Below, piece after piece: positions 1 through 64,000 of a stretch of DNA of 64,000 nt (position 1 is the first letter of the stretch; each line of letters begins with the position of its first letter). Source of the DNA: Thermomicrobium sp. 4228-Ro. Its GTDB lineage: Bacteria; Chloroflexota; Chloroflexia; Thermomicrobiales; Thermomicrobiaceae. Location: the NCBI RefSeq assembly GCF_026241205.1, contig NZ_JAPFQM010000001.1, positions 434,001 to 498,000 of the forward strand, given 5' to 3'. The position numbers and the translations under genes are program-made. Under the pieces are notes generated by a model. The model saw only the letters and a program-made list of their open reading frames with translations, did no database searches and had not been told where the DNA came from.

Positions 1-1
1 G

Positions 2-1342
2 CGCGTCCTCTGTGTCACCGGCCAAATCCCATCCGATCAGATCGGCAAAGGGCGAGGATTCTTGCATGAAATCCCGTACCAGCTCGAAACGCTCCGTTCG
101 GTGACCAAGTGGGTCGCACGGGTGACGACACCGGAAGACGTTCCAGGGCGCGTACACGAGGCGTTCGAACAACTCTTCAGCGGACGGCCACGTCCCGTCG
201 CGCTGGAAATCCCCCCAGACGTGCTCCAGAAGGCTGCCGAGGTCGAACTCGTCGCACCGATACGCCCGGAGCCACCCGAACCGGATCCGGAACTCATCGA
301 ACAAGCGGCTCAGCTCTTGGGGAAAGCCGAGCGTCCACTCATCTTCGCCGGGGGCGGTGTACTCGTCGCCGAAGCGTGGAACGAGCTGCGGGAGCTCGCT
401 GAACAACTCGAGGCACCGGTCGTCCTCACGATGGACGGCAAAGGTGCACTCGACGACCGACACGATCTCGCGCAGAACATCATCGCCGCTCGAGAACTCA
501 CTCCGCAATCGGATGTCATTTTGGTCGTCGGGACGCGCTTCCTCCAGCCAGCGATGTCCGACTGGGGACCGCACGATCAGGCCGTCATTCAGATGGACAT
601 CGACCCGGAGGAGATCGGCCGGAACTACCCTCCGACGATCGGGATCGTTGCCGACGCCAAACGAGGACTCACCGCCTTGCTGGAGCGACTCCCCCTCTAT
701 AACCAGCAGCGAGCGTCACGGCGCAGCGAACTCCGAGCCTTGAAGGAGCGGGTCGCCGATCTCCTCTGGGAAGTCCAGCCGCAAGCGTCGTTCGCAATGG
801 CGCTCCGCCAAGCGCTTCCCGAGGACAGCATCGTGGTCAGCGAGAGCACGCAGGTCGGCTACTGGACGTGGAACGCTTTCCCCGTCTACCAGCCCCGCAC
901 GTTTCTGACGTCCGGCTACCAGGGGACGCTGGGTTTCGGTTTCGCGACAGCGCTCGGAGCCAAGGCCGGGAATCCCGGTCGTGCCGTGCTTTCGATCAAT
1001 GGAGACGGCGGTTTTCTCTACAATCTTCCGGAACTGGCGACGATGGTGCAGCACCGCCTCGATGTCATCACTGTCGTCTTCAACGACAACGCCTATGGGA
1101 ACGTCCGCCGCATTCAGAAGGAACGGTTCGGTGGCCGGTTCATCGCATCGGACCTCTATAACCCAGACTTCGTCGCGCTCGCGCGGAGTTTCGGAATCGA
1201 GGGCGCTCGCGTCCATACGCCCGAGCAACTCCGCGATATTGTGGCCGATGCGGTCGCGGATCCGCGACCGATTCTCATCGAAGTGCCGGTCGGGGAAATG
1301 CCGAGCATCTGGGGAATCGTGAACGCCGGTCGCCGCTACTGA
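2..1342 (+). CDS. Thiamine-diphosphate-dependent enzyme, acetolactate-synthase-like (5' end outside window)
   Basis: The frame is open from base 2 with no stop, and the first codons already read as conserved protein (VTGQIPSDQIGKGRGFLHE). The true start therefore lies upstream, and the TTG at 62 is not a start. About 447 residues are visible: a central domain, then the C-terminal ThDP-binding domain. The ThDP/Mg motif is clear as NGDGGFLYNLPELATM followed about 25 residues later by NDNAYGN. Enzymes of this family decarboxylate or ligate 2-oxo acids (acetolactate synthase, benzoylformate decarboxylase, oxalyl-CoA decarboxylase and relatives). The exact substrate cannot be read from the sequence. 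No ilvN-like small subunit follows, so a role in branched-chain amino-acid synthesis is not supported by context. The gene ends at a 10-bp hairpin shared with the convergent oxidase operon. Confidence 0.85.
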   Translation, partial: RVLCVTGQIPSDQIGKGRGFLHEIPYQLETLRSVTKWVARVTTPEDVPGRVHEAFEQLFSGRPRPVALEIPPDVLQKAAEVELVAPIRPEPPEPDPELIEQAAQLLGKAERPLIFAGGGVLVAEAWNELRELAEQLEAPVVLTMDGKGALDDRHDLAQNIIAARELTPQSDVILVVGTRFLQPAMSDWGPHDQAVIQMDIDPEEIGRNYPPTIGIVADAKRGLTALLERLPLYNQQRASRRSELRALKERVADLLWEVQPQASFAMALRQALPEDSIVVSESTQVGYWTWNAFPVYQPRTFLTSGYQGTLGFGFATALGAKAGNPGRAVLSINGDGGFLYNLPELATMVQHRLDVITVVFNDNAYGNVRRIQKERFGGRFIASDLYNPDFVALARSFGIEGARVHTPEQLRDIVADAVADPRPILIEVPVGEMPSIWGIVNAGRRY

Positions 1343-1370
1343 CCGCTCGCCTGGAGCAGAGAGCGAAGGT

Positions 1371-1398
1371 CGGGGTGGCGGAACTCATCGCCACCCCG
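1371..1398. terminator. Hairpin between convergent genes, probable bidirectional terminator
   Basis: A perfect 10-bp inverted repeat (CGGGGTGGCG / CGCCACCCCG, 8-nt loop) lies in the 73-bp gap between the ThDP enzyme and the oxidase operon, which are transcribed toward each other. Neither side has a clear T-run, so it is at best a non-canonical terminator. Confidence 0.5.
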
Positions 1399-1415
1399 CT
1401 CCTACCTTGCAGAGC

Positions 1416-3104
1416 TCAATAGACCTTGATCGGTGGGGACACACTGTTGAGCGGCAAGTAGAGTACGAACAACGGAATGTACGCGATCGCGACCAGAATG
1501 ACACCGACGAGGAACCAGAAACCGAGACGGTCCCAGAGAGGCGCCGTTTCACGGGCACCGAACCGCATCTCGGCCACCGGGATCTCCATCGGCTGGGCGA
1601 GCCGGCGGCCAGCTAACAGTGTCCAGAGGATAACGATGAAGTAGAGCGCCCCGCTGATCACCATCAGGGTACCACCGATGGCGGTCAACCAGTTGTCGAG
1701 ACCGGCGCTGATGAGGTCGCGGTACGGTGCCTCTCCGATCGACGAGCGACGCGGCTCGCCGAGGAGTCCAGCCGCGATCTGCCCACGCGCGAAGAGGAGG
1801 ACACCGACGAACCACAACCACGCCTGAGCGAGCGCCAGGCGACGCCCCATGAGCTCACGGCCGCTCAGGTACGGGATCAGCCAGTAGGTGATCCCGATGA
1901 AGGAGAGAGCCACCGCTGTCCCCACCGTCATGTGGAAATGGCCAGGGATGAAGGACGTATTGTGTACGACATTGTTGAGGTTATAACTCGCATTGACGAT
2001 CCCAGTCGCGCCACCGAGGATAAAAACGAGCATCGCGAGCAACTGGGCAGCGACACTCGGATCACCCCAGGGAAGCTTCCAGATCCACCCCAAGAGTCCC
2101 CGGCCACCGCGAGCGCGGCCACCGTCCTCCAGTGCCGCCATGACGGTGAAGGCTGTAACGAGGCTCGGATACACTACCGAGAACGTCGTGAACAGGTGGA
2201 CGACCTTCATCACGGTCGGGATACCGGGATCGACGTACTGGTGATGGAGCCCAGTAGGCACCGAGAAGATCAGCAACAGGATGAAGACGAGGCGAACCAG
2301 GCTATCGCTGAAAACACGGCCCCCGACCTGGCGCGGCACGATCAGGTACCAGGAGATATAGGCTGGCATCAGCCAGAAATAGACGATGGCATGGCCGGTG
2401 TACCAGAAAAGAATGCGGTTGAACTGGGGATCGGTCGTTTTCAGCCATCCCAGCTGCCAGGGCAGCAAGAAAAAGACGACGAGTACGACGACTCCGAGCG
2501 AGGCCAGCGCCCACATGACGTACGTGACGACACCAACGAACCCCAGGAGCGGTGTCCGTTCAGCAGGATGCTCGCGTTGCCAGGCCCGGCGCGTCAAGAC
2601 GAGGTTCAACGCCGTCAGGAGTGTGGAGACCACCAGCAATGCAGCACCGAGATAGAACAGTGAACTCGCCCGCATCGGCGCGTAGAAGGTGAAGAGAACC
2701 GTCGCTTGATTCCGCAGGATGGCATACGCTGCGAGCAGCGTGCCGGCCAGCATCGTCCAGAACGCCCCCTGGACGAGGAACGTGCTCGCGAGCGGCCGCT
2801 CGAAGCCGCGGATCGCCATCAGCGAGACGAACGCATTCCCAAAGCCGAAAGTGAACAGAAACGCCAGGAGGACTCCATGGATCGTGAGACCCTGATAATA
2901 GCTCTGGAGTAGCAGTCCCTTGTAGATCACGATGCCCACACGATCCAGCGCCTGCATGAGCCCCATCAGGCCACCGACGGCGAGACCGATGAGGGCGAGC
3001 GCCAGCTGCCCCTTGATCGGCCACAGCTGCTCAGCAAGGAAGACGCCCTCCCGCGCGACCGCTCCACCACCGGCCACAGCCTGAGGACGCGCTGTCGCGC
3101 TCAT
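1416..3104 (-). CDS. cbaA: ba3-type cytochrome c oxidase subunit I
   Basis: This is the heme-copper core of a B-family terminal oxidase. It reduces O2 with electrons from cytochrome c and pumps protons in the cytoplasmic membrane. The 562-residue protein is highly hydrophobic, with about 13 predicted helices. Visible ligands are the helix II His in TIHGVLLAFLF, the CuB His/Tyr pair in GHAIVYFWLMPAY, the HH pair in GLHHQYVDP, and the helix X histidines in FIPGHFHMTVG. The GHxxVYFWLxPAY form is typical of ba3/SoxB-like enzymes. The chosen ATG at 3104 overlaps the subunit II stop codon (ATGA). A longer frame from 3167 would run back into cbaB and lacks support. It is the last gene of a leftward operon: membrane protein, IIa, II, I. 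Confidence 0.95.
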   Translation of the reverse strand: MSATARPQAVAGGGAVAREGVFLAEQLWPIKGQLALALIGLAVGGLMGLMQALDRVGIVIYKGLLLQSYYQGLTIHGVLLAFLFTFGFGNAFVSLMAIRGFERPLASTFLVQGAFWTMLAGTLLAAYAILRNQATVLFTFYAPMRASSLFYLGAALLVVSTLLTALNLVLTRRAWQREHPAERTPLLGFVGVVTYVMWALASLGVVVLVVFFLLPWQLGWLKTTDPQFNRILFWYTGHAIVYFWLMPAYISWYLIVPRQVGGRVFSDSLVRLVFILLLIFSVPTGLHHQYVDPGIPTVMKVVHLFTTFSVVYPSLVTAFTVMAALEDGGRARGGRGLLGWIWKLPWGDPSVAAQLLAMLVFILGGATGIVNASYNLNNVVHNTSFIPGHFHMTVGTAVALSFIGITYWLIPYLSGRELMGRRLALAQAWLWFVGVLLFARGQIAAGLLGEPRRSSIGEAPYRDLISAGLDNWLTAIGGTLMVISGALYFIVILWTLLAGRRLAQPMEIPVAEMRFGARETAPLWDRLGFWFLVGVILVAIAYIPLFVLYLPLNSVSPPIKVY

Positions 3105-3568
3105 CGCACCACCACCTTCCCGTACATCTGGTGATGCCCGAAACCACAGTACTCGTGGCAGACCCAAAGGTACTCACCGGGCTGGTCGAATCGGGCCGTC
3201 ACCTGCGAGATCTGGCCCGGGATGACCATCACATTGGCATTGGTGCCAGTCAACTCGAAACCGTGAATCACGTCCGAACTCGCCAGTGTGAACGTGACCG
3301 TCGAGCCGACCGGTACCTCGATTTCGTTCGGCTGGAACTGCCAAGCACGAGCGACGAGCACTGCTTCGTACTTCCCACCGCCCAAGTCACGTAAACCCGG
3401 CTGATCGAACGGGGGCGTTGTCGACAGCGCTCGCGGATCGACGCGTCCGGCCGGCGAGGGGACATGGACACCAGCGACCAGCGCACCGATCGCGATACCG
3501 ACGATGCCGAGCGCGAGCATGAGACCAGCGAGGACCATGAAGATCCGCTCGTACGTCTCGATCCGCAT
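3101..3568 (-). CDS. cbaB: ba3-type cytochrome c oxidase subunit II (CuA)
   Basis: 155 residues: a single N-terminal membrane anchor (about 10-33) and a periplasmic cupredoxin domain that accepts electrons from cytochrome c. All CuA ligands are present: His102 (DVIHGFE) and the C-terminal cluster Cys137-x-Glu139-x-Cys141-x3-His145-x2-Met148 (CHEYCGFGHHQM). The short length with one transmembrane helix matches the Thermus ba3 subunit II type rather than aa3 oxidases, which have two helices. It starts 4 bp after the subunit IIa stop, and its stop overlaps the subunit I start, so the three subunits are almost certainly co-translated. Confidence 0.95.
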   Translation of the reverse strand: MRIETYERIFMVLAGLMLALGIVGIAIGALVAGVHVPSPAGRVDPRALSTTPPFDQPGLRDLGGGKYEAVLVARAWQFQPNEIEVPVGSTVTFTLASSDVIHGFELTGTNANVMVIPGQISQVTARFDQPGEYLWVCHEYCGFGHHQMYGKVVVR

Positions 3569-3572
3569 CGAT

Positions 3573-3707
3573 TCACCCCCGCCCGAGCATGTCGAAATAC
3601 ACCGTCAACCAGATCCCGATGATCACGATCAAGATGATCAACGTGAGGAACAACGTTCCGACCGGATGCTGTTCATTCCGCTCGTCGCTCCGCTCCACCG
3701 ACGACAT
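3573..3707 (-). CDS. cbaD: Small single-helix protein, cytochrome ba3 oxidase subunit IIa-like (44 aa)
   Basis: A 44-codon gene begins at the ATG at 3707 and ends with TGA at 3573-3575. It has a short charged N-terminus, then one transmembrane helix (TLFLTLIILIVIIGIWLTV) and a short tail YFDMLGRG. In Thermus thermophilus ba3 oxidase, the third subunit (IIa, about 34 residues) is a single helix encoded beside subunit II. Size, topology and position match here. A purine-rich GAGGAGTGGGGAGC precedes the ATG. The gene overlaps the upstream membrane-protein gene by 35 bp in another frame and ends 4 bp before cbaB. Sequence identity to known IIa proteins is not asserted; the call rests on topology and position. 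Confidence 0.75.
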   Translation of the reverse strand: MSSVERSDERNEQHPVGTLFLTLIILIVIIGIWLTVYFDMLGRG

Positions 3708-3978
3708 GCTCCCCACTCCTCTCCGCTTCTTCCCCTGCCACACCACAACCTCGTCCCACCTCGTCTCTCACCTCCCCCAATGCCCCGCTCCGTGCCAGAA
3801 TCCAGCGCGCCAGGAGCAAGGTGAGCAGAACCCCGGCAATGCCGATTCCGCCACGAAACCAGTCGGATCCCGAAGCGAACCCTCCGACGATCCGATTGAA
3901 GCTCGACCAGAACAGCATCGCACTGGCCCCACCCCAAACCAGCAGCACGAGCCAGGCCACAAGCAACGACCAGCGCAT
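3673..3978 (-). CDS. Two-helix membrane protein heading the oxidase operon (101 aa)
   Basis: The product has two hydrophobic segments, about residues 4-28 (SLLVAWLVLLVWGGASAMLF) and 43-62 (GGIGIAGVLLTLLLARWIL), then a polar C-terminal tail rich in Gly, Glu and Arg. I do not recognise the family. A strong ribosome-binding site (GGGAGGGAG) sits 4 bp before the ATG at 3978. It is the first gene of the ba3 oxidase operon, and its 3' end overlaps the start of the subunit IIa gene, so it is probably co-translated and may be an accessory or assembly membrane protein. That role is inferred from position only. The last 25 codons overlap cbaD, which probably explains the low-complexity tail. Confidence 0.6.
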   Translation of the reverse strand: MRWSLLVAWLVLLVWGGASAMLFWSSFNRIVGGFASGSDWFRGGIGIAGVLLTLLLARWILARSGALGEVRDEVGRGCGVAGEEAERSGEHVVGGAERRAE

Positions 3979-4035
3979 CGTCTCCCTCCCGCCTACCGAG
4001 TCTAATCGGAAACCGGCGACCCAGATGGCTCGGTG

Positions 4036-4065
4036 TTGACAGAAAGTGTTACAAATGCATAAAAG
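4036..4065 (+). promoter_or_regulatory. Candidate promoter for the ABC exporter operon
   Basis: A perfect -35 TTGACA lies at 4036-4041. A weak -10 (CATAAA at 4058-4063, 16 bp spacing, or TAAAAG at 4060-4065, 18 bp) lies in the AT-richest stretch of this divergent intergenic region, about 95 bp ahead of the ATPase start. A second -10-like TACACT is at 4116-4121 without a good -35. Confidence 0.4.
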
Positions 4066-4160
4066 TCCGAAGACGGGGCCTATCGCGCATTCGGGCGACG
4101 TCCATCCCGCAGCAGTACACTTAGCTGGTGCGACGCGGTCGCAGCTAGAGGGGCGAACGA

Positions 4161-5132
4161 ATGTCTGCGGCCATCGAGGTCCGTGGTCTGGTGAAACGAT
4201 ACGGCGAGATCATCGCTGTCGCTGGCGTAGACTTCACGGTCGAGCGCGGCGAATTCTTCGGTTTTCTCGGACCGAACGGAGCTGGCAAGACGACCACGAT
4301 CAGCATTCTCTGCACGCTCGTCCGCCCGACCGAGGGCACTGCTCGCGTCGCTGGCTTCGACGTTCGGCATGAATCGGATCGTGTCCGCCAGAAAATCGGA
4401 ATCATCTTTCAAGATCCCAGTCTGGATACGCAGCTCACCGCTTGGGAAAATTTGGCGCTTCACGCTCGCGTCTATGGCGTACCGGGCGCGCTCTGGCGGT
4501 CGAGGGCTGAACAGCTTCTCACCCTCGTTGAACTGTGGGAGCGGCGGCATCACCTGGTTCGAACCTTCTCCGGCGGCATGAAGCGCCGGCTCGAGCTCGT
4601 CCGCGGGCTCCTCCATGCCCCGGACGTCTTATTTCTCGACGAACCGACGCTTGGCCTCGATCCGCAAACACGACGTCAGATCTGGTCGTATCTCCTGACC
4701 TTACGTCGCGAGACAGGTGTGACCCTCTTTCTCACAACGCACTACCTCGATGAGGCAGAACAATGCGATCGCGTCGCGATCATCGATCACGGCCGGATCA
4801 TCGCGCTCGACACGCCGGAAGCGCTCAAGGCGCGGGTGGCCAAGGATATCGTCGTCCTCACCACTGCTGATGACCAGCGAGCGGCCGACGAATTGCGTGC
4901 ACGGTTCGGACTCGAACCGATGCTCGTCGATGGGACGCTGCGTATCGAGGCTGAGCGTGGTGACGAGCTGATCCCGAGACTGATTCGTGAGCTGACCGTA
5001 CCGATTCAGTCGGCGAGTCTCCGTCGTCCTTCGCTGGACGACGTCTTTCTCGCCCTGACTGGTCGACAGATCCGTGAGGAGGAGGCTTCAGAACTCGATC
5101 TGTTCCGCGAGCGTATGCGGGCGCGACGCTGA
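4161..5132 (+). CDS. ABC exporter ATP-binding protein (DrrA/ABC-2 type)
   Basis: 323-residue nucleotide-binding subunit. Walker A is GPNGAGKTTT (about 38-47), the signature is FSGGMKRR, Walker B is VLFLDEPTLGLDP, and the switch His is in LFLTTHYLDEAEQ. The FSGGM form and the C-terminal extension of about 80 residues (TADDQRAADELRARF onward) are typical of drug, polysaccharide or lantibiotic exporter ATPases of the DrrA/NatA group. It powers the permease encoded 11 bp downstream. The ATG at 4161 follows a GAGGGGCGA ribosome-binding site. It is the first gene of a three-gene rightward operon whose third gene is a cobalamin adenosyltransferase. The transported substrate is unknown. Confidence 0.92.
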   Translation: MSAAIEVRGLVKRYGEIIAVAGVDFTVERGEFFGFLGPNGAGKTTTISILCTLVRPTEGTARVAGFDVRHESDRVRQKIGIIFQDPSLDTQLTAWENLALHARVYGVPGALWRSRAEQLLTLVELWERRHHLVRTFSGGMKRRLELVRGLLHAPDVLFLDEPTLGLDPQTRRQIWSYLLTLRRETGVTLFLTTHYLDEAEQCDRVAIIDHGRIIALDTPEALKARVAKDIVVLTTADDQRAADELRARFGLEPMLVDGTLRIEAERGDELIPRLIRELTVPIQSASLRRPSLDDVFLALTGRQIREEEASELDLFRERMRARR

Positions 5133-5143
5133 GAGGAGTCGCG

Positions 5144-6004
5144 ATGGCAACTGCCGAATTGCTCGATCAGGTTCGTCCACCATCCTCCGCCACGCGGGCA
5201 GTCATCGGTGTTCTCACGCTCTGGCAGCGCGATCTCCTGCGCTTCTGGCGTGACCGTACGCGTATCGCCGGAGGACTCGCCCAGCCGCTCCTCTTCCTGG
5301 CTATCTTCGGCGCCGGACTCTCGCCTTGGATGGGACGGCTCGGTGGCGCGACCGCCGGCCCGGATTATGTCCAGTTCATCTATCCCGGTATCATCGGGAT
5401 GTCGGTCCTGTTCTCTTCGATTTTCAGTGCCGTGTCGGTGGTGTGGGATCGCGAGTTCGGCTTCCTTAAAGAACTCCTCGTCGCGCCGATCCCGCGCTGG
5501 TCGATCGTCGTAGGGAAAGCCCTGGGCGGGAGTTCGACGTCCATGCTTCAGGGGCTCCTGCTGCTCGTTTTGGCTCCGGTCATCGGCGTCGGCCTGAGTC
5601 TGCGCGCAATTCTCGTGCTGATCCCGCTCCTCTTTCTGCTCGCCTTCGCGCTCTCCAGCATCGGGCTCGTCATCGCCGCACGGATGCGCTCCACCGAGGG
5701 GTTCGGGCTGGTGATGAACTTCCTCGTCACCCCGCTCCTCTTCCTCTCCGGCGCACTCTATCCACTGAATAACCTTCCATCCTGGCTGCTCGTCCTGACG
5801 CGACTCGATCCGGTCACGTATGGCATCGACGCGATCCGGCGGATCGTGCTCGCCTCGACCGGGGTACCGCAGCCGCTCATCGACCAACTCGGTGTATCGC
5901 TCTTCGGACGCCCGCTCGATCCAGCGCTGGACGCGCTGCTCGTGCTCGCCTTGGGACTCGTCCTGATCGTGGTCGCTGCTCGACAATTCGAGCGGCAAGA
6001 TTGA
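5144..6004 (+). CDS. ABC-2 type transporter permease
   Basis: 286-residue membrane subunit with six predicted helices and the ABC-2 layout: a cytoplasmic N-terminus, helix 1 in GGLAQPLLFLAIFGAGL, and a last extracytoplasmic loop before the final helix (LLVLALGLVLIVVAARQF). The segment YIYPGI-like (QFIYPGIIGMSVLFSSIFS) and ELLVAPIPRWSIVVGKALGG are typical of DrrB/NodJ-like permeases. It partners the ATPase encoded immediately upstream (11-bp gap, GAGGAGTCGCG ribosome-binding site) and is followed after 16 bp by the adenosyltransferase gene. Substrate cannot be deduced. Confidence 0.9.
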   Translation: MATAELLDQVRPPSSATRAVIGVLTLWQRDLLRFWRDRTRIAGGLAQPLLFLAIFGAGLSPWMGRLGGATAGPDYVQFIYPGIIGMSVLFSSIFSAVSVVWDREFGFLKELLVAPIPRWSIVVGKALGGSSTSMLQGLLLLVLAPVIGVGLSLRAILVLIPLLFLLAFALSSIGLVIAARMRSTEGFGLVMNFLVTPLLFLSGALYPLNNLPSWLLVLTRLDPVTYGIDAIRRIVLASTGVPQPLIDQLGVSLFGRPLDPALDALLVLALGLVLIVVAARQFERQD

Positions 6005-6020
6005 CCGGAAGGAGCCAACG

Positions 6021-6563
6021 ATGCTGTACACCGGTAAGGGCGATCAGGGATACACCGATCTCCTCGGTGGCCGCGTGCCGAAATACGCGCCACGACCAGA
6101 AACGTTCGGAACCCTGGACGAAGCAACCTCCGCGATCGGTCTGGCAAGGGCACTCGCTCAGGACGAGAAGACCAAGCGCATCCTCATCCGAGTCCAGCGC
6201 GATCTCTACGTGATGATGGCCGAACTCGCGTTTGCCCCGGGCATCGAACAGGAGAAATACCACATCACCGAAACACACGTGCGGCATCTCGAAGAGACGA
6301 TCGACCGACTCGGTGCGATCGTTCCCATCGGCCGGCACTTCGTCCTACCGGGCGATACCGCTCAGGGGGCGGCACTCGACTTCGCTCGCACCGTCGTACG
6401 ACGTGCCGAGCGCCTGGTCGCGCGACTCTATCATGACGGCGAAGTGCACAACGAATATCTCTTGGCGTACCTGAACCGACTCTCCTCGCTCCTGTTCGTC
6501 TTGGCACGATACGAGGACCATCGTGCCGGAGTCACACCGACGCCAGCGAAAGAGCAGCCATGA
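6021..6563 (+). CDS. pduO: Cob(I)alamin adenosyltransferase, PduO type
   Basis: 180 residues. The enzyme transfers the 5'-deoxyadenosyl group of ATP to cob(I)alamin to make coenzyme B12. The N-terminal ATP-binding motif YTGKGDQGYTDLLGGRVPK corresponds to the TKxGDxGxTxLxGG motif of PduO/MMAB proteins. The GTLDEATSAIG segment and the conserved Arg-rich helix FARTVVRRAERLVARL with NRLSSLLFVLAR are also present. Length is standard for the family. It is the third gene of the ABC exporter operon, 16 bp after the permease and with an AAGGAG ribosome-binding site. No other cobalamin gene is in the window, so the reason for its pairing with an exporter is unclear. It converges on dcd with a 3-bp gap. 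Confidence 0.92.
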   Translation: MLYTGKGDQGYTDLLGGRVPKYAPRPETFGTLDEATSAIGLARALAQDEKTKRILIRVQRDLYVMMAELAFAPGIEQEKYHITETHVRHLEETIDRLGAIVPIGRHFVLPGDTAQGAALDFARTVVRRAERLVARLYHDGEVHNEYLLAYLNRLSSLLFVLARYEDHRAGVTPTPAKEQP

Positions 6564-6566
6564 CGC

Positions 6567-7160
6567 TCAGGAACTGCGCAGCCGCTCGAGCGCCAGTTCT
6601 TCGGCCAGCCGGCTCGGCTTGGGATCCTTTTGGCCCGCGTACTTGTTGCCGCGCTTCATCCGATACGGTACGAGGGCCGGCGAGGTCAGCTGCTCGAACG
6701 TAAACGAACAAATGCGCATGCCTGGATACAGCGCGACGGCCATACGCCCGAGATTCGAGAGCTCCATCGTCGCGGTTCCCGCCCAGCCTGGCTCGAAGAG
6801 TGCAGCTGTACTGTGGACCGTAATGCCCAAGCGCGCGATACTCGAACGCCCCTCCAGTCGTCCGACGAGGTCGTCGGCAATCTCGATGTACTCGAGCGTC
6901 GAGGCGAGCGCGAAATCACCTGCCTGCATGATGAACGGCTCACCATCCGGCACGACGATCGTGCGCATCGCATCGCCGATCGACTGCGGTTGCCGTGGAT
7001 CAATGTAGGAAAAACGCGAGTGCTCGAACACCATGAACGTATTCCCGAGGCGCAAGTCGATCGAACACGCGCCGAGTTGTGTCTCGAGATCTGGTTCCGG
7101 GGTGATCTTGATGCGGCCGGTCTTCAGTGCCTCGATGATATCCCGATCGGACAGAATCAT
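6567..7160 (-). CDS. dcd: dCTP deaminase
   Basis: 197-residue protein converting dCTP to dUTP and ammonia, feeding dTMP synthesis. The family signature is clear: GRSSIARLGITVHSTAALFEPGW, followed by the catalytic-glutamate segment TMELSNLG, and the C-terminal PYRMKRGNKYAGQKDPKPS. The start was set at the ATG at 7160 (MILSDRDIIEAL), preceded by AGGAGG. A longer open frame to 7448 runs through the intergenic region and into the LCP gene and is not supported. Whether this enzyme is monofunctional or also a dUTPase (as in the archaeal bifunctional form) cannot be decided by eye. It is a single gene, divergent from the LCP gene. Confidence 0.93.
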   Translation of the reverse strand: MILSDRDIIEALKTGRIKITPEPDLETQLGACSIDLRLGNTFMVFEHSRFSYIDPRQPQSIGDAMRTIVVPDGEPFIMQAGDFALASTLEYIEIADDLVGRLEGRSSIARLGITVHSTAALFEPGWAGTATMELSNLGRMAVALYPGMRICSFTFEQLTSPALVPYRMKRGNKYAGQKDPKPSRLAEELALERLRSS

Positions 7161-7268
7161 GCTCGCCTCCTGCCTCGCACCCAGCCGGCGTAGGAACCCC
7201 TCGTACGGACGACAGTATGGAGTGAACGGCGGCGCGCCGTCAACTCCGGGCCTCGCTGCTGCGGCTGC

Positions 7269-7274
7269 TATACT
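7269..7274 (+). promoter_or_regulatory. Possible -10 element upstream of the LCP gene
   Basis: TGCTATACT gives a near-consensus -10 (TATACT) 37 bp before the LCP-family start. No convincing -35 is present at 16-18 bp. Confidence 0.35.
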
Positions 7275-7310
7275 CCTGCCCGGCGCGAGAGGGCTGTGGA
7301 AGGACCGGGA

Positions 7311-8786
7311 ATGACCTCGAATGAGCCACCGCGAGAACCGCTGCACCTCCCATACGTGCGCCGGACGGCCCGCGAGTTGCGCGCTGCCCGGCACGGGTAC
7401 GTCGCCGAGGAGCCGCAGTCGCCTCCTGTCCAGCCAGCGGGCCGTCAACGTGGACCGTCGGCGCGCGTCTTGATCGGTATCGCCTGCCTCGTGTGCGTTG
7501 CCGTGGTGCTCGCCTATCTCGGCCCGCTGGCCCTGGCGAGCTGGCGTGCCTACCAGCGCGTTTTCGTCACCCCCGCACCGCGCGCAACAGTCGTCATCAA
7601 CGAACGGGGAACCCCTGAGGTCGTGCTGCTGACGGCAGACGATCCAGCTCTCCAGCTTCCCGACTGGGAGAAGAAGGATCGAATCAACGTCCTGCTCCTC
7701 GGTGTCGACCGGCGGGAGCAGGAGGAGATCCCTCGCTCGGATACGATCATCGTCGTCACGATCGATCCGCTGACCAAGGACGTCAGCATGCTCTCGATTC
7801 CTCGTGACCTGTTGGTCACGATCCCGGGGTACGGGGAAGACAAGATCAATGCCGCCTACGCGCTGGGCGCAAATTCACCGATCACCGGTCCCGGACTGGT
7901 ACGGGCGACGATCGAGTACAACTTCGGTATTCCGATTCACTACTACGCGGAGGTCGATTTCGACGGCTTCGTCCGCATCGTCGATACGCTCGGTGGCGTC
8001 GTCGTCGACGTGCCAGCACCGATCAAGGACGACGAGTATCCGGGTGAAGATTACAACTACACGCGTGTCTATTTCGCACCCGGCCTCCAACGGATGGACG
8101 GGAGGACAGCACTCCGTTACGTCCGAACCCGTCACGACGACAACGACTTCTCCCGCGGCTACCGCCAGCAGCAGGTGCTTCGCGCGCTCCGCGAGCAAGG
8201 ACTGCGACTGGATCTGATCCGCAAGGCACCGCAACTCGTCGATTCGCTCGCGGATACCGTGCGCACGGACCTCAGCCCGACGCAGGTGCTGGCACTCGCC
8301 AAACTCGGTGCCGAGATCCCGCGTGACCGCATCCACTCCTACACCTTACTGGAGGTGACGACGAGCTACTGGGAGCCGGGTCAGCCGTTTTACCTCATCC
8401 CGAACTGGTCGGCGATCCAGGCGATTCTCGATCGGATGTTCCCACCTCGAGAGGGGCAGCCACACCCGCAGGTACGCGCAACCAGCATTTCGATACCAGC
8501 CCAACCAGCAGCTCCTGAACTCGCCGAACCGGTCGAGACTCCACCACCGGAATTGACTGCGCCGGAAGAAGGAACACCCGAGCCGACGCCGGAGCCGGTC
8601 ATCCAGCCGACCCCGGTATCAGAGCCTACCATCGCAATCCCGACAGCTACGCCCCCGACGCCAGCTGCAACCCCGACCGTCGCGCAACCACCCGCGCCGA
8701 CGCAAGAACCAACCCCGGAGGAGTCGATCCCGATCGTAACGCCGACACCGGTGCTCGAAGTGACTCCTTCTCCGGGACATGGCTGA
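7311..8786 (+). CDS. LytR-CpsA-Psr (LCP) family envelope protein
   Basis: 491 residues. Topology: cytoplasmic N-terminus of about 50 residues, one transmembrane helix (about 53-75), then an extracytoplasmic LCP domain with NVLLLGVDRR, RSDTIIVVTIDP, SIPRDLLVTIPGYGEDKINAAYA, and RYVRTRHDDNDFSRGYRQQ. The conserved Arg and Asp residues that bind the polyprenyl pyrophosphate head group are visible. The domain is followed by a Pro/Thr/Glu-rich tail of about 110 residues that looks like a cell-wall spacer. LCP enzymes transfer undecaprenyl-linked glycopolymers to peptidoglycan or other acceptors. The start is ATG 7311 (GGAAGGA ribosome-binding site), not the GTG at 7296. It converges on argS after 10 bp. 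Confidence 0.88.
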   Translation: MTSNEPPREPLHLPYVRRTARELRAARHGYVAEEPQSPPVQPAGRQRGPSARVLIGIACLVCVAVVLAYLGPLALASWRAYQRVFVTPAPRATVVINERGTPEVVLLTADDPALQLPDWEKKDRINVLLLGVDRREQEEIPRSDTIIVVTIDPLTKDVSMLSIPRDLLVTIPGYGEDKINAAYALGANSPITGPGLVRATIEYNFGIPIHYYAEVDFDGFVRIVDTLGGVVVDVPAPIKDDEYPGEDYNYTRVYFAPGLQRMDGRTALRYVRTRHDDNDFSRGYRQQQVLRALREQGLRLDLIRKAPQLVDSLADTVRTDLSPTQVLALAKLGAEIPRDRIHSYTLLEVTTSYWEPGQPFYLIPNWSAIQAILDRMFPPREGQPHPQVRATSISIPAQPAAPELAEPVETPPPELTAPEEGTPEPTPEPVIQPTPVSEPTIAIPTATPPTPAATPTVAQPPAPTQEPTPEESIPIVTPTPVLEVTPSPGHG

Positions 8787-8796
8787 GTGTGTCGGC

Positions 8797-10950
8797 TTAC
8801 ATCACCTCGGGTGCAGCGATACCCAAGAGCGCCAGCCCGTTCGCCAGCGTCTGACGCGTCGCCGCTACCATCGCCAACCGGGCCGATCGCTGTGGTTCGG
8901 GCGCCTGGAGTACCGGGCAGACGCGATAGAACTCGTTGAACCGCTTGGCGAGCTCGTACACGTAGTTCGCGATCACCAGCGGTTTGTACTCGTCGGCCGC
9001 ACGCTGGACTTCATCCGGGAAGAGCGCAATCTGCTCGATGAGGTCGCTTTCCTCACGGGTGAGATCCTCCAGCACGTACGGCCCCTCCGGCAAGGCGTCG
9101 ACCTTCTCCAGGATTCGGCAGGCTCGCGCGTGCGCGTACTGAATATAGGGAGCAGCGTGTCCCTCGAATGACAAGGCTTCTTCGATATCGAAGACGATGA
9201 CACGGTTGTTGTCGCGCGAGAGCATCCCGTACTTGAGACTGCCTAATCCTACCTGCCGGGCAACCGACTCCTTCACAGCAGGCGGCAGGGTCGGATTCTT
9301 CTCCTCGATGATCTCCCGCGCTCGCTTCAGGACCTGACGGGCGACATCCTCGTAGAGAACCACGTTGCCCAACCGGCTGCTCATCGCTCCGCTGGGGAGC
9401 ATGACGGTCTCGTACGCCAGGTGGTAACACTTCGACGCCTGCTCGAACCCCCACAGCTCCATGACCTTGAAGATCTGCTGGAGATAGAGCGTCTGGCGGA
9501 CGTCGACGACCCAGATCGCGCGGTCCACCTTGTACTGCTCGAACTTCCGCTTCGTGAGTGCCAGATCCTTGGTCGAGTAGAGTGTCGTCCCATCCGAGCG
9601 CAGGATCGGCAGCGTCCGATAGGTCTCCTTCTCGAGGCCGAGCTTCTCGTCGATCTTGACGACCGGTAACCCATCGCTGATCTCGGCGATACCACGCTCC
9701 AGGAGCTCACGGACGATCTGTCGTCCTTCCTCCTCGACCTCGCTCTCGAAGAACCACACGTCGAAGTGCACGTCGAGTTCCTCGTAGATGCGGAGGAACT
9801 CCTCCATGCTCCAGGCACGGGTTTCTTCCCAGAGGCGGACGAACTCCGGATCCTTCCGTTCCCAGCGCTGGAACGTTTCGCGGACTTCCCGCTCCCACTG
9901 TGGCACGTGCGGCCACCAGTCGAGCGTCGCAGCGAGCCGGCGCCAGCGCTCGTACCATTCCTCGAGCTGGGCCAGCCGATCACGAGCTCCCGGTTCTTGT
10001 TCGGCCGCAGCGCGTGTTTCGATGAGTTCTTGTTCGAGTTGCCGACCGACGATCGGCCAGAACTTTACGATCGTCTGGTCATCATAGAACGCCTCCGGCT
10101 TGATCTCGCGACCGTGTGAGATCTGACCGAGCAGGTAGGCGATATCTTCGCCGACTTTGTGCTCTTTCCAGAGTTCCTTGAGCAGGCGATCGATCGCCTG
10201 GACGAAGACCTGATCGTCGCGAGCGATTTCGTTCAAGAGCTCGACGACGTCGTTCCGGTAATTCAAGCGCCGATCAGCTTCGGCATAGATTTCGCCCAGC
10301 CAGCGGCCGCGTTGCTCACGCGGCGGTTCTTCGCCCTGGTGGAACCGCAAGTAGCACCAGAGGCACTTGATGACGTGCAACCCGATATCGCCGATGTAGT
10401 TGGCCTCCAGGACATCGAAGCCAGCGAAACGCAAGATACGGCTGAGAGCGTTGCCCAGACACACATTGCGCAAGTGCCCGATGTGGAAGGCCTTATGCGT
10501 ATTTGGCTGCGAATATTCCACCATCACCCGCTCGCCACGCGGGGCGCCGCGCCCGAACTCCCGCCCCGTCACGAGCACCGTGCGGAGCACCTCGTTGGCG
10601 AAGCGTCCCGTGTCGTAGACGATATTCACATATCCGTTGACGGCCTCCACGCGGGCGAAGTCACCGTGCGTCGAGAGCCAGCTGGCGAGCTGCTCGGCGA
10701 TCGCCTGGGCGCGCTCGCGCACACGTGCCTGGACGATGCGCTTCGCTTCCTTCTTCGAGAGGCCAGCCGTGACCTGTTCGAGTTCCTCGGACAGTTGTTC
10801 GTTGGCGACCTGGTAACAGACCGTCGTCGACGTTCCCCACACGCCGGGGAACGGGATCGGTCGCATCTCGAAGACGCGGCTGCCGTAGCCGAGCTCCTCG
10901 AGCGCTCGATTGATCAATGCTGCTGCGCGATCTGCTTCGCGTTTGAACAT
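8797..10950 (-). CDS. argS: Arginyl-tRNA synthetase, unusually long
   Basis: 717 residues; catalyses Arg + ATP + tRNA-Arg to Arg-tRNA. The class I HIGH motif is AFHIGHLRNVCLGN. The KMSKS counterpart is degenerate, as usual for ArgRS (SGAMSSRLGNVV). The N-terminal tRNA D-loop domain and the C-terminal DALR anticodon-binding helices (RILEKVDALPEGPYVLEDL onward) are present. Most bacterial ArgRS are about 550-600 residues. The extra length lies mainly between the HIGH half and the LWEETRAWSMEEFLRIYEEL segment: roughly 100-120 residues rich in Glu, Trp and Arg. The start was set at ATG 10950 with a GGAGGAAGG ribosome-binding site directly in front; the frame extends six codons further to a TTG or similar. 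It follows the nucleotidyltransferase gene by 21 bp. Confidence 0.93.
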   Translation of the reverse strand: MFKREADRAAALINRALEELGYGSRVFEMRPIPFPGVWGTSTTVCYQVANEQLSEELEQVTAGLSKKEAKRIVQARVRERAQAIAEQLASWLSTHGDFARVEAVNGYVNIVYDTGRFANEVLRTVLVTGREFGRGAPRGERVMVEYSQPNTHKAFHIGHLRNVCLGNALSRILRFAGFDVLEANYIGDIGLHVIKCLWCYLRFHQGEEPPREQRGRWLGEIYAEADRRLNYRNDVVELLNEIARDDQVFVQAIDRLLKELWKEHKVGEDIAYLLGQISHGREIKPEAFYDDQTIVKFWPIVGRQLEQELIETRAAAEQEPGARDRLAQLEEWYERWRRLAATLDWWPHVPQWEREVRETFQRWERKDPEFVRLWEETRAWSMEEFLRIYEELDVHFDVWFFESEVEEEGRQIVRELLERGIAEISDGLPVVKIDEKLGLEKETYRTLPILRSDGTTLYSTKDLALTKRKFEQYKVDRAIWVVDVRQTLYLQQIFKVMELWGFEQASKCYHLAYETVMLPSGAMSSRLGNVVLYEDVARQVLKRAREIIEEKNPTLPPAVKESVARQVGLGSLKYGMLSRDNNRVIVFDIEEALSFEGHAAPYIQYAHARACRILEKVDALPEGPYVLEDLTREESDLIEQIALFPDEVQRAADEYKPLVIANYVYELAKRFNEFYRVCPVLQAPEPQRSARLAMVAATRQTLANGLALLGIAAPEVM

Positions 10951-10971
10951 CCTTCCTCCGCACGTCAATCG

Positions 10972-11745
10972 TTACGGGTTCGCTGCTCCGACTGGTGGCT
11001 GCGCGACGAACGGTTCCGGATCGCGGTAGCCCCGCCGCTCAGCCCAGTAGCGGTTGGCTCGGTGCAAGCTTTCGAATGTCCCGGCGTCGCTCCAGAACCC
11101 CTGGAGCTCGACCCAACGCAAGAGTCCCAATTCCAGGTACCGGTTATTGACATCGGTGATCTCCAGCTCGCCGCGTGGTGACGGCTCCAGCTCGCGAATG
11201 AAATCGAAGACGCGACTATCGTAGAGATAGAGGCCCGTCACCGCGTAGGGGCTCTTCGGCTCCTTGGGCTTCTCTTCGATGCGGATGATCCGAGTCGGAT
11301 CGTCCGGATCGAAAACCGGGCAGCCGAACCGGTGCGGATCGGGCACGCGAGCCAGGAAGATCAAGGCACCACCGGTGAAACTCTCGACAGCAGGTCGGAT
11401 ATCCGCGTCAGTCGTATTGTCACCCAGTATCACACAGATGTGTTCGCCATCGGCGAATTCCTCGCACAAGCTCAGCGCGTCAGCGATCCCGCGCTCTTCC
11501 TCCTGGTACGCGTACTCCAGGTGTCGCACTCCGAGATGCCGCCCGTTGCGGAGAACGCGCAGGAAATCACCCGCATGTGGCCCTCCGGTCACGACCATGA
11601 TCTCGTCGATCCCAGCACGGACGAGCGTCTGGATCGGGTAATAGATCATCGGTTGATCGTAGACCGGAAGGAGGTGCTTGTTCGTCGCGAAGGTCAACGG
11701 ATAGAGTCGCGTTCCCAGGCCACCCGCGAGCACGACCCCCTTCAT
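10972..11745 (-). CDS. Sugar-1-phosphate nucleotidyltransferase (glucose-1-phosphate thymidylyltransferase-like)
   Basis: 257-residue protein with a single nucleotidyltransferase fold. The NTP-binding motif is at the N-terminus, MKGVVLAGGLGTRLYPLT, followed by NKHLLPVYDQPMIYYPIQTL, LGDNTTDADI (metal Asp), RIEEKPKEPKSPYAVTGLYLYD, and RGELEITDVNNRYLE. These are the hallmarks of RmlA/RfbA enzymes that make dTDP-glucose from dTTP and glucose-1-phosphate, though UTP-specific relatives look similar. It is about 35 residues shorter than E. coli RfbA, lacking the C-terminal extension. The start was placed at ATG 11745 (GGGGGAAA upstream); the longer frame to 11859 lacks a ribosome-binding site. No other dTDP-rhamnose genes are nearby. 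Probably co-transcribed with argS. Confidence 0.88.
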   Translation of the reverse strand: MKGVVLAGGLGTRLYPLTFATNKHLLPVYDQPMIYYPIQTLVRAGIDEIMVVTGGPHAGDFLRVLRNGRHLGVRHLEYAYQEEERGIADALSLCEEFADGEHICVILGDNTTDADIRPAVESFTGGALIFLARVPDPHRFGCPVFDPDDPTRIIRIEEKPKEPKSPYAVTGLYLYDSRVFDFIRELEPSPRGELEITDVNNRYLELGLLRWVELQGFWSDAGTFESLHRANRYWAERRGYRDPEPFVAQPPVGAANP

Positions 11746-11943
11746 CGGTTTCCCCCGTTCGTCGAACCCCGGTACGGCACCGTCACGCACCGGCGAAACC
11801 GGGCAGCCGCTCCCGAAGCCTAGTATAGCGAGGGCCGTTTCCCCACTGGTCTCGGACAAGAACAGGCACTGACACGACGGTGATCGGCGCTCGGGACACC
11901 GCGTACATCGCCACCAGCGCGATCCGGTCCGGAAAACCGATCC
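11746..11943. other. Divergent intergenic region, leftward half
   Basis: This stretch, together with the riboswitch leader to its right, makes about 425 bp without a protein gene. It holds a -10-like TATACT reading leftward (AGTATA at 11822-11827) that may serve the nucleotidyltransferase/argS operon. I found no convincing -35 and no other structure. Confidence 0.3.
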
Positions 11944-11972
11944 TTGACAATTCTCGATAGCACGAGTAGCGT
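11944..11972 (+). promoter_or_regulatory. Promoter of the TPP-riboswitch/tenA operon
   Basis: Perfect -35 TTGACA (11944-11949), 17-bp spacer and -10 TAGCGT (11967-11972). This places transcription start about 10-15 bp before the riboswitch. Confidence 0.7.
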
Positions 11973-11990
11973 GTCAGGTAGGACGGCGTG

Positions 11991-12086
11991 CCCCGGGAGC
12001 TCGGGTGAACCGGGCTGAGAGGGCGGCTCAGGATTCCGCCGCCGACCGGTACGACCTGATCTGGGTAATGCCAGCGAAGGGAGGGC
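11991..12086 (+). promoter_or_regulatory. TPP riboswitch (THI element)
   Basis: Conserved thi-box cores are all present in order: GGGCTGAGAGGG (pyrimidine-sensing side), a variable P3 stem (GGCGGCTC.../...CCGCCG), then ACCTGATCTGGGTAATGCCAGCG and AAGGGA. The element binds thiamine pyrophosphate and lowers expression of the downstream genes. There is no T-run terminator between it and the tenA start 86 bp on, so control may act at translation or through a less obvious terminator. It sits between the TTGACA/TAGCGT promoter and two tenA paralogues, fitting a thiamine-salvage role. Confidence 0.93.
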
Positions 12087-12171
12087 CGCAGCCGTGTGAC
12101 CGCTTGCCACAATCCCCACCAGAAACCGATCGGTCGCGGTGTCCTCTGCCCGAAAGCAGGAGGTTCGTGTC

Positions 12172-12813
12172 ATGACGACTGTGCTCGACGAGTTGCTGCA
12201 GGAAGCGCAGCCTCTCTGGCAAGCCATGACCCACCATCCGTTCGTTCGCGAACTCGCGACCGGGCAACTGTCGCGTGAACGGTTCGACTTTTGGGTCCAA
12301 CAGGACTATCTGTTCGTTCAGGCAGGCATCCGCTTCGTAGCCTTCCTCATCGCCCGTGCTCCGGATGAGGAACTCCGGCGTGGCCTGCTCGACGCCGCCG
12401 TGGCGTTCCGCAATGAGCTGGCGCTCTTCGAGGACTACGCCCGCACGAACGCTCTCCCGCTGGATGTCGAGCCGACACCAGTCTGTCTCGGTTACGCCTC
12501 GTTCCTCCTCGCGACCGCTGCCACCGGCTCGCTTGCCGAGGCACTGACCGTCCTCTGGGGAGGCGAAAAGGCGTACTACGATGCCTGGTCAACCGTCCGG
12601 GCTACCCTGGGCCTGGCCGAGCCCTACGCGCGCTGGATCGAGAACTGGACGAGCCCGCAGTTCGCCGCCTAGGTCGAGTGGCTCGGTGAGCAACTGCGCG
12701 CGCGAGTAACCGATGCCGAGCGACCAGCCATCCGGGCCGCTTTCTTCGCCACGGCGCGCTACGAGTATCTCTTCTGGGACATGGTCTACGCGCGAGCCGG
12801 TTGGCCCGTCTGA
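12172..12813 (+). pseudogene. tenA: TenA-family (aminopyrimidine aminohydrolase) gene interrupted by an in-frame TAG
   Basis: TenA proteins hydrolyse aminopyrimidine breakdown products of thiamine to HMP (salvage). Here the ATG at 12172 (AGGAGG upstream) starts a TenA protein containing Cys105 (PTPVCLGYASFLL), the usual active-site Cys position. The frame meets TAG at 12670-12672 after 166 residues. Past the TAG, the same frame stays open for 46 more codons, and these are clearly the TenA C-terminus, including RYEYLFWDM (catalytic Glu region), ending with TGA at 12811-12813. With the TAG read as sense, the product would be 213 residues, a normal TenA length. The gap to the next tenA is then a normal 21 bp. 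Options are a recent nonsense mutation, a sequencing error, or readthrough. The truncated product would lack the last helix and catalytic Glu. Confidence 0.85.
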
Positions 12814-12834
12814 GCGACAGAGAGGAGTTATCCG

Positions 12835-13500
12835 ATGACCCGGTTCACCGAGGAACTGTGGCGTGCCATCGATCCGATCTTCTCGGCTATTCTCGCTCAC
12901 CCCTTCGTCGAGGGCCTCACCGACGGAACATTGCCCGTCGAGGCATTTCGCTTCTACGTCCTCCAGGATGCACGCTACTTGCAAGATTACGCCCGCTGCC
13001 TCGCCATCGCCGCAGCCAAGGCTCCCCGTCAGGACTGGTGCGAACTCTTCGCCGAGCACGCGAAGGTCGCCCTCGTGGTCGAACGAGCCCTCCACGAGAG
13101 CTTCTTCCAGGAATGGGGGCTCACCGAAGAGCACGTCGCGGCGACGCCGTATGCTCCGGCTAATCTCGCCTACACCTCGTACCTGTTGCGTGTCGCTTAC
13201 GAACGCCCGTTCGAGGAACTGCTCGGTGCGGTGCTGCCCTGCTACTGGATCTATTGGGAGGTGGGGAAGCATCTCGAGCGCCTCGGATCGCCCAATCCGC
13301 TCTATCAACGATGGATCGATACCTATGCCTCCGAGGAGTACGCGCAGGTCGTGCGCGCGGTTCTCACGGTGATGGACGAGGTAGTCACCGATCTCCCCGA
13401 ATCGAGGCGTCTGCCCATTCGGGAACATTTCATCACCACCTCGCGGTACGAATGGCTGTTCTGGGATAGCGCCTGGCGATTGGAAACCTGGCCCGTCTGA
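12835..13500 (+). CDS. tenA: TenA-family protein lacking the active-site Cys
   Basis: 221-residue intact TenA/thiaminase II-like protein, second gene under the TPP riboswitch, with ribosome-binding site GAGGAG. Conserved segments: HPFVEGLTDGTL, FRFYVLQDARYLQDYARCLA, ANLAYTSYLLRVA, LPCYWIYWEVGKHL, and the C-terminal TTSRYEWLFWDSAW containing the catalytic Glu. The position that is Cys in the upstream paralogue and in Bacillus TenA is Asn here (PANLAYT). It therefore belongs to the Cys-less group, which has been described as a distinct TenA class with a different substrate preference. It probably takes part in thiamine or thiamine-fragment salvage; the exact substrate is unknown. Confidence 0.88.
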   Translation: MTRFTEELWRAIDPIFSAILAHPFVEGLTDGTLPVEAFRFYVLQDARYLQDYARCLAIAAAKAPRQDWCELFAEHAKVALVVERALHESFFQEWGLTEEHVAATPYAPANLAYTSYLLRVAYERPFEELLGAVLPCYWIYWEVGKHLERLGSPNPLYQRWIDTYASEEYAQVVRAVLTVMDEVVTDLPESRRLPIREHFITTSRYEWLFWDSAWRLETWPV

Positions 13501-13780
13501 CGCACCCAGGCGAGAACGACGGAGCGCAACGGATGCGGGGAGCGATGCAGGTTCAGTGGAATGGCTGCGTCGCTCCCCATCCGACTAGATGCTGCCCGTC
13601 CAGCACAACCGGACTGCCTCGTCGCTGTCGTCGATGAGCGTGAATCCGACCGGATCCGACGGTCATGCTCGCGTCCGGAACGAGAACTTCTCGCTTGCCA
13701 TCGAAGCGCCAGCTCCGTGCAGTGACTGCCCGTCTTCCGCTCACCGCGTGCCGCAATCGTCAGATCCACGCTCTTACCGC
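13501..13780. other. Intergenic region with a 14-bp hairpin
   Basis: About 400 bp separate the tenA operon from the iron-uptake lipoprotein. A long inverted repeat (arms 13537-13550 and 13565-13578, GGGGAGCGATGCAG against CTGCGTCGCTCCCC, one G-T pair) begins 36 bp after the tenA stop. It probably ends that transcript although no T-run follows. The remaining sequence to the promoter at 13781 shows nothing I can support; open frames through it look like chance frames in GC-rich DNA. Confidence 0.5.
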
Positions 13781-13832
13781 TTGACACCCCTCTCCTGTCC
13801 ACGTAGAATGAATCCCGATTGTTTTACTCGGG
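13781..13832 (+). promoter_or_regulatory. Strong promoter with inverted repeat, upstream of the lipoprotein-FTR1 operon
   Basis: The -35 TTGACA (13781-13786), 17-bp spacer and -10 TAGAAT (13804-13809) form one of the best promoters in the window. Just downstream, overlapping the expected transcription start, lies CCCGA-N9-TCGGG (13814-13832). It could be an operator or the base of a 5'-UTR hairpin. It does not match the Fur or DtxR consensus I know. Confidence 0.65.
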
Positions 13833-13907
13833 TTTGCTCGCCGGCGACTGGATCGGGAAAACACGAGGGTGACGTCAGACGATCCGGGTATGAGGGAGGA
13901 GAGGAAC

Positions 13908-15056
13908 GTGCCGACTCGCTGGTTCCCGGTTCAGCGCGTCGTGTCGCTGACGCTCGTGCTCGCTACTGCACTCTTCTTTCTGGCTTGCAGCCAGTCGCCG
14001 GAAGCGGAACCGACTCCGACCCAGCCAGCTGCCGGAGCAGGAACGACTCCGACGACGGTCGCGACACCCGACCCCCACGGGGAACATGCGACCGCGATCC
14101 AGGACGACGCCGACCTCGTCGCGACACTCTACGAAATGCTCGGACACCTCGAAGCGAGCCGCGCGAACCTCGATCGGGGCAACTGGACACTGGCCCAAGC
14201 GCATGCGGCACACCCGACCGCCGAGCACTGGGCCTCGATCGAGTCGGCGCTCGCCGAACGCGGGTTGACTTCGATCCACGAGCCACTCGACGCATACCTC
14301 CAGGCCGCACGGGAGCAGTCCGCGGACGCGGGCCGAGCCAACGAGGCTGCGCAACAGGCAGTCCGCGAGGCGATCGCGACGATCCTACAGTCCGGTGACG
14401 ATCGATCGTCGCTCCAGGCTGCTGCGCTCGCAACGCTCGCCGAGTCGGTCGCGACGGAACTCGCCGAGGCGGTCGAAAACGGTCAGCTCGTCAACGTCGA
14501 AGAGTTTCAGGACGCGTGGGGCTTTTTCCAAGTGCTGCAAAGCGAGCTACCGGACGCGGTCACAGCCGCTCCAGAAACGGGGAAAGAAGCGGCGACCGAG
14601 GCACGGGAGGATCTGGAGGCGCTCGAGGCCAGCGCACTCGCGCAGTTCCACGATGAAGCCGGTGCCGCCTTCACCGTCATCGATACGATCCGCGAGCGAC
14701 TCCAGCACCTCGCCGCTGAACTCCGGCTCGCCTACGGGATCAGCGCGCCGCAAGCAACGTCGGTCAGCGACCAGATCGCCGAGATTCAGGCGATGCTGGA
14801 CGAAGCGCTCGAACGCTACAGGCAGGGTGACGCCGAGGGAGCCTACGAGCAGGCTGCGAACGCCTACCTCGAAGGATTCGAGCACCTCGAGGCACCGCTC
14901 CTCGATGCCGGTCATCGCGAACTGGTCGAGCGCCTCGAACTCGACTTTAAGGCCGTTCGCGATGCGATTCGCGACGGTCGCCCGGTCGATGAAGTGTCCC
15001 GGTTGATCGACAAGGTGAAGAGCGGACTCGTCGAAGTCGAGGAGGTCTTGCAGTGA
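13908..15056 (+). CDS. Lipoprotein of an FTR1-type iron uptake system
   Basis: 382 residues. It starts at GTG 13908, directly after GGGAGGAGAGG; upstream in-frame starts at 13869 and 13890 lack a ribosome-binding site. Lipoprotein signal: hydrophobic stretch then LFFLAC with the lipid-attached Cys27, followed by a Thr/Pro-rich linker. The rest is alpha-helical, rich in Ala and Glu. Its last 90 or so residues (EIQAMLDEALERYRQGDAEGAYEQAANAYLEGFEHLE to the end) resemble the extracellular N-terminal domain of the FTR1 permease encoded next (RDAYRAGDRERALRLARQAYLDHFELVE), including the shared ending SGLVEVEEV/ESGLVEVERV. It likely binds or delivers iron outside the membrane. Its stop overlaps the FTR1 start (GTGA). 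Confidence 0.75.
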   Translation: MPTRWFPVQRVVSLTLVLATALFFLACSQSPEAEPTPTQPAAGAGTTPTTVATPDPHGEHATAIQDDADLVATLYEMLGHLEASRANLDRGNWTLAQAHAAHPTAEHWASIESALAERGLTSIHEPLDAYLQAAREQSADAGRANEAAQQAVREAIATILQSGDDRSSLQAAALATLAESVATELAEAVENGQLVNVEEFQDAWGFFQVLQSELPDAVTAAPETGKEAATEAREDLEALEASALAQFHDEAGAAFTVIDTIRERLQHLAAELRLAYGISAPQATSVSDQIAEIQAMLDEALERYRQGDAEGAYEQAANAYLEGFEHLEAPLLDAGHRELVERLELDFKAVRDAIRDGRPVDEVSRLIDKVKSGLVEVEEVLQ

Positions 15057-16309
15057 CGTTCGCCGCACCACGCTGGGTACGACTCGTTAACCTGCTCGTG
15101 TTCGCAGTCACACTGCTCGCGCTGGTCATGCTGCCGAGAGCGACTCACGCCCAAGCGCAGGCGCCGGCAGTCGCCGTGCGCGACGAGCTGGCTGCGCTCC
15201 GCACACTTATGCAGCAGAGTCGTGATGCGTACCGTGCAGGAGACCGCGAGCGTGCCCTGCGCCTGGCGCGGCAGGCCTACCTCGATCACTTCGAACTCGT
15301 CGAGATTCCGCTCCGCGTCGCCGATCCGACCTTCACGTTCACGATGGAAGTGAAATTCGCCGAGTGGCGGCAGCTCATCGAGGAGGGCGCGCCAGTCGAG
15401 GAAATCGACCGCATTCTCATGGATATCGAGAGCGGACTGGTGGAAGTGGAGCGGGTGGTCGGTGGTCCAGGTATCGCCGCCCCGCTCTTCGTCACGCTCG
15501 CCTCCTTTTCCATCCTGTTCCGTGAAGGGATCGAAGCGATCCTCGTCATCGCCGCCCTGCTGGGTTATCTCGGCGTCCACCATCCCAGCTTGCGCCGTCC
15601 GCTCTGGATCGGCGTGCTCCTCGCACTGCCGGCGACCCTGGCGACCTGGGTCCTGCTGGTGGTCGTCCTGCGGGTGATGCCGATCGGGCGTGAGATTCTG
15701 GAAATCGCGATGTCACTCCTGGCGGTGCTCCTCATGATTTCGATCAGCCTCTGGCTCCTGCGTCGAATCGACACGCGGCGCTGGATGGAATACCTTCGAG
15801 CCCACGCGTGGGAGGCGGTCGCGACCGGCAAGGCGTCAGCAGTGGCGTTGCTCGGCTTTACCGCTGTCTATCGTGAGGGTGCCGAAACAGCCGTACTCTA
15901 CCAGTCCCTCGTCCTGATGGCCCGGCGACTGGAATTCTGGATCGTGCTCGGTGTTCTGCTCGCTGCCGGGCTGCTCCTCGCCATCGGATGGGCAGTCATC
16001 GCGCTCGGTGCCCGATTGCCGTTGCGGGCATTCCTCTCCGCAGCTGTCGTCGTCATCATGCTGCTGTCGGTCGCCATACTCGGGCACGCGGTCTGGGAGC
16101 TTCAGATGCTCGGTTATCTGCCGATCACGGTCGTCGAGCTCCCCACGCTCGATCGCGTGCTGACCGATCTCCTCGGCCTTCACCCGACTCGCGAGGTGCT
16201 GATCGCACAGGCTGCGCTCGTTCTGGCATATAGTGCAGCGTGGGTGTGGGCTGGCTGGACATGGTACCGCAGCGCAGCGGTAAGCCGAGCAATCCAGGTC
16301 TCCAAGTAG
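15053..16309 (+). CDS. FTR1-family iron permease
   Basis: 418 residues: a Sec signal peptide (about 10-33, ending ATHAQA), an extracytoplasmic helical domain of about 110 residues, then seven predicted membrane helices. The two iron-translocation motifs RExxE are both present: FREGIEAIL (Arg157-Glu161) and YREGAETAVL (Arg274-Glu278). FTR1/EfeU permeases import iron, in bacteria usually with a periplasmic partner; no EfeO/EfeB gene is nearby, and the upstream lipoprotein may take that role. GTG 15053 overlaps the lipoprotein stop. The strong TTGACA/TAGAAT promoter upstream serves both. The 152-residue membrane-anchored protein further downstream may also belong to this locus. Confidence 0.9.
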   Translation: MTFAAPRWVRLVNLLVFAVTLLALVMLPRATHAQAQAPAVAVRDELAALRTLMQQSRDAYRAGDRERALRLARQAYLDHFELVEIPLRVADPTFTFTMEVKFAEWRQLIEEGAPVEEIDRILMDIESGLVEVERVVGGPGIAAPLFVTLASFSILFREGIEAILVIAALLGYLGVHHPSLRRPLWIGVLLALPATLATWVLLVVVLRVMPIGREILEIAMSLLAVLLMISISLWLLRRIDTRRWMEYLRAHAWEAVATGKASAVALLGFTAVYREGAETAVLYQSLVLMARRLEFWIVLGVLLAAGLLLAIGWAVIALGARLPLRAFLSAAVVVIMLLSVAILGHAVWELQMLGYLPITVVELPTLDRVLTDLLGLHPTREVLIAQAALVLAYSAAWVWAGWTWYRSAAVSRAIQVSK

Positions 16310-16323
16310 AGGGAGGGAGCGGA

Positions 16324-18378
16324 GTGATCCGAATCGGTATCGACGTCGGAGGGACCTTCACCAAGGCAGCAGCGGTGGACCCACGCTCGGGCGAACTGAT
16401 CGCGCGGGCAGCGGTACCCACCACACACCGTGCCGAGCAGGGCGTTGCCGCCGGGGCCATCGCGGCGCTCCGCGCTCTCCTCGCCACCGGCCGATTCACT
16501 GCCGAGGAGGTGGGTCTGGTCACGTTCAGCACAACCCAGGCAGTCAATGCCCTGCTCGAGGGCGACGTCGTACCGGTCGGTATTCTCGCCATCGGTCCCC
16601 GGCGCGAGCGCCGTCAAACGCAACGACGCACGCGCTTGGAGCGGATCGAGCTCGCACCGGGCCACACGCTCCAGCTGCACCACGCCTACTTGGACCGAGA
16701 AGAGTGCAGCGAGCAGAGCATCGAACGAGCACTCCGCGGTCTCGTTGCAGCCGGTGCTCGTGCTGTCGCGATCTCCGCTGCGTATGCCGTCGAAGACGCA
16801 CAGCCGGAGGAACTTGCTCTGGCCGTGGCTGGGAAACTCGGCCTCCCAGCGACAGCCGGTCATCAACTCACCGGACTCTACGGGCTCGAAGTCCGGACCC
16901 TCACCGCGGCGGTCAACGCGAGCATCTTGCCGCGTATGCAGGAGACGACGGCCTGGGTCCGGAGTGCGCTGGCAGAAGCAGGCATCGCTGCGCCGGCGAT
17001 GGTACTGACTGGGGATCTCAGTGTGGTGCCGATCGACCAGCTGGCGACGCTCCCGGCCGCCAGTATGCTTTCTGGACCGGCAGCGAGCGTTGCTGGTGCA
17101 CTCCGAACGCGGCCGACTGTGGATGCCCTTTTCGTGGAAGTCGGCGGAACGAGCACGAATATCGGCGTCATCCGTGACGGACGCCCAGCGCTGCGGTACG
17201 TCCGGATCATGCAGCACCCGACATGCCTCCGCTCGGTCGACGTCCACGTGGCGGGAATCGGGGGCGGGTCGCTTTTCCGTATCGAGCGCGGTCGAGTCAG
17301 CGGTGTCGGACCACGGAGCGCACACATCGCAGGCCTTCCGTACGTGAGTTTCGCCACCGAGCTCGAACCCCCGTTCACCTGGGAAACGATCGCACCCCAA
17401 GAAGGAGACGATCCCCACTACGTCGTGGTGCGGGACGCTCGCGGGCAGCGGGCTGCCCTCACGCTGACGGATGCAGCCAACGCGCTCGGGCTGCTCCCTC
17501 CGTCGGACTATGCCTACGGTGACCGGGAACGTGCTCGCGCAGCATTTCAAGCAGTCGCGCAGTCGTTCGGATGCAACGCCGATCAGCTCGCGCGTGAGGT
17601 GCTGGCGCGCGCGATCGATGCCTTGATCCCTCTCGCCCAGGGGCTCCTCCGCGAGTACGGACTCCATCAGCCCCAGCTCATCGGGTTGGGCGGTGGTGCG
17701 GGCGTCATCGCACCGCTACTCGCCGAGCGTCTCGGGCTCGACGTCGTCATCGCACCACATGCCGAGGTGATCGCCGCGGTCGGTGCTGCGACGACTCCGT
17801 TGAGCCTCATCGAAGAAGTGCACGTACGCTCGGGCTCGGAATTGCTGGCTGCGGTCGAGCGAGTCGAGCAGCGCCTGATCGCCTACGGGGCTGTCTCCGG
17901 AAGCGTGCAAGTGGTCGTCGAGCCGATACCCGAACGTCAGGCCTCGCGCATTCGCGCGCTCGCACTCGACGCAGCCGCACCGCTCTCCCTCACCGCTGTC
18001 GTCGACCGCGAAACGGCTCAGCGACTCGCTGCACGAGCACTCGGTGTAGCTGAGGAAGACGTGCGCTTGCAGTTCGAGAATCCCTACTATCGTGTCTTCA
18101 CGGCCGTGGTTCGGAGTGGCATCGGCCCGCTGCGCCGCGAGCGGCGGCCGATCGTCGTGATCGACTGCCACGGAGCCATTTGCTTCCATGCCCTCGACGG
18201 CTCCTGTCGCGCACTGGACGGGAAGTCTGCCAGTTGGCCGCGTCAACCTGCTCACGGTTGCGCCTGTGCCATTATCGGTTCTCGCTGTCTTCTCTTCGAC
18301 CGTCCAGTCGGGTTCGATCAGGAGCTGCCCTGCGGAGAAGCGGGTTGCCTCCTGGTCGGTCAGCTGGCTCGCCTGTGA
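16324..18378 (+). CDS. Hydantoinase/oxoprolinase-family protein (HyuA-like)
   Basis: 684 residues from GTG 16324, preceded by GAGGGAGGGAGCGGA, 14 bp after FTR1. The N-terminus IRIGIDVGGTFTKAAAVD is the actin/ASKHA-type phosphate-1 motif of hydantoinase A. TFSTTQAVNALLEGDVVPVG, the SGPAASVAG motif, VEVGGTSTNIGVIRDGRP and GIGGGSLFRI follow in the family order. Such proteins are ATP-dependent ring-opening hydrolases of hydantoins or 5-oxoproline, or ATP-dependent acetophenone/acetone carboxylase subunits. No HyuB partner is adjacent, so the reaction is unknown. The C-terminal 60 residues become Cys/Arg-rich and unlike the family, suggesting a degenerate or lineage-specific tail. The position after FTR1 may reflect co-transcription rather than shared function. 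Confidence 0.85.
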   Translation: MIRIGIDVGGTFTKAAAVDPRSGELIARAAVPTTHRAEQGVAAGAIAALRALLATGRFTAEEVGLVTFSTTQAVNALLEGDVVPVGILAIGPRRERRQTQRRTRLERIELAPGHTLQLHHAYLDREECSEQSIERALRGLVAAGARAVAISAAYAVEDAQPEELALAVAGKLGLPATAGHQLTGLYGLEVRTLTAAVNASILPRMQETTAWVRSALAEAGIAAPAMVLTGDLSVVPIDQLATLPAASMLSGPAASVAGALRTRPTVDALFVEVGGTSTNIGVIRDGRPALRYVRIMQHPTCLRSVDVHVAGIGGGSLFRIERGRVSGVGPRSAHIAGLPYVSFATELEPPFTWETIAPQEGDDPHYVVVRDARGQRAALTLTDAANALGLLPPSDYAYGDRERARAAFQAVAQSFGCNADQLAREVLARAIDALIPLAQGLLREYGLHQPQLIGLGGGAGVIAPLLAERLGLDVVIAPHAEVIAAVGAATTPLSLIEEVHVRSGSELLAAVERVEQRLIAYGAVSGSVQVVVEPIPERQASRIRALALDAAAPLSLTAVVDRETAQRLAARALGVAEEDVRLQFENPYYRVFTAVVRSGIGPLRRERRPIVVIDCHGAICFHALDGSCRALDGKSASWPRQPAHGCACAIIGSRCLLFDRPVGFDQELPCGEAGCLLVGQLARL

Positions 18379-18387
18379 GGTGGTCGC

Positions 18388-18846
18388 GTGGCTGTCGTTC
18401 GCCCCCACCGGCGACGCCCGGCGTGGCTTCCAGTCGCCATACTGGCTGCGGCGATCGTCCTCGTCGCGATCGTCGTGGCTGGGTGGCTCCGATTCCGTGC
18501 GCCCTCGACAGCGTCCTCCGACGTGAGAACAGCTGCGTCGCAAATCGTCGCAGAACTCGACGTCCTCGCTGTCTCTCTCTACACCGACGAGTCTGTCCGC
18601 GATGGGGAAGTGCTCCAACCGGCCGAATACGAGGCTGCACGGAACGCGGTTACCCGAGCGCGCACCAGCTGGGAACGCATCCGCGATGCAGTCAGCCCTG
18701 AAGAACGGACGACGATCGATGCCCTCTTCGATCGACTGGCGAGCGCGATCGAGGAGCGGGCAGCAGCAGCCGAAGTGCAAGGGATCGTTACCGAGCTTCA
18801 GACACGGCTGCGCTCACTCAGCGAGGGACGTTCACCCGCAGGGTGA
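18388..18846 (+). CDS. Membrane-anchored small helical protein of unknown function
   Basis: 152 residues from GTG 18388, 9 bp after the HyuA-like stop. A basic N-terminus (VVRPHRRRP) precedes one transmembrane helix (about residues 13-34, LPVAILAAAIVLVAIVVAGWL). A predicted helical extracytoplasmic part of about 110 residues follows, rich in Ala, Glu and Arg. I do not recognise it. Its layout (anchor plus helical bundle) is reminiscent of the helical domains of the nearby lipoprotein and FTR1, but no clear sequence match is claimed. Its last 49 bp overlap the 3' end of the convergent gene. Confidence 0.6.
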   Translation: MAVVRPHRRRPAWLPVAILAAAIVLVAIVVAGWLRFRAPSTASSDVRTAASQIVAELDVLAVSLYTDESVRDGEVLQPAEYEAARNAVTRARTSWERIRDAVSPEERTTIDALFDRLASAIEERAAAAEVQGIVTELQTRLRSLSEGRSPAG

Positions 18847-19199
18847 CCTCGCCACGGGTGGCGAGCGACGCAGAGCCAGTACGGCAAGAACGCGAGGACG
18901 TTGAAAAGCGCGATCAGCACAACCCAAACCATGCGTGCCCCGAACCGGAACTCGTCGCGAGGACGCTCGAGCAAGTCGGCGAGCGCCACAGCGAGCGCGC
19001 TCACCGTCAGGACAAACGACGGGGGGAGCAAAAAAGCGATGACCCACGGGGGAAAGCGAAGGACCGCGATGAAGAGGATCGAGCCAGCGACAAAAAGCAG
19101 GAACGTGGCTGTCGCGAGTGGCAACAGCCACGTTCGTTCAGTCAGAGCACGAAGAGTCGCCTGGCCCGGCTCCTTGGTGCCCGACTTCGCCGGCCGCAC
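18798..19199 (-). CDS. Three-helix membrane protein, PLD N-terminal-like
   Basis: 133 residues from GTG 19199, only 2 bp after the rpsU stop, so probably co-transcribed with rpsU. Hydrophobic segments: about 26-47 (LPLATATFLLFVAGSILFIAVL), 51-75 (WVIAFLLPPSFVLTVSALAVALA) and 90-112 (MVWVVLIALFNVLAFLPYWLCV). The last helix pattern resembles the phospholipase D nuclease N-terminal membrane domain, seen in many small proteins, but this is a weak match by eye. The C-terminal 30 residues are overlapped by the convergent gene. Function unknown. Confidence 0.6.
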   Translation of the reverse strand: MRPAKSGTKEPGQATLRALTERTWLLPLATATFLLFVAGSILFIAVLRFPPWVIAFLLPPSFVLTVSALAVALADLLERPRDEFRFGARMVWVVLIALFNVLAFLPYWLCVARHPWRGHPAGERPSLSERSRV

Positions 19200-19201
19200 G
19201 A

Positions 19202-19426
19202 TCAGAGTCCGAGCTGACCCTTCTTGGCGAGCTTCGCGAGCTTGCGCCGTCGGCGGTGCTCCGCCTTGCGGATCTTCGCACGACGCTGCTCCGACTTGCT
19301 CACGTAATGCCGCTTAGCCCGGTAGTCACGGAGTACACCGGCCTTCTGCAGTTCCTTCGTGAACCGCTTGAGGAGCGCATCGAAGCTTTCGTTCTCGCGC
19401 AGCTCGACATGAACCGACTTCGCCAC
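19202..19426 (-). CDS. rpsU: 30S ribosomal protein S21
   Basis: 74 residues with the S21 layout: VHVELRENESFDALLKRFTKELQKAGVLRDYRAKRHY followed by a very basic C-terminus (KIRKAEHRRRRKLAKLAKK). S21 joins the small subunit platform and helps mRNA initiation. The start is GTG at 19426. Upstream, a leftward extended -10-like TGGTATCAT lies 60-70 bp before the gene (19486-19497 region). It is followed in the same direction by a small membrane-protein gene. Confidence 0.95.
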   Translation of the reverse strand: MAKSVHVELRENESFDALLKRFTKELQKAGVLRDYRAKRHYVSKSEQRRAKIRKAEHRRRRKLAKLAKKGQLGL

Positions 19427-19657
19427 CTGGCCTCACACCCCTTCGGTACCGAGATTGGCACGCGCCACCGTGCCGGCACACTCGCAAATGATACCACACG
19501 GTGATTGCGTTGTGCAGATCGTCCCCAATCCGCGACAGTCTCGTTAGCAACTGAAGGAGTCGAGGCCACGCAACCGAGTATATGCTCACGTCATCACCCA
19601 TGCCGAACGAAGCACTGTGTTCGTGCACAGCGCCGATGGCTTCATGCTCAGCGACGA

Positions 19658-19687
19658 TGGACGATACTCGATTCTACCGGGTATACT
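19658..19687 (+). promoter_or_regulatory. Candidate promoter for the HTH-ureABC operon
   Basis: TGGACG (19658-19663), 18-bp spacer, TATACT (19682-19687), followed 33 bp later by the HTH gene start. The -35 matches consensus at four of six positions. The rest of the roughly 290-bp gap between rpsU and this gene shows nothing else recognisable. Confidence 0.4.
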
Positions 19688-19719
19688 GCACAGCTGCGGG
19701 ATCGAGACGGGAGCGAGCG

Positions 19720-19962
19720 ATGATCGAAATCGACGGTGTCGAATATCTCACGGCTCAAGAAGCGGCTGCCCTGCTCGGTGTGAAGCGAGAAACGCTCTAT
19801 GCCTATGCCAGTCGTGGCCGTATTCGGAGTTACCGTCGGGGCATCGGCCGCGAACGCTTGTATCGCCGCGTCGATATCGAGGCACTGCTCCGCTTACAAC
19901 CAGCTTCCACGGACGACCACCGTCTCCCGGCCGCGGATACGTGGATACCCTTCACCTCATGA
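19720..19962 (+). CDS. Small MerR/excisionase-type helix-turn-helix protein
   Basis: 80 residues from ATG 19720 (GGGAG upstream). The core EYLTAQEAAALLGVKRETLYAYASRGRIRSYRRGIGRERLYRRVDIEALLR is a classic winged HTH of the MerR/excisionase (helix_turn_helix_17) type: a recognition helix after LTAQEAAALLGV, and a wing ending in RLYRRVDIEAL. It lacks an effector domain. Its stop overlaps the next start (ATGA), so it is the first gene of an operon with the unknown protein and ureABC and could be their local regulator. A longer frame from 19582 has no ribosome-binding site. Confidence 0.75.
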   Translation: MIEIDGVEYLTAQEAAALLGVKRETLYAYASRGRIRSYRRGIGRERLYRRVDIEALLRLQPASTDDHRLPAADTWIPFTS

Positions 19963-20351
19963 CGGTGAACGACCAGTCGCCCATTTCTTCCAGGAAGAAA
20001 GCCGTGTCGCAGCGCAGGTTGTACATTTGGCTCGATCGCGATCCCTTCAGCGGACCGCCTGATCTCTGGATCGAGGACGTACCTGGCCGGGCCGACCTCG
20101 ATCTCCTCGCCGAAGCCATCCGTTCCGGTCGGCTCGGACGGTACTTGCCGACTCGGCTCGCGCTGTCGCCGCATGAATTTCCTCGGCTACCCAGTGCCTA
20201 CCGGAGCGTCAACGTTTCGAACCTGCTTCGCCAGTACCGCATTCCCTATCGCACCCGCCTGGAGATTCCTTCCCCAGAGGCGGCAGAGCAAGAGGCAGCT
20301 GTCCGGACGTCGGCCCGTTCGCCGGAAGCAGAGCACGACGGATGTATCTGA
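19959..20351 (+). CDS. Unknown protein between HTH gene and ureA (130 aa)
   Basis: Starts at ATG 19959, overlapping the HTH stop, and ends 10 bp inside ureA (stop 20349-20351). The middle is soluble and looks folded: RRLYIWLDRDPFSGPPDLWI, GRADLDLLAEAIRSGRLGRYL, PSAYRSVNVSNLLRQYRIPY. The last 25 residues are Glu/Ala-rich. No cysteine pair, signal peptide or membrane helix; no family recognised. Tight coupling to both neighbours argues for a function tied to the urease-like enzyme, possibly substituting for a missing accessory factor, but that is only inference from position. Confidence 0.7.
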   Translation: MTVNDQSPISSRKKAVSQRRLYIWLDRDPFSGPPDLWIEDVPGRADLDLLAEAIRSGRLGRYLPTRLALSPHEFPRLPSAYRSVNVSNLLRQYRIPYRTRLEIPSPEAAEQEAAVRTSARSPEAEHDGCI

Positions 20352-20644
20352 CGCCGAAAGAACTGGACCGTCTGACCGTTTTCAACCTCGCCGAGTTGGC
20401 CCGGCGCTATCGCGCTCGTGGTGTCAAACTCAATTACGCCGAAGCTGCTGCACTGATTTGCGATGAAGTCTTTCTGGAGGCACGAGCGGGCCGCTCGTAC
20501 GAGGAAGTCGTCGCACATGCCACGTCGCTCTTGACACGCGACGACGTGCTGCCAGGAGTCGCCGAGATGCTGACTGTCCTCTACATCGATGCGTTGTTCC
20601 CGGATGGCACCCGCCTGGTGACCGTGAGGAACCCGATCCGATGA
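20342..20644 (+). CDS. ureA: Urease subunit gamma
   Basis: 100 residues, full family length. Conserved features: MYLTPKELDRLTVFNLAELARRYRARGVKLNYAEAAALICDEV, the segment LLTRDDVLPGVAEML, and the terminal FPDGTRLVTVRNPI. UreA is the small structural subunit of bacterial urease (alpha-beta-gamma trimer of trimers). It overlaps the preceding unknown gene by 10 bp and ureB by 4 bp (ATGA). Confidence 0.96.
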   Translation: MYLTPKELDRLTVFNLAELARRYRARGVKLNYAEAAALICDEVFLEARAGRSYEEVVAHATSLLTRDDVLPGVAEMLTVLYIDALFPDGTRLVTVRNPIR

Positions 20645-21030
20645 GACCAGAGGAACTTCCGCCAGGAGCCGTCCTCCCGGGCGACGGTGAAATCGAACTC
20701 AATGCGGGGCTGCCCGCTCGCACGATCCGGATCACCAACCGCGGCTCCGTCCCGGTCCATCTCACTGCCCATTTCCACGTTTTCGAAGCGAACCCTGCCC
20801 TCTGCTTCGACCGGCGCAAAGCGTACGGGATGCGGCCCGATCTCCCGGTCGGCTGGGCGATCCGGATCGGACCTGGTGAAACAGTCCAGGTACCCGTGGT
20901 ACCGATCGGGGGACGCCGCGTCGTGCGCGGCTTTCACGGTATCGTCGACGGGCCGCTCGATGCGACCGACCCTTCGGGCGCCCTCCAGGAACTGCTCACG
21001 CGTGGCTTCTGCCACGAGCCCGAGGAGTGA
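20641..21030 (+). CDS. ureB: Urease subunit beta
   Basis: 129 residues. Recognised by PPGAVLPGDGEIELNAGLPARTIRITNRGSVPVHLTAHFHVFEANPAL, GMRPDLPVGWAIRIGPGETVQVPVVPIGGRRVVRGF. The usual UreB ending after VxGF is replaced by HGIVDGPLDATDPSGALQELLTRGFCHEPEE, about 20 residues longer than the Klebsiella subunit. UreB packs against UreC in the urease core. It starts inside the ureA stop (ATGA) and is followed after 9 bp by ureC with a GAGGAACGGAG ribosome-binding site. Confidence 0.95.
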   Translation: MRPEELPPGAVLPGDGEIELNAGLPARTIRITNRGSVPVHLTAHFHVFEANPALCFDRRKAYGMRPDLPVGWAIRIGPGETVQVPVVPIGGRRVVRGFHGIVDGPLDATDPSGALQELLTRGFCHEPEE

Positions 21031-21039
21031 GGAACGGAG

Positions 21040-22740
21040 ATGCCGATCCGTATCTCCCGCCAGGATTACGCTTCTTGGTACGGACCAACGAGTGGTGACC
21101 GGGTTCGGCTGGCTGACACGAACCTCTATGCCCGCATCGAACGCGATGACACGCTGCCCGGCTTCGAACCGCTCGTCGGGTTCGGACGCCCAGTCCGAGA
21201 CGGGATGCTGGCCGGCCGTGACCATGGTCCGAGCAAGCTCGACCTGGTGATCACGAACGTGATCGTGATGGATCCGGTCCTCGGCATCTTCAAGAGCAAC
21301 ATCGGCATCAAGGACGGACGAATCGTCGCCATTGGCCGCGCTGGGAATCCGGATGTGATGGACGATATCGACGTCCTGATCAGCAACGCCACCGGCATCA
21401 TTCCCGCCGAAGGACTGATCGCTACACCGGGAGCGGTCGATGCGCACGTCCATCTCTCCTCCACCAGCGTCGTTGCGGCAGCATTGAGTGCGGGGATCAC
21501 GACACTGGTCGCGCAGGGTTCCGGTGGTGTCTGGGACCTCGGCGTCAATCCGGTGACGAACCTGCGCCACCTGTTCGAAGCGTTCGAGGCGATTCCGCTC
21601 AATCTCGCTGTGCTCGGCCGTGGATCCTCCGACACCGCGCAACTCGTCGAGCATCTCGAAGCGGGCTGCGCCGGATTCAAGGTGCACGAAGACGTCGGCG
21701 CGTTTCCGGCAGTCATCGATGCCTGCCTCACGGTCGCTGATCGAGCTGGTGTCCAAGTCGCGCTCCATACCGACGGCCTCAACGAAGCAGGCTCGCTACG
21801 CGAGACGATCGCTGCGATCGCTGGTCGCTCGATCCACGCCTACCACGTCGAGGGATCCGGCGGCGGACACGCCCCGAACGTCCTCGAGATCGTGTCGGAA
21901 CCGAACATCATCGGCTCCTCGACCAGTCCGACCATTCCCTACGCTCGAAACAGTACGGCCGAGCTCTTCGACATGATCGTCGCGGTCCACCGTCTCTCGC
22001 TCAGCATTCCGACGGATGTCGCCGCGGCCCGTGACCGCGTCCGCGCCTCGACGATCGCTGCCGAGGACGTGCTGCATGACCTCGGAGCGATCGCGATCAT
22101 GTCTTCGGACTCGCAGGGAATGGGACGGATCGGAGAAGTGATCACGCGCACTTGGCAGCTCGCGCACCGCATGAAGGAAGTTCGTGGTGGGGGCTTCGAC
22201 CCGGTAACGGGCGAAGGAGACGACAACCCGCGTATCCTCCAATACCTCGCCAAATACACGATCAACCCCGCGATCGCGCACGGGCTCGACCATGAAGTCG
22301 GCAGCCTCGAACCAGGCAAACTGGCCGATATCGTGCTCTGGCATCCCGCCTTTTTCGGCGCGAAGCCGACTGCCGTCATCAAGGGCGGTTTCGTCGCCTG
22401 GGCACCGGTCGGAGACGGGATGGGCTCGACCCGCTGGAGCCAACCGCTGATCTACCGTCCCATGTTCGGTGGGCTCGGCCGCGCGCCAGCGGCACTGTCT
22501 CTCGCCTTCGTGGCTCCGGTGGCGGCCGCAGCGCAGCGCTTCGAGCGGTTCGGACTCCAGCGACGCGCGGTTCCCGTACGCGACACCCGTCGCACCTTCA
22601 AGGCAGCCATGCGGTATAACACCGCATCACCGCGCGTTGTCGTCGATCCGAAAACGCTCGAGGTCAGTGTCGAAGGCGCGGTGATCGACATTCCGCCGGC
22701 CGAGGAACTACCACTCACCTTTCGCTCCTTCATCGCCTGA
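21040..22740 (+). CDS. ureC: Urease subunit alpha, divergent
   Basis: 566 residues; amidohydrolase-fold catalytic subunit normally hydrolysing urea to ammonia and carbamate at a dinuclear Ni site. All canonical ligands are present: His136 and His138 (VDAHVHL), carbamylated Lys214 and His216 (GFKVHED), His243 (ALHTDGLNE), His269 (AYHVEG), His317 and Asp357 (SSDSQGMGR). Against the Klebsiella numbering, ligands shift from +2 to -3 between His138 and Lys214. A loop of the substrate pocket, the GTHATTCTPG segment, is therefore about 5 residues shorter and rewritten (SGGVWDLGVN). The mobile-flap Cys-His-His becomes Val316-His317-Arg318. No ureD/E/F/G/H follows; the next genes are on the other strand. 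It may be a urease with altered properties or act on another amide/guanidine-like compound. Confidence 0.93.
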   Translation: MPIRISRQDYASWYGPTSGDRVRLADTNLYARIERDDTLPGFEPLVGFGRPVRDGMLAGRDHGPSKLDLVITNVIVMDPVLGIFKSNIGIKDGRIVAIGRAGNPDVMDDIDVLISNATGIIPAEGLIATPGAVDAHVHLSSTSVVAAALSAGITTLVAQGSGGVWDLGVNPVTNLRHLFEAFEAIPLNLAVLGRGSSDTAQLVEHLEAGCAGFKVHEDVGAFPAVIDACLTVADRAGVQVALHTDGLNEAGSLRETIAAIAGRSIHAYHVEGSGGGHAPNVLEIVSEPNIIGSSTSPTIPYARNSTAELFDMIVAVHRLSLSIPTDVAAARDRVRASTIAAEDVLHDLGAIAIMSSDSQGMGRIGEVITRTWQLAHRMKEVRGGGFDPVTGEGDDNPRILQYLAKYTINPAIAHGLDHEVGSLEPGKLADIVLWHPAFFGAKPTAVIKGGFVAWAPVGDGMGSTRWSQPLIYRPMFGGLGRAPAALSLAFVAPVAAAAQRFERFGLQRRAVPVRDTRRTFKAAMRYNTASPRVVVDPKTLEVSVEGAVIDIPPAEELPLTFRSFIA

Positions 22741-22762
22741 GGAGCGCCACCCGGAACCGAGC

Positions 22763-23401
22763 TCAGTCGTACACGCGCACCAGGATATCGGTCGGGTTGA
22801 ACGCATTGCAGGCATTCTGATCTTGCGGGCAGGCCGAGACTGCCACGATCAAGTCGGTCAACGCGCGGAGCAGCACGTAGTCGTTCCGCTCGGAAAGCGG
22901 CTCACGAATCTCGAAACGGCCTTTCGCGACGATACCGACGTGCATGAACCAGTGGACGGGATCAGGAAGATCGTCCTCACCGATTCCATATTCAGCCAGC
23001 ACATTCACGAAATTATCCTTGCAGTTCGGATGATCGGGAATCCCGTAATCCTCGAGGTAGCCGCGCCGGTCACACGCTGGAAAGAGCACATCATGCCGCC
23101 CCACCGTATCCTCGAGCAGGACGAGCATCGGATTGCGTCGATTGCTGTAGAGGGTCATTCCCTGCACGATAACGAGCGAGTTGTTGATGGCACGGGTATG
23201 GGACGGAGAGAGGTACTCCCGAACATCATGCATGTTGAACGCGACCATATCGGCCACTTGCTTACCCTGCACATCGGTGATCTGGAGGAGTTGTCCCTCC
23301 TTCAGCGGAAACGCGATCGGCACCGTGGGGCGAACCTGAGCAGCTCGCTTCGGTACGCGACCGAAGAGGAGATGTTCACTCGGCGCGATCGGCTGCGCCA
23401 T
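22763..23401 (-). CDS. DUF1989 (urea carboxylase-associated) family protein
   Basis: 212 residues. The family pattern is clear: GQLLQITDVQGKQVADMVAFN, EYLSPSHTRAINNSLVIVQGMTLYSNRRNPMLVLLEDTVGRHDVLFPACD, DNFVNVLAEYGI, HWFMHVGI, and the C-terminal DLIVAVSACPQDQNACNAFNPTDI. DUF1989 proteins occur with urea carboxylase/guanidine carboxylase systems. A pair of them (CgdA/CgdB) has been reported as carboxyguanidine deiminase. Only one copy is present here and no carboxylase is in the window. It lies last in a leftward run with two ureohydrolases. Its ATG 23401 (GGAAGGAG upstream) overlaps the upstream gene by 26 bp. Likely metal-dependent deiminase or amidase in guanidino-nitrogen metabolism. Confidence 0.88.
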   Translation of the reverse strand: MAQPIAPSEHLLFGRVPKRAAQVRPTVPIAFPLKEGQLLQITDVQGKQVADMVAFNMHDVREYLSPSHTRAINNSLVIVQGMTLYSNRRNPMLVLLEDTVGRHDVLFPACDRRGYLEDYGIPDHPNCKDNFVNVLAEYGIGEDDLPDPVHWFMHVGIVAKGRFEIREPLSERNDYVLLRALTDLIVAVSACPQDQNACNAFNPTDILVRVYD

Positions 23402-24347
23402 GGCGTTGCTCCTTCCTGGTGGCTGCGATGACCGCGATCAGATCGAAGACGAGATTCGCCGCGATGAGTGCAGTCACACCGGTCGGATCGCGGTCCGGCA
23501 GGACCTCGACGAGATCGGCAGCGACGATCGGAAGGCCCACCAGTCCCCAGAGAAATTCCTGTGCCTCCCACGTCGTGAACCCGCCGACTTCGGGCGTCCC
23601 CGTTCCCGGTGCGAAGACCGGATCGAGAAAGTCGATATCGAAGCTCAGGAAAACCGGAGAGGTCCCGACTCGCCGCCAGATGGCGGCCAGAACTTGACTC
23701 GTACCAGCCTGACGAACCTGGCGCGCGGTCCAGACTTCGAAGCCGAGCTCACGCGACTGGTCAAGCTCGGCTCGCTCACCCAGCGGTCCCCGGATACCGA
23801 TCTGGATCGATCGCTCCGGATCGATCAGCCCCTCCTCGACCGCTCGCCGGAACGGTGTACCGTGGTTGTACCGCGTTCCCCAGATCGTATCCCAGGTATC
23901 GACGTGGGCATCGAAATGCACCAGCGCCACCGGTCCGTACCGACCAGCGACCGCCCGCAGTTCCGGTAACGACACGGAGTGGTCACCACCCAGACCGATC
24001 GGCACGATACCGCACCTGACAAGTGGCTCCAAGGTCGTCGTGATATAGTGGTAGGTTGTCTCCGTCTCCATCGGGACGACCGGTGCATCGCCATAGTCGA
24101 TCACGGAGACATAGTCGGTGACATCGATGTCGAGCACCGGATGGAAATACTCGATCCGCGACGAGTGCTCGCGGATCGCCGCTGGTCCGAAGCGTGCACC
24201 TGGACGATAGGTGACCCCGCTGTCGAACGGAAGCCCCACCAGCGCGATATCGACACCTTCCAGTGCGGTGGTGTGCGGGAAGCGAGCGAACGTCCGCAGC
24301 CCACTGAACCGCGGCCGCCAGGGGATACCCTGTGATCCCTCCGACAC
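23376..24347 (-). CDS. Agmatinase/ureohydrolase-family protein, copy 1
   Basis: 323 residues. Arginase-fold dinuclear Mn or Ni site fully conserved: His123 (GGDHSVSLP), Asp146, His148 and Asp150 (HFDAHVDTWD), Asp237 and Asp239 (SFDIDFLDP), with FAPGTGTPEVGG after it. The family hydrolyses guanidino compounds (agmatine, guanidinobutyrate, guanidinopropionate, guanidine itself) to urea or ammonia products. DTWDTIWG replaces the DTY of E. coli agmatinase, so agmatine should not be assumed as substrate. The start is GTG 24347, with only a GGGGTAAG as a possible ribosome-binding site. It overlaps the DUF1989 gene by 26 bp and follows copy 2 by 69 bp. Confidence 0.9.
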   Translation of the reverse strand: MSEGSQGIPWRPRFSGLRTFARFPHTTALEGVDIALVGLPFDSGVTYRPGARFGPAAIREHSSRIEYFHPVLDIDVTDYVSVIDYGDAPVVPMETETTYHYITTTLEPLVRCGIVPIGLGGDHSVSLPELRAVAGRYGPVALVHFDAHVDTWDTIWGTRYNHGTPFRRAVEEGLIDPERSIQIGIRGPLGERAELDQSRELGFEVWTARQVRQAGTSQVLAAIWRRVGTSPVFLSFDIDFLDPVFAPGTGTPEVGGFTTWEAQEFLWGLVGLPIVAADLVEVLPDRDPTGVTALIAANLVFDLIAVIAATRKEQRHGAADRAE

Positions 24348-24416
24348 AGCGACTTACCCCATTTCTGCATCGAGCGCACGGCGCCGACCGGCGCGGAAGA
24401 GGTCCAGACGATCGTC

Positions 24417-25376
24417 TCAGTCTACTCCAGCACTCCGCCGGTTGAAGGCGAGCACAGCGAGGAGCTCGAACAGGAGATTCGCTGCAGCCAGTGCAGTCAC
24501 GCCGCTCACGTCGTGCGCCGGGAGGACTTCAACGAGATCGACTGCGACGATGTCGACGCCGACCAAGCCCCGCAGCAACTCCTGTGCCTCTCGCGTCGTA
24601 AAGCCGCCGACTTCGGGCGTTCCCGTCCCCGGTGCGTAGACGGGGTCAAGAAAGTCGATGTCGAAACTGACGAAGACCGGACCACGTCCCACTCGACGAC
24701 GCACGGCCTCGATAACCGCACCGAGCCCAGTGCGCCGCATATCGTCAGCCGTCCACACCTCGAAGCCGAGTTCCCGGGACTGGTCGAGATCCGCCGGACC
24801 ATAGAGCGATCCGCGCATCCCGATCTGGATCGCCCGGCGCGTATCGATGAGTCCCTCCTCGACCGCTCGCCGGAACGGTGTCCCGTGCGTGTATTTCTTT
24901 CCCCAGTACTCGTCCCAGGTATCGGTGTGCGAATCGAACTGCACGAACCCGACCGGGCCATACCGGGCTGCCACCGCCCGCAGTTCCGCCAGCGTAATGG
25001 AATGATCGCCGCCGATCACGAACGGCACGACATTCCGCTCCAGGATCGGTTGCAGCCCCCGTTCGATCGCCGCATAGCTGTCCTCGATGTAGCCAGGTAC
25101 GACCGGTAGATCGCCATAATCGACGACCGAAAGCACCTCGTACACATCGACGTCCAGGGCTGGATGATACGACCGGAGCATCGCGGACATCTCTCGGACC
25201 GCAGCCGGACCGAACCGTGCTCCGACTCGATAGGTGACACCCGTATCGAACGGCACGCCGACGACGGCGACATCGACTCCATCGAGTTCGCGGACGTACG
25301 GCAACCGGGCGAACGTACGGATGCCAGCGAAACGTGGCAATTCGAGCCCACTCACCGGCGCGTAGTGCTTCGGCAT
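24417..25376 (-). CDS. Agmatinase/ureohydrolase-family protein, copy 2
   Basis: 319 residues, clearly paralogous to the neighbouring copy over its whole length. Metal ligands: His125 (GGDHSITL), Asp148, His150, Asp152 (QFDSHTDTWDEYWG), Asp239 and Asp241 (SFDIDFLDP). Differences concentrate in the stretch after GDL/GDA (GYIEDSYAAIERGLQPIL here) and around residue 190 (GSLYGPADLDQS), near where substrates bind, suggesting different guanidino substrates for the two copies. ATG 25376 has AGGGAGGGCG upstream and lies 12 bp after the ketoacyl-synthase stop, so it is co-transcribed with that gene. Confidence 0.9.
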   Translation of the reverse strand: MPKHYAPVSGLELPRFAGIRTFARLPYVRELDGVDVAVVGVPFDTGVTYRVGARFGPAAVREMSAMLRSYHPALDVDVYEVLSVVDYGDLPVVPGYIEDSYAAIERGLQPILERNVVPFVIGGDHSITLAELRAVAARYGPVGFVQFDSHTDTWDEYWGKKYTHGTPFRRAVEEGLIDTRRAIQIGMRGSLYGPADLDQSRELGFEVWTADDMRRTGLGAVIEAVRRRVGRGPVFVSFDIDFLDPVYAPGTGTPEVGGFTTREAQELLRGLVGVDIVAVDLVEVLPAHDVSGVTALAAANLLFELLAVLAFNRRSAGVD

Positions 25377-25388
25377 GCATCGCCCTCC

Positions 25389-26744
25389 CTAATCGCGCGA
25401 GCCCTCCTCGCGCTCCTCCCATGCCGCGAAGACGAGACAGCAATTCTGCCCACCGAGCCCGAACGAATTCTTCAATGCGACCCGAATCCGGTGGTATCGT
25501 GCCCCTTCGGGAACATAGTCCAAATCGCATTCCGGATCCCGGAACGTGTAGTTCCGGGTCGGATGGATGACCCCATCCCGGATACTCAAGATCGTCACGA
25601 TCGACTCCACTGCTCCAGCCGCACCCATGAGATGGCCGATCATCGACTTCGTCGAACTGATCGGAATCCGGTACGCATGCTCGCCGAACACCGCCTTGAT
25701 CGCGACCGTTTCTGCTCGGTCACCCAGCGGCGTTGATGCGGCATGCGCATTGATGTAATCGACGTCCTCCGGACGTACCCCGGCATCAGCCAGCGCTGCC
25801 CGGATCGCCCGGGCTGCACCGCTCCCTTCCGGATCCGGTGCGATGGGGTGGTACCCATCATTACTCGAGGCATAGCCGAGCAATTCAGCGTAAATGCGCG
25901 CACCACGAGCCTGGGCATGCTCGAGACTCTCGAGGACGACGATACCAGCGCCTTCCCCCACGACGAAGCCGTGCCGCTCGGCATCGAACGGTCGGCTCGC
26001 CTCCTCCGGACGATCGTTCCAGGTCGAGGCCGCCCGCTGTACCGCGAAGCTCGCGATGAAGAGCGGGAAGACGCAGTACTCCGTTCCGCCAGCCAGTGCG
26101 AGATCAGCAGCACCGGAACGAATCATCTCCGCCGCTTCCCCGATCGCCTGTCCACCGGTGGCGCAGGCGGTCGAGACCGTGAGACTCGGTCCGATGCACC
26201 GAAACGCTTGCGCGAGATGGTAGGCTGGCATGTTGTGCGGGAAGGTCGTCATGAAGTGCGGGGAAATCCGCATTAGGCCCCGCCGCTGTGCGATCTCCTG
26301 CGTTTCCAGGATCGTCGCCATGCCGCCGGCCCCCGTACCGATGACGACCGCCGCACGGGCCGGATCGAAGGCGTCCGGAGTCAGTCCTGCATCGCGGACA
26401 GCTTGCCCGCCAGCCTCGAGTGCGTACTGACTGAACATCGCCATTTGCCGAGCCGTCTTCGGGTCCACCCAGTCACCGAGCCGGAAATCTCGCACCTCGG
26501 CAGCGATCTGCACCGGAAGGTCGCTCGCATCGAAGCGCTCGATCCGTCGCACACCGGACTCGCCGCGGAGGATACGCTGCCAGGTTTCCTCCGCCGTCAG
26601 GCCCAGCGGCGTCACCGCACCGACGCCGGTGACCACCACTCGGCGCCGAGCTGGCCGTACCCCGCTTCCTGTCGGCGTTCCGCACCAGGGGCAGAACCGC
26701 GCACCGCCGGGAACCTGTCCTCCGCAGTGGTGACAGCGCTGCAT
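25389..26744 (-). CDS. fabF: Beta-ketoacyl-ACP synthase II with an N-terminal zinc ribbon
   Basis: 451 residues. Residues 1-22 form a short zinc ribbon with two CxxC knuckles (Cys4/Cys7 in CHHCGG, Cys18/Cys21 in FCPWCG). A linker leads to a full KAS II: RRVVVTGVGAVTPLGL, nucleophile Cys194 (STACATGGQ), His334 (NAHAASTPLGD), Lys366/His371 (SSTKSMIGHLMGAAGA). KAS II condenses malonyl-ACP with acyl-ACP in fatty-acid elongation. The zinc ribbon is not part of ordinary FabF. ATG 26744 follows GGAAGGGGAGGG. The gene is upstream of, and probably co-transcribed with, the two ureohydrolase genes; no other fatty-acid gene is nearby, so this may be a secondary or specialised synthase. Confidence 0.92.
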   Translation of the reverse strand: MQRCHHCGGQVPGGARFCPWCGTPTGSGVRPARRRVVVTGVGAVTPLGLTAEETWQRILRGESGVRRIERFDASDLPVQIAAEVRDFRLGDWVDPKTARQMAMFSQYALEAGGQAVRDAGLTPDAFDPARAAVVIGTGAGGMATILETQEIAQRRGLMRISPHFMTTFPHNMPAYHLAQAFRCIGPSLTVSTACATGGQAIGEAAEMIRSGAADLALAGGTEYCVFPLFIASFAVQRAASTWNDRPEEASRPFDAERHGFVVGEGAGIVVLESLEHAQARGARIYAELLGYASSNDGYHPIAPDPEGSGAARAIRAALADAGVRPEDVDYINAHAASTPLGDRAETVAIKAVFGEHAYRIPISSTKSMIGHLMGAAGAVESIVTILSIRDGVIHPTRNYTFRDPECDLDYVPEGARYHRIRVALKNSFGLGGQNCCLVFAAWEEREEGSRD

Positions 26745-26805
26745 ACCCTCCCCTTCCTGCGCGCATGGTAGCAGACGAGTCGACGCCCGTCCCTTCTCGG
26801 ACGAG

Positions 26806-27897
26806 TCAGCGATTCGGCCGGAGGAGAAGTGTGGGCTTCCGCGGTTTCTTCGCTGCCTCGACCGACAGCCGAGCAGCCGCCTGACGAGCGGCCTCCCGGA
26901 AGGCGAGCGCCGTCGGCGAACCCGGGTGACTCACCACGATTGGGCGACCGGTGTCGCCTCCCTCGCGTACAGCCGGATCGATCGGGATCTGGCCCAGCAG
27001 CGGAACACCGTAGGTGTTGGCCACCCGTTCGCCACCTCCCGAACCGAAGATGTCGACCCGGTGACCGCAGTGCGGACAGACGAAGTAACTCATATTCTCG
27101 ACGATCCCCAGCACGGGCGTCTTGACCTCGCGGAACATCTGGAGCCCTTTGATCGCATCCGCCAGCGCGACGTCCTGCGGTGTCGTGACGATGATCGCGC
27201 CCGAAAGCGGAATCGTTTGCACCAGCGTCAGCTGGACGTCCCCCGTCCCGGGCGGAAGGTCGATGACGAGATAGTCGAGTTCACCCCATTGCACGTCGCT
27301 GAGGAACTGGCGGATCAGCTGCGAGACCAGCGGCCCGCGCCAGATCAGCGCCTTCTCCGGATCGAGGATGTACCCCACCGACATCACCGCGAGACCGTAG
27401 GCACGACCCGGAATGATCTTGTTGTCCGCCAGACCAGGCTGCTCATCAGCCCCCAGCATCAACGGGATGCTCGGTCCGTATACATCCGCATCGAGGAGAC
27501 CAACCTTCGCCCCTTCCTGGGCCAGGGCAACGGCGAGGTTGACCGCAACTGTCGACTTTCCGACCCCACCCTTACCGCTCGCCACAGCGATCGTGTTCAT
27601 GACACCAGGGATCGGTTGTCGATCGGGAAGGCCAGTTCCGGCAGCACGGACCCGCGCGGAGAACGCGACTTCGACTTGCTCGACTCCGGGCAACGCCCGC
27701 AACGCCTGTTCTACGTCACCCCGGATCCGCTCGCGGAGCGGACAAGCTGGAGTCGTGAGCTCGACTTGCACGCGCACCGTCGAGCCATCGATCGCCACGT
27801 CCTTGATCATGCCGAGCTCGACGAGGCTGCGACGGAGCTCGGGATCCTGTACTGGGCGAAGCGCCTCGATGATCTGCTCGTAAGTTAACTGGCTCAT
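26806..27897 (-). CDS. mrp: Mrp/NBP35-family Fe-S carrier ATPase
   Basis: 363 residues from ATG 27897. N-terminal MIP18/DUF59 domain (EALRPVQDPELRRSLVELGMIKDV, with TTPACPLRERI), then a deviant-Walker ParA-like ATPase: P-loop ASGKGGVGKSTVAVNLA (about 106-120), DADVYGPSIPLMLG, VIDLPPGTGDVQLTL, and the Cys pair CPHCG (YFVCPHCGHRVDIFG) that bridges an Fe-S cluster between monomers. Function: assembly or transfer of Fe-S clusters. The longer frame to 27948 is not needed; GAGGGGCCGAGG lies just before the chosen start. It sits 74 bp after the NnrS-like gene and 61 bp ahead of fabF. Confidence 0.93.
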   Translation of the reverse strand: MSQLTYEQIIEALRPVQDPELRRSLVELGMIKDVAIDGSTVRVQVELTTPACPLRERIRGDVEQALRALPGVEQVEVAFSARVRAAGTGLPDRQPIPGVMNTIAVASGKGGVGKSTVAVNLAVALAQEGAKVGLLDADVYGPSIPLMLGADEQPGLADNKIIPGRAYGLAVMSVGYILDPEKALIWRGPLVSQLIRQFLSDVQWGELDYLVIDLPPGTGDVQLTLVQTIPLSGAIIVTTPQDVALADAIKGLQMFREVKTPVLGIVENMSYFVCPHCGHRVDIFGSGGGERVANTYGVPLLGQIPIDPAVREGGDTGRPIVVSHPGSPTALAFREAARQAAARLSVEAAKKPRKPTLLLRPNR

Positions 27898-27971
27898 CGT
27901 CCTCGGCCCCTCTACTCGCGGTGAGCCCGCCAGCATTTCGCAACGCATTCGTATCGTAACACGTCGGTCCC

Positions 27972-29198
27972 CTACTTCGTCAGCTGACGCAGGCTACTCA
28001 AGCCCGCATTCCATGCGAAGACCACCATCGCTGCCAGACCGAGTACCCCGGCTGCTGCACCGCTCACCGCAACACTGCTGCCACGAGCGAGAACGGCCCA
28101 AAGGCGCAGCACGAGCGCTCCCGTCAACGATATCAGCACGACCCAACTCGCGTACTGCGATCGTGGTCGCTGCCGGGCGAATCCCGGAAGGAGATGTGCG
28201 CCGACCCCAGCGATCAAGCAGGTTACGTAGCCGACACCCAGGAGATGCCACTCGAGCGACTGGGGCGGCATCCAGCCTGGCCAGACTGCTCGCAGGAGCG
28301 CCAGTGCACACAACGCGAGGCTTAGATAGGCGATGTGCACCAGCCAGGCAGTCGGGTCACGCCACAAGACGCGTGCTGAAGCGGCGCGCTTCTCGCGCGG
28401 TTCGAGCATCCGTAGTGCCACGATCGCTCCCAGAATACCCGTAGCCTGCAACGCGCAACCCAATCGTACGCCACCGTTCCATGCGAATGCGACGCCGCCG
28501 AGCCGAACATAGAGCCCCACAACCTCAAGCGCGATCCAAAGGGCAAGACTTCGCCGGGCGGGAAGCCGCGTGCGAAAGTAGAGCGGAAACAACCGACCAG
28601 ACATGGCGAGGGCTACGGGAACCAGCACCCCGTAGAACGCCAGTACATAGGAGGCCTGCACACCGGCTGGCGAAAGCTGCCAGGTTGGCAACAGCGAAAC
28701 CGAGTAGGCGAGCGGCAGCGCGAGGGCCGCGGACCCGAGCGCAGTGATGAGCGCCGGATCGTTGCCTTTTCGCGACTCTCCACGCCGGTACAGCAGGCTC
28801 GCGAACTCGCCTACGACGAAGACAGCACCTGTCACCTCCGCAACCGAACCGAACGCCAGGAGCGAGCGCACCGCAGTGATAACGCCCACGAGGACGATCA
28901 GGAGCCCGCCGAACAAGAGCGCGAACGCTGTCCAAGCACGCCAGGCTGGTGGAACCGGGCATCCCCACAAGCGAGGCAGGAACGAGTAGAGTACCCCGAT
29001 CGTCATCAACACAGCGAAGGCAAACACTTGCACGTGTCCATGTAACGCTGGCAAAAATGTTGGGGTTCGTACCCCAGGCAGGAACCGGACAGCGAAGAGG
29101 AGCGTTCCGATCGAAAACCCTGCAGCGATGCTCGATCCGACCGCTGCACTCGCGAACAATCGCCATATCGGCATGTTGCAAAACTGTGGTCGCGCCAT
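27972..29198 (-). CDS. NnrS/heme-copper-like polytopic membrane protein
   Basis: About 408 residues with roughly 11-12 predicted helices. Histidine-bearing segments HGHVQVFAFAVLMTIGVLY, WLVHIAYLSLAL and LEWHLLGVGYVTCLIAGVGAHLLPGF resemble NnrS-type proteins and the subunit-I-like proteins found near denitrification or NO-response genes. NnrS contributes to nitric-oxide resistance in other bacteria; the heme content here is not proven. The start is uncertain: candidates are ATG 29198, ATG 29228, ATG 29174 and GTG 29252, none with a good ribosome-binding site. I chose 29198 because a 16-bp palindrome covers 29222-29237. Confidence 0.65.
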   Translation of the reverse strand: MARPQFCNMPIWRLFASAAVGSSIAAGFSIGTLLFAVRFLPGVRTPTFLPALHGHVQVFAFAVLMTIGVLYSFLPRLWGCPVPPAWRAWTAFALLFGGLLIVLVGVITAVRSLLAFGSVAEVTGAVFVVGEFASLLYRRGESRKGNDPALITALGSAALALPLAYSVSLLPTWQLSPAGVQASYVLAFYGVLVPVALAMSGRLFPLYFRTRLPARRSLALWIALEVVGLYVRLGGVAFAWNGGVRLGCALQATGILGAIVALRMLEPREKRAASARVLWRDPTAWLVHIAYLSLALCALALLRAVWPGWMPPQSLEWHLLGVGYVTCLIAGVGAHLLPGFARQRPRSQYASWVVLISLTGALVLRLWAVLARGSSVAVSGAAAGVLGLAAMVVFAWNAGLSSLRQLTK

Positions 29199-29218
29199 CG
29201 CTCGCGTTAGAATCACCC

Positions 29219-29240
29219 ACGCTACCATCGATGGTAGTGT
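29219..29240. promoter_or_regulatory. Near-perfect 22-bp palindrome between divergent genes
   Basis: ACGCTACCATCGATGGTAGTGT: the central 16 bp (29222-29237) are a perfect palindrome, and only one symmetric pair is mismatched over 22 bp. It sits between the leftward NnrS-like gene and rightward folC and overlaps a leftward -10-like TACACT (29236-29241). This is the geometry of a dimeric repressor site. No known regulator consensus is matched. Confidence 0.5.
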
Positions 29241-29271
29241 AGCGGACAACACAAAAAGGACTCGATGAGCA

Positions 29272-30720
29272 ATGTGCGAGCAGTCATACCTCGATCCGCG
29301 GTACCGCTGGGCAGTGGCCTACCTCCGCGCTCTCATTCAGGCTCCGCCCGGTCCCCCACCTGGAACGCCGCCTGAGGTCGTGCGGGAACGTGCTCAGCAG
29401 CGACTCGAGCGCTTGCGCGCGTTCCTGCATTTTCTCGGGGATCCGCATCGAGCCTACCCGGTGATTCACGTGACCGGAACGTCCGGGAAGGGCTCGACTA
29501 GCGCCTTCATCGCCAGTATCCTGCATGCGGCGGGCCTGCGGGTCGGCTTGCACATCTCTCCGTACCTCCAGGTCGAAACCGAGAAGCTCCAGATCGGTGG
29601 TGCGCTCATTGCGCCCGATCGCTTCGCGGACTCTGTCGCGGAACTCGATGAAGCCGTTCGTGCGTGGACCGCACGGGGCGAGCAACCCCTGACCTACGGC
29701 GAGTTCTGGACTGCGCTCGTCTTCCACGCGTTCCGTCAAGAAGCTGTCGACTTCGCTGTCGTCGAAGTCGGCGTCGGTGGGCGATTCGACCTGACAAACG
29801 TCGTGCTTCCGGAAGTCGCCGTCATCACGACCGTTGGACTCGACCATATCCGCACGCTCGGTCCGACGATTCGCGATATCGCCTGGCACAAGGCGGGCAT
29901 CATCAAACCTGGTCGCCCGGTCGTCACCGGCGTCAACGATCCCGAACTCCTCGCGATCATCGTCGAAGAAGCGAGGAAGCTCGGTGCCCCGCTCCGAACC
30001 GTGCGGGAGGGCCACGATTTCACTGTACGCGTCGAAAGGGACTCGACGCTTCTGATCGACTCCCGTATCGGGGCCCGCTACCGCCTCGGGCTGAGCGGGC
30101 GATTTCAGGCGCAGAACGCGGCGCTCGCCATCGCCGCGATCCACGCCCTCGGCTGGCCACAAGACCGCGCCGGTCCGGCGATCGCAGACGGGCTCGCTGC
30201 CACGCGTTTCCCGGGTCGTTTCGAGATCGTGCAAGAGCAGCCAATGGTCATCCTCGACGGGGCGCACAACCCACAAAAGCTCGGTGCGCTGCTCGCTGCC
30301 CTAAACGATCTTCCAAAACCAGTCCGTCGCATCGTCGTCTTCGGTGTCCTGGATGGCCACGATGCTAGCGAAATGGCAGCCCTGCTCGCCGAGTACGCAG
30401 ATGTGGTGCTGACGACGGCTCCCGAAGCGACGCTCCGGACGGCTGCTGATCCGCTCGAGCTCGCGCGGCTGTTCGAGCAACACGGCGTTACCGCTGTACC
30501 CATCCGGCGCGTCGAGGATGCCCTCGACATTGCCCTTCGCGTGGCTCAACCGGACGATCAGATACTCGTCACCGGTTCGCTGTATCTGGTCGGTCAAGCG
30601 CGCGAGCGATGGTACCCGAGCGCCGAGATCGTTCGGCAACGAACGTGCTGGCCGGAGCCGAGAACCGACTCAGGGGCGGACGCACGGCCGATTTGCCGCG
30701 AGCAGCACGCTACGATGTAG
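29272..30720 (+). CDS. folC: Folylpolyglutamate synthase / dihydrofolate synthase
   Basis: 482 residues. ATP-dependent addition of Glu to folates. Mur-ligase-type P-loop VTGTSGKGSTSAFIASIL (about 64-80), HISPYLQVETEKLQI, VEVGVGGRFDLTNV, TTVGLDHIRTLGPTIRDIAWHKAGIIK, LSGRFQAQNAALAIAAI, and C-terminal DGAHNPQKLGAL are all diagnostic. About 35 extra residues at the N-terminus and a Cys/Arg-rich tail make it longer than most bacterial FolC proteins (about 430). An AAAGGA motif lies 11 bp before the ATG. potA follows after 54 bp, so read-through into the polyamine operon is possible. Confidence 0.94.
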   Translation: MCEQSYLDPRYRWAVAYLRALIQAPPGPPPGTPPEVVRERAQQRLERLRAFLHFLGDPHRAYPVIHVTGTSGKGSTSAFIASILHAAGLRVGLHISPYLQVETEKLQIGGALIAPDRFADSVAELDEAVRAWTARGEQPLTYGEFWTALVFHAFRQEAVDFAVVEVGVGGRFDLTNVVLPEVAVITTVGLDHIRTLGPTIRDIAWHKAGIIKPGRPVVTGVNDPELLAIIVEEARKLGAPLRTVREGHDFTVRVERDSTLLIDSRIGARYRLGLSGRFQAQNAALAIAAIHALGWPQDRAGPAIADGLAATRFPGRFEIVQEQPMVILDGAHNPQKLGALLAALNDLPKPVRRIVVFGVLDGHDASEMAALLAEYADVVLTTAPEATLRTAADPLELARLFEQHGVTAVPIRRVEDALDIALRVAQPDDQILVTGSLYLVGQARERWYPSAEIVRQRTCWPEPRTDSGADARPICREQHATM

Positions 30721-30774
30721 AATACGCTGCGGCCAGTTCTCTGATCGGCCAGGACGAAACGGATCACGATCGGC

Positions 30775-31893
30775 ATGGGAGGGTTCGGACAATTGGAGCG
30801 CCCCATCGACGTCGAGTTGGTCGACGTGACGAAAGTGTTCGACAACGGCGTGGTCGCAGTCGATCGGGTTTCGCTCCAGATCTACCAGGGAGAGTTTTTT
30901 TCGCTCCTCGGTCCGTCTGGCTGCGGTAAGACGACCACGCTGCGCATGATCGCTGGATTCGAGCATCCGACCGCGGGGGAAGTCCGCATCGAAGGCCGCC
31001 CCATGGGCCACACCCCGCCGTTCCGTCGCAACGTGAACACCGTGTTCCAGAACTACGCGCTCTTTCCGCATATGACGGTGTTCGAGAACGTGGCTTTCGG
31101 CTTGCTCATGAAGCGTGTTCCACGCGACGAGATCGCCCGGCGGGTGCGCGAGGCGCTGCAACTCGTTCGGTTGAGCGGGTTCGAGGAACGGTATCCGCGC
31201 CAGCTTTCTGGTGGGCAACAGCAACGGGTCGCATTGGCCCGCGCTCTCGTCAACCGTCCCCGGGTTCTCCTGCTGGACGAGCCTCTCGGTGCCCTCGACC
31301 TCAAGCTCCGTAAGGAGATGCAGCTCGAACTCAAGCATTTGCAGATGACGGTCGGCATCACGTTCATTTACGTGACGCACGACCAGGAAGAAGCGCTGAC
31401 GATGTCGGACCGGATCGCGGTCATGAACGCCGGTCGCGTCCTGCAGGTCGGCACACCGGTCGAGATTTACGAACGCCCCACTTCGCGGTTCGTCGCCGAC
31501 TTCATCGGCGAGTCAAACTTCCTCCCCGGTCGGATCGTCGATGCCGACCGCGATGTGGCAACCGTTCTCGTCGCCGGCCATCAGCCAGTCCGGATCCGCC
31601 TGGACTCGCCACTACCGACCGGAGAACAAGTGACGGTTGCGGTTCGACCAGAAAAGATCCGGATCGTACCAGTCGAGGCGCCGGAGGCGAACGGCTTCTT
31701 GAGCGGTCGTGTGGAGGAAGTCATCTACATCGGCACCGACACCTTCTATGTCGTGCGGATCGACGAGCAAACAGCGCTCCGCGTCCGTAGCCAAAACGAC
31801 CGGAACCGGCTCGACGGTGGGCAACTCATACCGGTCGGCGCACGGGTGACGCTCAGCTGGGCCGAGGATGCAGCGCGCGTGCTCGTTGATTGA
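30775..31893 (+). CDS. potA: Polyamine ABC transporter ATP-binding protein
   Basis: 372 residues. Walker [13 protein letters not shown]-loop [23 protein letters not shown], signature [15 protein letters not shown], Walker [13 protein letters not shown], switch [14 protein letters not shown], then a C-terminal OB-type (TOBE) domain with [10 protein letters not shown]. The N-terminal [19 protein letters not shown] style and the following PotB, PotC and PotD proteins identify a spermidine/putrescine importer. The start is ATG 30775; a TTG at 30793 with GGGAGGG in front is an alternative. First gene of potABCD, with tight spacing to potB (14 bp). Confidence 0.94.
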
Positions 31894-31907
31894 ACGAGGG
31901 CACACTG

Positions 31908-32822
31908 ATGGCGATCGTCGAGCAGATCCAAGCGGGGGAACGGACGGCAAGCTGGCGAGAGCGCCTTGGGGATGCGATCCGGCAACGCGAGGGACTGCGC
32001 GCCCTGCTACTCGCTGGCCCCGGCGGCTTGTGGTTACTCCTCTTCTTTTTGCTTCCGACCGCTATCGTCTTCGCCTATAGCTTCGCGCGTCGTGGTCCGT
32101 ACGGGACGGTCGCCTGGACGTTCACGCTCGAGAACTATGTCCGATTCTTCGACTGGCTCTACATCCGTGTCTTTCTCGTCTCCGTCTGGCTCGCTCTTCT
32201 GACCACGCTGATCTGTCTCCTCATCGGTTATCCCTTCGCGTTCGTGATCGCGCGCAGTCCGCGCCGCTGGCGCAATGCACTCCTCGTCCTCGTCTTGATT
32301 CCCTTCTGGACGAACTTCCTGGTGCGGACGTACGCGATCATGTTGCTCCTGCGCTCGGACGGACTCATCAACAATCTGCTGCAGAGGCTCGGTCTCATCG
32401 ATCAACCGTTGACGATGCTCTTTACCCCCTTTGCGGTCGTGCTCGGCCTGGTTTACGGATATCTCCCGTTCATGATTCTCCCTATCTACGCCTCGATCGA
32501 AAAGTTCGATTTCACGCTCATCGAGGCCGCGCAAGATTTGGGTGCGAATGCCTGGCACGCCTTCTGGCGGGTCTTGCTTCCGCTGACATTGCCCGGCGTC
32601 CTCGCTGGGTCGATCCTGGTCTTCATCCCGTCGGTGGGTGCCTTCGTCACGCCTGACCTATTGGGCGGCGGGAAAGTCGTGATGATCGCCAACCTGATCA
32701 ACCAACAGTTCCTCACTGTCCGCCACTGGCCCTTCGGTTCGGCCGTGTCGTTCGTGCTGATGGCCATCGTTCTCGCTGCGACCATGCTGTACTTCCGGAT
32801 CGGGGAGACTCGGCGCATATGA
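31908..32822 (+). CDS. potB: Polyamine ABC transporter permease PotB
   Basis: 304 residues from ATG 31908 (CGAGGG upstream). Six predicted helices, starting with GGLWLLLFFLLPTAIVFAYSFA. The permease EAA loop is EAAQDLGANAWHAFWRVLLPLTLPGV, which docks on PotA. The PotB hallmarks FWTNFLVRTYAIMLLLRSDGLINNLL and PSVGAFVTPDLLGGGKVVMIANLI are present. Imports spermidine/putrescine with PotC. The stop overlaps the potC ATG (ATGA). Confidence 0.95.
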   Translation: MAIVEQIQAGERTASWRERLGDAIRQREGLRALLLAGPGGLWLLLFFLLPTAIVFAYSFARRGPYGTVAWTFTLENYVRFFDWLYIRVFLVSVWLALLTTLICLLIGYPFAFVIARSPRRWRNALLVLVLIPFWTNFLVRTYAIMLLLRSDGLINNLLQRLGLIDQPLTMLFTPFAVVLGLVYGYLPFMILPIYASIEKFDFTLIEAAQDLGANAWHAFWRVLLPLTLPGVLAGSILVFIPSVGAFVTPDLLGGGKVVMIANLINQQFLTVRHWPFGSAVSFVLMAIVLAATMLYFRIGETRRI

Positions 32823-33682
32823 CGGTTGGCCAAACGACAGCGCCACGACCGGCAATACGACCGACCCGGCGACGGTTATCGGCCGGTTGGGCAGCGCTCT
32901 GGCTCAACGTTCTGGTGACGTTCGTCTTTCTCTACGCACCGATCGTGGTGATGTCGGTCTTCAGTTTCAACGCGTCGCGGCAGATGCAGGTCTGGATGGG
33001 ATTCACGCTCGACTGGTACGTCCGCATGTTTCATGACGAGCGGGTTCGCGTGGCAGCCGAGAACTCACTCATCATCGCTTTGGTCTCTACGCTCGTCTCG
33101 ACAGTGATCGGTACGCTTACTGCATTGGCGCTCGAACGTACCCGCTTCCGTGTCAAAAGCCTCTATGAGGGTGCGATGTACTTGCCGATCATCGTGCCGG
33201 AGATCGTGATGGCTATTGCTCTCCTCGTCTTTTTCAATCTCACCTTTCAATGGCTAGGCCAGCTGTTCGGCCTGCGCTTGAACTTCGGCCTCGGCACGAT
33301 CACCATTGCGCACATCGCATTCTCGTTCCCCTTCGTCGCCGTCGTCGTGCGTGCCCGACTCGCCGACTTCGACCGCACGCTCGAGCAGGCTGCCCAGGAT
33401 CTGGGTGCGAACGATTGGCAGACGTTCCGCTACGTCACGCTTCCTTTGCTCATGCCCGGCATTATCGCCGGTGCGCTCCTCGCCTTTACGCTCTCGATCG
33501 ACGACTTCGTCATTACGTTCTTCAACGCTGGTGTCGGTTCGACGACGTTGCCGCTGGAGATTTATGGACGCGTCCGTCGCGGCATCACACCAGACGTCAA
33601 CGCGCTGTCGACAGTACTCTTGCTTGCCTCCATGCTTCTGGTCTTGGGTTCGCTCGCGCTGCAACGCCGACGGTCGACATGA
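32819..33682 (+). CDS. potC: Polyamine ABC transporter permease PotC
   Basis: 287 residues. Basic N-terminus, then helix WLNVLVTFVFLYAPIVVMSVFSFN. The EAA loop is EQAAQDLGANDWQTFRYVTLPLLMPGI. The stretch LAFTLSIDDFVITFFNAGVGSTTLPLEIYGRVRRGITPDVNALST is a PotC signature. It pairs with PotB to form the transmembrane channel. Its ATG overlaps the potB stop; potD follows after 16 bp. Confidence 0.95.
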   Translation: MTVGQTTAPRPAIRPTRRRLSAGWAALWLNVLVTFVFLYAPIVVMSVFSFNASRQMQVWMGFTLDWYVRMFHDERVRVAAENSLIIALVSTLVSTVIGTLTALALERTRFRVKSLYEGAMYLPIIVPEIVMAIALLVFFNLTFQWLGQLFGLRLNFGLGTITIAHIAFSFPFVAVVVRARLADFDRTLEQAAQDLGANDWQTFRYVTLPLLMPGIIAGALLAFTLSIDDFVITFFNAGVGSTTLPLEIYGRVRRGITPDVNALSTVLLLASMLLVLGSLALQRRRST

Positions 33683-33698
33683 CGTGAGGAGGGTATCG

Positions 33699-34928
33699 AT
33701 GCAACGCGACCGATTGATCCGACGGTGGCTCACCGACTGGCAGCGTGGCCGTCTGTCGCGACGTGAGCTCCTGCGCCGACTCGCACTGCTCGGCCTCAGT
33801 TCCTTCGCGATCGCGAACCTGCTCGCCGCCTGTGGTCAGGCAGAATCGACCCCCACACCGGCGAGTGGTGCGACGACACCGAGCGAGAGCACCGGTACGC
33901 CAGCCTCCGGCACTGCCGGCATTCCCGACTACATCGATCCGAGCAAGCTCGAAAAAGAGCTCAACTTCTACAACTGGTCGGAGTATATCGACCCTGACAT
34001 TCTCACCGAATTCGAGCAGACGTATGGCGTGAAGGTGACGATGGATACCTACGCCTCGAACGAGGATCTCCTCGCCAAGCTGCAAGGAGGGGCGACCGGC
34101 TACGATGTCATCGTTCCCTCCGACTACATGGTCAGCATCATGATCAACCTCGGGATGCTCGAACCGCTCGACTACTCCATCATCAAGACGATCGAGAACA
34201 TCGACCCCGAAAACCTCCACGCGTATTACGACCCTCAAAACACGTACAGCGTCCCGTACATGTGGGGGACGTCCGGTTACAGCTACGATACCGCTACCCT
34301 CGGCGACGACCTCGCGAGCTGGAAGGAAGTGTTCGAGCCACGCCCTGAGGTGAGGGGTAAAGTCGTGATGCTCGACGACCAGCGTGAGGTGATCGGCGCT
34401 GCACTGATGTACCTGGGGTACGAGATCAACGAGACGAGTGACGAGGCCTTAGCGCGGGCGAAAGAACTGTTGCTCGCCCAGAAGCCCTATGTCCTGGCCT
34501 ATTCGAGCCAGAACAACGACGACTTGCTGGTTGCTGGAGAGGCACTCATCTCGCATATCTGGACCGGTGACGCGCTGATGAGCCAGCAGGAAAAGCCCAG
34601 CCTCCGCTACGTCATTCCCATCGAAGGCTGCACTGTCTGGCAGGACAACCTGTGCGTTCCCAAGACAGCACCGCATAAGTACGCAGCCATGGCGTTCATC
34701 GATTTCCTCAACCGAGCTGACGTTGCGGGACGGAATGCCAACTACATCATGTACGGCTCTCCGAACAAGGCAGCGCGCGAACAGGGGTATATCGACGAAG
34801 AAGTGCTCAAGAATCCCGGCGTCTACCCACCACCAGAGGTCTGGAAGCGCCTCCAATGGATCAAAGACGTGGGAGAAGAAGGCGCTCTGAAGTTCGACCG
34901 TCTCTGGACGGAAATCAAGACCGGTTGA
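33699..34928 (+). CDS. potD: Polyamine-binding lipoprotein PotD
   Basis: 409 residues from ATG 33699 (GAGGAGGG ribosome-binding site). The signal has a twin-Arg-like SRRELLRRLALLGLSSFAIANLLAACG with lipobox LLAAC, so the mature protein is probably a lipid-anchored extracellular solute receptor. A Thr/Ser/Pro linker leads to the binding protein: LNFYNWSEYIDPDILTEFEQTYGVKV, TGYDVIVPSDYMVSIMI, VPYMWGTSGYSYDT, IPIEGCTVWQDNLCVPKTAPH. These match PotD/PotF family order. It delivers polyamines to PotBC. Two agmatinase-like genes 8-10 kb away could connect to polyamine metabolism, but no direct link is visible. Confidence 0.94.
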   Translation: MQRDRLIRRWLTDWQRGRLSRRELLRRLALLGLSSFAIANLLAACGQAESTPTPASGATTPSESTGTPASGTAGIPDYIDPSKLEKELNFYNWSEYIDPDILTEFEQTYGVKVTMDTYASNEDLLAKLQGGATGYDVIVPSDYMVSIMINLGMLEPLDYSIIKTIENIDPENLHAYYDPQNTYSVPYMWGTSGYSYDTATLGDDLASWKEVFEPRPEVRGKVVMLDDQREVIGAALMYLGYEINETSDEALARAKELLLAQKPYVLAYSSQNNDDLLVAGEALISHIWTGDALMSQQEKPSLRYVIPIEGCTVWQDNLCVPKTAPHKYAAMAFIDFLNRADVAGRNANYIMYGSPNKAAREQGYIDEEVLKNPGVYPPPEVWKRLQWIKDVGEEGALKFDRLWTEIKTG

Positions 34929-34944
34929 GCGACGCATGTCAACA

Positions 34945-34984
34945 AGCGAGCCGGAACCTGCTACCGCGGCAGGTTCGGCTCGCT
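34945..34984. terminator. Long hairpin between convergent potD and HD-domain gene
   Basis: AGCGAGCCGGAACCTGC / GCAGGTTCGGCTCGCT forms a stem of about 16 bp with a single bulged G and a 6-nt loop, 17 bp after potD. No strong T-run follows on either strand. It lies between convergent genes, so it probably ends both transcripts. Confidence 0.55.
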
Positions 34985-35005
34985 GCGCTCATGCTGTGCT
35001 CGCCG

Positions 35006-35611
35006 CTATCCAGCTTCGACCGGCTTCCGTTCCAGCCCGAGTTCCTCTGCGATCTCCTTCATCGCCTCGAGGACGATACGGATATGCTCGTCGAGCGGCA
35101 CGCCGAGTTCCGCGGCTGCCTTTTCGATCTCCTGCCGGTTGACCGCTGCGGCGAACTCCTTGGCCTTCCACTTCTTCTTGACGCTCGAAACCTCGACGTC
35201 GAGAATGCTCCTCGTCGGACGCACGAGCGCTACAGCCACAAGGAAGCCGGTCAGCTCATCGACCGCGACGAGGGTCTTCTCCAGGAGTGACTCAGGCTCC
35301 ACGCCCGTCACGTCGCTCGCGTGCGCGAGGATCGCGCGGATCACCTCCTCGGGATACCCGCGTTCCCGCAGGATGCGCGATCCCACGACCGGGTGTCCCT
35401 CGGAACTGATCGTCGGATACCGCTCGTAATCGAAATCATGCAAGAGCCCGACGAGCCCCCACAGTTCCTCGTCCTCTCCGAAGCGGCGCGCATACGCCCG
35501 CATCGCCGCTTCGACGGCGCGCATGTGGCGCAGCAGATGCGGCTGCGTCGTGTACTGCCGCACGAGTTCCCAGGCCTCCTCGCGTGTCGGCAAACGCCGC
35601 TCGACCGTCAC
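35006..35611 (-). CDS. HD-domain phosphohydrolase (HDIG type)
   Basis: 201 residues from GTG 35611 (GGGAGGGG upstream). Metal-binding residues of the HD domain: HLLRHMRAVEAAMRAYARRFGED, VGLLHDFDYERYP (HD), EGHPVVGSRIL, ILAHASDVTG and the final Asp in VAVDELTGFL. This small stand-alone HDIG group includes putative nucleotidases and phosphodiesterases; substrate unknown. Preceded in the same direction by a membrane-protein gene with a 19-bp gap, so probably bicistronic. Confidence 0.85.
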   Translation of the reverse strand: MTVERRLPTREEAWELVRQYTTQPHLLRHMRAVEAAMRAYARRFGEDEELWGLVGLLHDFDYERYPTISSEGHPVVGSRILRERGYPEEVIRAILAHASDVTGVEPESLLEKTLVAVDELTGFLVAVALVRPTRSILDVEVSSVKKKWKAKEFAAAVNRQEIEKAAAELGVPLDEHIRIVLEAMKEIAEELGLERKPVEAG

Positions 35612-35630
35612 TGTACCCCTCCCGCTTCAC

Positions 35631-36137
35631 TCACTTGCGCTGGCTTCGTGTTCCGGCAACAAATGCGCGGAAAGCGCGTATCCACGGATTCTTGCGGCGC
35701 AGTTCGGGCACGAAGACGCTGGCTGCCGCGCGACCGAGCATCCGCCCAGTGGCGGTCAAAAAATCGTCCGAACCCGTTGGCCCGCGTTCTAGTGCGTTCG
35801 CCCTACCTGCGCCACGGTTCCCACCTGCACTCGCTCGCCCGAGCGCTCCAGCGATCTCGCGCATGACGTCCCGTCGTGGCGTCAAATGCCCACCGCGGCG
35901 CTTCCAGCGCCAGCGGCTGATCAGCATGCCGGCGAAACCACCGAGTACGGCGATCAGCGCACCCGGTCCATTCGGTCGCGTATCGATCAGATCCATACCA
36001 CCGAAATCGGCCAGCCACAGAATGCCAGCCGTTCCGAAATAGCCAACGACCCAGGCGACCGTCTCGTTGAACGCTTGACCGAAACGCCGGGTCGTCCGCC
36101 AGGAGAGCACGAAAATGAGCGGAACGATCAGCCACAT
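35631..36137 (-). CDS. Membrane protein of unknown function (168 aa)
   Basis: The start is ATG 36137 (MWLIVPLIFVLSW), with GGAGG adjacent and GGGAGGAAG further up; a longer frame to 36263 runs into the divergent methyltransferase gene. About three hydrophobic segments: residues 1-13, 28-45 (AWVVGYFGTAGILWLADF) and 58-75 (GPGALIAVLGGFAGMLIS). A basic cytoplasmic tail of about 90 residues follows (RWRWKRRGGHLTPRRDVM, then a Gly/Arg-rich linker and PWIRAFRAFVAG). No family recognised. Co-directional with the HD gene. Confidence 0.6.
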   Translation of the reverse strand: MWLIVPLIFVLSWRTTRRFGQAFNETVAWVVGYFGTAGILWLADFGGMDLIDTRPNGPGALIAVLGGFAGMLISRWRWKRRGGHLTPRRDVMREIAGALGRASAGGNRGAGRANALERGPTGSDDFLTATGRMLGRAAASVFVPELRRKNPWIRAFRAFVAGTRSQRK

Positions 36138-36240
36138 CCTCCGAGCTTCCCTCCCCGGATCAGCCGCTAGCACAAGCCTACCGGTTCGCCCCCTCCCCGG
36201 CCAAGTACACTCAGCTGGCAGAAGGCAGGACGGAACCGCT

Positions 36241-36867
36241 ATGGCGCACGACGAGTTACTCACTCTCGCTCGGCATTATGACACACTCGCGCAGCACTAC
36301 GACCGGATGCTCGATCGCTTCGAGCGCCGGCTCCTCGGCGATTGGCGCGCGCGAGCGGCTCACCAGGCCTACGGCTGGACTTTGGAAATCGCGATCGGTA
36401 CGGGACGAACCATCCCACTCTACGCTGAACGAGCGACCGTGATCGGACTCGAGCTCAGCTCCGGCATGCTCGCGCACGCGAAGCGACGCCTCGCCACCGC
36501 CCGTGTGCCTGTCTTTCTGATCCGGGGCGATGCCCAACGTCTCCCGATCCGGAACGACAGCATCGATGTGGTCATCTCGATCCTCAGTCTTTGCACCATC
36601 CCCGACGATCGGCGAGCGCTGGCCGAAGCGTACCGCGTCCTGCGCCCCGGCGGGAAACTCCTCCTGGTCGAGCACGTGCGGAGTCCCAATGGTCTGGTCC
36701 GGGCAGTGCAGCACCTGCTCGATCCGCTGAGCGTTCGCTTCGCACACGACCACCTGCTTCGCGACCCGCTCGATCACCTCCAGGAGATCGGCTTTCGCGT
36801 ACTCGACGTCGAGCGCCGTGCCCTGGGCATCGTCGAACGCGTGCTCGCCGAAAAGCCAGCGACCTGA
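36241..36867 (+). CDS. SAM-dependent class I methyltransferase (UbiE-like)
   Basis: 208 residues from ATG 36241. Motif I LEIAIGTGRTIPLYA binds SAM, then VIGLELSSGMLAHAKRRL, GDAQRLPIRNDSIDVVISILSLCTIPDDRRALAEAYRVLRPGGKLLLVEHV (motifs II-III), and HDHLLRDPLDHLQEIGFRVLDVE. It is closest in style to UbiE/COQ5 and phospholipid N-methyltransferase-like enzymes. Acceptor substrate unknown. It stands alone, converging on the sulfurtransferase gene after 3 bp. Confidence 0.85.
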   Translation: MAHDELLTLARHYDTLAQHYDRMLDRFERRLLGDWRARAAHQAYGWTLEIAIGTGRTIPLYAERATVIGLELSSGMLAHAKRRLATARVPVFLIRGDAQRLPIRNDSIDVVISILSLCTIPDDRRALAEAYRVLRPGGKLLLVEHVRSPNGLVRAVQHLLDPLSVRFAHDHLLRDPLDHLQEIGFRVLDVERRALGIVERVLAEKPAT

Positions 36868-36870
36868 GCG

Positions 36871-37737
36871 CTAGGGGGTACCGAGCGCGATCGGGAGGTC
36901 GTCTCGATTTCCCCACTCGGCCCAGCTGCCTACGTACACACGCACGTCCCGGAAGCCAGCCAGTCGCAATGCGAGGGCCGCATGAGCAGCACGGACACCA
37001 CCGTGGCAGTACGTGATGACGGGCGTGTCCGGGTCGACACCGACCGCCCGCAGACTCTCCACAACCTGCTCCCGAGGCACGAACCGCCGGTCGCTGTCCC
37101 AATCGAGGCTCTGCTGCCAGAACCAGTGCTGTGCGCCCGGGATGTGCCCACCCCGGCGTGCCCGTACCTCCTCACCGGTGAACTCGCTGAGCCGACGGAC
37201 ATCGAGCACGACCGCTGACCGTTCGGCGATCGCGCGGAGCACTGTCTCGGCCTCGACGACGAGTTGTGGATCCGGCTGCATGCCAGGAAGAGTGAAGTGA
37301 GCAGCTGGCCACGTCGGCTCCTCGGTACTGACCGGCCGTCCTTCCAGCCCCCAGCGCGTCCAACCGCCGTCGAGGATCCGAAGGCGGTCCGCCCGGCCGT
37401 AGCGAGCCAGAGCCAACCACAGCCGGGCCACGAAGTGCCCACCCTCGTCGTCATAGCCGACGATCGTATGCGCGTCTCCGATACCGAGTTCGCCGAGTTG
37501 CGCAGCGATGTACTCCGGGGACGCCAGCCGGTAGGCGATCGGATCGTCCGGATCGACCGTCACGCGGGTCCAATCGAAATAACGAGCGCCCGGAATATGG
37601 CCTGCGCGATACTCGGCGTACCCGTCCCGCCCATCGAAGTAATAGCGGCAGTCGAGGACACGAACGGTGTCATCGTCCAGATGTTCGGCGAGCCAGTCCG
37701 TACTGACGAGCATCGCCTCACGGTGGAGCATCCCCAT
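36871..37737 (-). CDS. Two-domain rhodanese-type sulfurtransferase
   Basis: 288 residues. An N-terminal inactive rhodanese domain (LDCRYYFDGRDGYAEYRAGHIPGARYFDW) precedes a catalytic domain with Cys244 in TYCHGGVRAAHAAL, the CxGGxRA-type loop of thiosulfate/3-mercaptopyruvate sulfurtransferases. Moves a sulfane sulfur from thiosulfate or mercaptopyruvate to a thiol or cyanide. Last gene of the DUF1684-pepA-YjbQ-XRE operon, 6 bp after the XRE stop; ribosome-binding site AGGGTGA. Confidence 0.92.
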   Translation of the reverse strand: MGMLHREAMLVSTDWLAEHLDDDTVRVLDCRYYFDGRDGYAEYRAGHIPGARYFDWTRVTVDPDDPIAYRLASPEYIAAQLGELGIGDAHTIVGYDDEGGHFVARLWLALARYGRADRLRILDGGWTRWGLEGRPVSTEEPTWPAAHFTLPGMQPDPQLVVEAETVLRAIAERSAVVLDVRRLSEFTGEEVRARRGGHIPGAQHWFWQQSLDWDSDRRFVPREQVVESLRAVGVDPDTPVITYCHGGVRAAHAALALRLAGFRDVRVYVGSWAEWGNRDDLPIALGTP

Positions 37738-37743
37738 CGTCGG

Positions 37744-38106
37744 TCACCCTCTCTCGCTTATCCCATCACTGTGTGCTCGCTTCCAGCGCAAGTACGCACG
37801 GTACCGCTCCAGCTCGGCGCGTTCCTCGTCATCGAGATCAGCGCACGCGCTGCATCCATGTGCAGCCGACGACTGACCGTCCAGTCGTGCAGCCAGCGAG
37901 CGGAGGAAGTCGGCGAGCGAGACTTGGTAGGCCTGGGCCAGCTGGGCGAGCGCTTCCAGCGTCGGCAACTTGCGACCGTGTTCCAGTTCGCTGACGTACG
38001 CGATCGAAAGCCCGCTCCGTTCGGCCAGCTCGCGGAGCGTCCACTGTCGCTGCGCCCGAAGATCAGCCAGGAACCGGGCGATCGCTTCACGAAGTCGGTC
38101 ACTCAC
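37744..38106 (-). CDS. XRE-family transcriptional regulator with a C-terminal CxxC
   Basis: 120 residues from GTG 38106. N-terminal Cro/C1 HTH: RAQRQWTLRELAERSGLSIAYVSELEHGRKLPTLEALAQLAQAYQVSLADFL. The C-terminal part carries HGCSACADLDDEERAELERYRAYLRW. The Cys pair could sense metal or redox state, or simply be structural. Its start lies in an 8-bp overlap with the YjbQ gene, and the sulfurtransferase follows after 6 bp, so it is probably a local regulator translated with its targets. Confidence 0.85.
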   Translation of the reverse strand: MSDRLREAIARFLADLRAQRQWTLRELAERSGLSIAYVSELEHGRKLPTLEALAQLAQAYQVSLADFLRSLAARLDGQSSAAHGCSACADLDDEERAELERYRAYLRWKRAHSDGISERG

Positions 38107-38521
38107 CCAGCACCTGCACCCAAACCGTCCGTGTGCGTGCGTGCGTATCGAAGTCGATGAGCACGATCCGCTGCCAGGTGCCGAGCGTCAACGCACCACT
38201 GACCAATGGGACCGTTACCGAGGGCCCGACGACGAGCGCACGGAGGTGACTGTGCGCGTTGTCGTCAGCGTTCAGTCGGTTGTGCGCATAGTTCCCCCGT
38301 TCGGGGGCGATCCGCTCGGCAGCGACACGGATATCCTCCACGAGCCCCGGTTCGTATTCCGAGACCGAGACAGCAGCTGTCGAATGAGCGACGAACACAC
38401 AGACGAGCCCGTCGCGGATCCCGCTCGCCTCGATCACGTCGCGTACCTGCGGCGTGATGTCGAGCAGCTGGTCGTGACCGACTGTCGCGACCTGAAAGCG
38501 GCGCGCGAATGTCCGGCTCAC
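38099..38521 (-). CDS. YjbQ/UPF0047 family protein (secondary thiamine-phosphate synthase type)
   Basis: 140 residues from GTG 38521, which overlaps the pepA stop (GTGA); a longer frame exists but would read back inside pepA. Family motifs: DGLVCVFVAHSTAAVSVSEYEPG, NYAHNRLNADDNAHSHLRALVVGPSVTVPL and GALTLGTWQRIVLIDFD. Members show weak thiamine-phosphate synthase activity in genetic tests, but their true role is unsettled. Metal-binding histidines are conserved. Confidence 0.9.
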   Translation of the reverse strand: MSRTFARRFQVATVGHDQLLDITPQVRDVIEASGIRDGLVCVFVAHSTAAVSVSEYEPGLVEDIRVAAERIAPERGNYAHNRLNADDNAHSHLRALVVGPSVTVPLVSGALTLGTWQRIVLIDFDTHARTRTVWVQVLGE

Positions 38522-40026
38522 CGCCTCTCGCCTCCGGCCCCAGCACAGGATTCGGCCCAGAGTTCGAGAAATCGCAGCAGCGTCCGCACCCCGTGCCCAG
38601 TCGCCCCCGGCGGCCCGAACGGCCCCGGCTGCTCGGACCAGGCGGGCCCAGCGATGTCCAGATGCAGCCACGGCCGCCCATCAGTGAACTCGCGCAGGAA
38701 GAGTGCAGCGTTGATCGCAGCGCCCCACCGGCCAGCCGTGTTCTTCAAGTCGGCGTGCTCGCTGCGCAGAAGGTCGCGGTACTCGTCCCAGAGTGGCAGT
38801 GGCCACATCCGTTCGCCCACTTCGCTGGCTGCTCGCAACATGAGATCCCGCGCACGCTCATCAGTCGCGAACAGGCCGCTACCTCCCCGCCCGAGCGCGA
38901 CCGCACACGCGCCGGTCAACGTCGCGACATCGATCAATAAGTGCGCGTCCTGCTGAACAGCGTACGTCAGCGCATCGGCGAGGAGCAAACGCCCCTCCGC
39001 ATCGGTACTGATGACTTCGACTGTCTTGCCGTTCAGTGTTCGCACGATATCGCCGGGCCGGAATGCGTCGCCATCAGGCAGATTCTCCGCAGCGGCGACG
39101 ATACCGTGAACCTCGACCGGCAAGCCGAGTGCCGGAAGTGCTCGCAGCACGCTCAGGACGACAGCCCCACCGGCCATATCTCCCTTCATCCGTTCCATAC
39201 CTTCGGCCGGCTTGAGGCTCAGCCCACCCGAATCGAAGGTCACCGCCTTGCCCACGAGCGCCAGGCGCGTCGCAGCGCCGTTACCCGGCTTGTAGACGAG
39301 ATGCACCAGGCGTGGTTCCCGACGGCTTCCCTGACCGACCGCGAGGATGGCACCGGCGCCGAGTTCCTCGAGCAGTGCCCGGTCATAGATCGAGCACTGC
39401 AGACCCACTTCCTGCGCCACCTCCCAGGCGATCCCGCTCAATCGCTCGGGATCGAGCACATTTCCTGGCTCGTTCGTCAGATCTCGTGCGAAGTTGACCG
39501 TCTCGTACACGATCTGGCCCCGACGGCTAGCGGTCTCGACCCCCTGACCGGTACCAGCGACGACCAGCCGTTCGATCCCGGAAAGCGTGTCGCTACTGCG
39601 ATAGCGGTGGAACCGGTAGCTCGCCAGGCCGACGCCTTCCACGATCGCCTGGACGACCGACTCGATCGGATGGCGCAGCAGTCCTACCACCGGCCAGACG
39701 AGGATGCGGCCACCAGCGTCGGTTGTCACCTTCGCGGTCAGAGCCGCTACCCGCCTGATATCGGAGAGTGTCCGCTGCTCTGGCGTGCCGAGGCCCACCA
39801 ACACGATACGCTCTGCGTGCCACTCGGCTGGCGGTGGCACGGCTGCGACCTGACCGACTCGTCCAATGACCCCGGCCGCACGGGCAGCTCGCATCACCCA
39901 CTCGGCGAGTGCACGCTCGCCCTCGCTGATCGACTCATCGAGCCGAAACTCCGGAACGACCGGCAGCACGATGCTGCCCGCGAGTGCGTCGAGCGGCTCG
40001 CTCCTCGTGACGACCTCCAGCGCCAC
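38518..40026 (-). CDS. pepA: Leucyl aminopeptidase, M17 family
   Basis: 502 residues from GTG 40026, 1 bp after the DUF1684 stop. The C-terminal catalytic domain carries both metals: GKAVTFDSGGLSLKP (Lys, Asp), MKGDMAGGA, and the M17 signature STDAEGRLLLADAL (the usual N in NTDAEGR is S here). It ends with HLDIAGPAW. Cytoplasmic hexameric Zn/Mn exopeptidase removing N-terminal residues; in E. coli it also binds DNA. The N-terminal domain (1-170) is less conserved, as usual. Confidence 0.94.
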   Translation of the reverse strand: MALEVVTRSEPLDALAGSIVLPVVPEFRLDESISEGERALAEWVMRAARAAGVIGRVGQVAAVPPPAEWHAERIVLVGLGTPEQRTLSDIRRVAALTAKVTTDAGGRILVWPVVGLLRHPIESVVQAIVEGVGLASYRFHRYRSSDTLSGIERLVVAGTGQGVETASRRGQIVYETVNFARDLTNEPGNVLDPERLSGIAWEVAQEVGLQCSIYDRALLEELGAGAILAVGQGSRREPRLVHLVYKPGNGAATRLALVGKAVTFDSGGLSLKPAEGMERMKGDMAGGAVVLSVLRALPALGLPVEVHGIVAAAENLPDGDAFRPGDIVRTLNGKTVEVISTDAEGRLLLADALTYAVQQDAHLLIDVATLTGACAVALGRGGSGLFATDERARDLMLRAASEVGERMWPLPLWDEYRDLLRSEHADLKNTAGRWGAAINAALFLREFTDGRPWLHLDIAGPAWSEQPGPFGPPGATGHGVRTLLRFLELWAESCAGAGGERR

Positions 40027-40027
40027 G

Positions 40028-40621
40028 TCACCCCCCGATCAATGGAGCTGGCCCGCGTGGCTTCTCCTGCTCGGTCACCGAAACGTAATCCGGATAGGCC
40101 ATCTCACCAGCCCGGATCGGCACATCGACGATATTTTCCCGCGGCGGAATCGGACAAGTCCAGCGATCGTTGTAGGCACAGTACGGGTTGTAGGCCATGT
40201 TGAAATCGAGGATGAGCTTCCCGTCCGGCGTTTCCTGGGGATCCAGGTAACGCCCGACCGAGTAGGTCTCGGTTCCAGCGGTCGCATCGCGGAAGGGTAG
40301 GAAGTAGCGACCACGGCCGACTTCTCGGTAGACTGTGAACGTCACCGGTTTCCCTTCGATTATGACCGTTGCCCGCCCCGCGACGATGAACTCCTTCGGC
40401 TCGCCGGTCGTCGTACCGAGGACGACACGCTCCTGACTGATCCCTTCCCGGTCGAGCTCGACGACGAACCGGTACTCCGGCTTCACCGGATAGTAGCGGA
40501 GCCCTTGGAACCGTTCACGCTGCTCCGGGAGAAGCGGTGAATTGGGATTCGTTCGAAAGAACTCGTCTCGTCGCTTCCTGTAGTCCTCGATGCGCTTGAT
40601 ATAGGCCTCAACATTCTCCAT
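40028..40621 (-). CDS. DUF1684 domain protein
   Basis: 197 residues from ATG 40621 (MENVEAYIKRIEDYRKRRDEFF), preceded by GAGGAGGGAG; the frame extends to 40672 but without a better start. DUF1684 landmarks: LRYYPVKPEYRFV, VYREVGRGRYFLPFRDATAGTETYSVGRYLD, LILDFNMAYNPYCAYNDRWTCPIPPRENIVDVPIRAGE. The family is widespread, predicted beta-rich, function unknown; the C-x(n)-C pair in NPYCAY...WTCPIPP is conserved. First gene of the pepA operon. Confidence 0.88.
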   Translation of the reverse strand: MENVEAYIKRIEDYRKRRDEFFRTNPNSPLLPEQRERFQGLRYYPVKPEYRFVVELDREGISQERVVLGTTTGEPKEFIVAGRATVIIEGKPVTFTVYREVGRGRYFLPFRDATAGTETYSVGRYLDPQETPDGKLILDFNMAYNPYCAYNDRWTCPIPPRENIVDVPIRAGEMAYPDYVSVTEQEKPRGPAPLIGG

Positions 40622-40681
40622 CGCCGTCGCTCCCTCCTCGTTCGAGACGTCTCGCGACTGACACACGCGCAAGGATACCGG

Positions 40682-40718
40682 AAAAACACCGAACCGGCCT
40701 GATGAGGCCGGTTCGGTG
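40682..40718 (-). terminator. Rho-independent terminator upstream of the DUF1684-pepA operon
   Basis: Reading leftward: a 13-bp perfect stem (CACCGAACCGGCC / GGCCGGTTCGGTG) with a 6-nt loop followed by TTTTT. It lies between a leftward promoter (40856-40884) and the DUF1684 start 60 bp downstream. It either ends a short RNA or acts as an attenuator of the operon. Confidence 0.85.
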
Positions 40719-40749
40719 GTTCGCGTGGGCGCCCCCGTGCGGGGGTCGG

Positions 40750-40806
40750 CTAACCGACCACCTCCACGGTGACGCCCGGAAGTTCGTGACTACTCATTCC
40801 GGGCAT
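40750..40806 (-). CDS. Possible 18-codon leader/short peptide ORF
   Basis: An ATG at 40806 preceded by GGGGAAAGGGGGTG begins MPGMSSHELPGVTVEVVG and ends at TAG 40750-40752. It lies 43 nt after the predicted start of a leftward transcript and 32 nt before a strong terminator. Val codons cluster at its end (GTC ACC GTG GAG GTG GTC). The GGTGGT there can pair with ACCACC just ahead of the terminator's 5' arm, a layout that would allow translation-coupled attenuation. Alternatively it is a free-standing small peptide gene. No family match is claimed. Confidence 0.4.
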   Translation of the reverse strand: MPGMSSHELPGVTVEVVG

Positions 40807-40855
40807 CACCCCCTTTCCCCTGCACGGTCTCGACTCGAGAACCGCACACGCGCTG

Positions 40856-40884
40856 AGGCTAACACGCGCGCGAGCGCTCGTCAA
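40856..40884 (-). promoter_or_regulatory. Leftward promoter ahead of short ORF and pepA operon
   Basis: Reading leftward: -35 TTGACG (40884-40879), 17-bp spacer, -10 TAGCCT (40861-40856). This is the same pattern as the FMN- and TPP-riboswitch promoters in this window. Confidence 0.6.
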
Positions 40885-41068
40885 ACCGAAGACCTAGAGG
40901 CTGGTGCAGCGGGCTCGCACCGCCGGCCGTGATGGAGCAACCGAGTCCGGCATGCTTTCTCCACTTCCGGCAACTCACCATGTCCTGCTCTCTACGGTAT
41001 CCTTGGACGAACCCGCTCTGCCGGGTGTCGTATCCGCCGATCCAGCGACTCCGAAAGCGAGGACTGCC

Positions 41069-43132
41069 ATGCCGAACCGTCTCGCCAACGAGAAGAGCCT
41101 CTACCTTCGCCAACACGCCGACAATCCGGTCGACTGGTACCCATGGGGCGAAGAAGCGTTCCGCGTCGCGCGCGAGCAGGACAAGCCGATTCTCCTGAGC
41201 ATCGGCTATTCGTCTTGCCACTGGTGCCACGTCATGGAGCACGAGTGCTTCGAGAACCCCGCAATCGCCAAAATCCAGAACGAACTCTTCGTCAATATCA
41301 AGGTCGATCGGGAAGAACGCCCGGATCTCGACGAGCTGTACATGAATGCCTTGCAAGCGATGACCGGCTCGGGCGGCTGGCCGCTCAACATCTTCCTTAC
41401 CCCGGACGGTAAACCGTTCTATGGCGGCACGTACTTCCCACCGGAAGACCGTGGCCAGCTCCCCGCCTGGCCGCGCGTGCTCGTCGCTGTCGCCCAGGCC
41501 TTTCGCGAGCGGCGCGAGGAAGTCGAGCGCGCTGCCGACGATCTGGTGCAGTACCTCCGTCAGCAGACCCGGCCACCGCTCGCACCCAACAGCTTGCGCG
41601 AGCAGTTCCTCGACGAAGCAGCGCGCAATCTCGTCCCGCACTACGACCGGGTGCACGGTGGCTTCGGTGATGCACCGAAGTTCCCCTCGCCGCTGCAACT
41701 CGAATTCCTCCTGCGCACCTATCGCCGTGCCGGAGCACCGCGGGCGCTGGAGATGGTCTTGCAGAGTCTTACGGCCATGGCGCGCAGCGGTATCCACGAC
41801 CAGATCGGCGGGGGGTTCCACCGCTACGCGGTCGACAACGCCTGGTTGATCCCCCACTTCGAGAAGATGCTGTACGACAATGCGTTGCTGGCTCGTCTGT
41901 ACACCCATACTGCGCTCGCGTCCGGCTCCTCCTGGTGCCGTGAGGTCGCCGAGGACACGCTGACCTATCTCCTCCGCGAGATGCGGGGGCCTCACGGCGC
42001 GTTCTTTTCCGCCCAGGATGCCGACAGCGAAGGTGGTGAAGGTGCCTACTACCTCTGGACGCCTGAAGAAATCGAAGCAGTACTGGGGAACGAGGAAGCA
42101 CGGCTCGTTTGCCGCTACTATGGCGTGACCCCGCAGGGCAACTTCGAGGGCAAGTCGATCCTCCATGTTCCCGATGACCCAGAGGTCGTCGCAACCGAGT
42201 TCGGGCTTTCCCTCGACGAACTGCACGCGCGCATCCGCGATGCCCGCGCACGGTTGTTCGAAGCACGCAGTCAGCGCCCAGCCCCGGCCCACGACGAAAA
42301 GGTGATCGTCGCCTGGAACGGGCTAGCCATCCGAGCCTTCGCGGAGGCCGCAACGGCATTCGATCGACCGGACTATGCGGCCGTCGCCGCGGAAGCTGCC
42401 GATTTCATCCGCACGCACCTCTGGGATGGCACCACCCTCCGTCACGTCTGGGAAGAAGGTGAAGCCCGCTTCCCCGGATTCCTCGACGACTACGCTGATC
42501 TCGTCAACGGACTCGTCTCGCTCTACGAGACCACGTTCGATCCATCCTGGATCGACTGGGCACGCAGCCTGGCCGAGGGCATACTCGAGCGGTTCCTCGA
42601 CCCGGAGACAGGAGATTTCTACGACACCCCGGCGGACGGCGAGCAGCTGATCGTTCGCCCCAAGACGTTCGTCGATCAGGGCACCCCGAGCGGGAACGGT
42701 GCTGCAGCCGAGGCATTGCTCCGCCTCGGCACTGTCCTCGGTGAGCAACGCTATCTCGATCGCGCGACGCATATCCTCGAACGATACGCCCAGATCGCCG
42801 TCGAGCATCCGATCGCCTGTGGGCAACTCCTGGTTGCCATGGACTTCGCGCTCGGTCAACCGTACGAGATCGCCATCGTGGGCGCTCCGGAAGACGCCCG
42901 TACCCGGGCGTTGCTGCGCGTCGTCTTCGGCAATTACCTGCCGAACCGTGTCGTCGCGCTGCGCCGCCCAGACGACGAGATCGCACCCGGGATCATCCCG
43001 CTTCTCGCCGATCGCGCCACACTCGACGGGCAGCCGACTGCCTATGTCTGTCGCCAGTTCGTCTGCCGGCAACCCGTCACCAGCCCGGCCGAGCTGGCGG
43101 CTCAACTCGGTGTGGCGGTACCGGACAGCTGA
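41069..43132 (+). CDS. DUF255 thioredoxin-like protein with glycosidase-like barrel (YyaL family)
   Basis: 687 residues from ATG 41069 (GAGG 7 bp upstream); earlier in-frame starts have no ribosome-binding site. The N-terminal DUF255 thioredoxin-fold domain has Cys50-His-Trp-Cys53 in [18 protein letters not shown], then [40 protein letters not shown]. The C-terminal (alpha/alpha)6-barrel part contains [26 protein letters not shown] and [19 protein letters not shown]. The family (YyaL, human SPATA20) has no firmly established function. Its 3' end overlaps the convergent amidase gene by 31 bp. Confidence 0.92.
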
Positions 43133-44004
43133 TCGAGCACGGCGAGCGGCAAGGAAGCGAGTACCACTGGCCCAGCGGGGCCACCGAACCGGTAGGAAAG
43201 GCAGCTGCAGGCGAGCCCGTAGGCCTCCGGTGGGGTGAGTCCATACTCGTCGCGCAGGGCTTCCAGTGCTTGTTCGAGAGCATGCCGTTGGGCTGCCGCG
43301 ATCGTCTCACCGATGCCGACGAAAATCAAGTCGTGCTCCGTACGGATGCGTGGTGCTCGGCAGCGGATACCTGCAGCCCGATCGACCCGTACCCGAACAC
43401 GCGCGGCTGCCTCGATACCCACGTGTGCTGGTTCTCCCCAACCGACTGCTGCATGCACGTCACCGACGAAGAGGTATGCCTCCGGTCGTTGGACGGGTAA
43501 CCAGACCGTACTGCCGGGGCAGAGCTCAGGGAGATCGAGGTTACCGCCCCACGGCCAGACAGGACGAAAGGTGGAACTTCGCCCCTGCTTCGGTGCGAGC
43601 CCGAGACAGCCGATACTCGGCTGGAAAGGAATGCGCAGACGGGGGGAGACCACCAACGTCTGCCCCTCGAGAGGCAACGCACGACACACGGTCTCCGGCA
43701 GGAGAGAACCGAGCGGGCCGAACGAACGGAAGAAGGCGAGCCAGGCCCGCTCGATCACGATCTCGAGGATATCGACACGTAGGGCCTGCCCAGGAACGGC
43801 ACCCTCGATCGCGAGTGGACCCGTCACAAGATTGAAACGCTCGAGTGCGAGATCGTCGAGCGGGACACCGCGAGCCAGCTGCTCGTACGGCTCGTCGCTC
43901 GTCTCGAACTCGACCACGCTCCCCGGCGGCCCGCGCGCAGCCGGCTCGGCATGGCCATCGAGCGTCGCGCTCCGCCACTGGCGAGGAATCGTGACGAACG
44001 CCAT
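43102..44004 (-). CDS. Acetamidase/formamidase family protein
   Basis: 300 residues from ATG 44004 (GGAGAAGGGGG upstream). FmdA/AmdA features: [53 protein letters not shown], the P-S-I-G-C-L-G segment ([12 protein letters not shown]), [20 protein letters not shown] and [15 protein letters not shown] (metal/catalytic Asp-His). These enzymes hydrolyse short amides to acid plus ammonia. Substrate not known; a nitrogen-releasing role parallels the urease-like and ureohydrolase genes elsewhere in the window but is not linked by position. Confidence 0.9.
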
Positions 44005-44087
44005 CAGGGCCCCCTTCTCCACCGGTCGCGTATCCGAACGGTTACACTACACTGCGGAAACTCGGCAGTGGAGGAGTCCTTCCACCT

Positions 44088-45980
44088 ATGAGCCGCCAGA
44101 CCTACGTCATCGGTACCGCCGGGCACGTCGACCACGGCAAGTCGACGCTGGTGAAGGCACTCACCGGCATCGACCCTGATCGCCTGCGCGAGGAAAAAGA
44201 GCGCGAGATGACCATCGACCTGGGCTTCGCTTGGATGACTCTGCCGAGCGGCCGGCGGCTGAGTATCGTCGACGTGCCTGGCCACGAGCGGTTCATCAAG
44301 AACATGCTCGCCGGGGTGGGCGGCTTCGACGCTGCCCTCTTGATCGTGGCTGCCGACGAGGGGCCCATGCCGCAAACGCGCGAGCACCTGGCTATCCTCG
44401 ACCTGTTGGAGATCCGCCACGGCATCGTCGTCCTCACGAAACGCGACCTCGTCGACGCCGACTGGCTCGATCTCGTCACGGTCGAGGTCGAAGAACTCTT
44501 GCGCGGCACCTCGCTCGAGGGTGCTCCTATTCTTCCCGTCTCGGCCATCACGGGAGAAGGGTTGACGGAGCTCATTGCCGCGATCGATGCGCTGCTCGAC
44601 TCCGTACCGCCGCATGCGTCGAGTGGACGACCGCGCCTGGCGATCGATCGCGTCTTCACGTTACCCGGTTTCGGAACGATCGTGACCGGCACGCTGCGGG
44701 ACGGTTCTCTGGAAGTCGGTCAGGAGGTGGAAATCCTCCCGCGTCGTTTGCGCGCTCGCATCCGCGGTCTCCAGAGCCATCGGACGAAAGTCGAGCGTGC
44801 CCTGCCGGGATCCCGGACGGCTGTCAACTTGAGCGGTGTCGAGGTCGACGACCTCGAGCGCGGTGATGTCCTGACTGTCCCCGGTTGGCTCGAACCGACG
44901 ACGTTGCTCGATGCCAGGCTCCGCATGCTCGCCGATGCCCCAACGGCGCTGGAACAGAACGACGAAATCGATGTCTTCATCGGCACCAGCGAGACACTCG
45001 CGCGCGTGACGGTGCTGGATGCCGAGCGGCTGGAACCCGGCCAGAGCGGTTGGGTCCAGCTCCGTCTCCAGGACCCCATCGTCGCCGTCCGTGGTGATCA
45101 CTTCATCGTGCGTCGCCCCTCGCCTAGCGCGACGCTCGCCGGCGGTATCGTCGTCGAGACCCATCCGCGCCGGCACCGGCGGTTCCGGCCAGAAGTCATC
45201 CGCGCACTCGAGGCGCTCGCTTCCGGCGACCCATTAGCGATCTTGCTGCAGACTCTCGGCGGCCAGGCGCTCGAGTGGCGGGAACTCGTCCAGCGGTCGA
45301 ACTTGGACGCGGAGAGTGCCACCCAGGCCCTGTCGCAACTCATCGCGAGCCAGGAGGCCATCGCACTCGATGCGACCGGCGAGGCAATCGGACCGCAGAC
45401 GATCATCCTCAGCGTCCGGACTGCCGAGCGGCTCGAAGCGCAGTTGCTCGCTGCGATTTCCGAGTACCACACCCGCTACCCACTGCGCCGCGGTCTCCCG
45501 CGCGAAATGGCACGCAGCCGTCTCGGTCTGTCCCAACGCCCCTTCGACCTCTTCGTCCGGCGTTTGGCCAGGCTCGGCAGGCTGGTCGAAGATGGGGAAG
45601 TGCTACGGGCCCCCGACCATCGCATCCGCTTGACCCCCGACCAGGAAGAGCGTGCCCGCGCGTACGAGGCAGCGCTGCAGCGTGAGCCGTTCACGCCACC
45701 TGCCCCGTCCGAGTTCGGGCTCGATCCTGAACTCGTCCAAGCGCTCGCCGATCTCGGCCGCGTCGTGCGCATCACCGATGATGTCGTCTTCGCGCCGGAG
45801 GCGTGGCAGACGATCCAGGAGCGCGTGCTGGCCCTCCTCGACGCACACGGCAGCGTGACGCTGGCCCAGGTGCGTGATGCGCTCGGCACGAGCCGCAAGT
45901 ACGCGCAAGCGCTACTCGAGTATCTCGACCAGTTGCGCATCACGCGGCGGGTAGGAGATGCCCGTGTCCGCTACGCATGA
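44088..45980 (+). CDS. selB: Selenocysteine-specific elongation factor SelB
   Basis: 630 residues. GTPase: G1 GTAGHVDHGKSTLVKALTG, G2 region EKEREMTIDLGFAW, G3 DVPGHERFIKNML, G4 LTKRD. The EF-Tu-like domains II-III follow (FTLPGFGTIVTGTLRDGSLEVGQEVEILP), with the extra domain 3 of SelB. Four winged-helix modules at the C-terminus (about 380-630) bind the SECIS hairpin. SelB brings Sec-tRNA to UGA codons with a SECIS element. selA, selC and selD are not in the window. A selenoprotein candidate lies 9 kb away. The 3' end overlaps the PIG-L gene by 23 bp. Confidence 0.95.
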   Translation: MSRQTYVIGTAGHVDHGKSTLVKALTGIDPDRLREEKEREMTIDLGFAWMTLPSGRRLSIVDVPGHERFIKNMLAGVGGFDAALLIVAADEGPMPQTREHLAILDLLEIRHGIVVLTKRDLVDADWLDLVTVEVEELLRGTSLEGAPILPVSAITGEGLTELIAAIDALLDSVPPHASSGRPRLAIDRVFTLPGFGTIVTGTLRDGSLEVGQEVEILPRRLRARIRGLQSHRTKVERALPGSRTAVNLSGVEVDDLERGDVLTVPGWLEPTTLLDARLRMLADAPTALEQNDEIDVFIGTSETLARVTVLDAERLEPGQSGWVQLRLQDPIVAVRGDHFIVRRPSPSATLAGGIVVETHPRRHRRFRPEVIRALEALASGDPLAILLQTLGGQALEWRELVQRSNLDAESATQALSQLIASQEAIALDATGEAIGPQTIILSVRTAERLEAQLLAAISEYHTRYPLRRGLPREMARSRLGLSQRPFDLFVRRLARLGRLVEDGEVLRAPDHRIRLTPDQEERARAYEAALQREPFTPPAPSEFGLDPELVQALADLGRVVRITDDVVFAPEAWQTIQERVLALLDAHGSVTLAQVRDALGTSRKYAQALLEYLDQLRITRRVGDARVRYA

Positions 45981-46776
45981 GCCCATCGCCACTGCGCTCT
46001 TCGTTGCGCCGCACTTCGACGATGTGGCGCTCTCCTGTGGCGGTACCGTTGCACTCTTCGCCCAGCAGGGTATCCGCACTCACATCCTCACGCTTTTCGG
46101 TGGCGCACCACCTGGCCCGCTTTCGTCCTTCGCGCGCCAGCAGCACCGCTGGCGCGGTCTCGACGACGAGGCCGTCCTCACGATCCGACGCACCGAGGAG
46201 CGTGCCGCTGCCGGTCTGCTCGGAGCGCAAGCGAGCTGGTTCGAGGTACCGGATGCCATCTACCGCGATGCTCGCTACAACTCGGACGACGAACTCTTCG
46301 GCACTGTGCACCCGGACGACTGGGACTTGCTCGATGTCCTCCTCGCCGACACGGAACAGCTTCTCGCGACGCTGGCGGCTCCCGTCGTGATCTTCGTTCC
46401 GCTCGCCATCGGCAACCATGTCGACCACCAGATCGCCCGCGCTCTCGGCCAGCGACTTGCGGAGCGTCGGTTCGTCGTCTGGGGCTACGAAGATATCCCC
46501 TATGCCGTGACCGAGCGAGGTCAGCGAGCGGTCGAAGCCATTCGGCGACAGGCGCCACCCCCCTGGCTCGTCTTCCTCACGGAGGAACTGTTTCAGCGAC
46601 GCCTTCGCGCGATCGAGCAGTACGAAAGCCAGTTGGCCTTCGTCTTCCGGGATCTCGGCGACGTCGAACGGACGCTGCGGGCCTATGCGCTCGAAGCTGG
46701 TCAGGGCACGCTCGCTGAGCGGTTCTGGGCGATCGACCAGAGTGACCTGCTCGACCCGCGGTCCAGTCGGGCGTGA
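45958..46776 (+). CDS. PIG-L family deacetylase
   Basis: 272 residues. The N-terminal zinc-binding motif is APHFDDVALSCGG (a PHxDDxxLSxGG variant of AHPDDE), and the second His site is HVDHQIARALG. Members deacetylate GlcNAc-containing lipids or glycosides (mycothiol/bacillithiol precursors, GlcNAc-PI). Here the His of AHPDD is retained but Pro is Phe. ATG 45958 lies within the selB end, with GTAGGAG in front; overlap 23 bp. Substrate unknown. Confidence 0.9.
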   Translation: MPVSATHEPIATALFVAPHFDDVALSCGGTVALFAQQGIRTHILTLFGGAPPGPLSSFARQQHRWRGLDDEAVLTIRRTEERAAAGLLGAQASWFEVPDAIYRDARYNSDDELFGTVHPDDWDLLDVLLADTEQLLATLAAPVVIFVPLAIGNHVDHQIARALGQRLAERRFVVWGYEDIPYAVTERGQRAVEAIRRQAPPPWLVFLTEELFQRRLRAIEQYESQLAFVFRDLGDVERTLRAYALEAGQGTLAERFWAIDQSDLLDPRSSRA

Positions 46777-47330
46777 GCACAGGCTTGCGCGTGTCCACGG
46801 GCGTGGAGCGTGAGCTGCGGTCGTTCTGCCTCGTCTGCGCCCCGCAGGAAACCCGGCGCGACGTCATAGGCCGAGGGAGTGCCGAGAAGAGAGAGCAGCC
46901 CGAGAGCTGCCGCGACGCCCTGGACCGACGAGCGCTCCTCCTCTCCAGCCACTCCAGCCAGCGACGGGGTCTCTGCCACCAGCGCGCAGGCAATGCCAAC
47001 AGCTGCGACCGATCCTCCAGCGAGGAGGATCGCGCCGTACCCGGGGAGACAATCGCCAACCAGAGCAGCCACTCCCTGCGCGCGTCCGAGGTGCAACGCA
47101 ACTCCATCACGGAGGCGAACCGAACCAGTCAGTGTGCCAGTGGCGCCCAGCGATACCACGAGCCGCTCTCCGACATCGAGGAGAACGAGGTGCTGCGTCG
47201 ACAGCGACGCAATAGCGCCGTAGGCGATACGGAGCACGGCGAACAGAACCAGCACCCAACATGCCGACGGCGAGAACCGCTTCACCACCGTGTCGTAGGT
47301 GCTCGCCCCGTGCCGGACTCGCTCGATCAC
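46701..47330 (-). CDS. Membrane protein translated after the D-Ala-D-Ala carboxypeptidase
   Basis: 209 residues from GTG 47330, which overlaps the stop of the upstream carboxypeptidase gene (GTGA), the coupling style used throughout this window. Predicted helices: about 22-43 (SPSACWVLVLFAVLRIAYGAI), 100-122 (GYGAILLAGGSVAAVGIACALV) and 133-150 (VQGVAAALGLLSLLG). The first 160 residues look like protein; the last 50 (His/Arg/Ala-rich) may be spurious, since they overlap the convergent PIG-L gene by 76 bp. No family recognised. Confidence 0.5.
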   Translation of the reverse strand: MIERVRHGASTYDTVVKRFSPSACWVLVLFAVLRIAYGAIASLSTQHLVLLDVGERLVVSLGATGTLTGSVRLRDGVALHLGRAQGVAALVGDCLPGYGAILLAGGSVAAVGIACALVAETPSLAGVAGEEERSSVQGVAAALGLLSLLGTPSAYDVAPGFLRGADEAERPQLTLHARGHAQACAHARLDRGSSRSLWSIAQNRSASVP

Positions 47331-48985
47331 CCCACGTGTCCGGCGACCAGTGCAGGTACGTCGAGCCTGCCGGCGACCCACATCCGGTAGTGCACCCCGA
47401 TATTGCCCATTTCGACTTGCCACTCCGGTGCGTTCGCAGGCGTGAACGTCAGGCAGCGTCGCTCGAAGCACTGGACGAGGACGTCTCGCTGCACGCCACC
47501 CACCGGCACGCGAATCCAGTACGGCTCGGTCACCGGGTATCCGAGGAGAGCGACCCAGGGCGAGAACAGTGGTTCCTCCCGAAGTCGCTCGCCGACCCGC
47601 ACCAGCCCGCGTTGTTCCACCCACTCAGCGAATATCGAAGCCATACCGTGCCCGGTCTCGGTGAAGGCCTGGCCGTATCGGACACCGAACTCGGCCAGCT
47701 CAGGCCGCTGCACGTGCGAGCCATCCGGGAGAAGCTGGATGGTGATCACTTCCCCCGCTGTACCAGGCGGCTGCTGGACCATGCGACCGAGGAGCGCATA
47801 CGTGATCGGATTCCCCGGGTCACCGGCGACAGCGATCGCCGCCGGAGCACGCGGGACGACGGCCGCATCGCCGATCTGCTGCCGCCCGGTCAGGAGTTCC
47901 CATGCCAGCCGACCACCGGTCACGCGCCAACGTGCATCGACCGGCAGAGCTGGATCGGTCAACTCCATCCGCCCCTTCTCGAAATACTGGACGTACCGCT
48001 GTCCACCGGGCGCGTCCCGGTACGGCTCCCGCTCGACCGACCCGAGTGGTCGACCCCACAGCCAGCTCCGCTCGACGAGACCACGCGCGACCGGGTCGTC
48101 TGTCCGCTGCCACCACCACTGGAACAGCCGTGCTGCGTCCTCCGGATCCTCGATCGGATCGATCAGTGTCCAGCCGTAATCGAAGAGCCGCGCTGCATCC
48201 TCGTACCACGCGTCGAAGGTCGACCCAGTCAGGACCACGATCAGTCGATGTCCAGCTCGCTCAGCGACCTCGATGAGGCACAACCCTGCATCGTCTGTCC
48301 AGCCGGTCTTCCCGCCGATCACGCCCGGATAGCGATCCGGCAATCGGTTCGTGTGCCGCCAGCGGAAGCCCTCTCCCTCGTACGCGTTCGCACCGAAGAT
48401 CGCGACGAAGCGTGGGTCATCGAGGGCAAACCGAGTCAGGCGAGCTAGGTCGAGCGCGCTACTCGTATGCCCTGGTTCGTCGAGACCATGCGGATTGCGG
48501 AAGTGCGTCTGGTCGAGGCCGAGCGCCCGCGCCTTCGCGTTCATCCAGTCGACGAAACGGGCTCGCGCAACCGGATCCTCCTGGTCCGGACTCCCACCGA
48601 CAGCTCGGGCGATCGCCATAGCCGCATCGTTCCCACTCCGCAGGAGCAGACCGTAGAGCAGGGTACGCAGCGTGACCGTCTGCCCGGCCCGCAGACCAGC
48701 CGACGATTCTCCGACCAGATCCTCTGGTACGATCGTGACCGTCCGATCGAGTTGCCCACGCTCCAGGGCGACCACTGCCGTCATCACTTTAGTCAAACTG
48801 GCGATCGCGACCGGCTGACGAGCCGCCTGTTCAGCGACGACGCGGCCGTTCATCGCGTCGAGGATGACCCAGTGCCGAGCCACGACGGCCGGTTCCGCGT
48901 GGAGCGACGCGCGACAGAAGGGAGAAACCACCAGAAGCGCGACGAGCGCGCAAAGACCAAACGCTCGGACAGCCATCGGCAGCAC
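47327..48985 (-). CDS. Serine-type D-Ala-D-Ala carboxypeptidase (low-molecular-weight PBP)
   Basis: 552 residues with an N-terminal signal peptide (about 1-30). The three active-site motifs of the S11/DacA family: SxxK in IASLTKVMTAVV, SxN in LLRSGNDAAMAIA, and KTG in VIGGKTGWTDDAG. The catalytic domain (to about 290) is followed by an extra region of about 250 residues containing RYPVTEPYWIRVPVGGVQRDVLVQCFERRCLTFTP-type repeats, likely a cell-surface-associated module seen in other Chloroflexota secreted proteins. It trims peptidoglycan side chains. The start is GTG 48985 or ATG 48976. Confidence 0.9.
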   Translation of the reverse strand: MLPMAVRAFGLCALVALLVVSPFCRASLHAEPAVVARHWVILDAMNGRVVAEQAARQPVAIASLTKVMTAVVALERGQLDRTVTIVPEDLVGESSAGLRAGQTVTLRTLLYGLLLRSGNDAAMAIARAVGGSPDQEDPVARARFVDWMNAKARALGLDQTHFRNPHGLDEPGHTSSALDLARLTRFALDDPRFVAIFGANAYEGEGFRWRHTNRLPDRYPGVIGGKTGWTDDAGLCLIEVAERAGHRLIVVLTGSTFDAWYEDAARLFDYGWTLIDPIEDPEDAARLFQWWWQRTDDPVARGLVERSWLWGRPLGSVEREPYRDAPGGQRYVQYFEKGRMELTDPALPVDARWRVTGGRLAWELLTGRQQIGDAAVVPRAPAAIAVAGDPGNPITYALLGRMVQQPPGTAGEVITIQLLPDGSHVQRPELAEFGVRYGQAFTETGHGMASIFAEWVEQRGLVRVGERLREEPLFSPWVALLGYPVTEPYWIRVPVGGVQRDVLVQCFERRCLTFTPANAPEWQVEMGNIGVHYRMWVAGRLDVPALVAGHVG

Positions 48986-49172
48986 CGTTCACGCTCTCAA
49001 TCACCGCCCCACGCGCACCGTGCTCAGCTTGCCGGCTGGCGAGATACAGCGCAAGAGGGACTGCGCCGCATCGCCCGGAAGAAGATTGCCGGATGGCTGT
49101 TCGCGCTGCTGAGCAACGGGAAGCGGGTAGCTTCCGCTCGCACCGCTCCCGGTTTCCCATAGCGGGGCAGGT

Positions 49173-49195
49173 AAACGTCGCTCGGTGCAGCGACG
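49173..49195 (-). terminator. Probable terminator of the rib operon
   Basis: Reading leftward: CGTCGCT-6-AGCGACG (7-bp perfect stem) followed by TTTACC, 19 bp after the ribH stop. The T-run is short. Confidence 0.5.
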
Positions 49196-49213
49196 CGCGG
49201 TAGGTTCGGAACC

Positions 49214-49729
49214 TCACGCTTCCATCGCTGCCGCAGTCAGTCGTTCCAACTCGGCGAACAGATTCGCCATCTCCAGGGCGATCAAGGCCGCATCGAATCC
49301 CTTGTTCCCCAGCTTCGTACCCGCGCGCTCGACCGCCTGCTCGATCGTATCGGTGGTCAGAACACCGAAAACGATGGGGATACCTGTCTCCAGGGCAGCA
49401 TTGGCGATCCCTTTGGCCACCTCCCCCGCGACGTAGTCGAAGTGCGGTGTCGCACCACGAATCACCGCACCGAGGCAGATGACCGCGTCGTACCGGTTGG
49501 TCTGGGCCAGTCGCTTCGCCGTCAAGGGAATCTCGAACGAACCGGGAACCCAGACCACGTCGATCGCCCTCGGGTCGACATCATGGCGGAGCAAGCCATC
49601 GAGCGCGCCGCGCAGGAGCTGGCTGGAAATGAGTTCGTTGAAACGACTGACGACGATCGCGAAACGCCGCCCACGTCCGTTCAATGAGGCTGTCACCGTC
49701 CGTATTGGTTGGCCGTCAGCGACGATCAT
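49214..49729 (-). CDS. ribH: 6,7-dimethyl-8-ribityllumazine synthase
   Basis: 171 residues. Condenses 5-amino-6-ribitylaminouracil with dihydroxybutanone phosphate. Motifs: [82 protein letters not shown] (with the catalytic His in PHFDYV). ATG 49729 overlaps the ribBA stop. Last gene of the FMN-riboswitch operon. Confidence 0.97.
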
Positions 49730-50982
49730 TCCCCACCTCCTCGCTCCGCTTCACCGCTGATCGCCGTGAGTTCCTGCAACAAGATCAAATGCCCGAGCTT
49801 GTCGCGCTTCGTGCGCAGGTATCGCCGGTTGTGCTCGCTCGGCGGAAGCTCGATCGGCACGCGCTCGACGACCGCGAACCCCAGCTCCTCGAGCGCCGCG
49901 ACCTTCCGCGGGTTGTTCGTCATCAAGCGAATCTTCTCGACACCGAGGTCACGCAGGATGATCGCCGCCTCGCGGTAGTTCCGTAAATCGGCTGGAAAGC
50001 CCAGCTGCAGGTTCGCCTCGACGGTGTCGAATCCCTGATCCTGCAAGTGATAGGCCCGCAGCTTGTTCAAGAGACCGATCCCGCGCCCTTCCTGCCGCAG
50101 GTACACGATCACGCCACGCCCCTCGGCAGCGATGCGCGCCATCGCCGTCTCCAGCTGTGGGCCACAGTCGCACCGTTGGGAGCCGAACACGTCCCCGGTG
50201 AGACACTCGGAATGGAGCCGAACGAGCACCGGCTCGTCTCCGTCGAGCGTACCCATCACCAGGGCCAGATCGATCTCCTCGCCACCGAGGCGCTGGTAGG
50301 CACGGAGCTGGAAGGTTCCGACGGTCGTGGGGAGCGTCGTTTCGGCGACACACTGGGCGACGCGCTCTCGAGCCAGCCGGTAGGCGATGATGTCCGCGAC
50401 GTGCACCAGCGCAATATCGTGGACTGCCGCGAACCGTTCGAGTTCCGGCAACCGGGCCATCGTGCCGTCAGCGCTCATGATCTCGCACACCACTGCGACC
50501 GGATACAGTCCGGCCAGTCGCGCGAGGTCGACCGAGGCTTCGGTCTGCCCGTCCCGTTCTAACACCCCACCGGGACGCGCTCGCAACGGGAACACGTGGC
50601 CCGGCATGACGAAGTCGTCCAGGGTCGCGGTCGGATCGGCGAGCTTCTGGATCGTTACCGAGCGGTCGAACGCCGAAATACCCGTCGTCACCCCCTCGCG
50701 CGCCTCGACCGAGACCGTGAACGCTGTGCGAAACCGCGAGGCATTGGACGTCGGCGGCACCATCGGCGGCAGACCGAGCCGGTCAGCCCACTCGGCCGCC
50801 ATGGGAACGCAAATCAGTCCACGCGCCTCGCGCGCCATGAAGTTGACCGCTTGCGGCGTACAAAACTGGGCCGCGATCGCGAGGTCTCCCTCGTTCTCAC
50901 GGTCCGCGTCATCGACGATGATGACGAAACGACCAGCCCGGAACGCCTCGATCGCCCGCTCGACCCGCTCGAATCGTGTCAC
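49726..50982 (-). CDS. ribBA: Bifunctional 3,4-dihydroxy-2-butanone-4-phosphate synthase / GTP cyclohydrolase II
   Basis: 418 residues. N-terminal DHBP synthase: [82 protein letters not shown]-terminal GTP cyclohydrolase [32 protein letters not shown] (three zinc Cys), [40 protein letters not shown]. It supplies both committed precursors of riboflavin. GTG 50982 overlaps the ribE stop. Confidence 0.97.
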
Positions 50983-51644
50983 AGTGAACCTCCGACCTCG
51001 TCAGTGGTGATCCCAGCACGTTCCAGGATCTCCGTGCTGAGACCGCTCGCCGTACCGGCGCGCAAGAACTGCTCGACGTACTTGGCAACGATATCGACTT
51101 CCAGATTGACCGGGGCACCGGGTTTCTTCCGCGGTAACGTGATGTGCGCTTGCGTGTACGAAACGAGCGACACCTCGAACTCGCCTGGCCACCGGCGCTG
51201 GACGGTCAAGCTCGCTCCGTCCACCGCGATGAAACCGCGCTCGACGACGTACCGCATGACCTCTGGGGGCGCCGCGACACGCACGACCAGAGCGGGACCA
51301 TCTCGGTACAGTGTCACCACGCGCCCAACCGCATCCACATGTCCCTGAACGTAGTGGCCGCCGAAGCGCCCACCGACGGCCAATGCCCGTTCGAGGTTCA
51401 CCCCATCACCAGGTCGCAGCGTGCCCAGCGCCGATCGCCGCAACGTGACCGGTTGAAGCTCGACAGTGAAGCTCTCGGGCGCGAGGTCGGTCACCGTGAG
51501 GCAGACACCGTCGACTGCAATACTGTCACCCACCTTCGTGCCCTCCAGCACGATGTGGCAGCCGATGCGGAGTCGTGCACCGCCCCCGCGTGTCGGTTGC
51601 AGCGAGAGGACTTCTCCGATCTCTTCGATGATTCCCGTAAACAT
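50979..51644 (-). CDS. ribE: Riboflavin synthase, alpha subunit type
   Basis: 221 residues from ATG 51644 (MFTGIIEEIGEV, the near-universal N-terminus); a GTG at 51653 overlapping the ribD stop is an alternative. Two tandem lumazine-binding barrels are visible: CLTVTDLAPESFTVELQPVTLRRSALG in repeat 1 and LTVQRRWPGEFEVSLVSYTQAHITLPRK in repeat 2. Dismutates two lumazines to riboflavin plus the pyrimidinedione. Co-translated within the rib operon. Confidence 0.96.
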   Translation of the reverse strand: MFTGIIEEIGEVLSLQPTRGGGARLRIGCHIVLEGTKVGDSIAVDGVCLTVTDLAPESFTVELQPVTLRRSALGTLRPGDGVNLERALAVGGRFGGHYVQGHVDAVGRVVTLYRDGPALVVRVAAPPEVMRYVVERGFIAVDGASLTVQRRWPGEFEVSLVSYTQAHITLPRKKPGAPVNLEVDIVAKYVEQFLRAGTASGLSTEILERAGITTDEVGGSL

Positions 51645-51649
51645 CGCCT

Positions 51650-52807
51650 TCACTCCGGTATCTCGACTGGGCGGACACGCCCTTCGATCACGACGTCCGT
51701 CCCGAGTTCACGGACGCGTACATCGCGGAGACGCACGGCCTGATCCATCGTCTCGACGCCGCGTCCCGCGAAGGGAACCGGGGCTTCGGAGCCACCGACC
51801 AGAACCGGTGCGACGAACGCCACGATTCGATCGACGAGTCCCGCGTCGAAGAGCGAGCCGAGAACTCGACCGCCCCCTTCGACCAGGACGCCGTTGATGC
51901 CACGCGCACCGAGCGCGAACAGCGCACTGCGGATATCCACTTTGCCGCATCGGGCTGGTACCGTGACGATCTCCGCACCAGCCTCGCGCAGCGCGGCGAC
52001 GCGATCCGGTGGTGCAGCGTCCGTCGTTACGATCAGCGTCTGCCCCGGTACCGCTGGCGAGAGCATCCGCGCCGTGGGTGGCGTCCGCGCCTGACTGTCC
52101 AGGATCACGCGCAGCGGATGGTGCGGTCCTCCGTCACCACATTCGGAGGGATCGAGTCGGGTCGTCAGTTCGGGGTCATCCTGCAGCACCGTTCCCACGC
52201 CGACGAGGATGGCGTCATGCCGGTCACGCAGTCGGTGGGCATAGCGACGTGCTTCCGGGCCGGTGATCCACCGCGAGTGACCCGTTCGCGTGGCCAAGCG
52301 GCCGTCCAGTGTCATCGCGTACTTCAGCGTCACTTCGGGAAACCCTGTCCGGAGGCGCTTCAGATAGCCAGCGACGGCTTCTGCTGCCGCTTCAGCTTCC
52401 AACCCGACCTCGACCTCAAGGCCAGCCGCGCGCAACGCGGCGATCCCACGACCGTCGACTTCAGGGTAGGGATCGCGGATGGCGATCACGACGCGGCGGA
52501 TTCCAGTCCGGAGGATCGCATGCACACAGGGAGGGGTACGCCCGTAGTGCGCACACGGCTCGAGCGTGACGTAGAGCGTGGCTCCGCGCGCTCGTTCTCC
52601 CGCCTCCTCGAGTGCGACCACCTCGGCATGCGGCCCACCGGGCGGTTTCGTGCATCCCTCGCCGACGACGGTACCGTCGCGCACGACGACCGCCCCCACG
52701 GCTGGATTCGGCGCGACCCGCCCGGCAGCTCGCCAGGCCAGGGCGATCGCGCGCTGCATCCAGAGGCGGTCTCGTTCGCACTGGGTACGTTCTCGCGTCG
52801 CTTCCAT
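51650..52807 (-). CDS. ribD: Bifunctional riboflavin deaminase-reductase
   Basis: 385 residues from ATG 52807. Deaminase domain with zinc ligands HAEVVALEEAG and PCAHYGRTPPC. Reductase domain starts near VTLKYAMTLDGRLATRTGHSRWITGPEARRYAHRLRDRHDAILVGVGTVLQDDPELT and includes GGGRVLGSLFDAGLVD. It converts the GTP cyclohydrolase product to 5-amino-6-ribitylaminouracil phosphate. First gene of the operon; the FMN-riboswitch terminator ends 16 bp before its start. Confidence 0.96.
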   Translation of the reverse strand: MEATRERTQCERDRLWMQRAIALAWRAAGRVAPNPAVGAVVVRDGTVVGEGCTKPPGGPHAEVVALEEAGERARGATLYVTLEPCAHYGRTPPCVHAILRTGIRRVVIAIRDPYPEVDGRGIAALRAAGLEVEVGLEAEAAAEAVAGYLKRLRTGFPEVTLKYAMTLDGRLATRTGHSRWITGPEARRYAHRLRDRHDAILVGVGTVLQDDPELTTRLDPSECGDGGPHHPLRVILDSQARTPPTARMLSPAVPGQTLIVTTDAAPPDRVAALREAGAEIVTVPARCGKVDIRSALFALGARGINGVLVEGGGRVLGSLFDAGLVDRIVAFVAPVLVGGSEAPVPFAGRGVETMDQAVRLRDVRVRELGTDVVIEGRVRPVEIPE

Positions 52808-52822
52808 CAGCAACTCACAACG

Positions 52823-52851
52823 AAAAACCCGGGTGGCAGAGCCCCCGGGTT
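52823..52851 (-). terminator. Rho-independent terminator of the FMN riboswitch
   Basis: Reading leftward: AACCCGGG-GGCTCTGCCA-CCCGGGTT followed by a T-run, between the aptamer and ribD. It is positioned as the expression platform: FMN binding would favour this stem and stop transcription before ribD. Confidence 0.85.
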
Positions 52852-52900
52852 CAGGTTCGGTCGAAGTCGCTCATGCGCCGGTACGATCGACCGGAGCAAC

Positions 52901-53043
52901 GACCTTCTCCCATCCGGACTGTACCGTCGGCCCCGGAATTGGCGCTTCGTGCGCCTCACCGGATCCTGCGGCCGGAGGCCGCTCGCGGGCTTTACCGCCG
53001 GTCGGGAATTGGCGCCTTCGCGCCTCACCCTGCCCCGAAGGTC
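52901..53043 (-). promoter_or_regulatory. FMN riboswitch (RFN element)
   Basis: Reading leftward, the RFN core blocks appear in order: CTTCGGGGCAGGGTGA, AATTCCCGACCGGCGGTAAAGCCCGCGAGC, GGATCCGGTGA, AATTCCGGGGCCGACGGTACAGTCCGGATGGGAGAAGG. Two of the conserved hairpins are extended by GGCGC-rich stems. It controls ribD-ribE-ribBA-ribH through the adjoining terminator. Confidence 0.96.
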
Positions 53044-53053
53044 TTGCACATGC

Positions 53054-53082
53054 AGTCTACGGCGCCAGCGTCGTCACGTCAA
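53054..53082 (-). promoter_or_regulatory. Promoter of the rib operon
   Basis: Reading leftward: TTGACG (53082-53077), 17-bp spacer, TAGACT (53059-53054). Transcription would start within about 10 bp of the riboswitch. The TAG of the -10 is also the stop codon (53057-53059) of the upstream FAD-oxidoreductase gene. Confidence 0.75.
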
Positions 53083-54640
53083 CTCGTCCTCGCTGACGCC
53101 GGCGAGGACCAGCAACCTGCTCCTCCCCCGCTAACCGGTCACGACCGGGCGAGGCAAGGCTCGCTTGCGATGACGGTCCGAACTGTCGCAACCAGCGCTC
53201 GACTGATCGGCTCGCCCAATATCCGCACATACCGTGCACTCCACCGCCTGGCGGCGTTGCTGCGCTCGCCAGGAAGATAGCCGGATCCGGGGTCCGATAG
53301 GGTGGCCAGGGCCACACCGCCGGCCGCGTGAAGAGTTGCGTCAGTGTCGGCCATCCGCCGGTCAGGTCGCCACCGAGCAGATTGGGGTTGGCGCGTTCCA
53401 GGTCGAGCGGTCGCCAGCAGCGTCGTGCTACGATGCGTTCGCGAAATCCTGGCGCGAACCGCTCGATCTGTGCCTCGATCGCCGTCGTCGCGTCGCCTAT
53501 CCAACCTGCTGGCACATGGCAGTAGCCCCACACCGGCTCGATACCGTCGCGTGCTCGTGAGGCATCGAAGCGGCTCGCCTGCACGAGAATGACGAACGGT
53601 CGGTCCGGCATCGTCCCCTGCGCGACCGTTCGCTCGGCAGCCGCAATTTCTTCCCACGATCCCCCGATGTGGACGGTCGCTGCGAGCTGGCAGCGCTCGT
53701 CTCGCCAGGGCACCCCGTCTCGCACCAGCCAATCGACCTTGAAGACACCCGGCCCTGGACGATACCGCTCGAGCTGGCTGCGATACCAGCCAGGCCAGCG
53801 GCTGCGCGCCAACGCCAATGCAGCATGCGGTACCAGATCGAGCACGATCGCTCGTGCTGGCGGTAGATCATCCAGCCGTTCGACCGGACAGGAGCATCGG
53901 ATAGTCCCTCCGGCTGCTTCGAGCTGCTCGACCAGCCAGCGTGCGAGTTCGACGGCACCACCCTGCACCATCGGCCAACCAGTCAGATGCGCACAGAGTG
54001 CAAGCACCAGCGCGAAGGCAGCCGACGGCGCCCGCTCGAGCGGCAGCGTACTATGCGCAGCCAGGCCCGCGACGAGTGCACGTGCTCGTTCTGTCCGGAA
54101 CGAACGGCACAAGCTCGTGACCGGACCAGTACCGACGTGCGCGAACCGCAACGAGGCGGTCACTGGAAGCCGGTATCCTGGATACCGGAAGATGCCAGGC
54201 AGTGGCCCCAGCAGGGTCGCCAGGAGCGCTGGTCCCTCGGCGAGCAACGGCCCGAGCAATTCCGCATAGCGGCGACCATCCGGGCCGAGTTCCACCGCTG
54301 TCTGCTGCAGGTCGCGCCACAGGAGCGCGACATCACCACTGTCGAGCGGGTGCGCGAGGACCGCTGGCGACTCGACCCAGGGCAAGGCCGAATGGATCCC
54401 GAGTTCGTTGAAGAACGGCGAGGCCGCTGCGAGCGCGAAGACGGTCGCGCAGTGGTCGTGGCGCAGGCCCGGGAAGACACTCGCCTGCGAACGCAGCCCT
54501 CCACCCGGTACCGGTTCGCGTTCGAGCACGAGCACACGGCGCCCGGCGCGCGCCAGTGCCAGCGCGGCGGCGAGCCCGTTCGGCCCCGCTCCAACGATGA
54601 CCGCATCCCAGGTCGCCGACGCCCCGGAAGCGCGTCTCAT
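53057..54640 (-). CDS. FAD-dependent oxidoreductase, phytoene-desaturase-like
   Basis: 527 residues. N-terminal Rossmann dinucleotide-binding motif WDAVIVGAGPNGLAAALALARAGRRVLVLEREPVPGGGLRS, followed by FPGLRHDHCATVFALAAASPFF, and VQGGAVELARWLVEQLEAAGGTI (the phytoene desaturase-like second motif). The C-terminal FAD motif is PGGGVHGMCGYWASRSVERWL. The family includes carotenoid desaturases and human PYROXD2. ATG 54640 overlaps the stop of the selenoprotein gene (ATGA), so the two are coupled; no redox CxxC is visible, so it is not a thioredoxin reductase. Confidence 0.88.
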   Translation of the reverse strand: MRRASGASATWDAVIVGAGPNGLAAALALARAGRRVLVLEREPVPGGGLRSQASVFPGLRHDHCATVFALAAASPFFNELGIHSALPWVESPAVLAHPLDSGDVALLWRDLQQTAVELGPDGRRYAELLGPLLAEGPALLATLLGPLPGIFRYPGYRLPVTASLRFAHVGTGPVTSLCRSFRTERARALVAGLAAHSTLPLERAPSAAFALVLALCAHLTGWPMVQGGAVELARWLVEQLEAAGGTIRCSCPVERLDDLPPARAIVLDLVPHAALALARSRWPGWYRSQLERYRPGPGVFKVDWLVRDGVPWRDERCQLAATVHIGGSWEEIAAAERTVAQGTMPDRPFVILVQASRFDASRARDGIEPVWGYCHVPAGWIGDATTAIEAQIERFAPGFRERIVARRCWRPLDLERANPNLLGGDLTGGWPTLTQLFTRPAVWPWPPYRTPDPAIFLASAATPPGGGVHGMCGYWASRSVERWLRQFGPSSQASLASPGRDRLAGEEQVAGPRRRQRGRVDVTTLAP

Positions 54641-55356
54641 CGATCCGGCGATGATCCGCCCTCCGGCTCGCTCTCCGCTGGCGGGACGGTCCCGGCGACC
54701 GATTCGACCATCGCGACGAAGGCGGCCTCCGGTCGCGCGCCCTCGAACTCCAGCGACTCGTTGATGACCACCTTGGGTACGGCGAAGACGCGATACCGCT
54801 GCGCGATATGTGGGAACTCGCTCACCTCGACGACGTCAGCGGTTACCTTCTCGCTTTCGATCGCCATCATGTGCGCCAACCTGGCAACACTGGGACAGTA
54901 GGGTCAGGTAGGTGTGACAAACACCTTGATATGGACCGGCTGGACCAGCTTGGCCAATGTCTCGCGACTCAGGGGAGTGAGTTCGGTCGTCCCACGCGAC
55001 ACGTCGATGATGTCTTCGATCAAGGTCGCGAACTCGTAGCCAGCGGGCACGCCGATGAAGCGCACGGTCCCCTTGTTGTGACCCTTCAAGATGATGGCCG
55101 GTATCTCCTCGACGCCAGCCTGTTTGGCTCGCTCGGCCTCCTGGAGAAGGTCGAACATCTGCAGGGTGATCTTGTCGGAGAGTCCGGCAACCTCCTCCAT
55201 AAGCTGATTGGTTTCCCGGCAGGTCGCGCACTCGTAGCCAGGGATGCTGATCTGCGTCACCCGCTGGGTGAACAGTTCGATCGTGACCGGATCGCGCAGG
55301 CGCTCGGCAAAGACGTGCCGGAGATAGTCCTGATCGCTCGCTGAAAGGATCGGCAT
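54637..55356 (-). CDS. Selenoprotein: two-domain protein disulfide oxidoreductase (Sec at in-frame TGA)
   Basis: 239 residues if TGA 54904-54906 is read as selenocysteine 151. Domain 1 (residues 1-115) has a thioredoxin fold with CxxC at Cys43-Ala-Thr-Cys46 (GYECATCRET) and EIPAIILKG. Domain 2 begins HIKVFVTPT-U-PYC: the TGA replaces the first Cys of CPYC, giving Sec151-Pro-Tyr-Cys154. The frame then runs on without a gap through SVARLAHMMAIESEKV, VSEFPHIAQRYRVFAVPKVVINE, the normal second half including the cis-Pro segment. Spacing of the two active sites (108 residues) matches archaeal/thermophile PDO (CQYC and CPYC). Split annotation as a 150- and an 80-residue protein is the likely database state. 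ATG 55356 starts it; the FAD oxidoreductase is coupled downstream. Confidence 0.9.
54871..54906 (-). promoter_or_regulatory. Bacterial SECIS-like hairpin with the Sec UGA codon
   Basis: Reading leftward, UGA (54906-54904) is followed 13 nt later by GUGUUGCC-AGGUU-GGCGCAC. Pairs: G90-C71, U89-A72, G88-C73, one bulged U (87 or 86), U-G74, G85-C75, C84-G76, C83-G77 (last two digits of 548xx), with loop AGGUU. E. coli fdhF SECIS has the same ingredients: a bulged U in the stem and a GGU loop that SelB contacts, starting 11 nt after UGA. Confidence 0.8.
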
Positions 55357-55466
55357 GTGGCCCCCTTCCCTGTACCGTGTTGCTCAACCGAAGCAAGCGT
55401 AACGCAAGACGCGGCGCTCGACCATCACCAGACATGCTACGCTCCACGAGGAGACCGGAGGGTGCC

Positions 55467-56315
55467 ATGGGACGTCTCTTGATCGGAACATCGTCCTGGA
55501 CCGATCACGAAGGCTTCTATCCGCCGGGGATCGAGTCGCGGGAACGGCTGCAGTTCTATGCACGCTATTTTCCGATCGTCGAGGTCAACTCGACCTACTA
55601 CGCGATCCCTTCCCGGCGAGTCGTCCAGGGATGGGTGGAGCGCACACCGCCCGATTTTGTCTTCGACGTCAAACCACCTCGGCAGCTCACGGCGACCCCC
55701 GAACAGCCGGGTGGCGAAGCACCGGCACCCGACGCCGATGTCGCGAAACGCTTCCTCGATGCGATCGAGCCGCTCATCGCGAGCGGCAAGCTCGGTGCCA
55801 TCACGTTTCAGTTCCCGCCGTCCTATCGGAATACCGAGGAGCACCGCGAGTACTTGCGGCTTCTGCCGGAACTCTTCCCCGGTCTGTTGATCTCGGTCGA
55901 ATTCCGCCGGCGCGACTGGTTGGACGTGCGCCACCGCGAGGAAACGCTGGCGCTGCTCCGCGAGGCGGGCCTCGCCTATACGATGGTCGACGAACCGCAG
56001 GTCGGTGTGGGATGCGTCCCGCCCATCTACGCGATTACCAATCCGCGTCTTGCCGTCGTCCGCTTCCACGGCCGCAATGCCGAGACCTGGTACCGCTTTA
56101 CCGGCAAGACAGGGGAACGCTTCAACTGGGAGTATCGCCCGGAAGAGCTCCGAGAATGGACTCCCAAGCTGCAGCGCGCCCGTAAGGAGGCGCAGGACGT
56201 CCACGTCTTCTTCAATACCAATTACGGGAACCAGGGGCCGCGGAACGCCATGCTCCTGATGGATCTCCTGGGCCTCGAGCACCCACCGCTTCCGGGGCTG
56301 GAACCCGGTCAGTGA
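55467..56315 (+). CDS. DUF72 (YecE-like) protein
   Basis: 282 residues from ATG 55467 (GGAGGGTG upstream); the frame extends to 55377 without support. DUF72 TIM-barrel marks: LIGTSSWTDHEGFYPPG, RLQFYARYFPIVEVNSTYYAIPS, FVFDVKPPRQLT, LGAITFQFPPSYRNTEEHREYL, ISVEFRRRDWL, VVRFHGRNAETWYRFTGKTGERFNWEYRPEEL, and HVFFNTNYGNQGPRNAM. Related to xylose-isomerase-like barrels; no known activity. Confidence 0.92.
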   Translation: MGRLLIGTSSWTDHEGFYPPGIESRERLQFYARYFPIVEVNSTYYAIPSRRVVQGWVERTPPDFVFDVKPPRQLTATPEQPGGEAPAPDADVAKRFLDAIEPLIASGKLGAITFQFPPSYRNTEEHREYLRLLPELFPGLLISVEFRRRDWLDVRHREETLALLREAGLAYTMVDEPQVGVGCVPPIYAITNPRLAVVRFHGRNAETWYRFTGKTGERFNWEYRPEELREWTPKLQRARKEAQDVHVFFNTNYGNQGPRNAMLLMDLLGLEHPPLPGLEPGQ

Positions 56316-57208
56316 GGCTGGAGCCGATATTGCAGGAGGAAGTGCCAGAGGGCATCAGCAGCTGGCGACACCGGTCGGCTAGCGCGACGCACCAGTGACC
56401 ACCAGCGGCGAACCGGAAAACCCTGCACGTCAAGAACGACGAGACGTCCGGTCTCCAGTTCCAGACCGATCGCGTCGCGCGGCATGATGGCGACACCGAG
56501 GTCAGCCGCTACCGCCTGCTTGATCGCGCCATTGCTCCGGAGCTCCATGGCGACGCGCAGCGGGAGGCCCGCTTCGGCGAAGATTCGTTCCGTATCAGAG
56601 CGCGTGCCGGATCCGATCTCACGGACGAGGAACGGTTCGCGGGCGATCTCGTCGAGCGGAATCTGATGCCGCCGGGCGAGCGGATGGCGCGGCGAAGCGA
56701 TCACCACCAGCTCGTTGGGAAGAAACTCGGCGATCTCCAGATCCTGAGGGTCCTCGATGAGTCCCATGATCGCGAGATCGGCATCGCCAGCGAGCAACCG
56801 CTGGTGGACTGCATACCGGTTGAGAACGTCGAGCGATAGCTCGACACCAGGGTAAGCGCGGTGGAACGCGCCGAGTGCTTTCGGCACGACGTAGATGCCG
56901 GCGGTCGTACTCGCAGCCACGCGGACGCGACCGCGCTGCGCTGCCCGCAGTTCGTGCACTGCGGTGATCGCTTCTTCCAGGAGATCCAGCATGCGTTCCG
57001 CATACGGAAGCAGCTGCCGGCCAGCCTCGGTGAGTTCCACGCCGCGGCTGGTTCGCTGGAAGAGCGGGACGTGCAACACCTGCTCCAACGCCTTGATCTG
57101 TGCTGAGACCGCAGGCTGGCTGATGACCAGCTCCTCAGCCGCCCGCGAAAAGCTCCGATGGCGGGCCACTGCCCGAAACACCTGGAGCTGACGCAGACTC
57201 ACATCCAT
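56309..57208 (-). CDS. LysR-family transcriptional regulator
   Basis: 299 residues from ATG 57208 (MDVSLRQLQVF), with AGGAGG 7 bp upstream; a longer frame to 57235 is not needed. N-terminal winged HTH LRQLQVFRAVARHRSFSRAAEELVISQPAVSAQIKALEQVLHVPLFQRTSRGVELTEAG. Effector domain with RVRVAASTTAGIYVVPKALGAFHRAYPGVELSL and LVREIGSGTRSDTERIF, CysB/CbbR-like. It is divergent from the aceA/aceB glyoxylate genes, so a role in controlling them is likely; the gene overlaps DUF72 by 7 bp at the 3' ends. Confidence 0.93.
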   Translation of the reverse strand: MDVSLRQLQVFRAVARHRSFSRAAEELVISQPAVSAQIKALEQVLHVPLFQRTSRGVELTEAGRQLLPYAERMLDLLEEAITAVHELRAAQRGRVRVAASTTAGIYVVPKALGAFHRAYPGVELSLDVLNRYAVHQRLLAGDADLAIMGLIEDPQDLEIAEFLPNELVVIASPRHPLARRHQIPLDEIAREPFLVREIGSGTRSDTERIFAEAGLPLRVAMELRSNGAIKQAVAADLGVAIMPRDAIGLELETGRLVVLDVQGFPVRRWWSLVRRASRPVSPAADALWHFLLQYRLQPH

Positions 57209-57225
57209 ATAGGTTCCTCCTATAT
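57207..57225. promoter_or_regulatory. Inverted repeat over the LysR ribosome-binding site and start
   Basis: ATATAGG-TTCCT-CCTATAT: perfect 7-bp arms with a 5-bp spacer. It overlaps the AGGAGG ribosome-binding site and first bases of the LysR gene. It may be an autoregulatory operator or a hairpin that hides the ribosome-binding site. Confidence 0.45.
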
Positions 57226-57250
57226 AGTCTATCACGAAGTACTATTGGTC

Positions 57251-57279
57251 ATTATATCCCGATATCGATAAGCTGTGAA
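57251..57279 (-). promoter_or_regulatory. Promoter of the LysR gene
   Basis: Reading leftward: -35 TTCACA (57279-57274), 17-bp spacer, perfect -10 TATAAT (57256-57251). It gives a 5' leader of about 35 nt for the LysR mRNA. No equally good promoter was found for aceA on the other strand. Confidence 0.7.
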
Positions 57280-57327
57280 GCGGAAGGCAGGCGCCAGCCT
57301 TCGGGTGACCGACCGGGAGGAACCGAG

Positions 57328-57411
57328 ATGGACAGGCGAACACTGAAGCGGATGCGTCGACATCTCCTCTCCTCGAAAAACCTCCTGAGCGGCCCGCTCG
57401 TAGGCCGCTGA
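57328..57411 (+). CDS. Possible 27-residue leader peptide upstream of aceA
   Basis: An ATG at 57328 follows GGGAGGAACCGAG, an excellent ribosome-binding site, and encodes a basic, Leu-rich peptide (MDRRTLKRMRRHLL, later KNLLSGPLVGR) ending in TGA at 57409-57411, 111 bp before aceA. A 7-bp stem (AGCGGCC/GGCCGCT, 57388-57409) covers its 3' end. It could be a small protein, an attenuation leader or chance. The region between it and aceA shows nothing else I can support. Confidence 0.35.
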   Translation: MDRRTLKRMRRHLLSSKNLLSGPLVGR

Positions 57412-57522
57412 CCCTTTCGTCCTCAATACAAATTTCCCGAAGAACTCGCTACCTACTCATAACGGTGTCTTTCAATCCCCTAGCGCTGTCCGGGTTCGAG
57501 TCCGAAGGAAGGGAGGAGTCTC

Positions 57523-58683
57523 ATGTGGTCGCTGCCTCAGCCACCGGTCGCTCCTGACGAGCTTCGCGAAACGCCCCTCTTGCCGCCCGGATTCAAGGTT
57601 CCCGCATCGCGTTGGACCCATCCCAGCACGCGCCTGCGCCAGTTGCTCGACACGCTCCCGTATGTCTTCGCCCCCGGCGTCTTCGATCCGCATGCTGCCG
57701 AACTCGTGATGTACTACGGCTTCCCAGCGGTCTACTTCAGCGGCTACTCCTTCGCGATCGGCCACCTGGGAACGACCGACATGGATCTCTATTCCAGCGT
57801 CGAAATCGCTGACGGTGCCCGACGGATCGTGTCCGCACTCCGCAAGTTCCAGCTGACCATGGCCGTCGGCGATCCCGAGAAGGGAATTCCTCCCAGGCAC
57901 CTACATATTCCACCGGTCGTCGCCGACATGGACACTGGCTACGGCAATATCTTCAACGTCCAACGGACCACCGAACTGTACGTCACCGCCGGAGTGGCCG
58001 GAGCGCACATCGAGGATCAGGTGATGCCCAAGCGGTGCGGCCATATCGCGGGCAAAGCCCTCATTCCTGCCCAGGAAATGGTCGGCAAGCTCAAGATGAT
58101 GCGCGCGGTGGCCAGCGATCTCGGTAATCCCGATTTCGTGATCATCGCCCGCACGGACGGTGTTTCGGCTGTCGATGCGCCGGAATCGAAGCGTGGCCTC
58201 CCGCTCGCCATCGAACGGGCGCTCCGCTATCTCGACAGCGGCATTCCCGATCTCGTCTGGTGCGAGTTCCCCACCTCGGAGCGCGGGCCGCTCGAAACCT
58301 TCGTCGAGGAGGTGCGCAAGCGCTTCCCGGATGCCCGTTTCGCCTTCAACTGGTCGTCGTCGTTCAAGTGGTTCACCGATCCCGACCCGATCAGCTTCCG
58401 CGAGCTGGGCGAAATGGGCGTGCGCTTCGTCTTCATCACGCTCGCCGCACAGCACGCGATGGGCCTCGGTTTCAGCGAGCTGCTCCAGGACCTCGCGCAG
58501 CGGCAGGAGCAAGCGTACATCGACCTCCAGAAGCGCGAGTGGGCACCCGGCACCGACTTCCCGACCCGCAGCCATCACTTCTTCTCCGGCGTTCCCTACC
58601 ATCATTTGCTCGGGCAGGTGTACGACGCACCACGGCTGGGAACGCAGTTCGAGGGGGACTTGCCCGAGGAAGCGGTCGTGTAA
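57523..58683 (+). CDS. aceA: Isocitrate lyase
   Basis: 386 residues. Cleaves isocitrate to glyoxylate and succinate. Active-site loop K-R-C-G-H with catalytic Cys172 in QVMPKRCGHIAGK. Mg-binding segments PPVVADMDTGYGN and GAHIEDQ, IARTDGVSAVDA, and FNWSSSFKWF are in family order. At 386 residues it is shorter than classical E. coli AceA (434), lacking part of the usual insertion. Ribosome-binding site GAAGGGAGGAG. Followed by a terminator and then the malate synthase gene. Divergent LysR gene upstream. Confidence 0.93.
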   Translation: MWSLPQPPVAPDELRETPLLPPGFKVPASRWTHPSTRLRQLLDTLPYVFAPGVFDPHAAELVMYYGFPAVYFSGYSFAIGHLGTTDMDLYSSVEIADGARRIVSALRKFQLTMAVGDPEKGIPPRHLHIPPVVADMDTGYGNIFNVQRTTELYVTAGVAGAHIEDQVMPKRCGHIAGKALIPAQEMVGKLKMMRAVASDLGNPDFVIIARTDGVSAVDAPESKRGLPLAIERALRYLDSGIPDLVWCEFPTSERGPLETFVEEVRKRFPDARFAFNWSSSFKWFTDPDPISFRELGEMGVRFVFITLAAQHAMGLGFSELLQDLAQRQEQAYIDLQKREWAPGTDFPTRSHHFFSGVPYHHLLGQVYDAPRLGTQFEGDLPEEAVV

Positions 58684-58690
58684 CGAGCTC

Positions 58691-58727
58691 AGGCCGGAGT
58701 CGGGGTCACTCCCACTCCGGCCTTTTT
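58691..58727 (+). terminator. Rho-independent terminator after aceA
   Basis: AGGCCGGAGT ... ACTCCGGCCT (10-bp perfect stem, 13-nt loop) followed by TTTT, 8 bp after the aceA stop. It separates aceA from aceB, implying that aceB has its own promoter or receives reduced read-through. Confidence 0.9.
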
Positions 58728-58781
58728 CCGCTACACTAGCCCCAGCGGATCGCGTCGTCACCAGGTGAGGGAGGATCAGGT

Positions 58782-60353
58782 ATGGGTCAGGAAGTGCGCG
58801 TCGTCGGCCCGGTCACCGAGGAGTTCGCCGAAATCCTCACCGAACCGGCGCTCGACTTCGTCGCTGCCCTCCACCGCGAGTTCAACCCCCGTCGACTCGA
58901 GCTCCTCGAGCGGCGTGCCGAACGACAACGCGCCATCGATGCCGGGAAGTTTCCCGACTTCCTGCCCGAAACCGCCCACATCCGCGAGAGCGAGTGGCGG
59001 GCCGCTCCCGCACCGCCTGACCTCGAAGACCGCCGCGTCGAGATCACGGGTCCAGTCGACCGCAAGATGATGATCAACGCCCTCAATTCCGGTGCACGGG
59101 TTTTTATGGCCGATTTCGAGGACGCCCTCTCTCCGACCTGGGCCAACGTCGTGCAGGGCCAGATCAATCTGCGCGACGCTGTCCGCCGGACGATCAGCTT
59201 CGAGAGTCCCGACGGACGGATCTACCGTCTGGCCGAGAAGACGGCGACCCTCGTCGTCCGCCCGCGCGGCTGGCATCTGGTCGAGCGCCATGTGCTCGTC
59301 GACGGGGAGCCGATCTCGGCGAGTCTGTTTGATTTCGGCCTCTACTTCTTCCACAACGCACACGAACTCCTCGCTCGTGGCTCGGGCCCGTACTTCTACC
59401 TTCCCAAGCTCGAGAGTCACCTCGAGGCGCGCCTCTGGAACGACGTCTTCAACTTCGCCCAGGATCGGCTCGGGATCCCACGCGGCACGATCCGCGCGAC
59501 CGTCCTCATCGAAACGATCCTGGCAGCCTTCGAGATGGACGAGATTCTCTGGGAACTGCGCGACCATGCTGCTGGACTCAATGCCGGTCGCTGGGATTAC
59601 ATCTTCAGCGTCATCAAGAAGTTCCGTCGCCACCGGGAGTTTCTCTTGCCCGACCGCGCGCAAGTCACGATGACGGTTCCCTTCATGCGCGCCTATACCG
59701 AACTCCTGGTGCGCACCTGTCATCGTCGCGGCGCCCATGCGATCGGCGGCATGGCCGCGTTCATCCCCAGTCGCCGCGATCCGCAGGTCAACGAAGTCGC
59801 GCTCACCAAGGTTCGCGAGGACAAGGAGCGCGAGGCGAACGACGGCTTCGACGGAACCTGGGTCGCTCACCCTGATCTTGTCCCGGTTGCCATGGAAGTC
59901 TTCGATCGTATCCTCGGCGAGAAACCCCACCAGAAGGAACGGCTACGTGAAGACGTGCGCGTGACCGCTCGCGACCTGCTCGACGTGCGCGTACCGGGTG
60001 GGCGGATCACTGAGGCAGGTTTGCGGAACAACGTCAGCGTCGCGCTGCAATACCTGGATAACTGGTTGCGTGGCCAGGGGGCCGCGGCGATTTTCAACCT
60101 GATGGAAGATACCGCGACCGCCGAGATCTCGCGGGCACAGCTCTGGCAGTGGCGCTACCATCGCGCCGAGCTGGACGACGGCCGTCCGGTGACCGCGGAA
60201 CTCTACCACCAGATCCGGGACGAGGAACTCGCCAAGCTGGGCGGAGAGCAGGCTGGCCGACTCCGCGAGGCCCGCGAGATCCTCGACCAGCTGGTGCTCG
60301 CGGACGACTTCGTCGACTTTCTGACCTATCTGGCCTACGACTACATCGACTGA
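58782..60353 (+). CDS. aceB: Malate synthase A
   Basis: 523 residues. Condenses glyoxylate with acetyl-CoA to malate, completing the glyoxylate shunt with aceA. Landmarks: [97 protein letters not shown] (metal Glu/Asp), [34 protein letters not shown] and the catalytic Asp region [22 protein letters not shown] 58782 follows GAGGGAGGATCAGGT. Followed by a 210-bp gap to the convergent Nudix gene. Confidence 0.95.
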
Positions 60354-60563
60354 GCACCAGCACAGGGTTGCCCCGCTCGGACGAGCTGGTGGAGCAAGTC
60401 GGCGAGTTCAACCAGCTCGCGCCGGGCACGACGGACACGCGCGCAGCGAGACGGATCGGCCCAACAGCGGTTCGTGCGCCGTCAGGGCCCGGGGGAGGGC
60501 GTGATGCGGTGCGGGTATCGCCGCCACGGTTCACGGCGGTACTGACCGTTTCCAGAAGGCCTC
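60354..60563. other. Non-coding gap with inverted repeat
   Basis: Between convergent aceB and the Nudix gene. It holds a 9-bp inverted repeat (CGAGCTGGT at 60382-60390, ACCAGCTCG at 60411-60419, 20-nt loop) and a small GCCGCC...GGCGGT repeat near 60525. No T-runs. I see no gene in it. Confidence 0.4.
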
Positions 60564-61295
60564 TCACGCGCGCAGGATCAGCGGCTCGGTTTTCTCGCCT
60601 CGTAACCAGCGTTCGAGCGTCGTCAGCATGGCCAGCCAGTAGCCTCGCCGTCCTGGGATGAGATCGTCCCGCCGGAGACGCGCGTGCGAGCGTGCGGAAC
60701 GGTCGAGTTCCCCGCCCGCCTGCCACAGTACCGACCCGTTCGCTTCGTCCTGCGCCTCCGTGAGCAGGAGACGGAGATCGTGGCTCGATACCGCATACAC
60801 AGTCGAGACCTCCCGGTGATCCGCCAGGATCCGCGCTGGTAAACACGCCATCGAGCACGCATAGAGCTCCTGGATCTCACGGTCGATGACACCGGGTCCC
60901 GTCCCGACCGACCAGCGCCGGCCCAGCCAGTGCACCGCCTCGGGTTCCACGTCGAGACCGAGTTCCTCCCGAAGCTCGCGGAGGACAGCGCGCCGCGGCC
61001 TTTCAGCATGCGGAGCAGCCGGAAGATATTCGCCCGCGCGGAAATGCCCACCGACACTCACGTCGACCTTGCCGGGCATCGTATCTTTCGTCCAGCTCCG
61101 GCGCTGGAGCAGCACACGGAACTGGTCGCCTTCCCATGACACGATCCAGAGATGGAAAGCCGGATGCCACAGGCCGAGGCGGTGGACCTCCCCGCGAGGC
61201 ATGACCAGTCCCACCAGCGATCCGTCTTCCGCCAGGACATCGAACGGCTCGTCTTGGGGGTCGGTCGTCGGTTCTGGGTGCTCCACGAACTGCAC
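60564..61295 (-). CDS. Nudix hydrolase
   Basis: 243 residues from GTG 61295 (GGGGAGGAGC upstream). The Nudix box is present but split by a short insertion: GGHFRAGEYLPAAPHAERPRRAVLRELREELGL, with the REx2EE metal-binding helix intact. HPAFHLWIVSWEGDQFRVLLQRRS is typical of the YfcD/IDI-like Nudix group. Hydrolyses nucleoside diphosphates linked to another moiety; substrate not deducible. The C-terminal 90 residues are unlike other family members I know. Divergent from csaA. Confidence 0.85.
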   Translation of the reverse strand: MQFVEHPEPTTDPQDEPFDVLAEDGSLVGLVMPRGEVHRLGLWHPAFHLWIVSWEGDQFRVLLQRRSWTKDTMPGKVDVSVGGHFRAGEYLPAAPHAERPRRAVLRELREELGLDVEPEAVHWLGRRWSVGTGPGVIDREIQELYACSMACLPARILADHREVSTVYAVSSHDLRLLLTEAQDEANGSVLWQAGGELDRSARSHARLRRDDLIPGRRGYWLAMLTTLERWLRGEKTEPLILRA

Positions 61296-61369
61296 GTCGC
61301 AGCTCCTCCCCGTAGGTGGACAGGCTGCACCAATGGTAGGCTATGGGAGGGCTGCAGGAGGCGGTACGT

Positions 61370-61714
61370 ATGGAGCAGAAGCCGTTCATCGATATCGACC
61401 TGTTTCAACGCGTCGACATGCGAGTGGGGCGCATCGTCGCGGCCGAACCCTTTCTCGAGGCTCGAAAGCCATCGTACAAGTTGACGATCGACTTCGGGCC
61501 GCTCGGCCTCAAGCGATCCTCGGCAGCGATCCGCCCCTGGTACGATCCGGAAGACCTGGTCGGCCGGCTGGTCGTTGCAGTGGTCAATCTCCCAGTGCGG
61601 CGTGTCGCCGGGTTTCCTTCCGAGGTGCTCGTCCTCGGTGCCATCCAGCCAGACGGCCGGGTCATCCTGCTCCAACCCGACAGCGAGGCCGCCCTCGGCA
61701 GCCCGATCGCGTAA
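61370..61714 (+). CDS. csaA: CsaA-type tRNA-binding protein
   Basis: 114 residues from ATG 61370, with AGGAGG 8 bp upstream. tRNA-binding (EMAP/Trbp111-like) OB fold: DLFQRVDMRVGRIVAAEPFLEARKPSYKLTIDFGPLGLKRSSAAI, YDPEDLVGRLVVAVVNLPVRRVAGFPSEVLVLGA. CsaA forms dimers and has been described as a secretion-related chaperone in Bacillus and as tRNA-binding in others. Stand-alone gene, divergent from the Nudix hydrolase. Confidence 0.93.
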   Translation: MEQKPFIDIDLFQRVDMRVGRIVAAEPFLEARKPSYKLTIDFGPLGLKRSSAAIRPWYDPEDLVGRLVVAVVNLPVRRVAGFPSEVLVLGAIQPDGRVILLQPDSEAALGSPIA

Positions 61715-61812
61715 ACCGCACACACGCCGCTGAGCGTGGAGCGGCGCGCCAGAAAGCCGCTCCGCACGGGGCGCGCCCCTCTCGTCGCGTCACACCGTTC
61801 ACTCTCTTCGCG

Positions 61813-61875
61813 TTGGATCGGCTCACCACCTTGTGGTATACTAGGTGACGGGAGGTAATGAATATTTGTTCATAA
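61813..61875 (+). promoter_or_regulatory. Promoter and palindromic operator of the MFS gene
   Basis: TTGGAT (61813-61818), 18-bp spacer, TATACT with extended TGG (61837-61842). Just downstream, TAATGAA-TATTTG-TTCATAA (61856-61875) is a 20-bp AT-rich imperfect palindrome, unusual in this GC-rich DNA. It is typical of MarR/TetR-type repressor sites over drug-efflux genes. Confidence 0.6.
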
Positions 61876-61897
61876 CTGGTAGGATTGGAGAAGTTCA

Positions 61898-63532
61898 ATG
61901 AACGATCGGTCATCTCGACGCTGGCTCGGGCTCGCCTCGCTTGCGCTCGGTCTGGCGATGATCATCGTTGACGCCACCATCGTCAACGTCGCCATCCCCA
62001 GCATCATCGCCGACCTGCGTCTCCAGCTCACCGATGCCGAGTGGGTGAACACCGTCTACTCGCTGGTCTTCGCTGCGCTTCTCGTCACAGTCGGACGACT
62101 GGGCGACCTGTACGGACGCAAGCGGATCTATCTCCTGGGTCTCGCCCTCTTCGTCGCTGCCAGTTTGCTTGCGGCGAGTGCTCCCACCGGCTCTCTGCTC
62201 ATCGCAGCGCGTGCTCTCCAGGGCGTCGGCGCCGCGATGATCCTCCCCTCGACCCTCTCCAGCGTCAACGCGATGTTCCGTGGTCGGGAACGCGCCATCG
62301 CCTTCGGTATCTGGGGCTCGGTAATCGGTGGTATGGCGGCACTCGGTCCACTCCTCGGGGGCTGGTTAACCACTGATTTCTCTTGGCGATGGGCCTTCTA
62401 CATCAATCTCCCGATCGGCCTCGTGGCCGGAACCGTCGCCTTGTTGACCGTACCAGAGACGCGTGACACCCGAGCAGCGCGCGGCCTGGACCCGATCGGC
62501 ATCGGGACCAGCGCGCTGGGCTTTGCAGCGCTGGTGTTCGGCCTCATCGAAGGTGAACGCTACGGCTGGTGGCGTCCGACCGAGACGTTTCGCATCGGTT
62601 CCTGGGAATGGCCTTTGCAGGCGGTATCACCCGTACCCGTGGCGCTGGCGCTCGCTGCACTCCTGCTTCCGGTCTTCGTGCTCCTCGAGCTGCGGCGCGT
62701 CCGGAACGGCCAACCGGTCCTGCTCGATCTCCGCCTCTTTCGCTATCGGAGCTTCCGCTGGGGGAACCTCGCAGCGCTCATCGTCAGCCTCGGCGAGTTC
62801 GGCATCGTCTTCGTGCTGCCGTTGTATCTCCAGGCCGTACTCGGCTACACGGCGTTTCAGACCGGACAGATCCTGCTCGCAGTCGCACTCGGCGCCTTCC
62901 TGGGTGGTCCCACAGCAGCCAACTTGGCGCAGCGGTTCGGCGCACGCCAGGTGGTCCGGGCTGGCATGCTGCTGGAGGCCGCTGGCCTGCTCCTGCTGGT
63001 CCCCTTCCTTGCCCCGGATACCCATGGATGGCGGCTCGCACCAGCCCTCTTCGTCTACGGACTCGGCGTCGGTCTCGCTACCGCGCAGTTGACCTCGGTG
63101 ATTCTCGCCGAAGTCCCGACCGCACAATCCGGTCAGGCATCGGGGACTCAGAGCACCACCCGCCAGGTCGGCGCGGCACTGGGCATCGCTATCCTCGGTA
63201 CCATCCTCGCCGCCACGCTCGCCAGCGGTACCGAAATGCGTCTCATCGAGCGTCTCGGTCTTCCCGCCGAGCAAGCGGCCACCTTGGCTCGTGCCACCAA
63301 GCAGTCTGCCGGACAGATCCTCGTCCAGTTCCGCACACAGCCGGGCAGCGAGGCGATCGTCCGCGCGATCGAGGACGCGTTCACCGAGGCCGCCCGCCGG
63401 ACCGCCATCGTTGCGGCGGCCTTCATCGCTGTCGGTTTCGTCGCGAGCTGGTTGATTCCGGACATCCGACCGGGTGAGGAGCCAGCGACCGGCACCGCAC
63501 CGAAGGAGGCGGCCGCGGAGGCACGACACTAG
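61898..63532 (+). CDS. MFS multidrug efflux transporter, DHA2 (EmrB/QacA) family
   Basis: 544 residues, about 14 predicted helices. Motif A variant GRLGDLYGRKRIYLLGL between helices 2 and 3, helix-1 motif IIVDATIVNVAIPSI, motif C-like GSVIGGMAALGPLLGGWLTTDFSWRWAFYINLPIGLV. Fourteen-helix DHA2 proteins expel drugs, dyes or organic cations by proton antiport. The C-terminal 60 residues are a cytoplasmic-periplasmic loop and final helix (AAFIAVGFVASWLIPDI). Starts at ATG 61898 with a promoter/palindrome just upstream; 4-bp overlap with convergent uppP. Confidence 0.92.
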   Translation: MNDRSSRRWLGLASLALGLAMIIVDATIVNVAIPSIIADLRLQLTDAEWVNTVYSLVFAALLVTVGRLGDLYGRKRIYLLGLALFVAASLLAASAPTGSLLIAARALQGVGAAMILPSTLSSVNAMFRGRERAIAFGIWGSVIGGMAALGPLLGGWLTTDFSWRWAFYINLPIGLVAGTVALLTVPETRDTRAARGLDPIGIGTSALGFAALVFGLIEGERYGWWRPTETFRIGSWEWPLQAVSPVPVALALAALLLPVFVLLELRRVRNGQPVLLDLRLFRYRSFRWGNLAALIVSLGEFGIVFVLPLYLQAVLGYTAFQTGQILLAVALGAFLGGPTAANLAQRFGARQVVRAGMLLEAAGLLLLVPFLAPDTHGWRLAPALFVYGLGVGLATAQLTSVILAEVPTAQSGQASGTQSTTRQVGAALGIAILGTILAATLASGTEMRLIERLGLPAEQAATLARATKQSAGQILVQFRTQPGSEAIVRAIEDAFTEAARRTAIVAAAFIAVGFVASWLIPDIRPGEEPATGTAPKEAAAEARH

Positions 63533-63999
63533 CGCACAGCGATCAGCCACACCAGGATGCATGCACCGAGCAGGAATCGGTACAGGACGAACACCCCAGT
63601 ACTATGTCGTTGCAGGAAGCGGAGCAAGAAAGCGATGGCGAGAAAGCCGGTCACGGCTGACCCGACCATGCCGACGAGAAAGAGCGTCCGCTCGCTCGCT
63701 GGAAGGCCAGTGCGCAGCAAGTGCATCGTCTCGAGCATCCCCGCACCGCCGATCGCCGGGATGCCCAGCAGAAAGGAAAACCGGGCTGCAGAGGCACGCT
63801 GGAAATCGAGGAACAGACTCGCCGTGATCGTACTCCCGGACCGCGACACGCCAGGTAAGAGGGCCAGCGCTTGCGCCAGACCGACGAGAAAACCGTCCCG
63901 GAGCCGGAGGTCGGCGAGGGATCGCGACTGTCTCCCAGCTCGCTCGCCCAACCAGAGCGCGGTACCGAGGCCGATGAGGAGCACGGCAGTGAGGGCGAT
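63529..63999 (-). CDS. uppP: Undecaprenyl-diphosphatase (N-terminus outside window)
   Basis: The frame is open to the window edge, so the gene is cut; about 156 C-terminal residues are visible. The catalytic motif LLPGVSRSGSTITASLFL (GxSRSGxT with essential Arg/Ser) identifies UppP/BacA, which recycles undecaprenyl pyrophosphate for peptidoglycan synthesis. Four to five membrane helices remain, ending in VFVLYRFLLGACILVWLIAVR. The GTG at 63984 is internal. Confidence 0.93.
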   Translation of the reverse strand: MALTAVLLIGLGTALWLGERAGRQSRSLADLRLRDGFLVGLAQALALLPGVSRSGSTITASLFLDFQRASAARFSFLLGIPAIGGAGMLETMHLLRTGLPASERTLFLVGMVGSAVTGFLAIAFLLRFLQRHSTGVFVLYRFLLGACILVWLIAVR

Positions 64000-64000
64000 C

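Follow-up and report, generated by a model that had tools for sequence, protein, structure and literature searches.

In Thermomicrobium sp. 4228-Ro, where two tenA genes lie in tandem, a genuine and very recent nonsense mutation very probably interrupts the first; a change of TGG to TAG (G:C to A:T) would have turned this gene, here called tenA1, into a pseudogene with a single lesion. The stretch of DNA that we analysed, referred to below as the window, covers 64,000 nucleotides (G000:C1:434001-498000, with C1 denoting contig NZ_JAPFQM010000001.1) of an assembly of 13 contigs and 3,068,448 bases. In the proposed course of events, a single TGG to TAG transition occurred in tenA1 and translation would now end at residue 166. 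The resulting product would break off within the penultimate helix, with the catalytic Glu and the final helix missing, and would presumably be inactive or unstable; the second gene, tenA2, would still provide thiaminase II/amino-HMP hydrolase activity. The mutation may be a natural polymorphism, or it may have been fixed during isolation and culture. On this account, tenA1 is an ordinary young pseudogene, which involves no new mechanism and no new reading of a stop codon.

The tenA1-tenA2 locus and its interrupted frame

The two genes lie on the plus strand behind a TPP riboswitch (RF00059, positions 11983-12099; Rfam score 60 bits, gathering threshold 54.3), which forms the leader of the tenA1-tenA2 unit. 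The first gene, preceded by AGGAGG, starts with the ATG at 12172 and, as it would be translated, extends to 12672, with 166 sense codons followed in frame by the amber codon TAG at 12670-12672. The presumably untranslated remainder (12673-12813) consists of 46 codons (12673-12810), which encode VEWLGEQ...RYEYLFWDMVYARAGWPV, and of the natural stop TGA at 12811-12813. This TGA is located just upstream of a GAGAGGAG-type ribosome-binding site, after which the intact tenA2 begins with its ATG at 12835 and ends at 13500. The sequence-only reading had described a TAG interrupting a TenA gene at exactly these coordinates, and also a tail ending just before the ribosome-binding site of the next gene; both observations are correct.

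An open tail is by itself insignificant, as the chance that a random stretch of 46 codons is open at this GC content is approximately 34%. Its significance comes from homology, since the Pfam family TENA_THI-4 (PF03070) spans the whole read-through frame (113.6 bits against a gathering score of 22) and the translation of that frame can be aligned over its full length with its counterparts in all five congeners in which the gene was found. Six further species of Thermomicrobium, each represented by a single genome, were searched for the locus. The tenA1-tenA2 tandem is present in five of them, with tenA1 open throughout in each case, and no TenA match was obtained in the sixth genome, which is itself 54% complete. 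In the codon alignment, all five congeners have TGG (Trp) opposite the TAG of the window; among these genomes the stop is private to 4228-Ro. Trp also occupies this column in three orthologues from another genus of Thermomicrobiaceae and in one homologue from Binatia; the wider TenA family is variable at this position.

As every congener with the gene has TGG at this site, one G-to-A transition is sufficient to account for the stop, and this is the simplest reading of the alignment. It is also a change of the most expected kind, since no codon is more prone than TGG to become a stop by transition: of the 30 single transitions that would create a stop in tenA1, 18 affect its nine TGG codons.

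The sequence-only reading had also described the 46 codons as a well-preserved TenA C-terminus with no other lesion, and this holds, as the tail aligns without a gap and shares 83% of its amino acids with the nearest relative (HR27), compared with 82% for the part before the stop. The dN/dS ratio against HR27 (NG86) was 0.07 after the stop and 0.14 before it. When the tail was compared with two relatives, the codons found only in the window comprised three synonymous changes and no non-synonymous ones. The tail is thus without any sign of decay; however, this is a weak clock, because it has only 46 codons and the nearest relative is a distant one (dS of about 0.8 before and about 1.5 after the stop), and a tail of this length does not allow the lesion to be dated. 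The earlier reading had left open very recent decay, read-through of the stop, or an error in base calling, and the evidence favours recent decay.

Structure and subfamily of TenA1

The protein that would be obtained by reading through the stop was modelled with a pLDDT of 96, and its best match among solved structures was 1rtw from Pyrococcus furiosus (TM 0.90-0.93), which identifies the TenA fold. In this model the stop falls within the helix formed by residues 163-179, and the last helix, 182-208, is removed. The tail also contains the catalytic Glu (in the motif YEYLFWDM), a column occupied by E in 61/61 aligned sequences and equivalent, in our alignment, to the B. subtilis TenA residue Glu205 (named as in PMC10277260); hence the suggestion that the truncated product lacks the catalytic Glu region is borne out.

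At the position of the active-site Cys (Cys135 in B. subtilis TenA), tenA1 of the window has Gly, and its orthologues in Thermomicrobium and in the sister genus have Ala. By the Cys criterion for TenA_E (Zallot et al. 2014, as cited in PMC10277260), the Cys-less tenA1 would be TenA_E-like. It shares with the TenA_E subfamily the TENA_THI-4 family and the fold, and its sequence keeps the catalytic Glu column, but in 4228-Ro this column lies beyond the stop. From TenA_C, the B. subtilis-type thiaminase II, it differs both in the missing Cys and in its score against the NCBIfam thiaminase II model TIGR04306, which is below the cut-off (83.8 against 130 bits). The product of tenA2, in contrast, is of the TenA_C type: in the alignment to B. 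subtilis TenA it has the catalytic Cys (LPCYW), and it scores 166.9 bits against the same cut-off of 130. Cys-less TenA proteins, in which Ala or Gly replaces the active-site Cys and an EKAY motif is conserved, form a clade with members in both Thermomicrobiaceae and Binatia.

The preferred substrate of plant TenA_E is the formylaminopyrimidine that arises when thiamin breaks down (PMC10470507). By analogy, the activity missing from 4228-Ro may be of the formylaminopyrimidine type.

Alternatives to a recent nonsense mutation

An error in the consensus sequence, with tenA1 intact in the cell and the TAG an artefact of a Nanopore-based assembly, was considered in the first place, and we regard it as unlikely. 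The complete absence of decay in the tail would fit such an error, as would the assembly backbone, which was obtained from Nanopore R9.4.1 reads with Flye. However, the assembly was then subjected to seven rounds of Pilon with 17.5 million Illumina reads of 100 bases (PMC10019275), which we computed to correspond to a depth of approximately 570x. These short reads should map unambiguously at tenA1, as the locus is single-copy and the only other TenA is merely 34% identical. Moreover, the lesion is a substitution and not a homopolymer indel, and survival of a substitution error through such polishing is improbable. We also considered methylation at CCTGG, either as a hotspot of base-call errors or as a source of deamination; this candidate was dropped, as a search of the genome with PF00145 gave no C5 DNA methyltransferase.

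Indels relative to a congener in two nearby genes could likewise be taken to speak for residual assembly errors. They were found when we examined how frequent broken genes are around the locus, an examination covering 244 kb (the window and 180 kb of flanks) and about 177 genes that could be compared with those of a congener. The gene survey itself was greedy and crude, and in this GC-rich genome spurious antisense open reading frames produced many false stops and one of them masked tenA1 itself, so only those lesions that were verified by eye in alignments were counted. Two further broken genes were identified among the approximately 177. One is a 790-aa gene near C1:410,892 on the minus strand, a putative large subunit of a molybdenum hydroxylase (assigned by eye), which has a one-base frameshift and both halves of which are 91% identical to the intact gene of the congener. 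The other is a 513-aa gene at C1:502,291-503,772 on the plus strand, putatively encoding the beta subunit of a nitrate reductase (also assigned by eye); compared with the congener, one base is inserted and 58 are deleted, so that with a net change of -57 the frame is regained past a garbled stretch. The genome announcement lists 34 pseudogenes and 2,719 protein-coding genes (PMC10019275). Given these 34 pseudogenes and the two further broken genes of our survey, it can be concluded that the lesion in tenA1 is within the ordinary rate for this genome. Indeed, tenA1 resembles other bacterial pseudogenes with a single premature stop, having one nonsense codon, an intact remainder and intact orthologues in relatives. 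Such pseudogenes make up about 1% of the genes in this genome, and tenA1, with no second lesion, is younger than most.

A real TAG could still be suppressed or recoded, which would give full-length TenA1, perhaps as a regulated form at a low level. This is what an intact and apparently constrained tail might suggest, but we hold it to be very unlikely, since all signs in the genome are against suppression. ARAGORN reported 49 tRNA hits in the genome, among which none was identified as having a CUA anticodon. The genome encodes RF1, the release factor that reads UAG. Furthermore, TAG ends other conserved genes of the window exactly at the final residue of their relatives, e.g., at 15053-16309, 29272-30720 and, with its stop, 35009-35599. 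Reassignment of the stop codon, as in pyrrolysine or other amber-reassigned decoding, was rejected on the same grounds of tRNA content and normal termination at TAG. A structured read-through signal 3' of the stop was rejected as well, as the RNA following the stop folds no better than shuffled sequences (z 0.88). The lack of a CUA tRNA hit, the presence of RF1, the use of TAG as a normal terminator and a stop shared with no congener together argue against programmed read-through, although some near-cognate suppression at a low level may occur. In a survey of prokaryotic genomes, in-frame stops with dN/dS below 1, i.e., under purifying selection, were seen to be common and frequent read-through was argued; the same work, however, concluded that most in-frame stops are short-lived and without functional recoding (PMC7918605). 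A stronger form of this proposal, in which this thermophile reads through the amber codon at a useful rate and so keeps up the TPP-riboswitch-controlled synthesis of full-length, Cys-less TenA1 while being probably limited to pyrimidine salvage, seems to us more improbable still.

Finally, an older loss of TenA1, maintained because the short product has a function of its own, has next to no probability: the open frame of 166 residues is all that speaks for it, but the tail is undecayed and the product would be missing both the invariant Glu and the final helix.

Thiamin salvage and the meaning of the lesion

Under the preferred reading, that of a recent nonsense mutation, the lesion is in itself of little import, being that of one more young pseudogene. 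The genome of 4228-Ro has three TPP riboswitches. Besides the one upstream of tenA1-tenA2, a second precedes genes for ThiD, ThiE, a TenI-like protein and ThiS, and a third precedes an ABC transporter. A search of 21 Thermomicrobiaceae genomes for ThiC (PF01964) gave no match in any of them, while the same protein was found in 13/14 control genomes. As judged from this gene content, salvage is probably the sole route to the thiamin pyrimidine.

The loss of one TenA is mildly informative because the organism is probably dependent on pyrimidine salvage. Strain 4228-Ro offers a natural single-gene test of what a Cys-less TenA contributes beside an ordinary one. A culture medium supplying thiamin would mask the loss of tenA1, and cultures of 4228-Ro may have had thiamin supplied.

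Two further observations concern the surroundings of these genes. In the sister genus (L190, G019:C38:53500-60500, within 1779-6449), the two tenA genes flank genes for a PF09819 protein, a double ABC ATPase and CbiQ, and this transporter resembles YkoEDC, an ECF transporter for the thiamin pyrimidine. The window of 4228-Ro also contains an FMN riboswitch (RF00050) at 52898-53046 on the minus strand.
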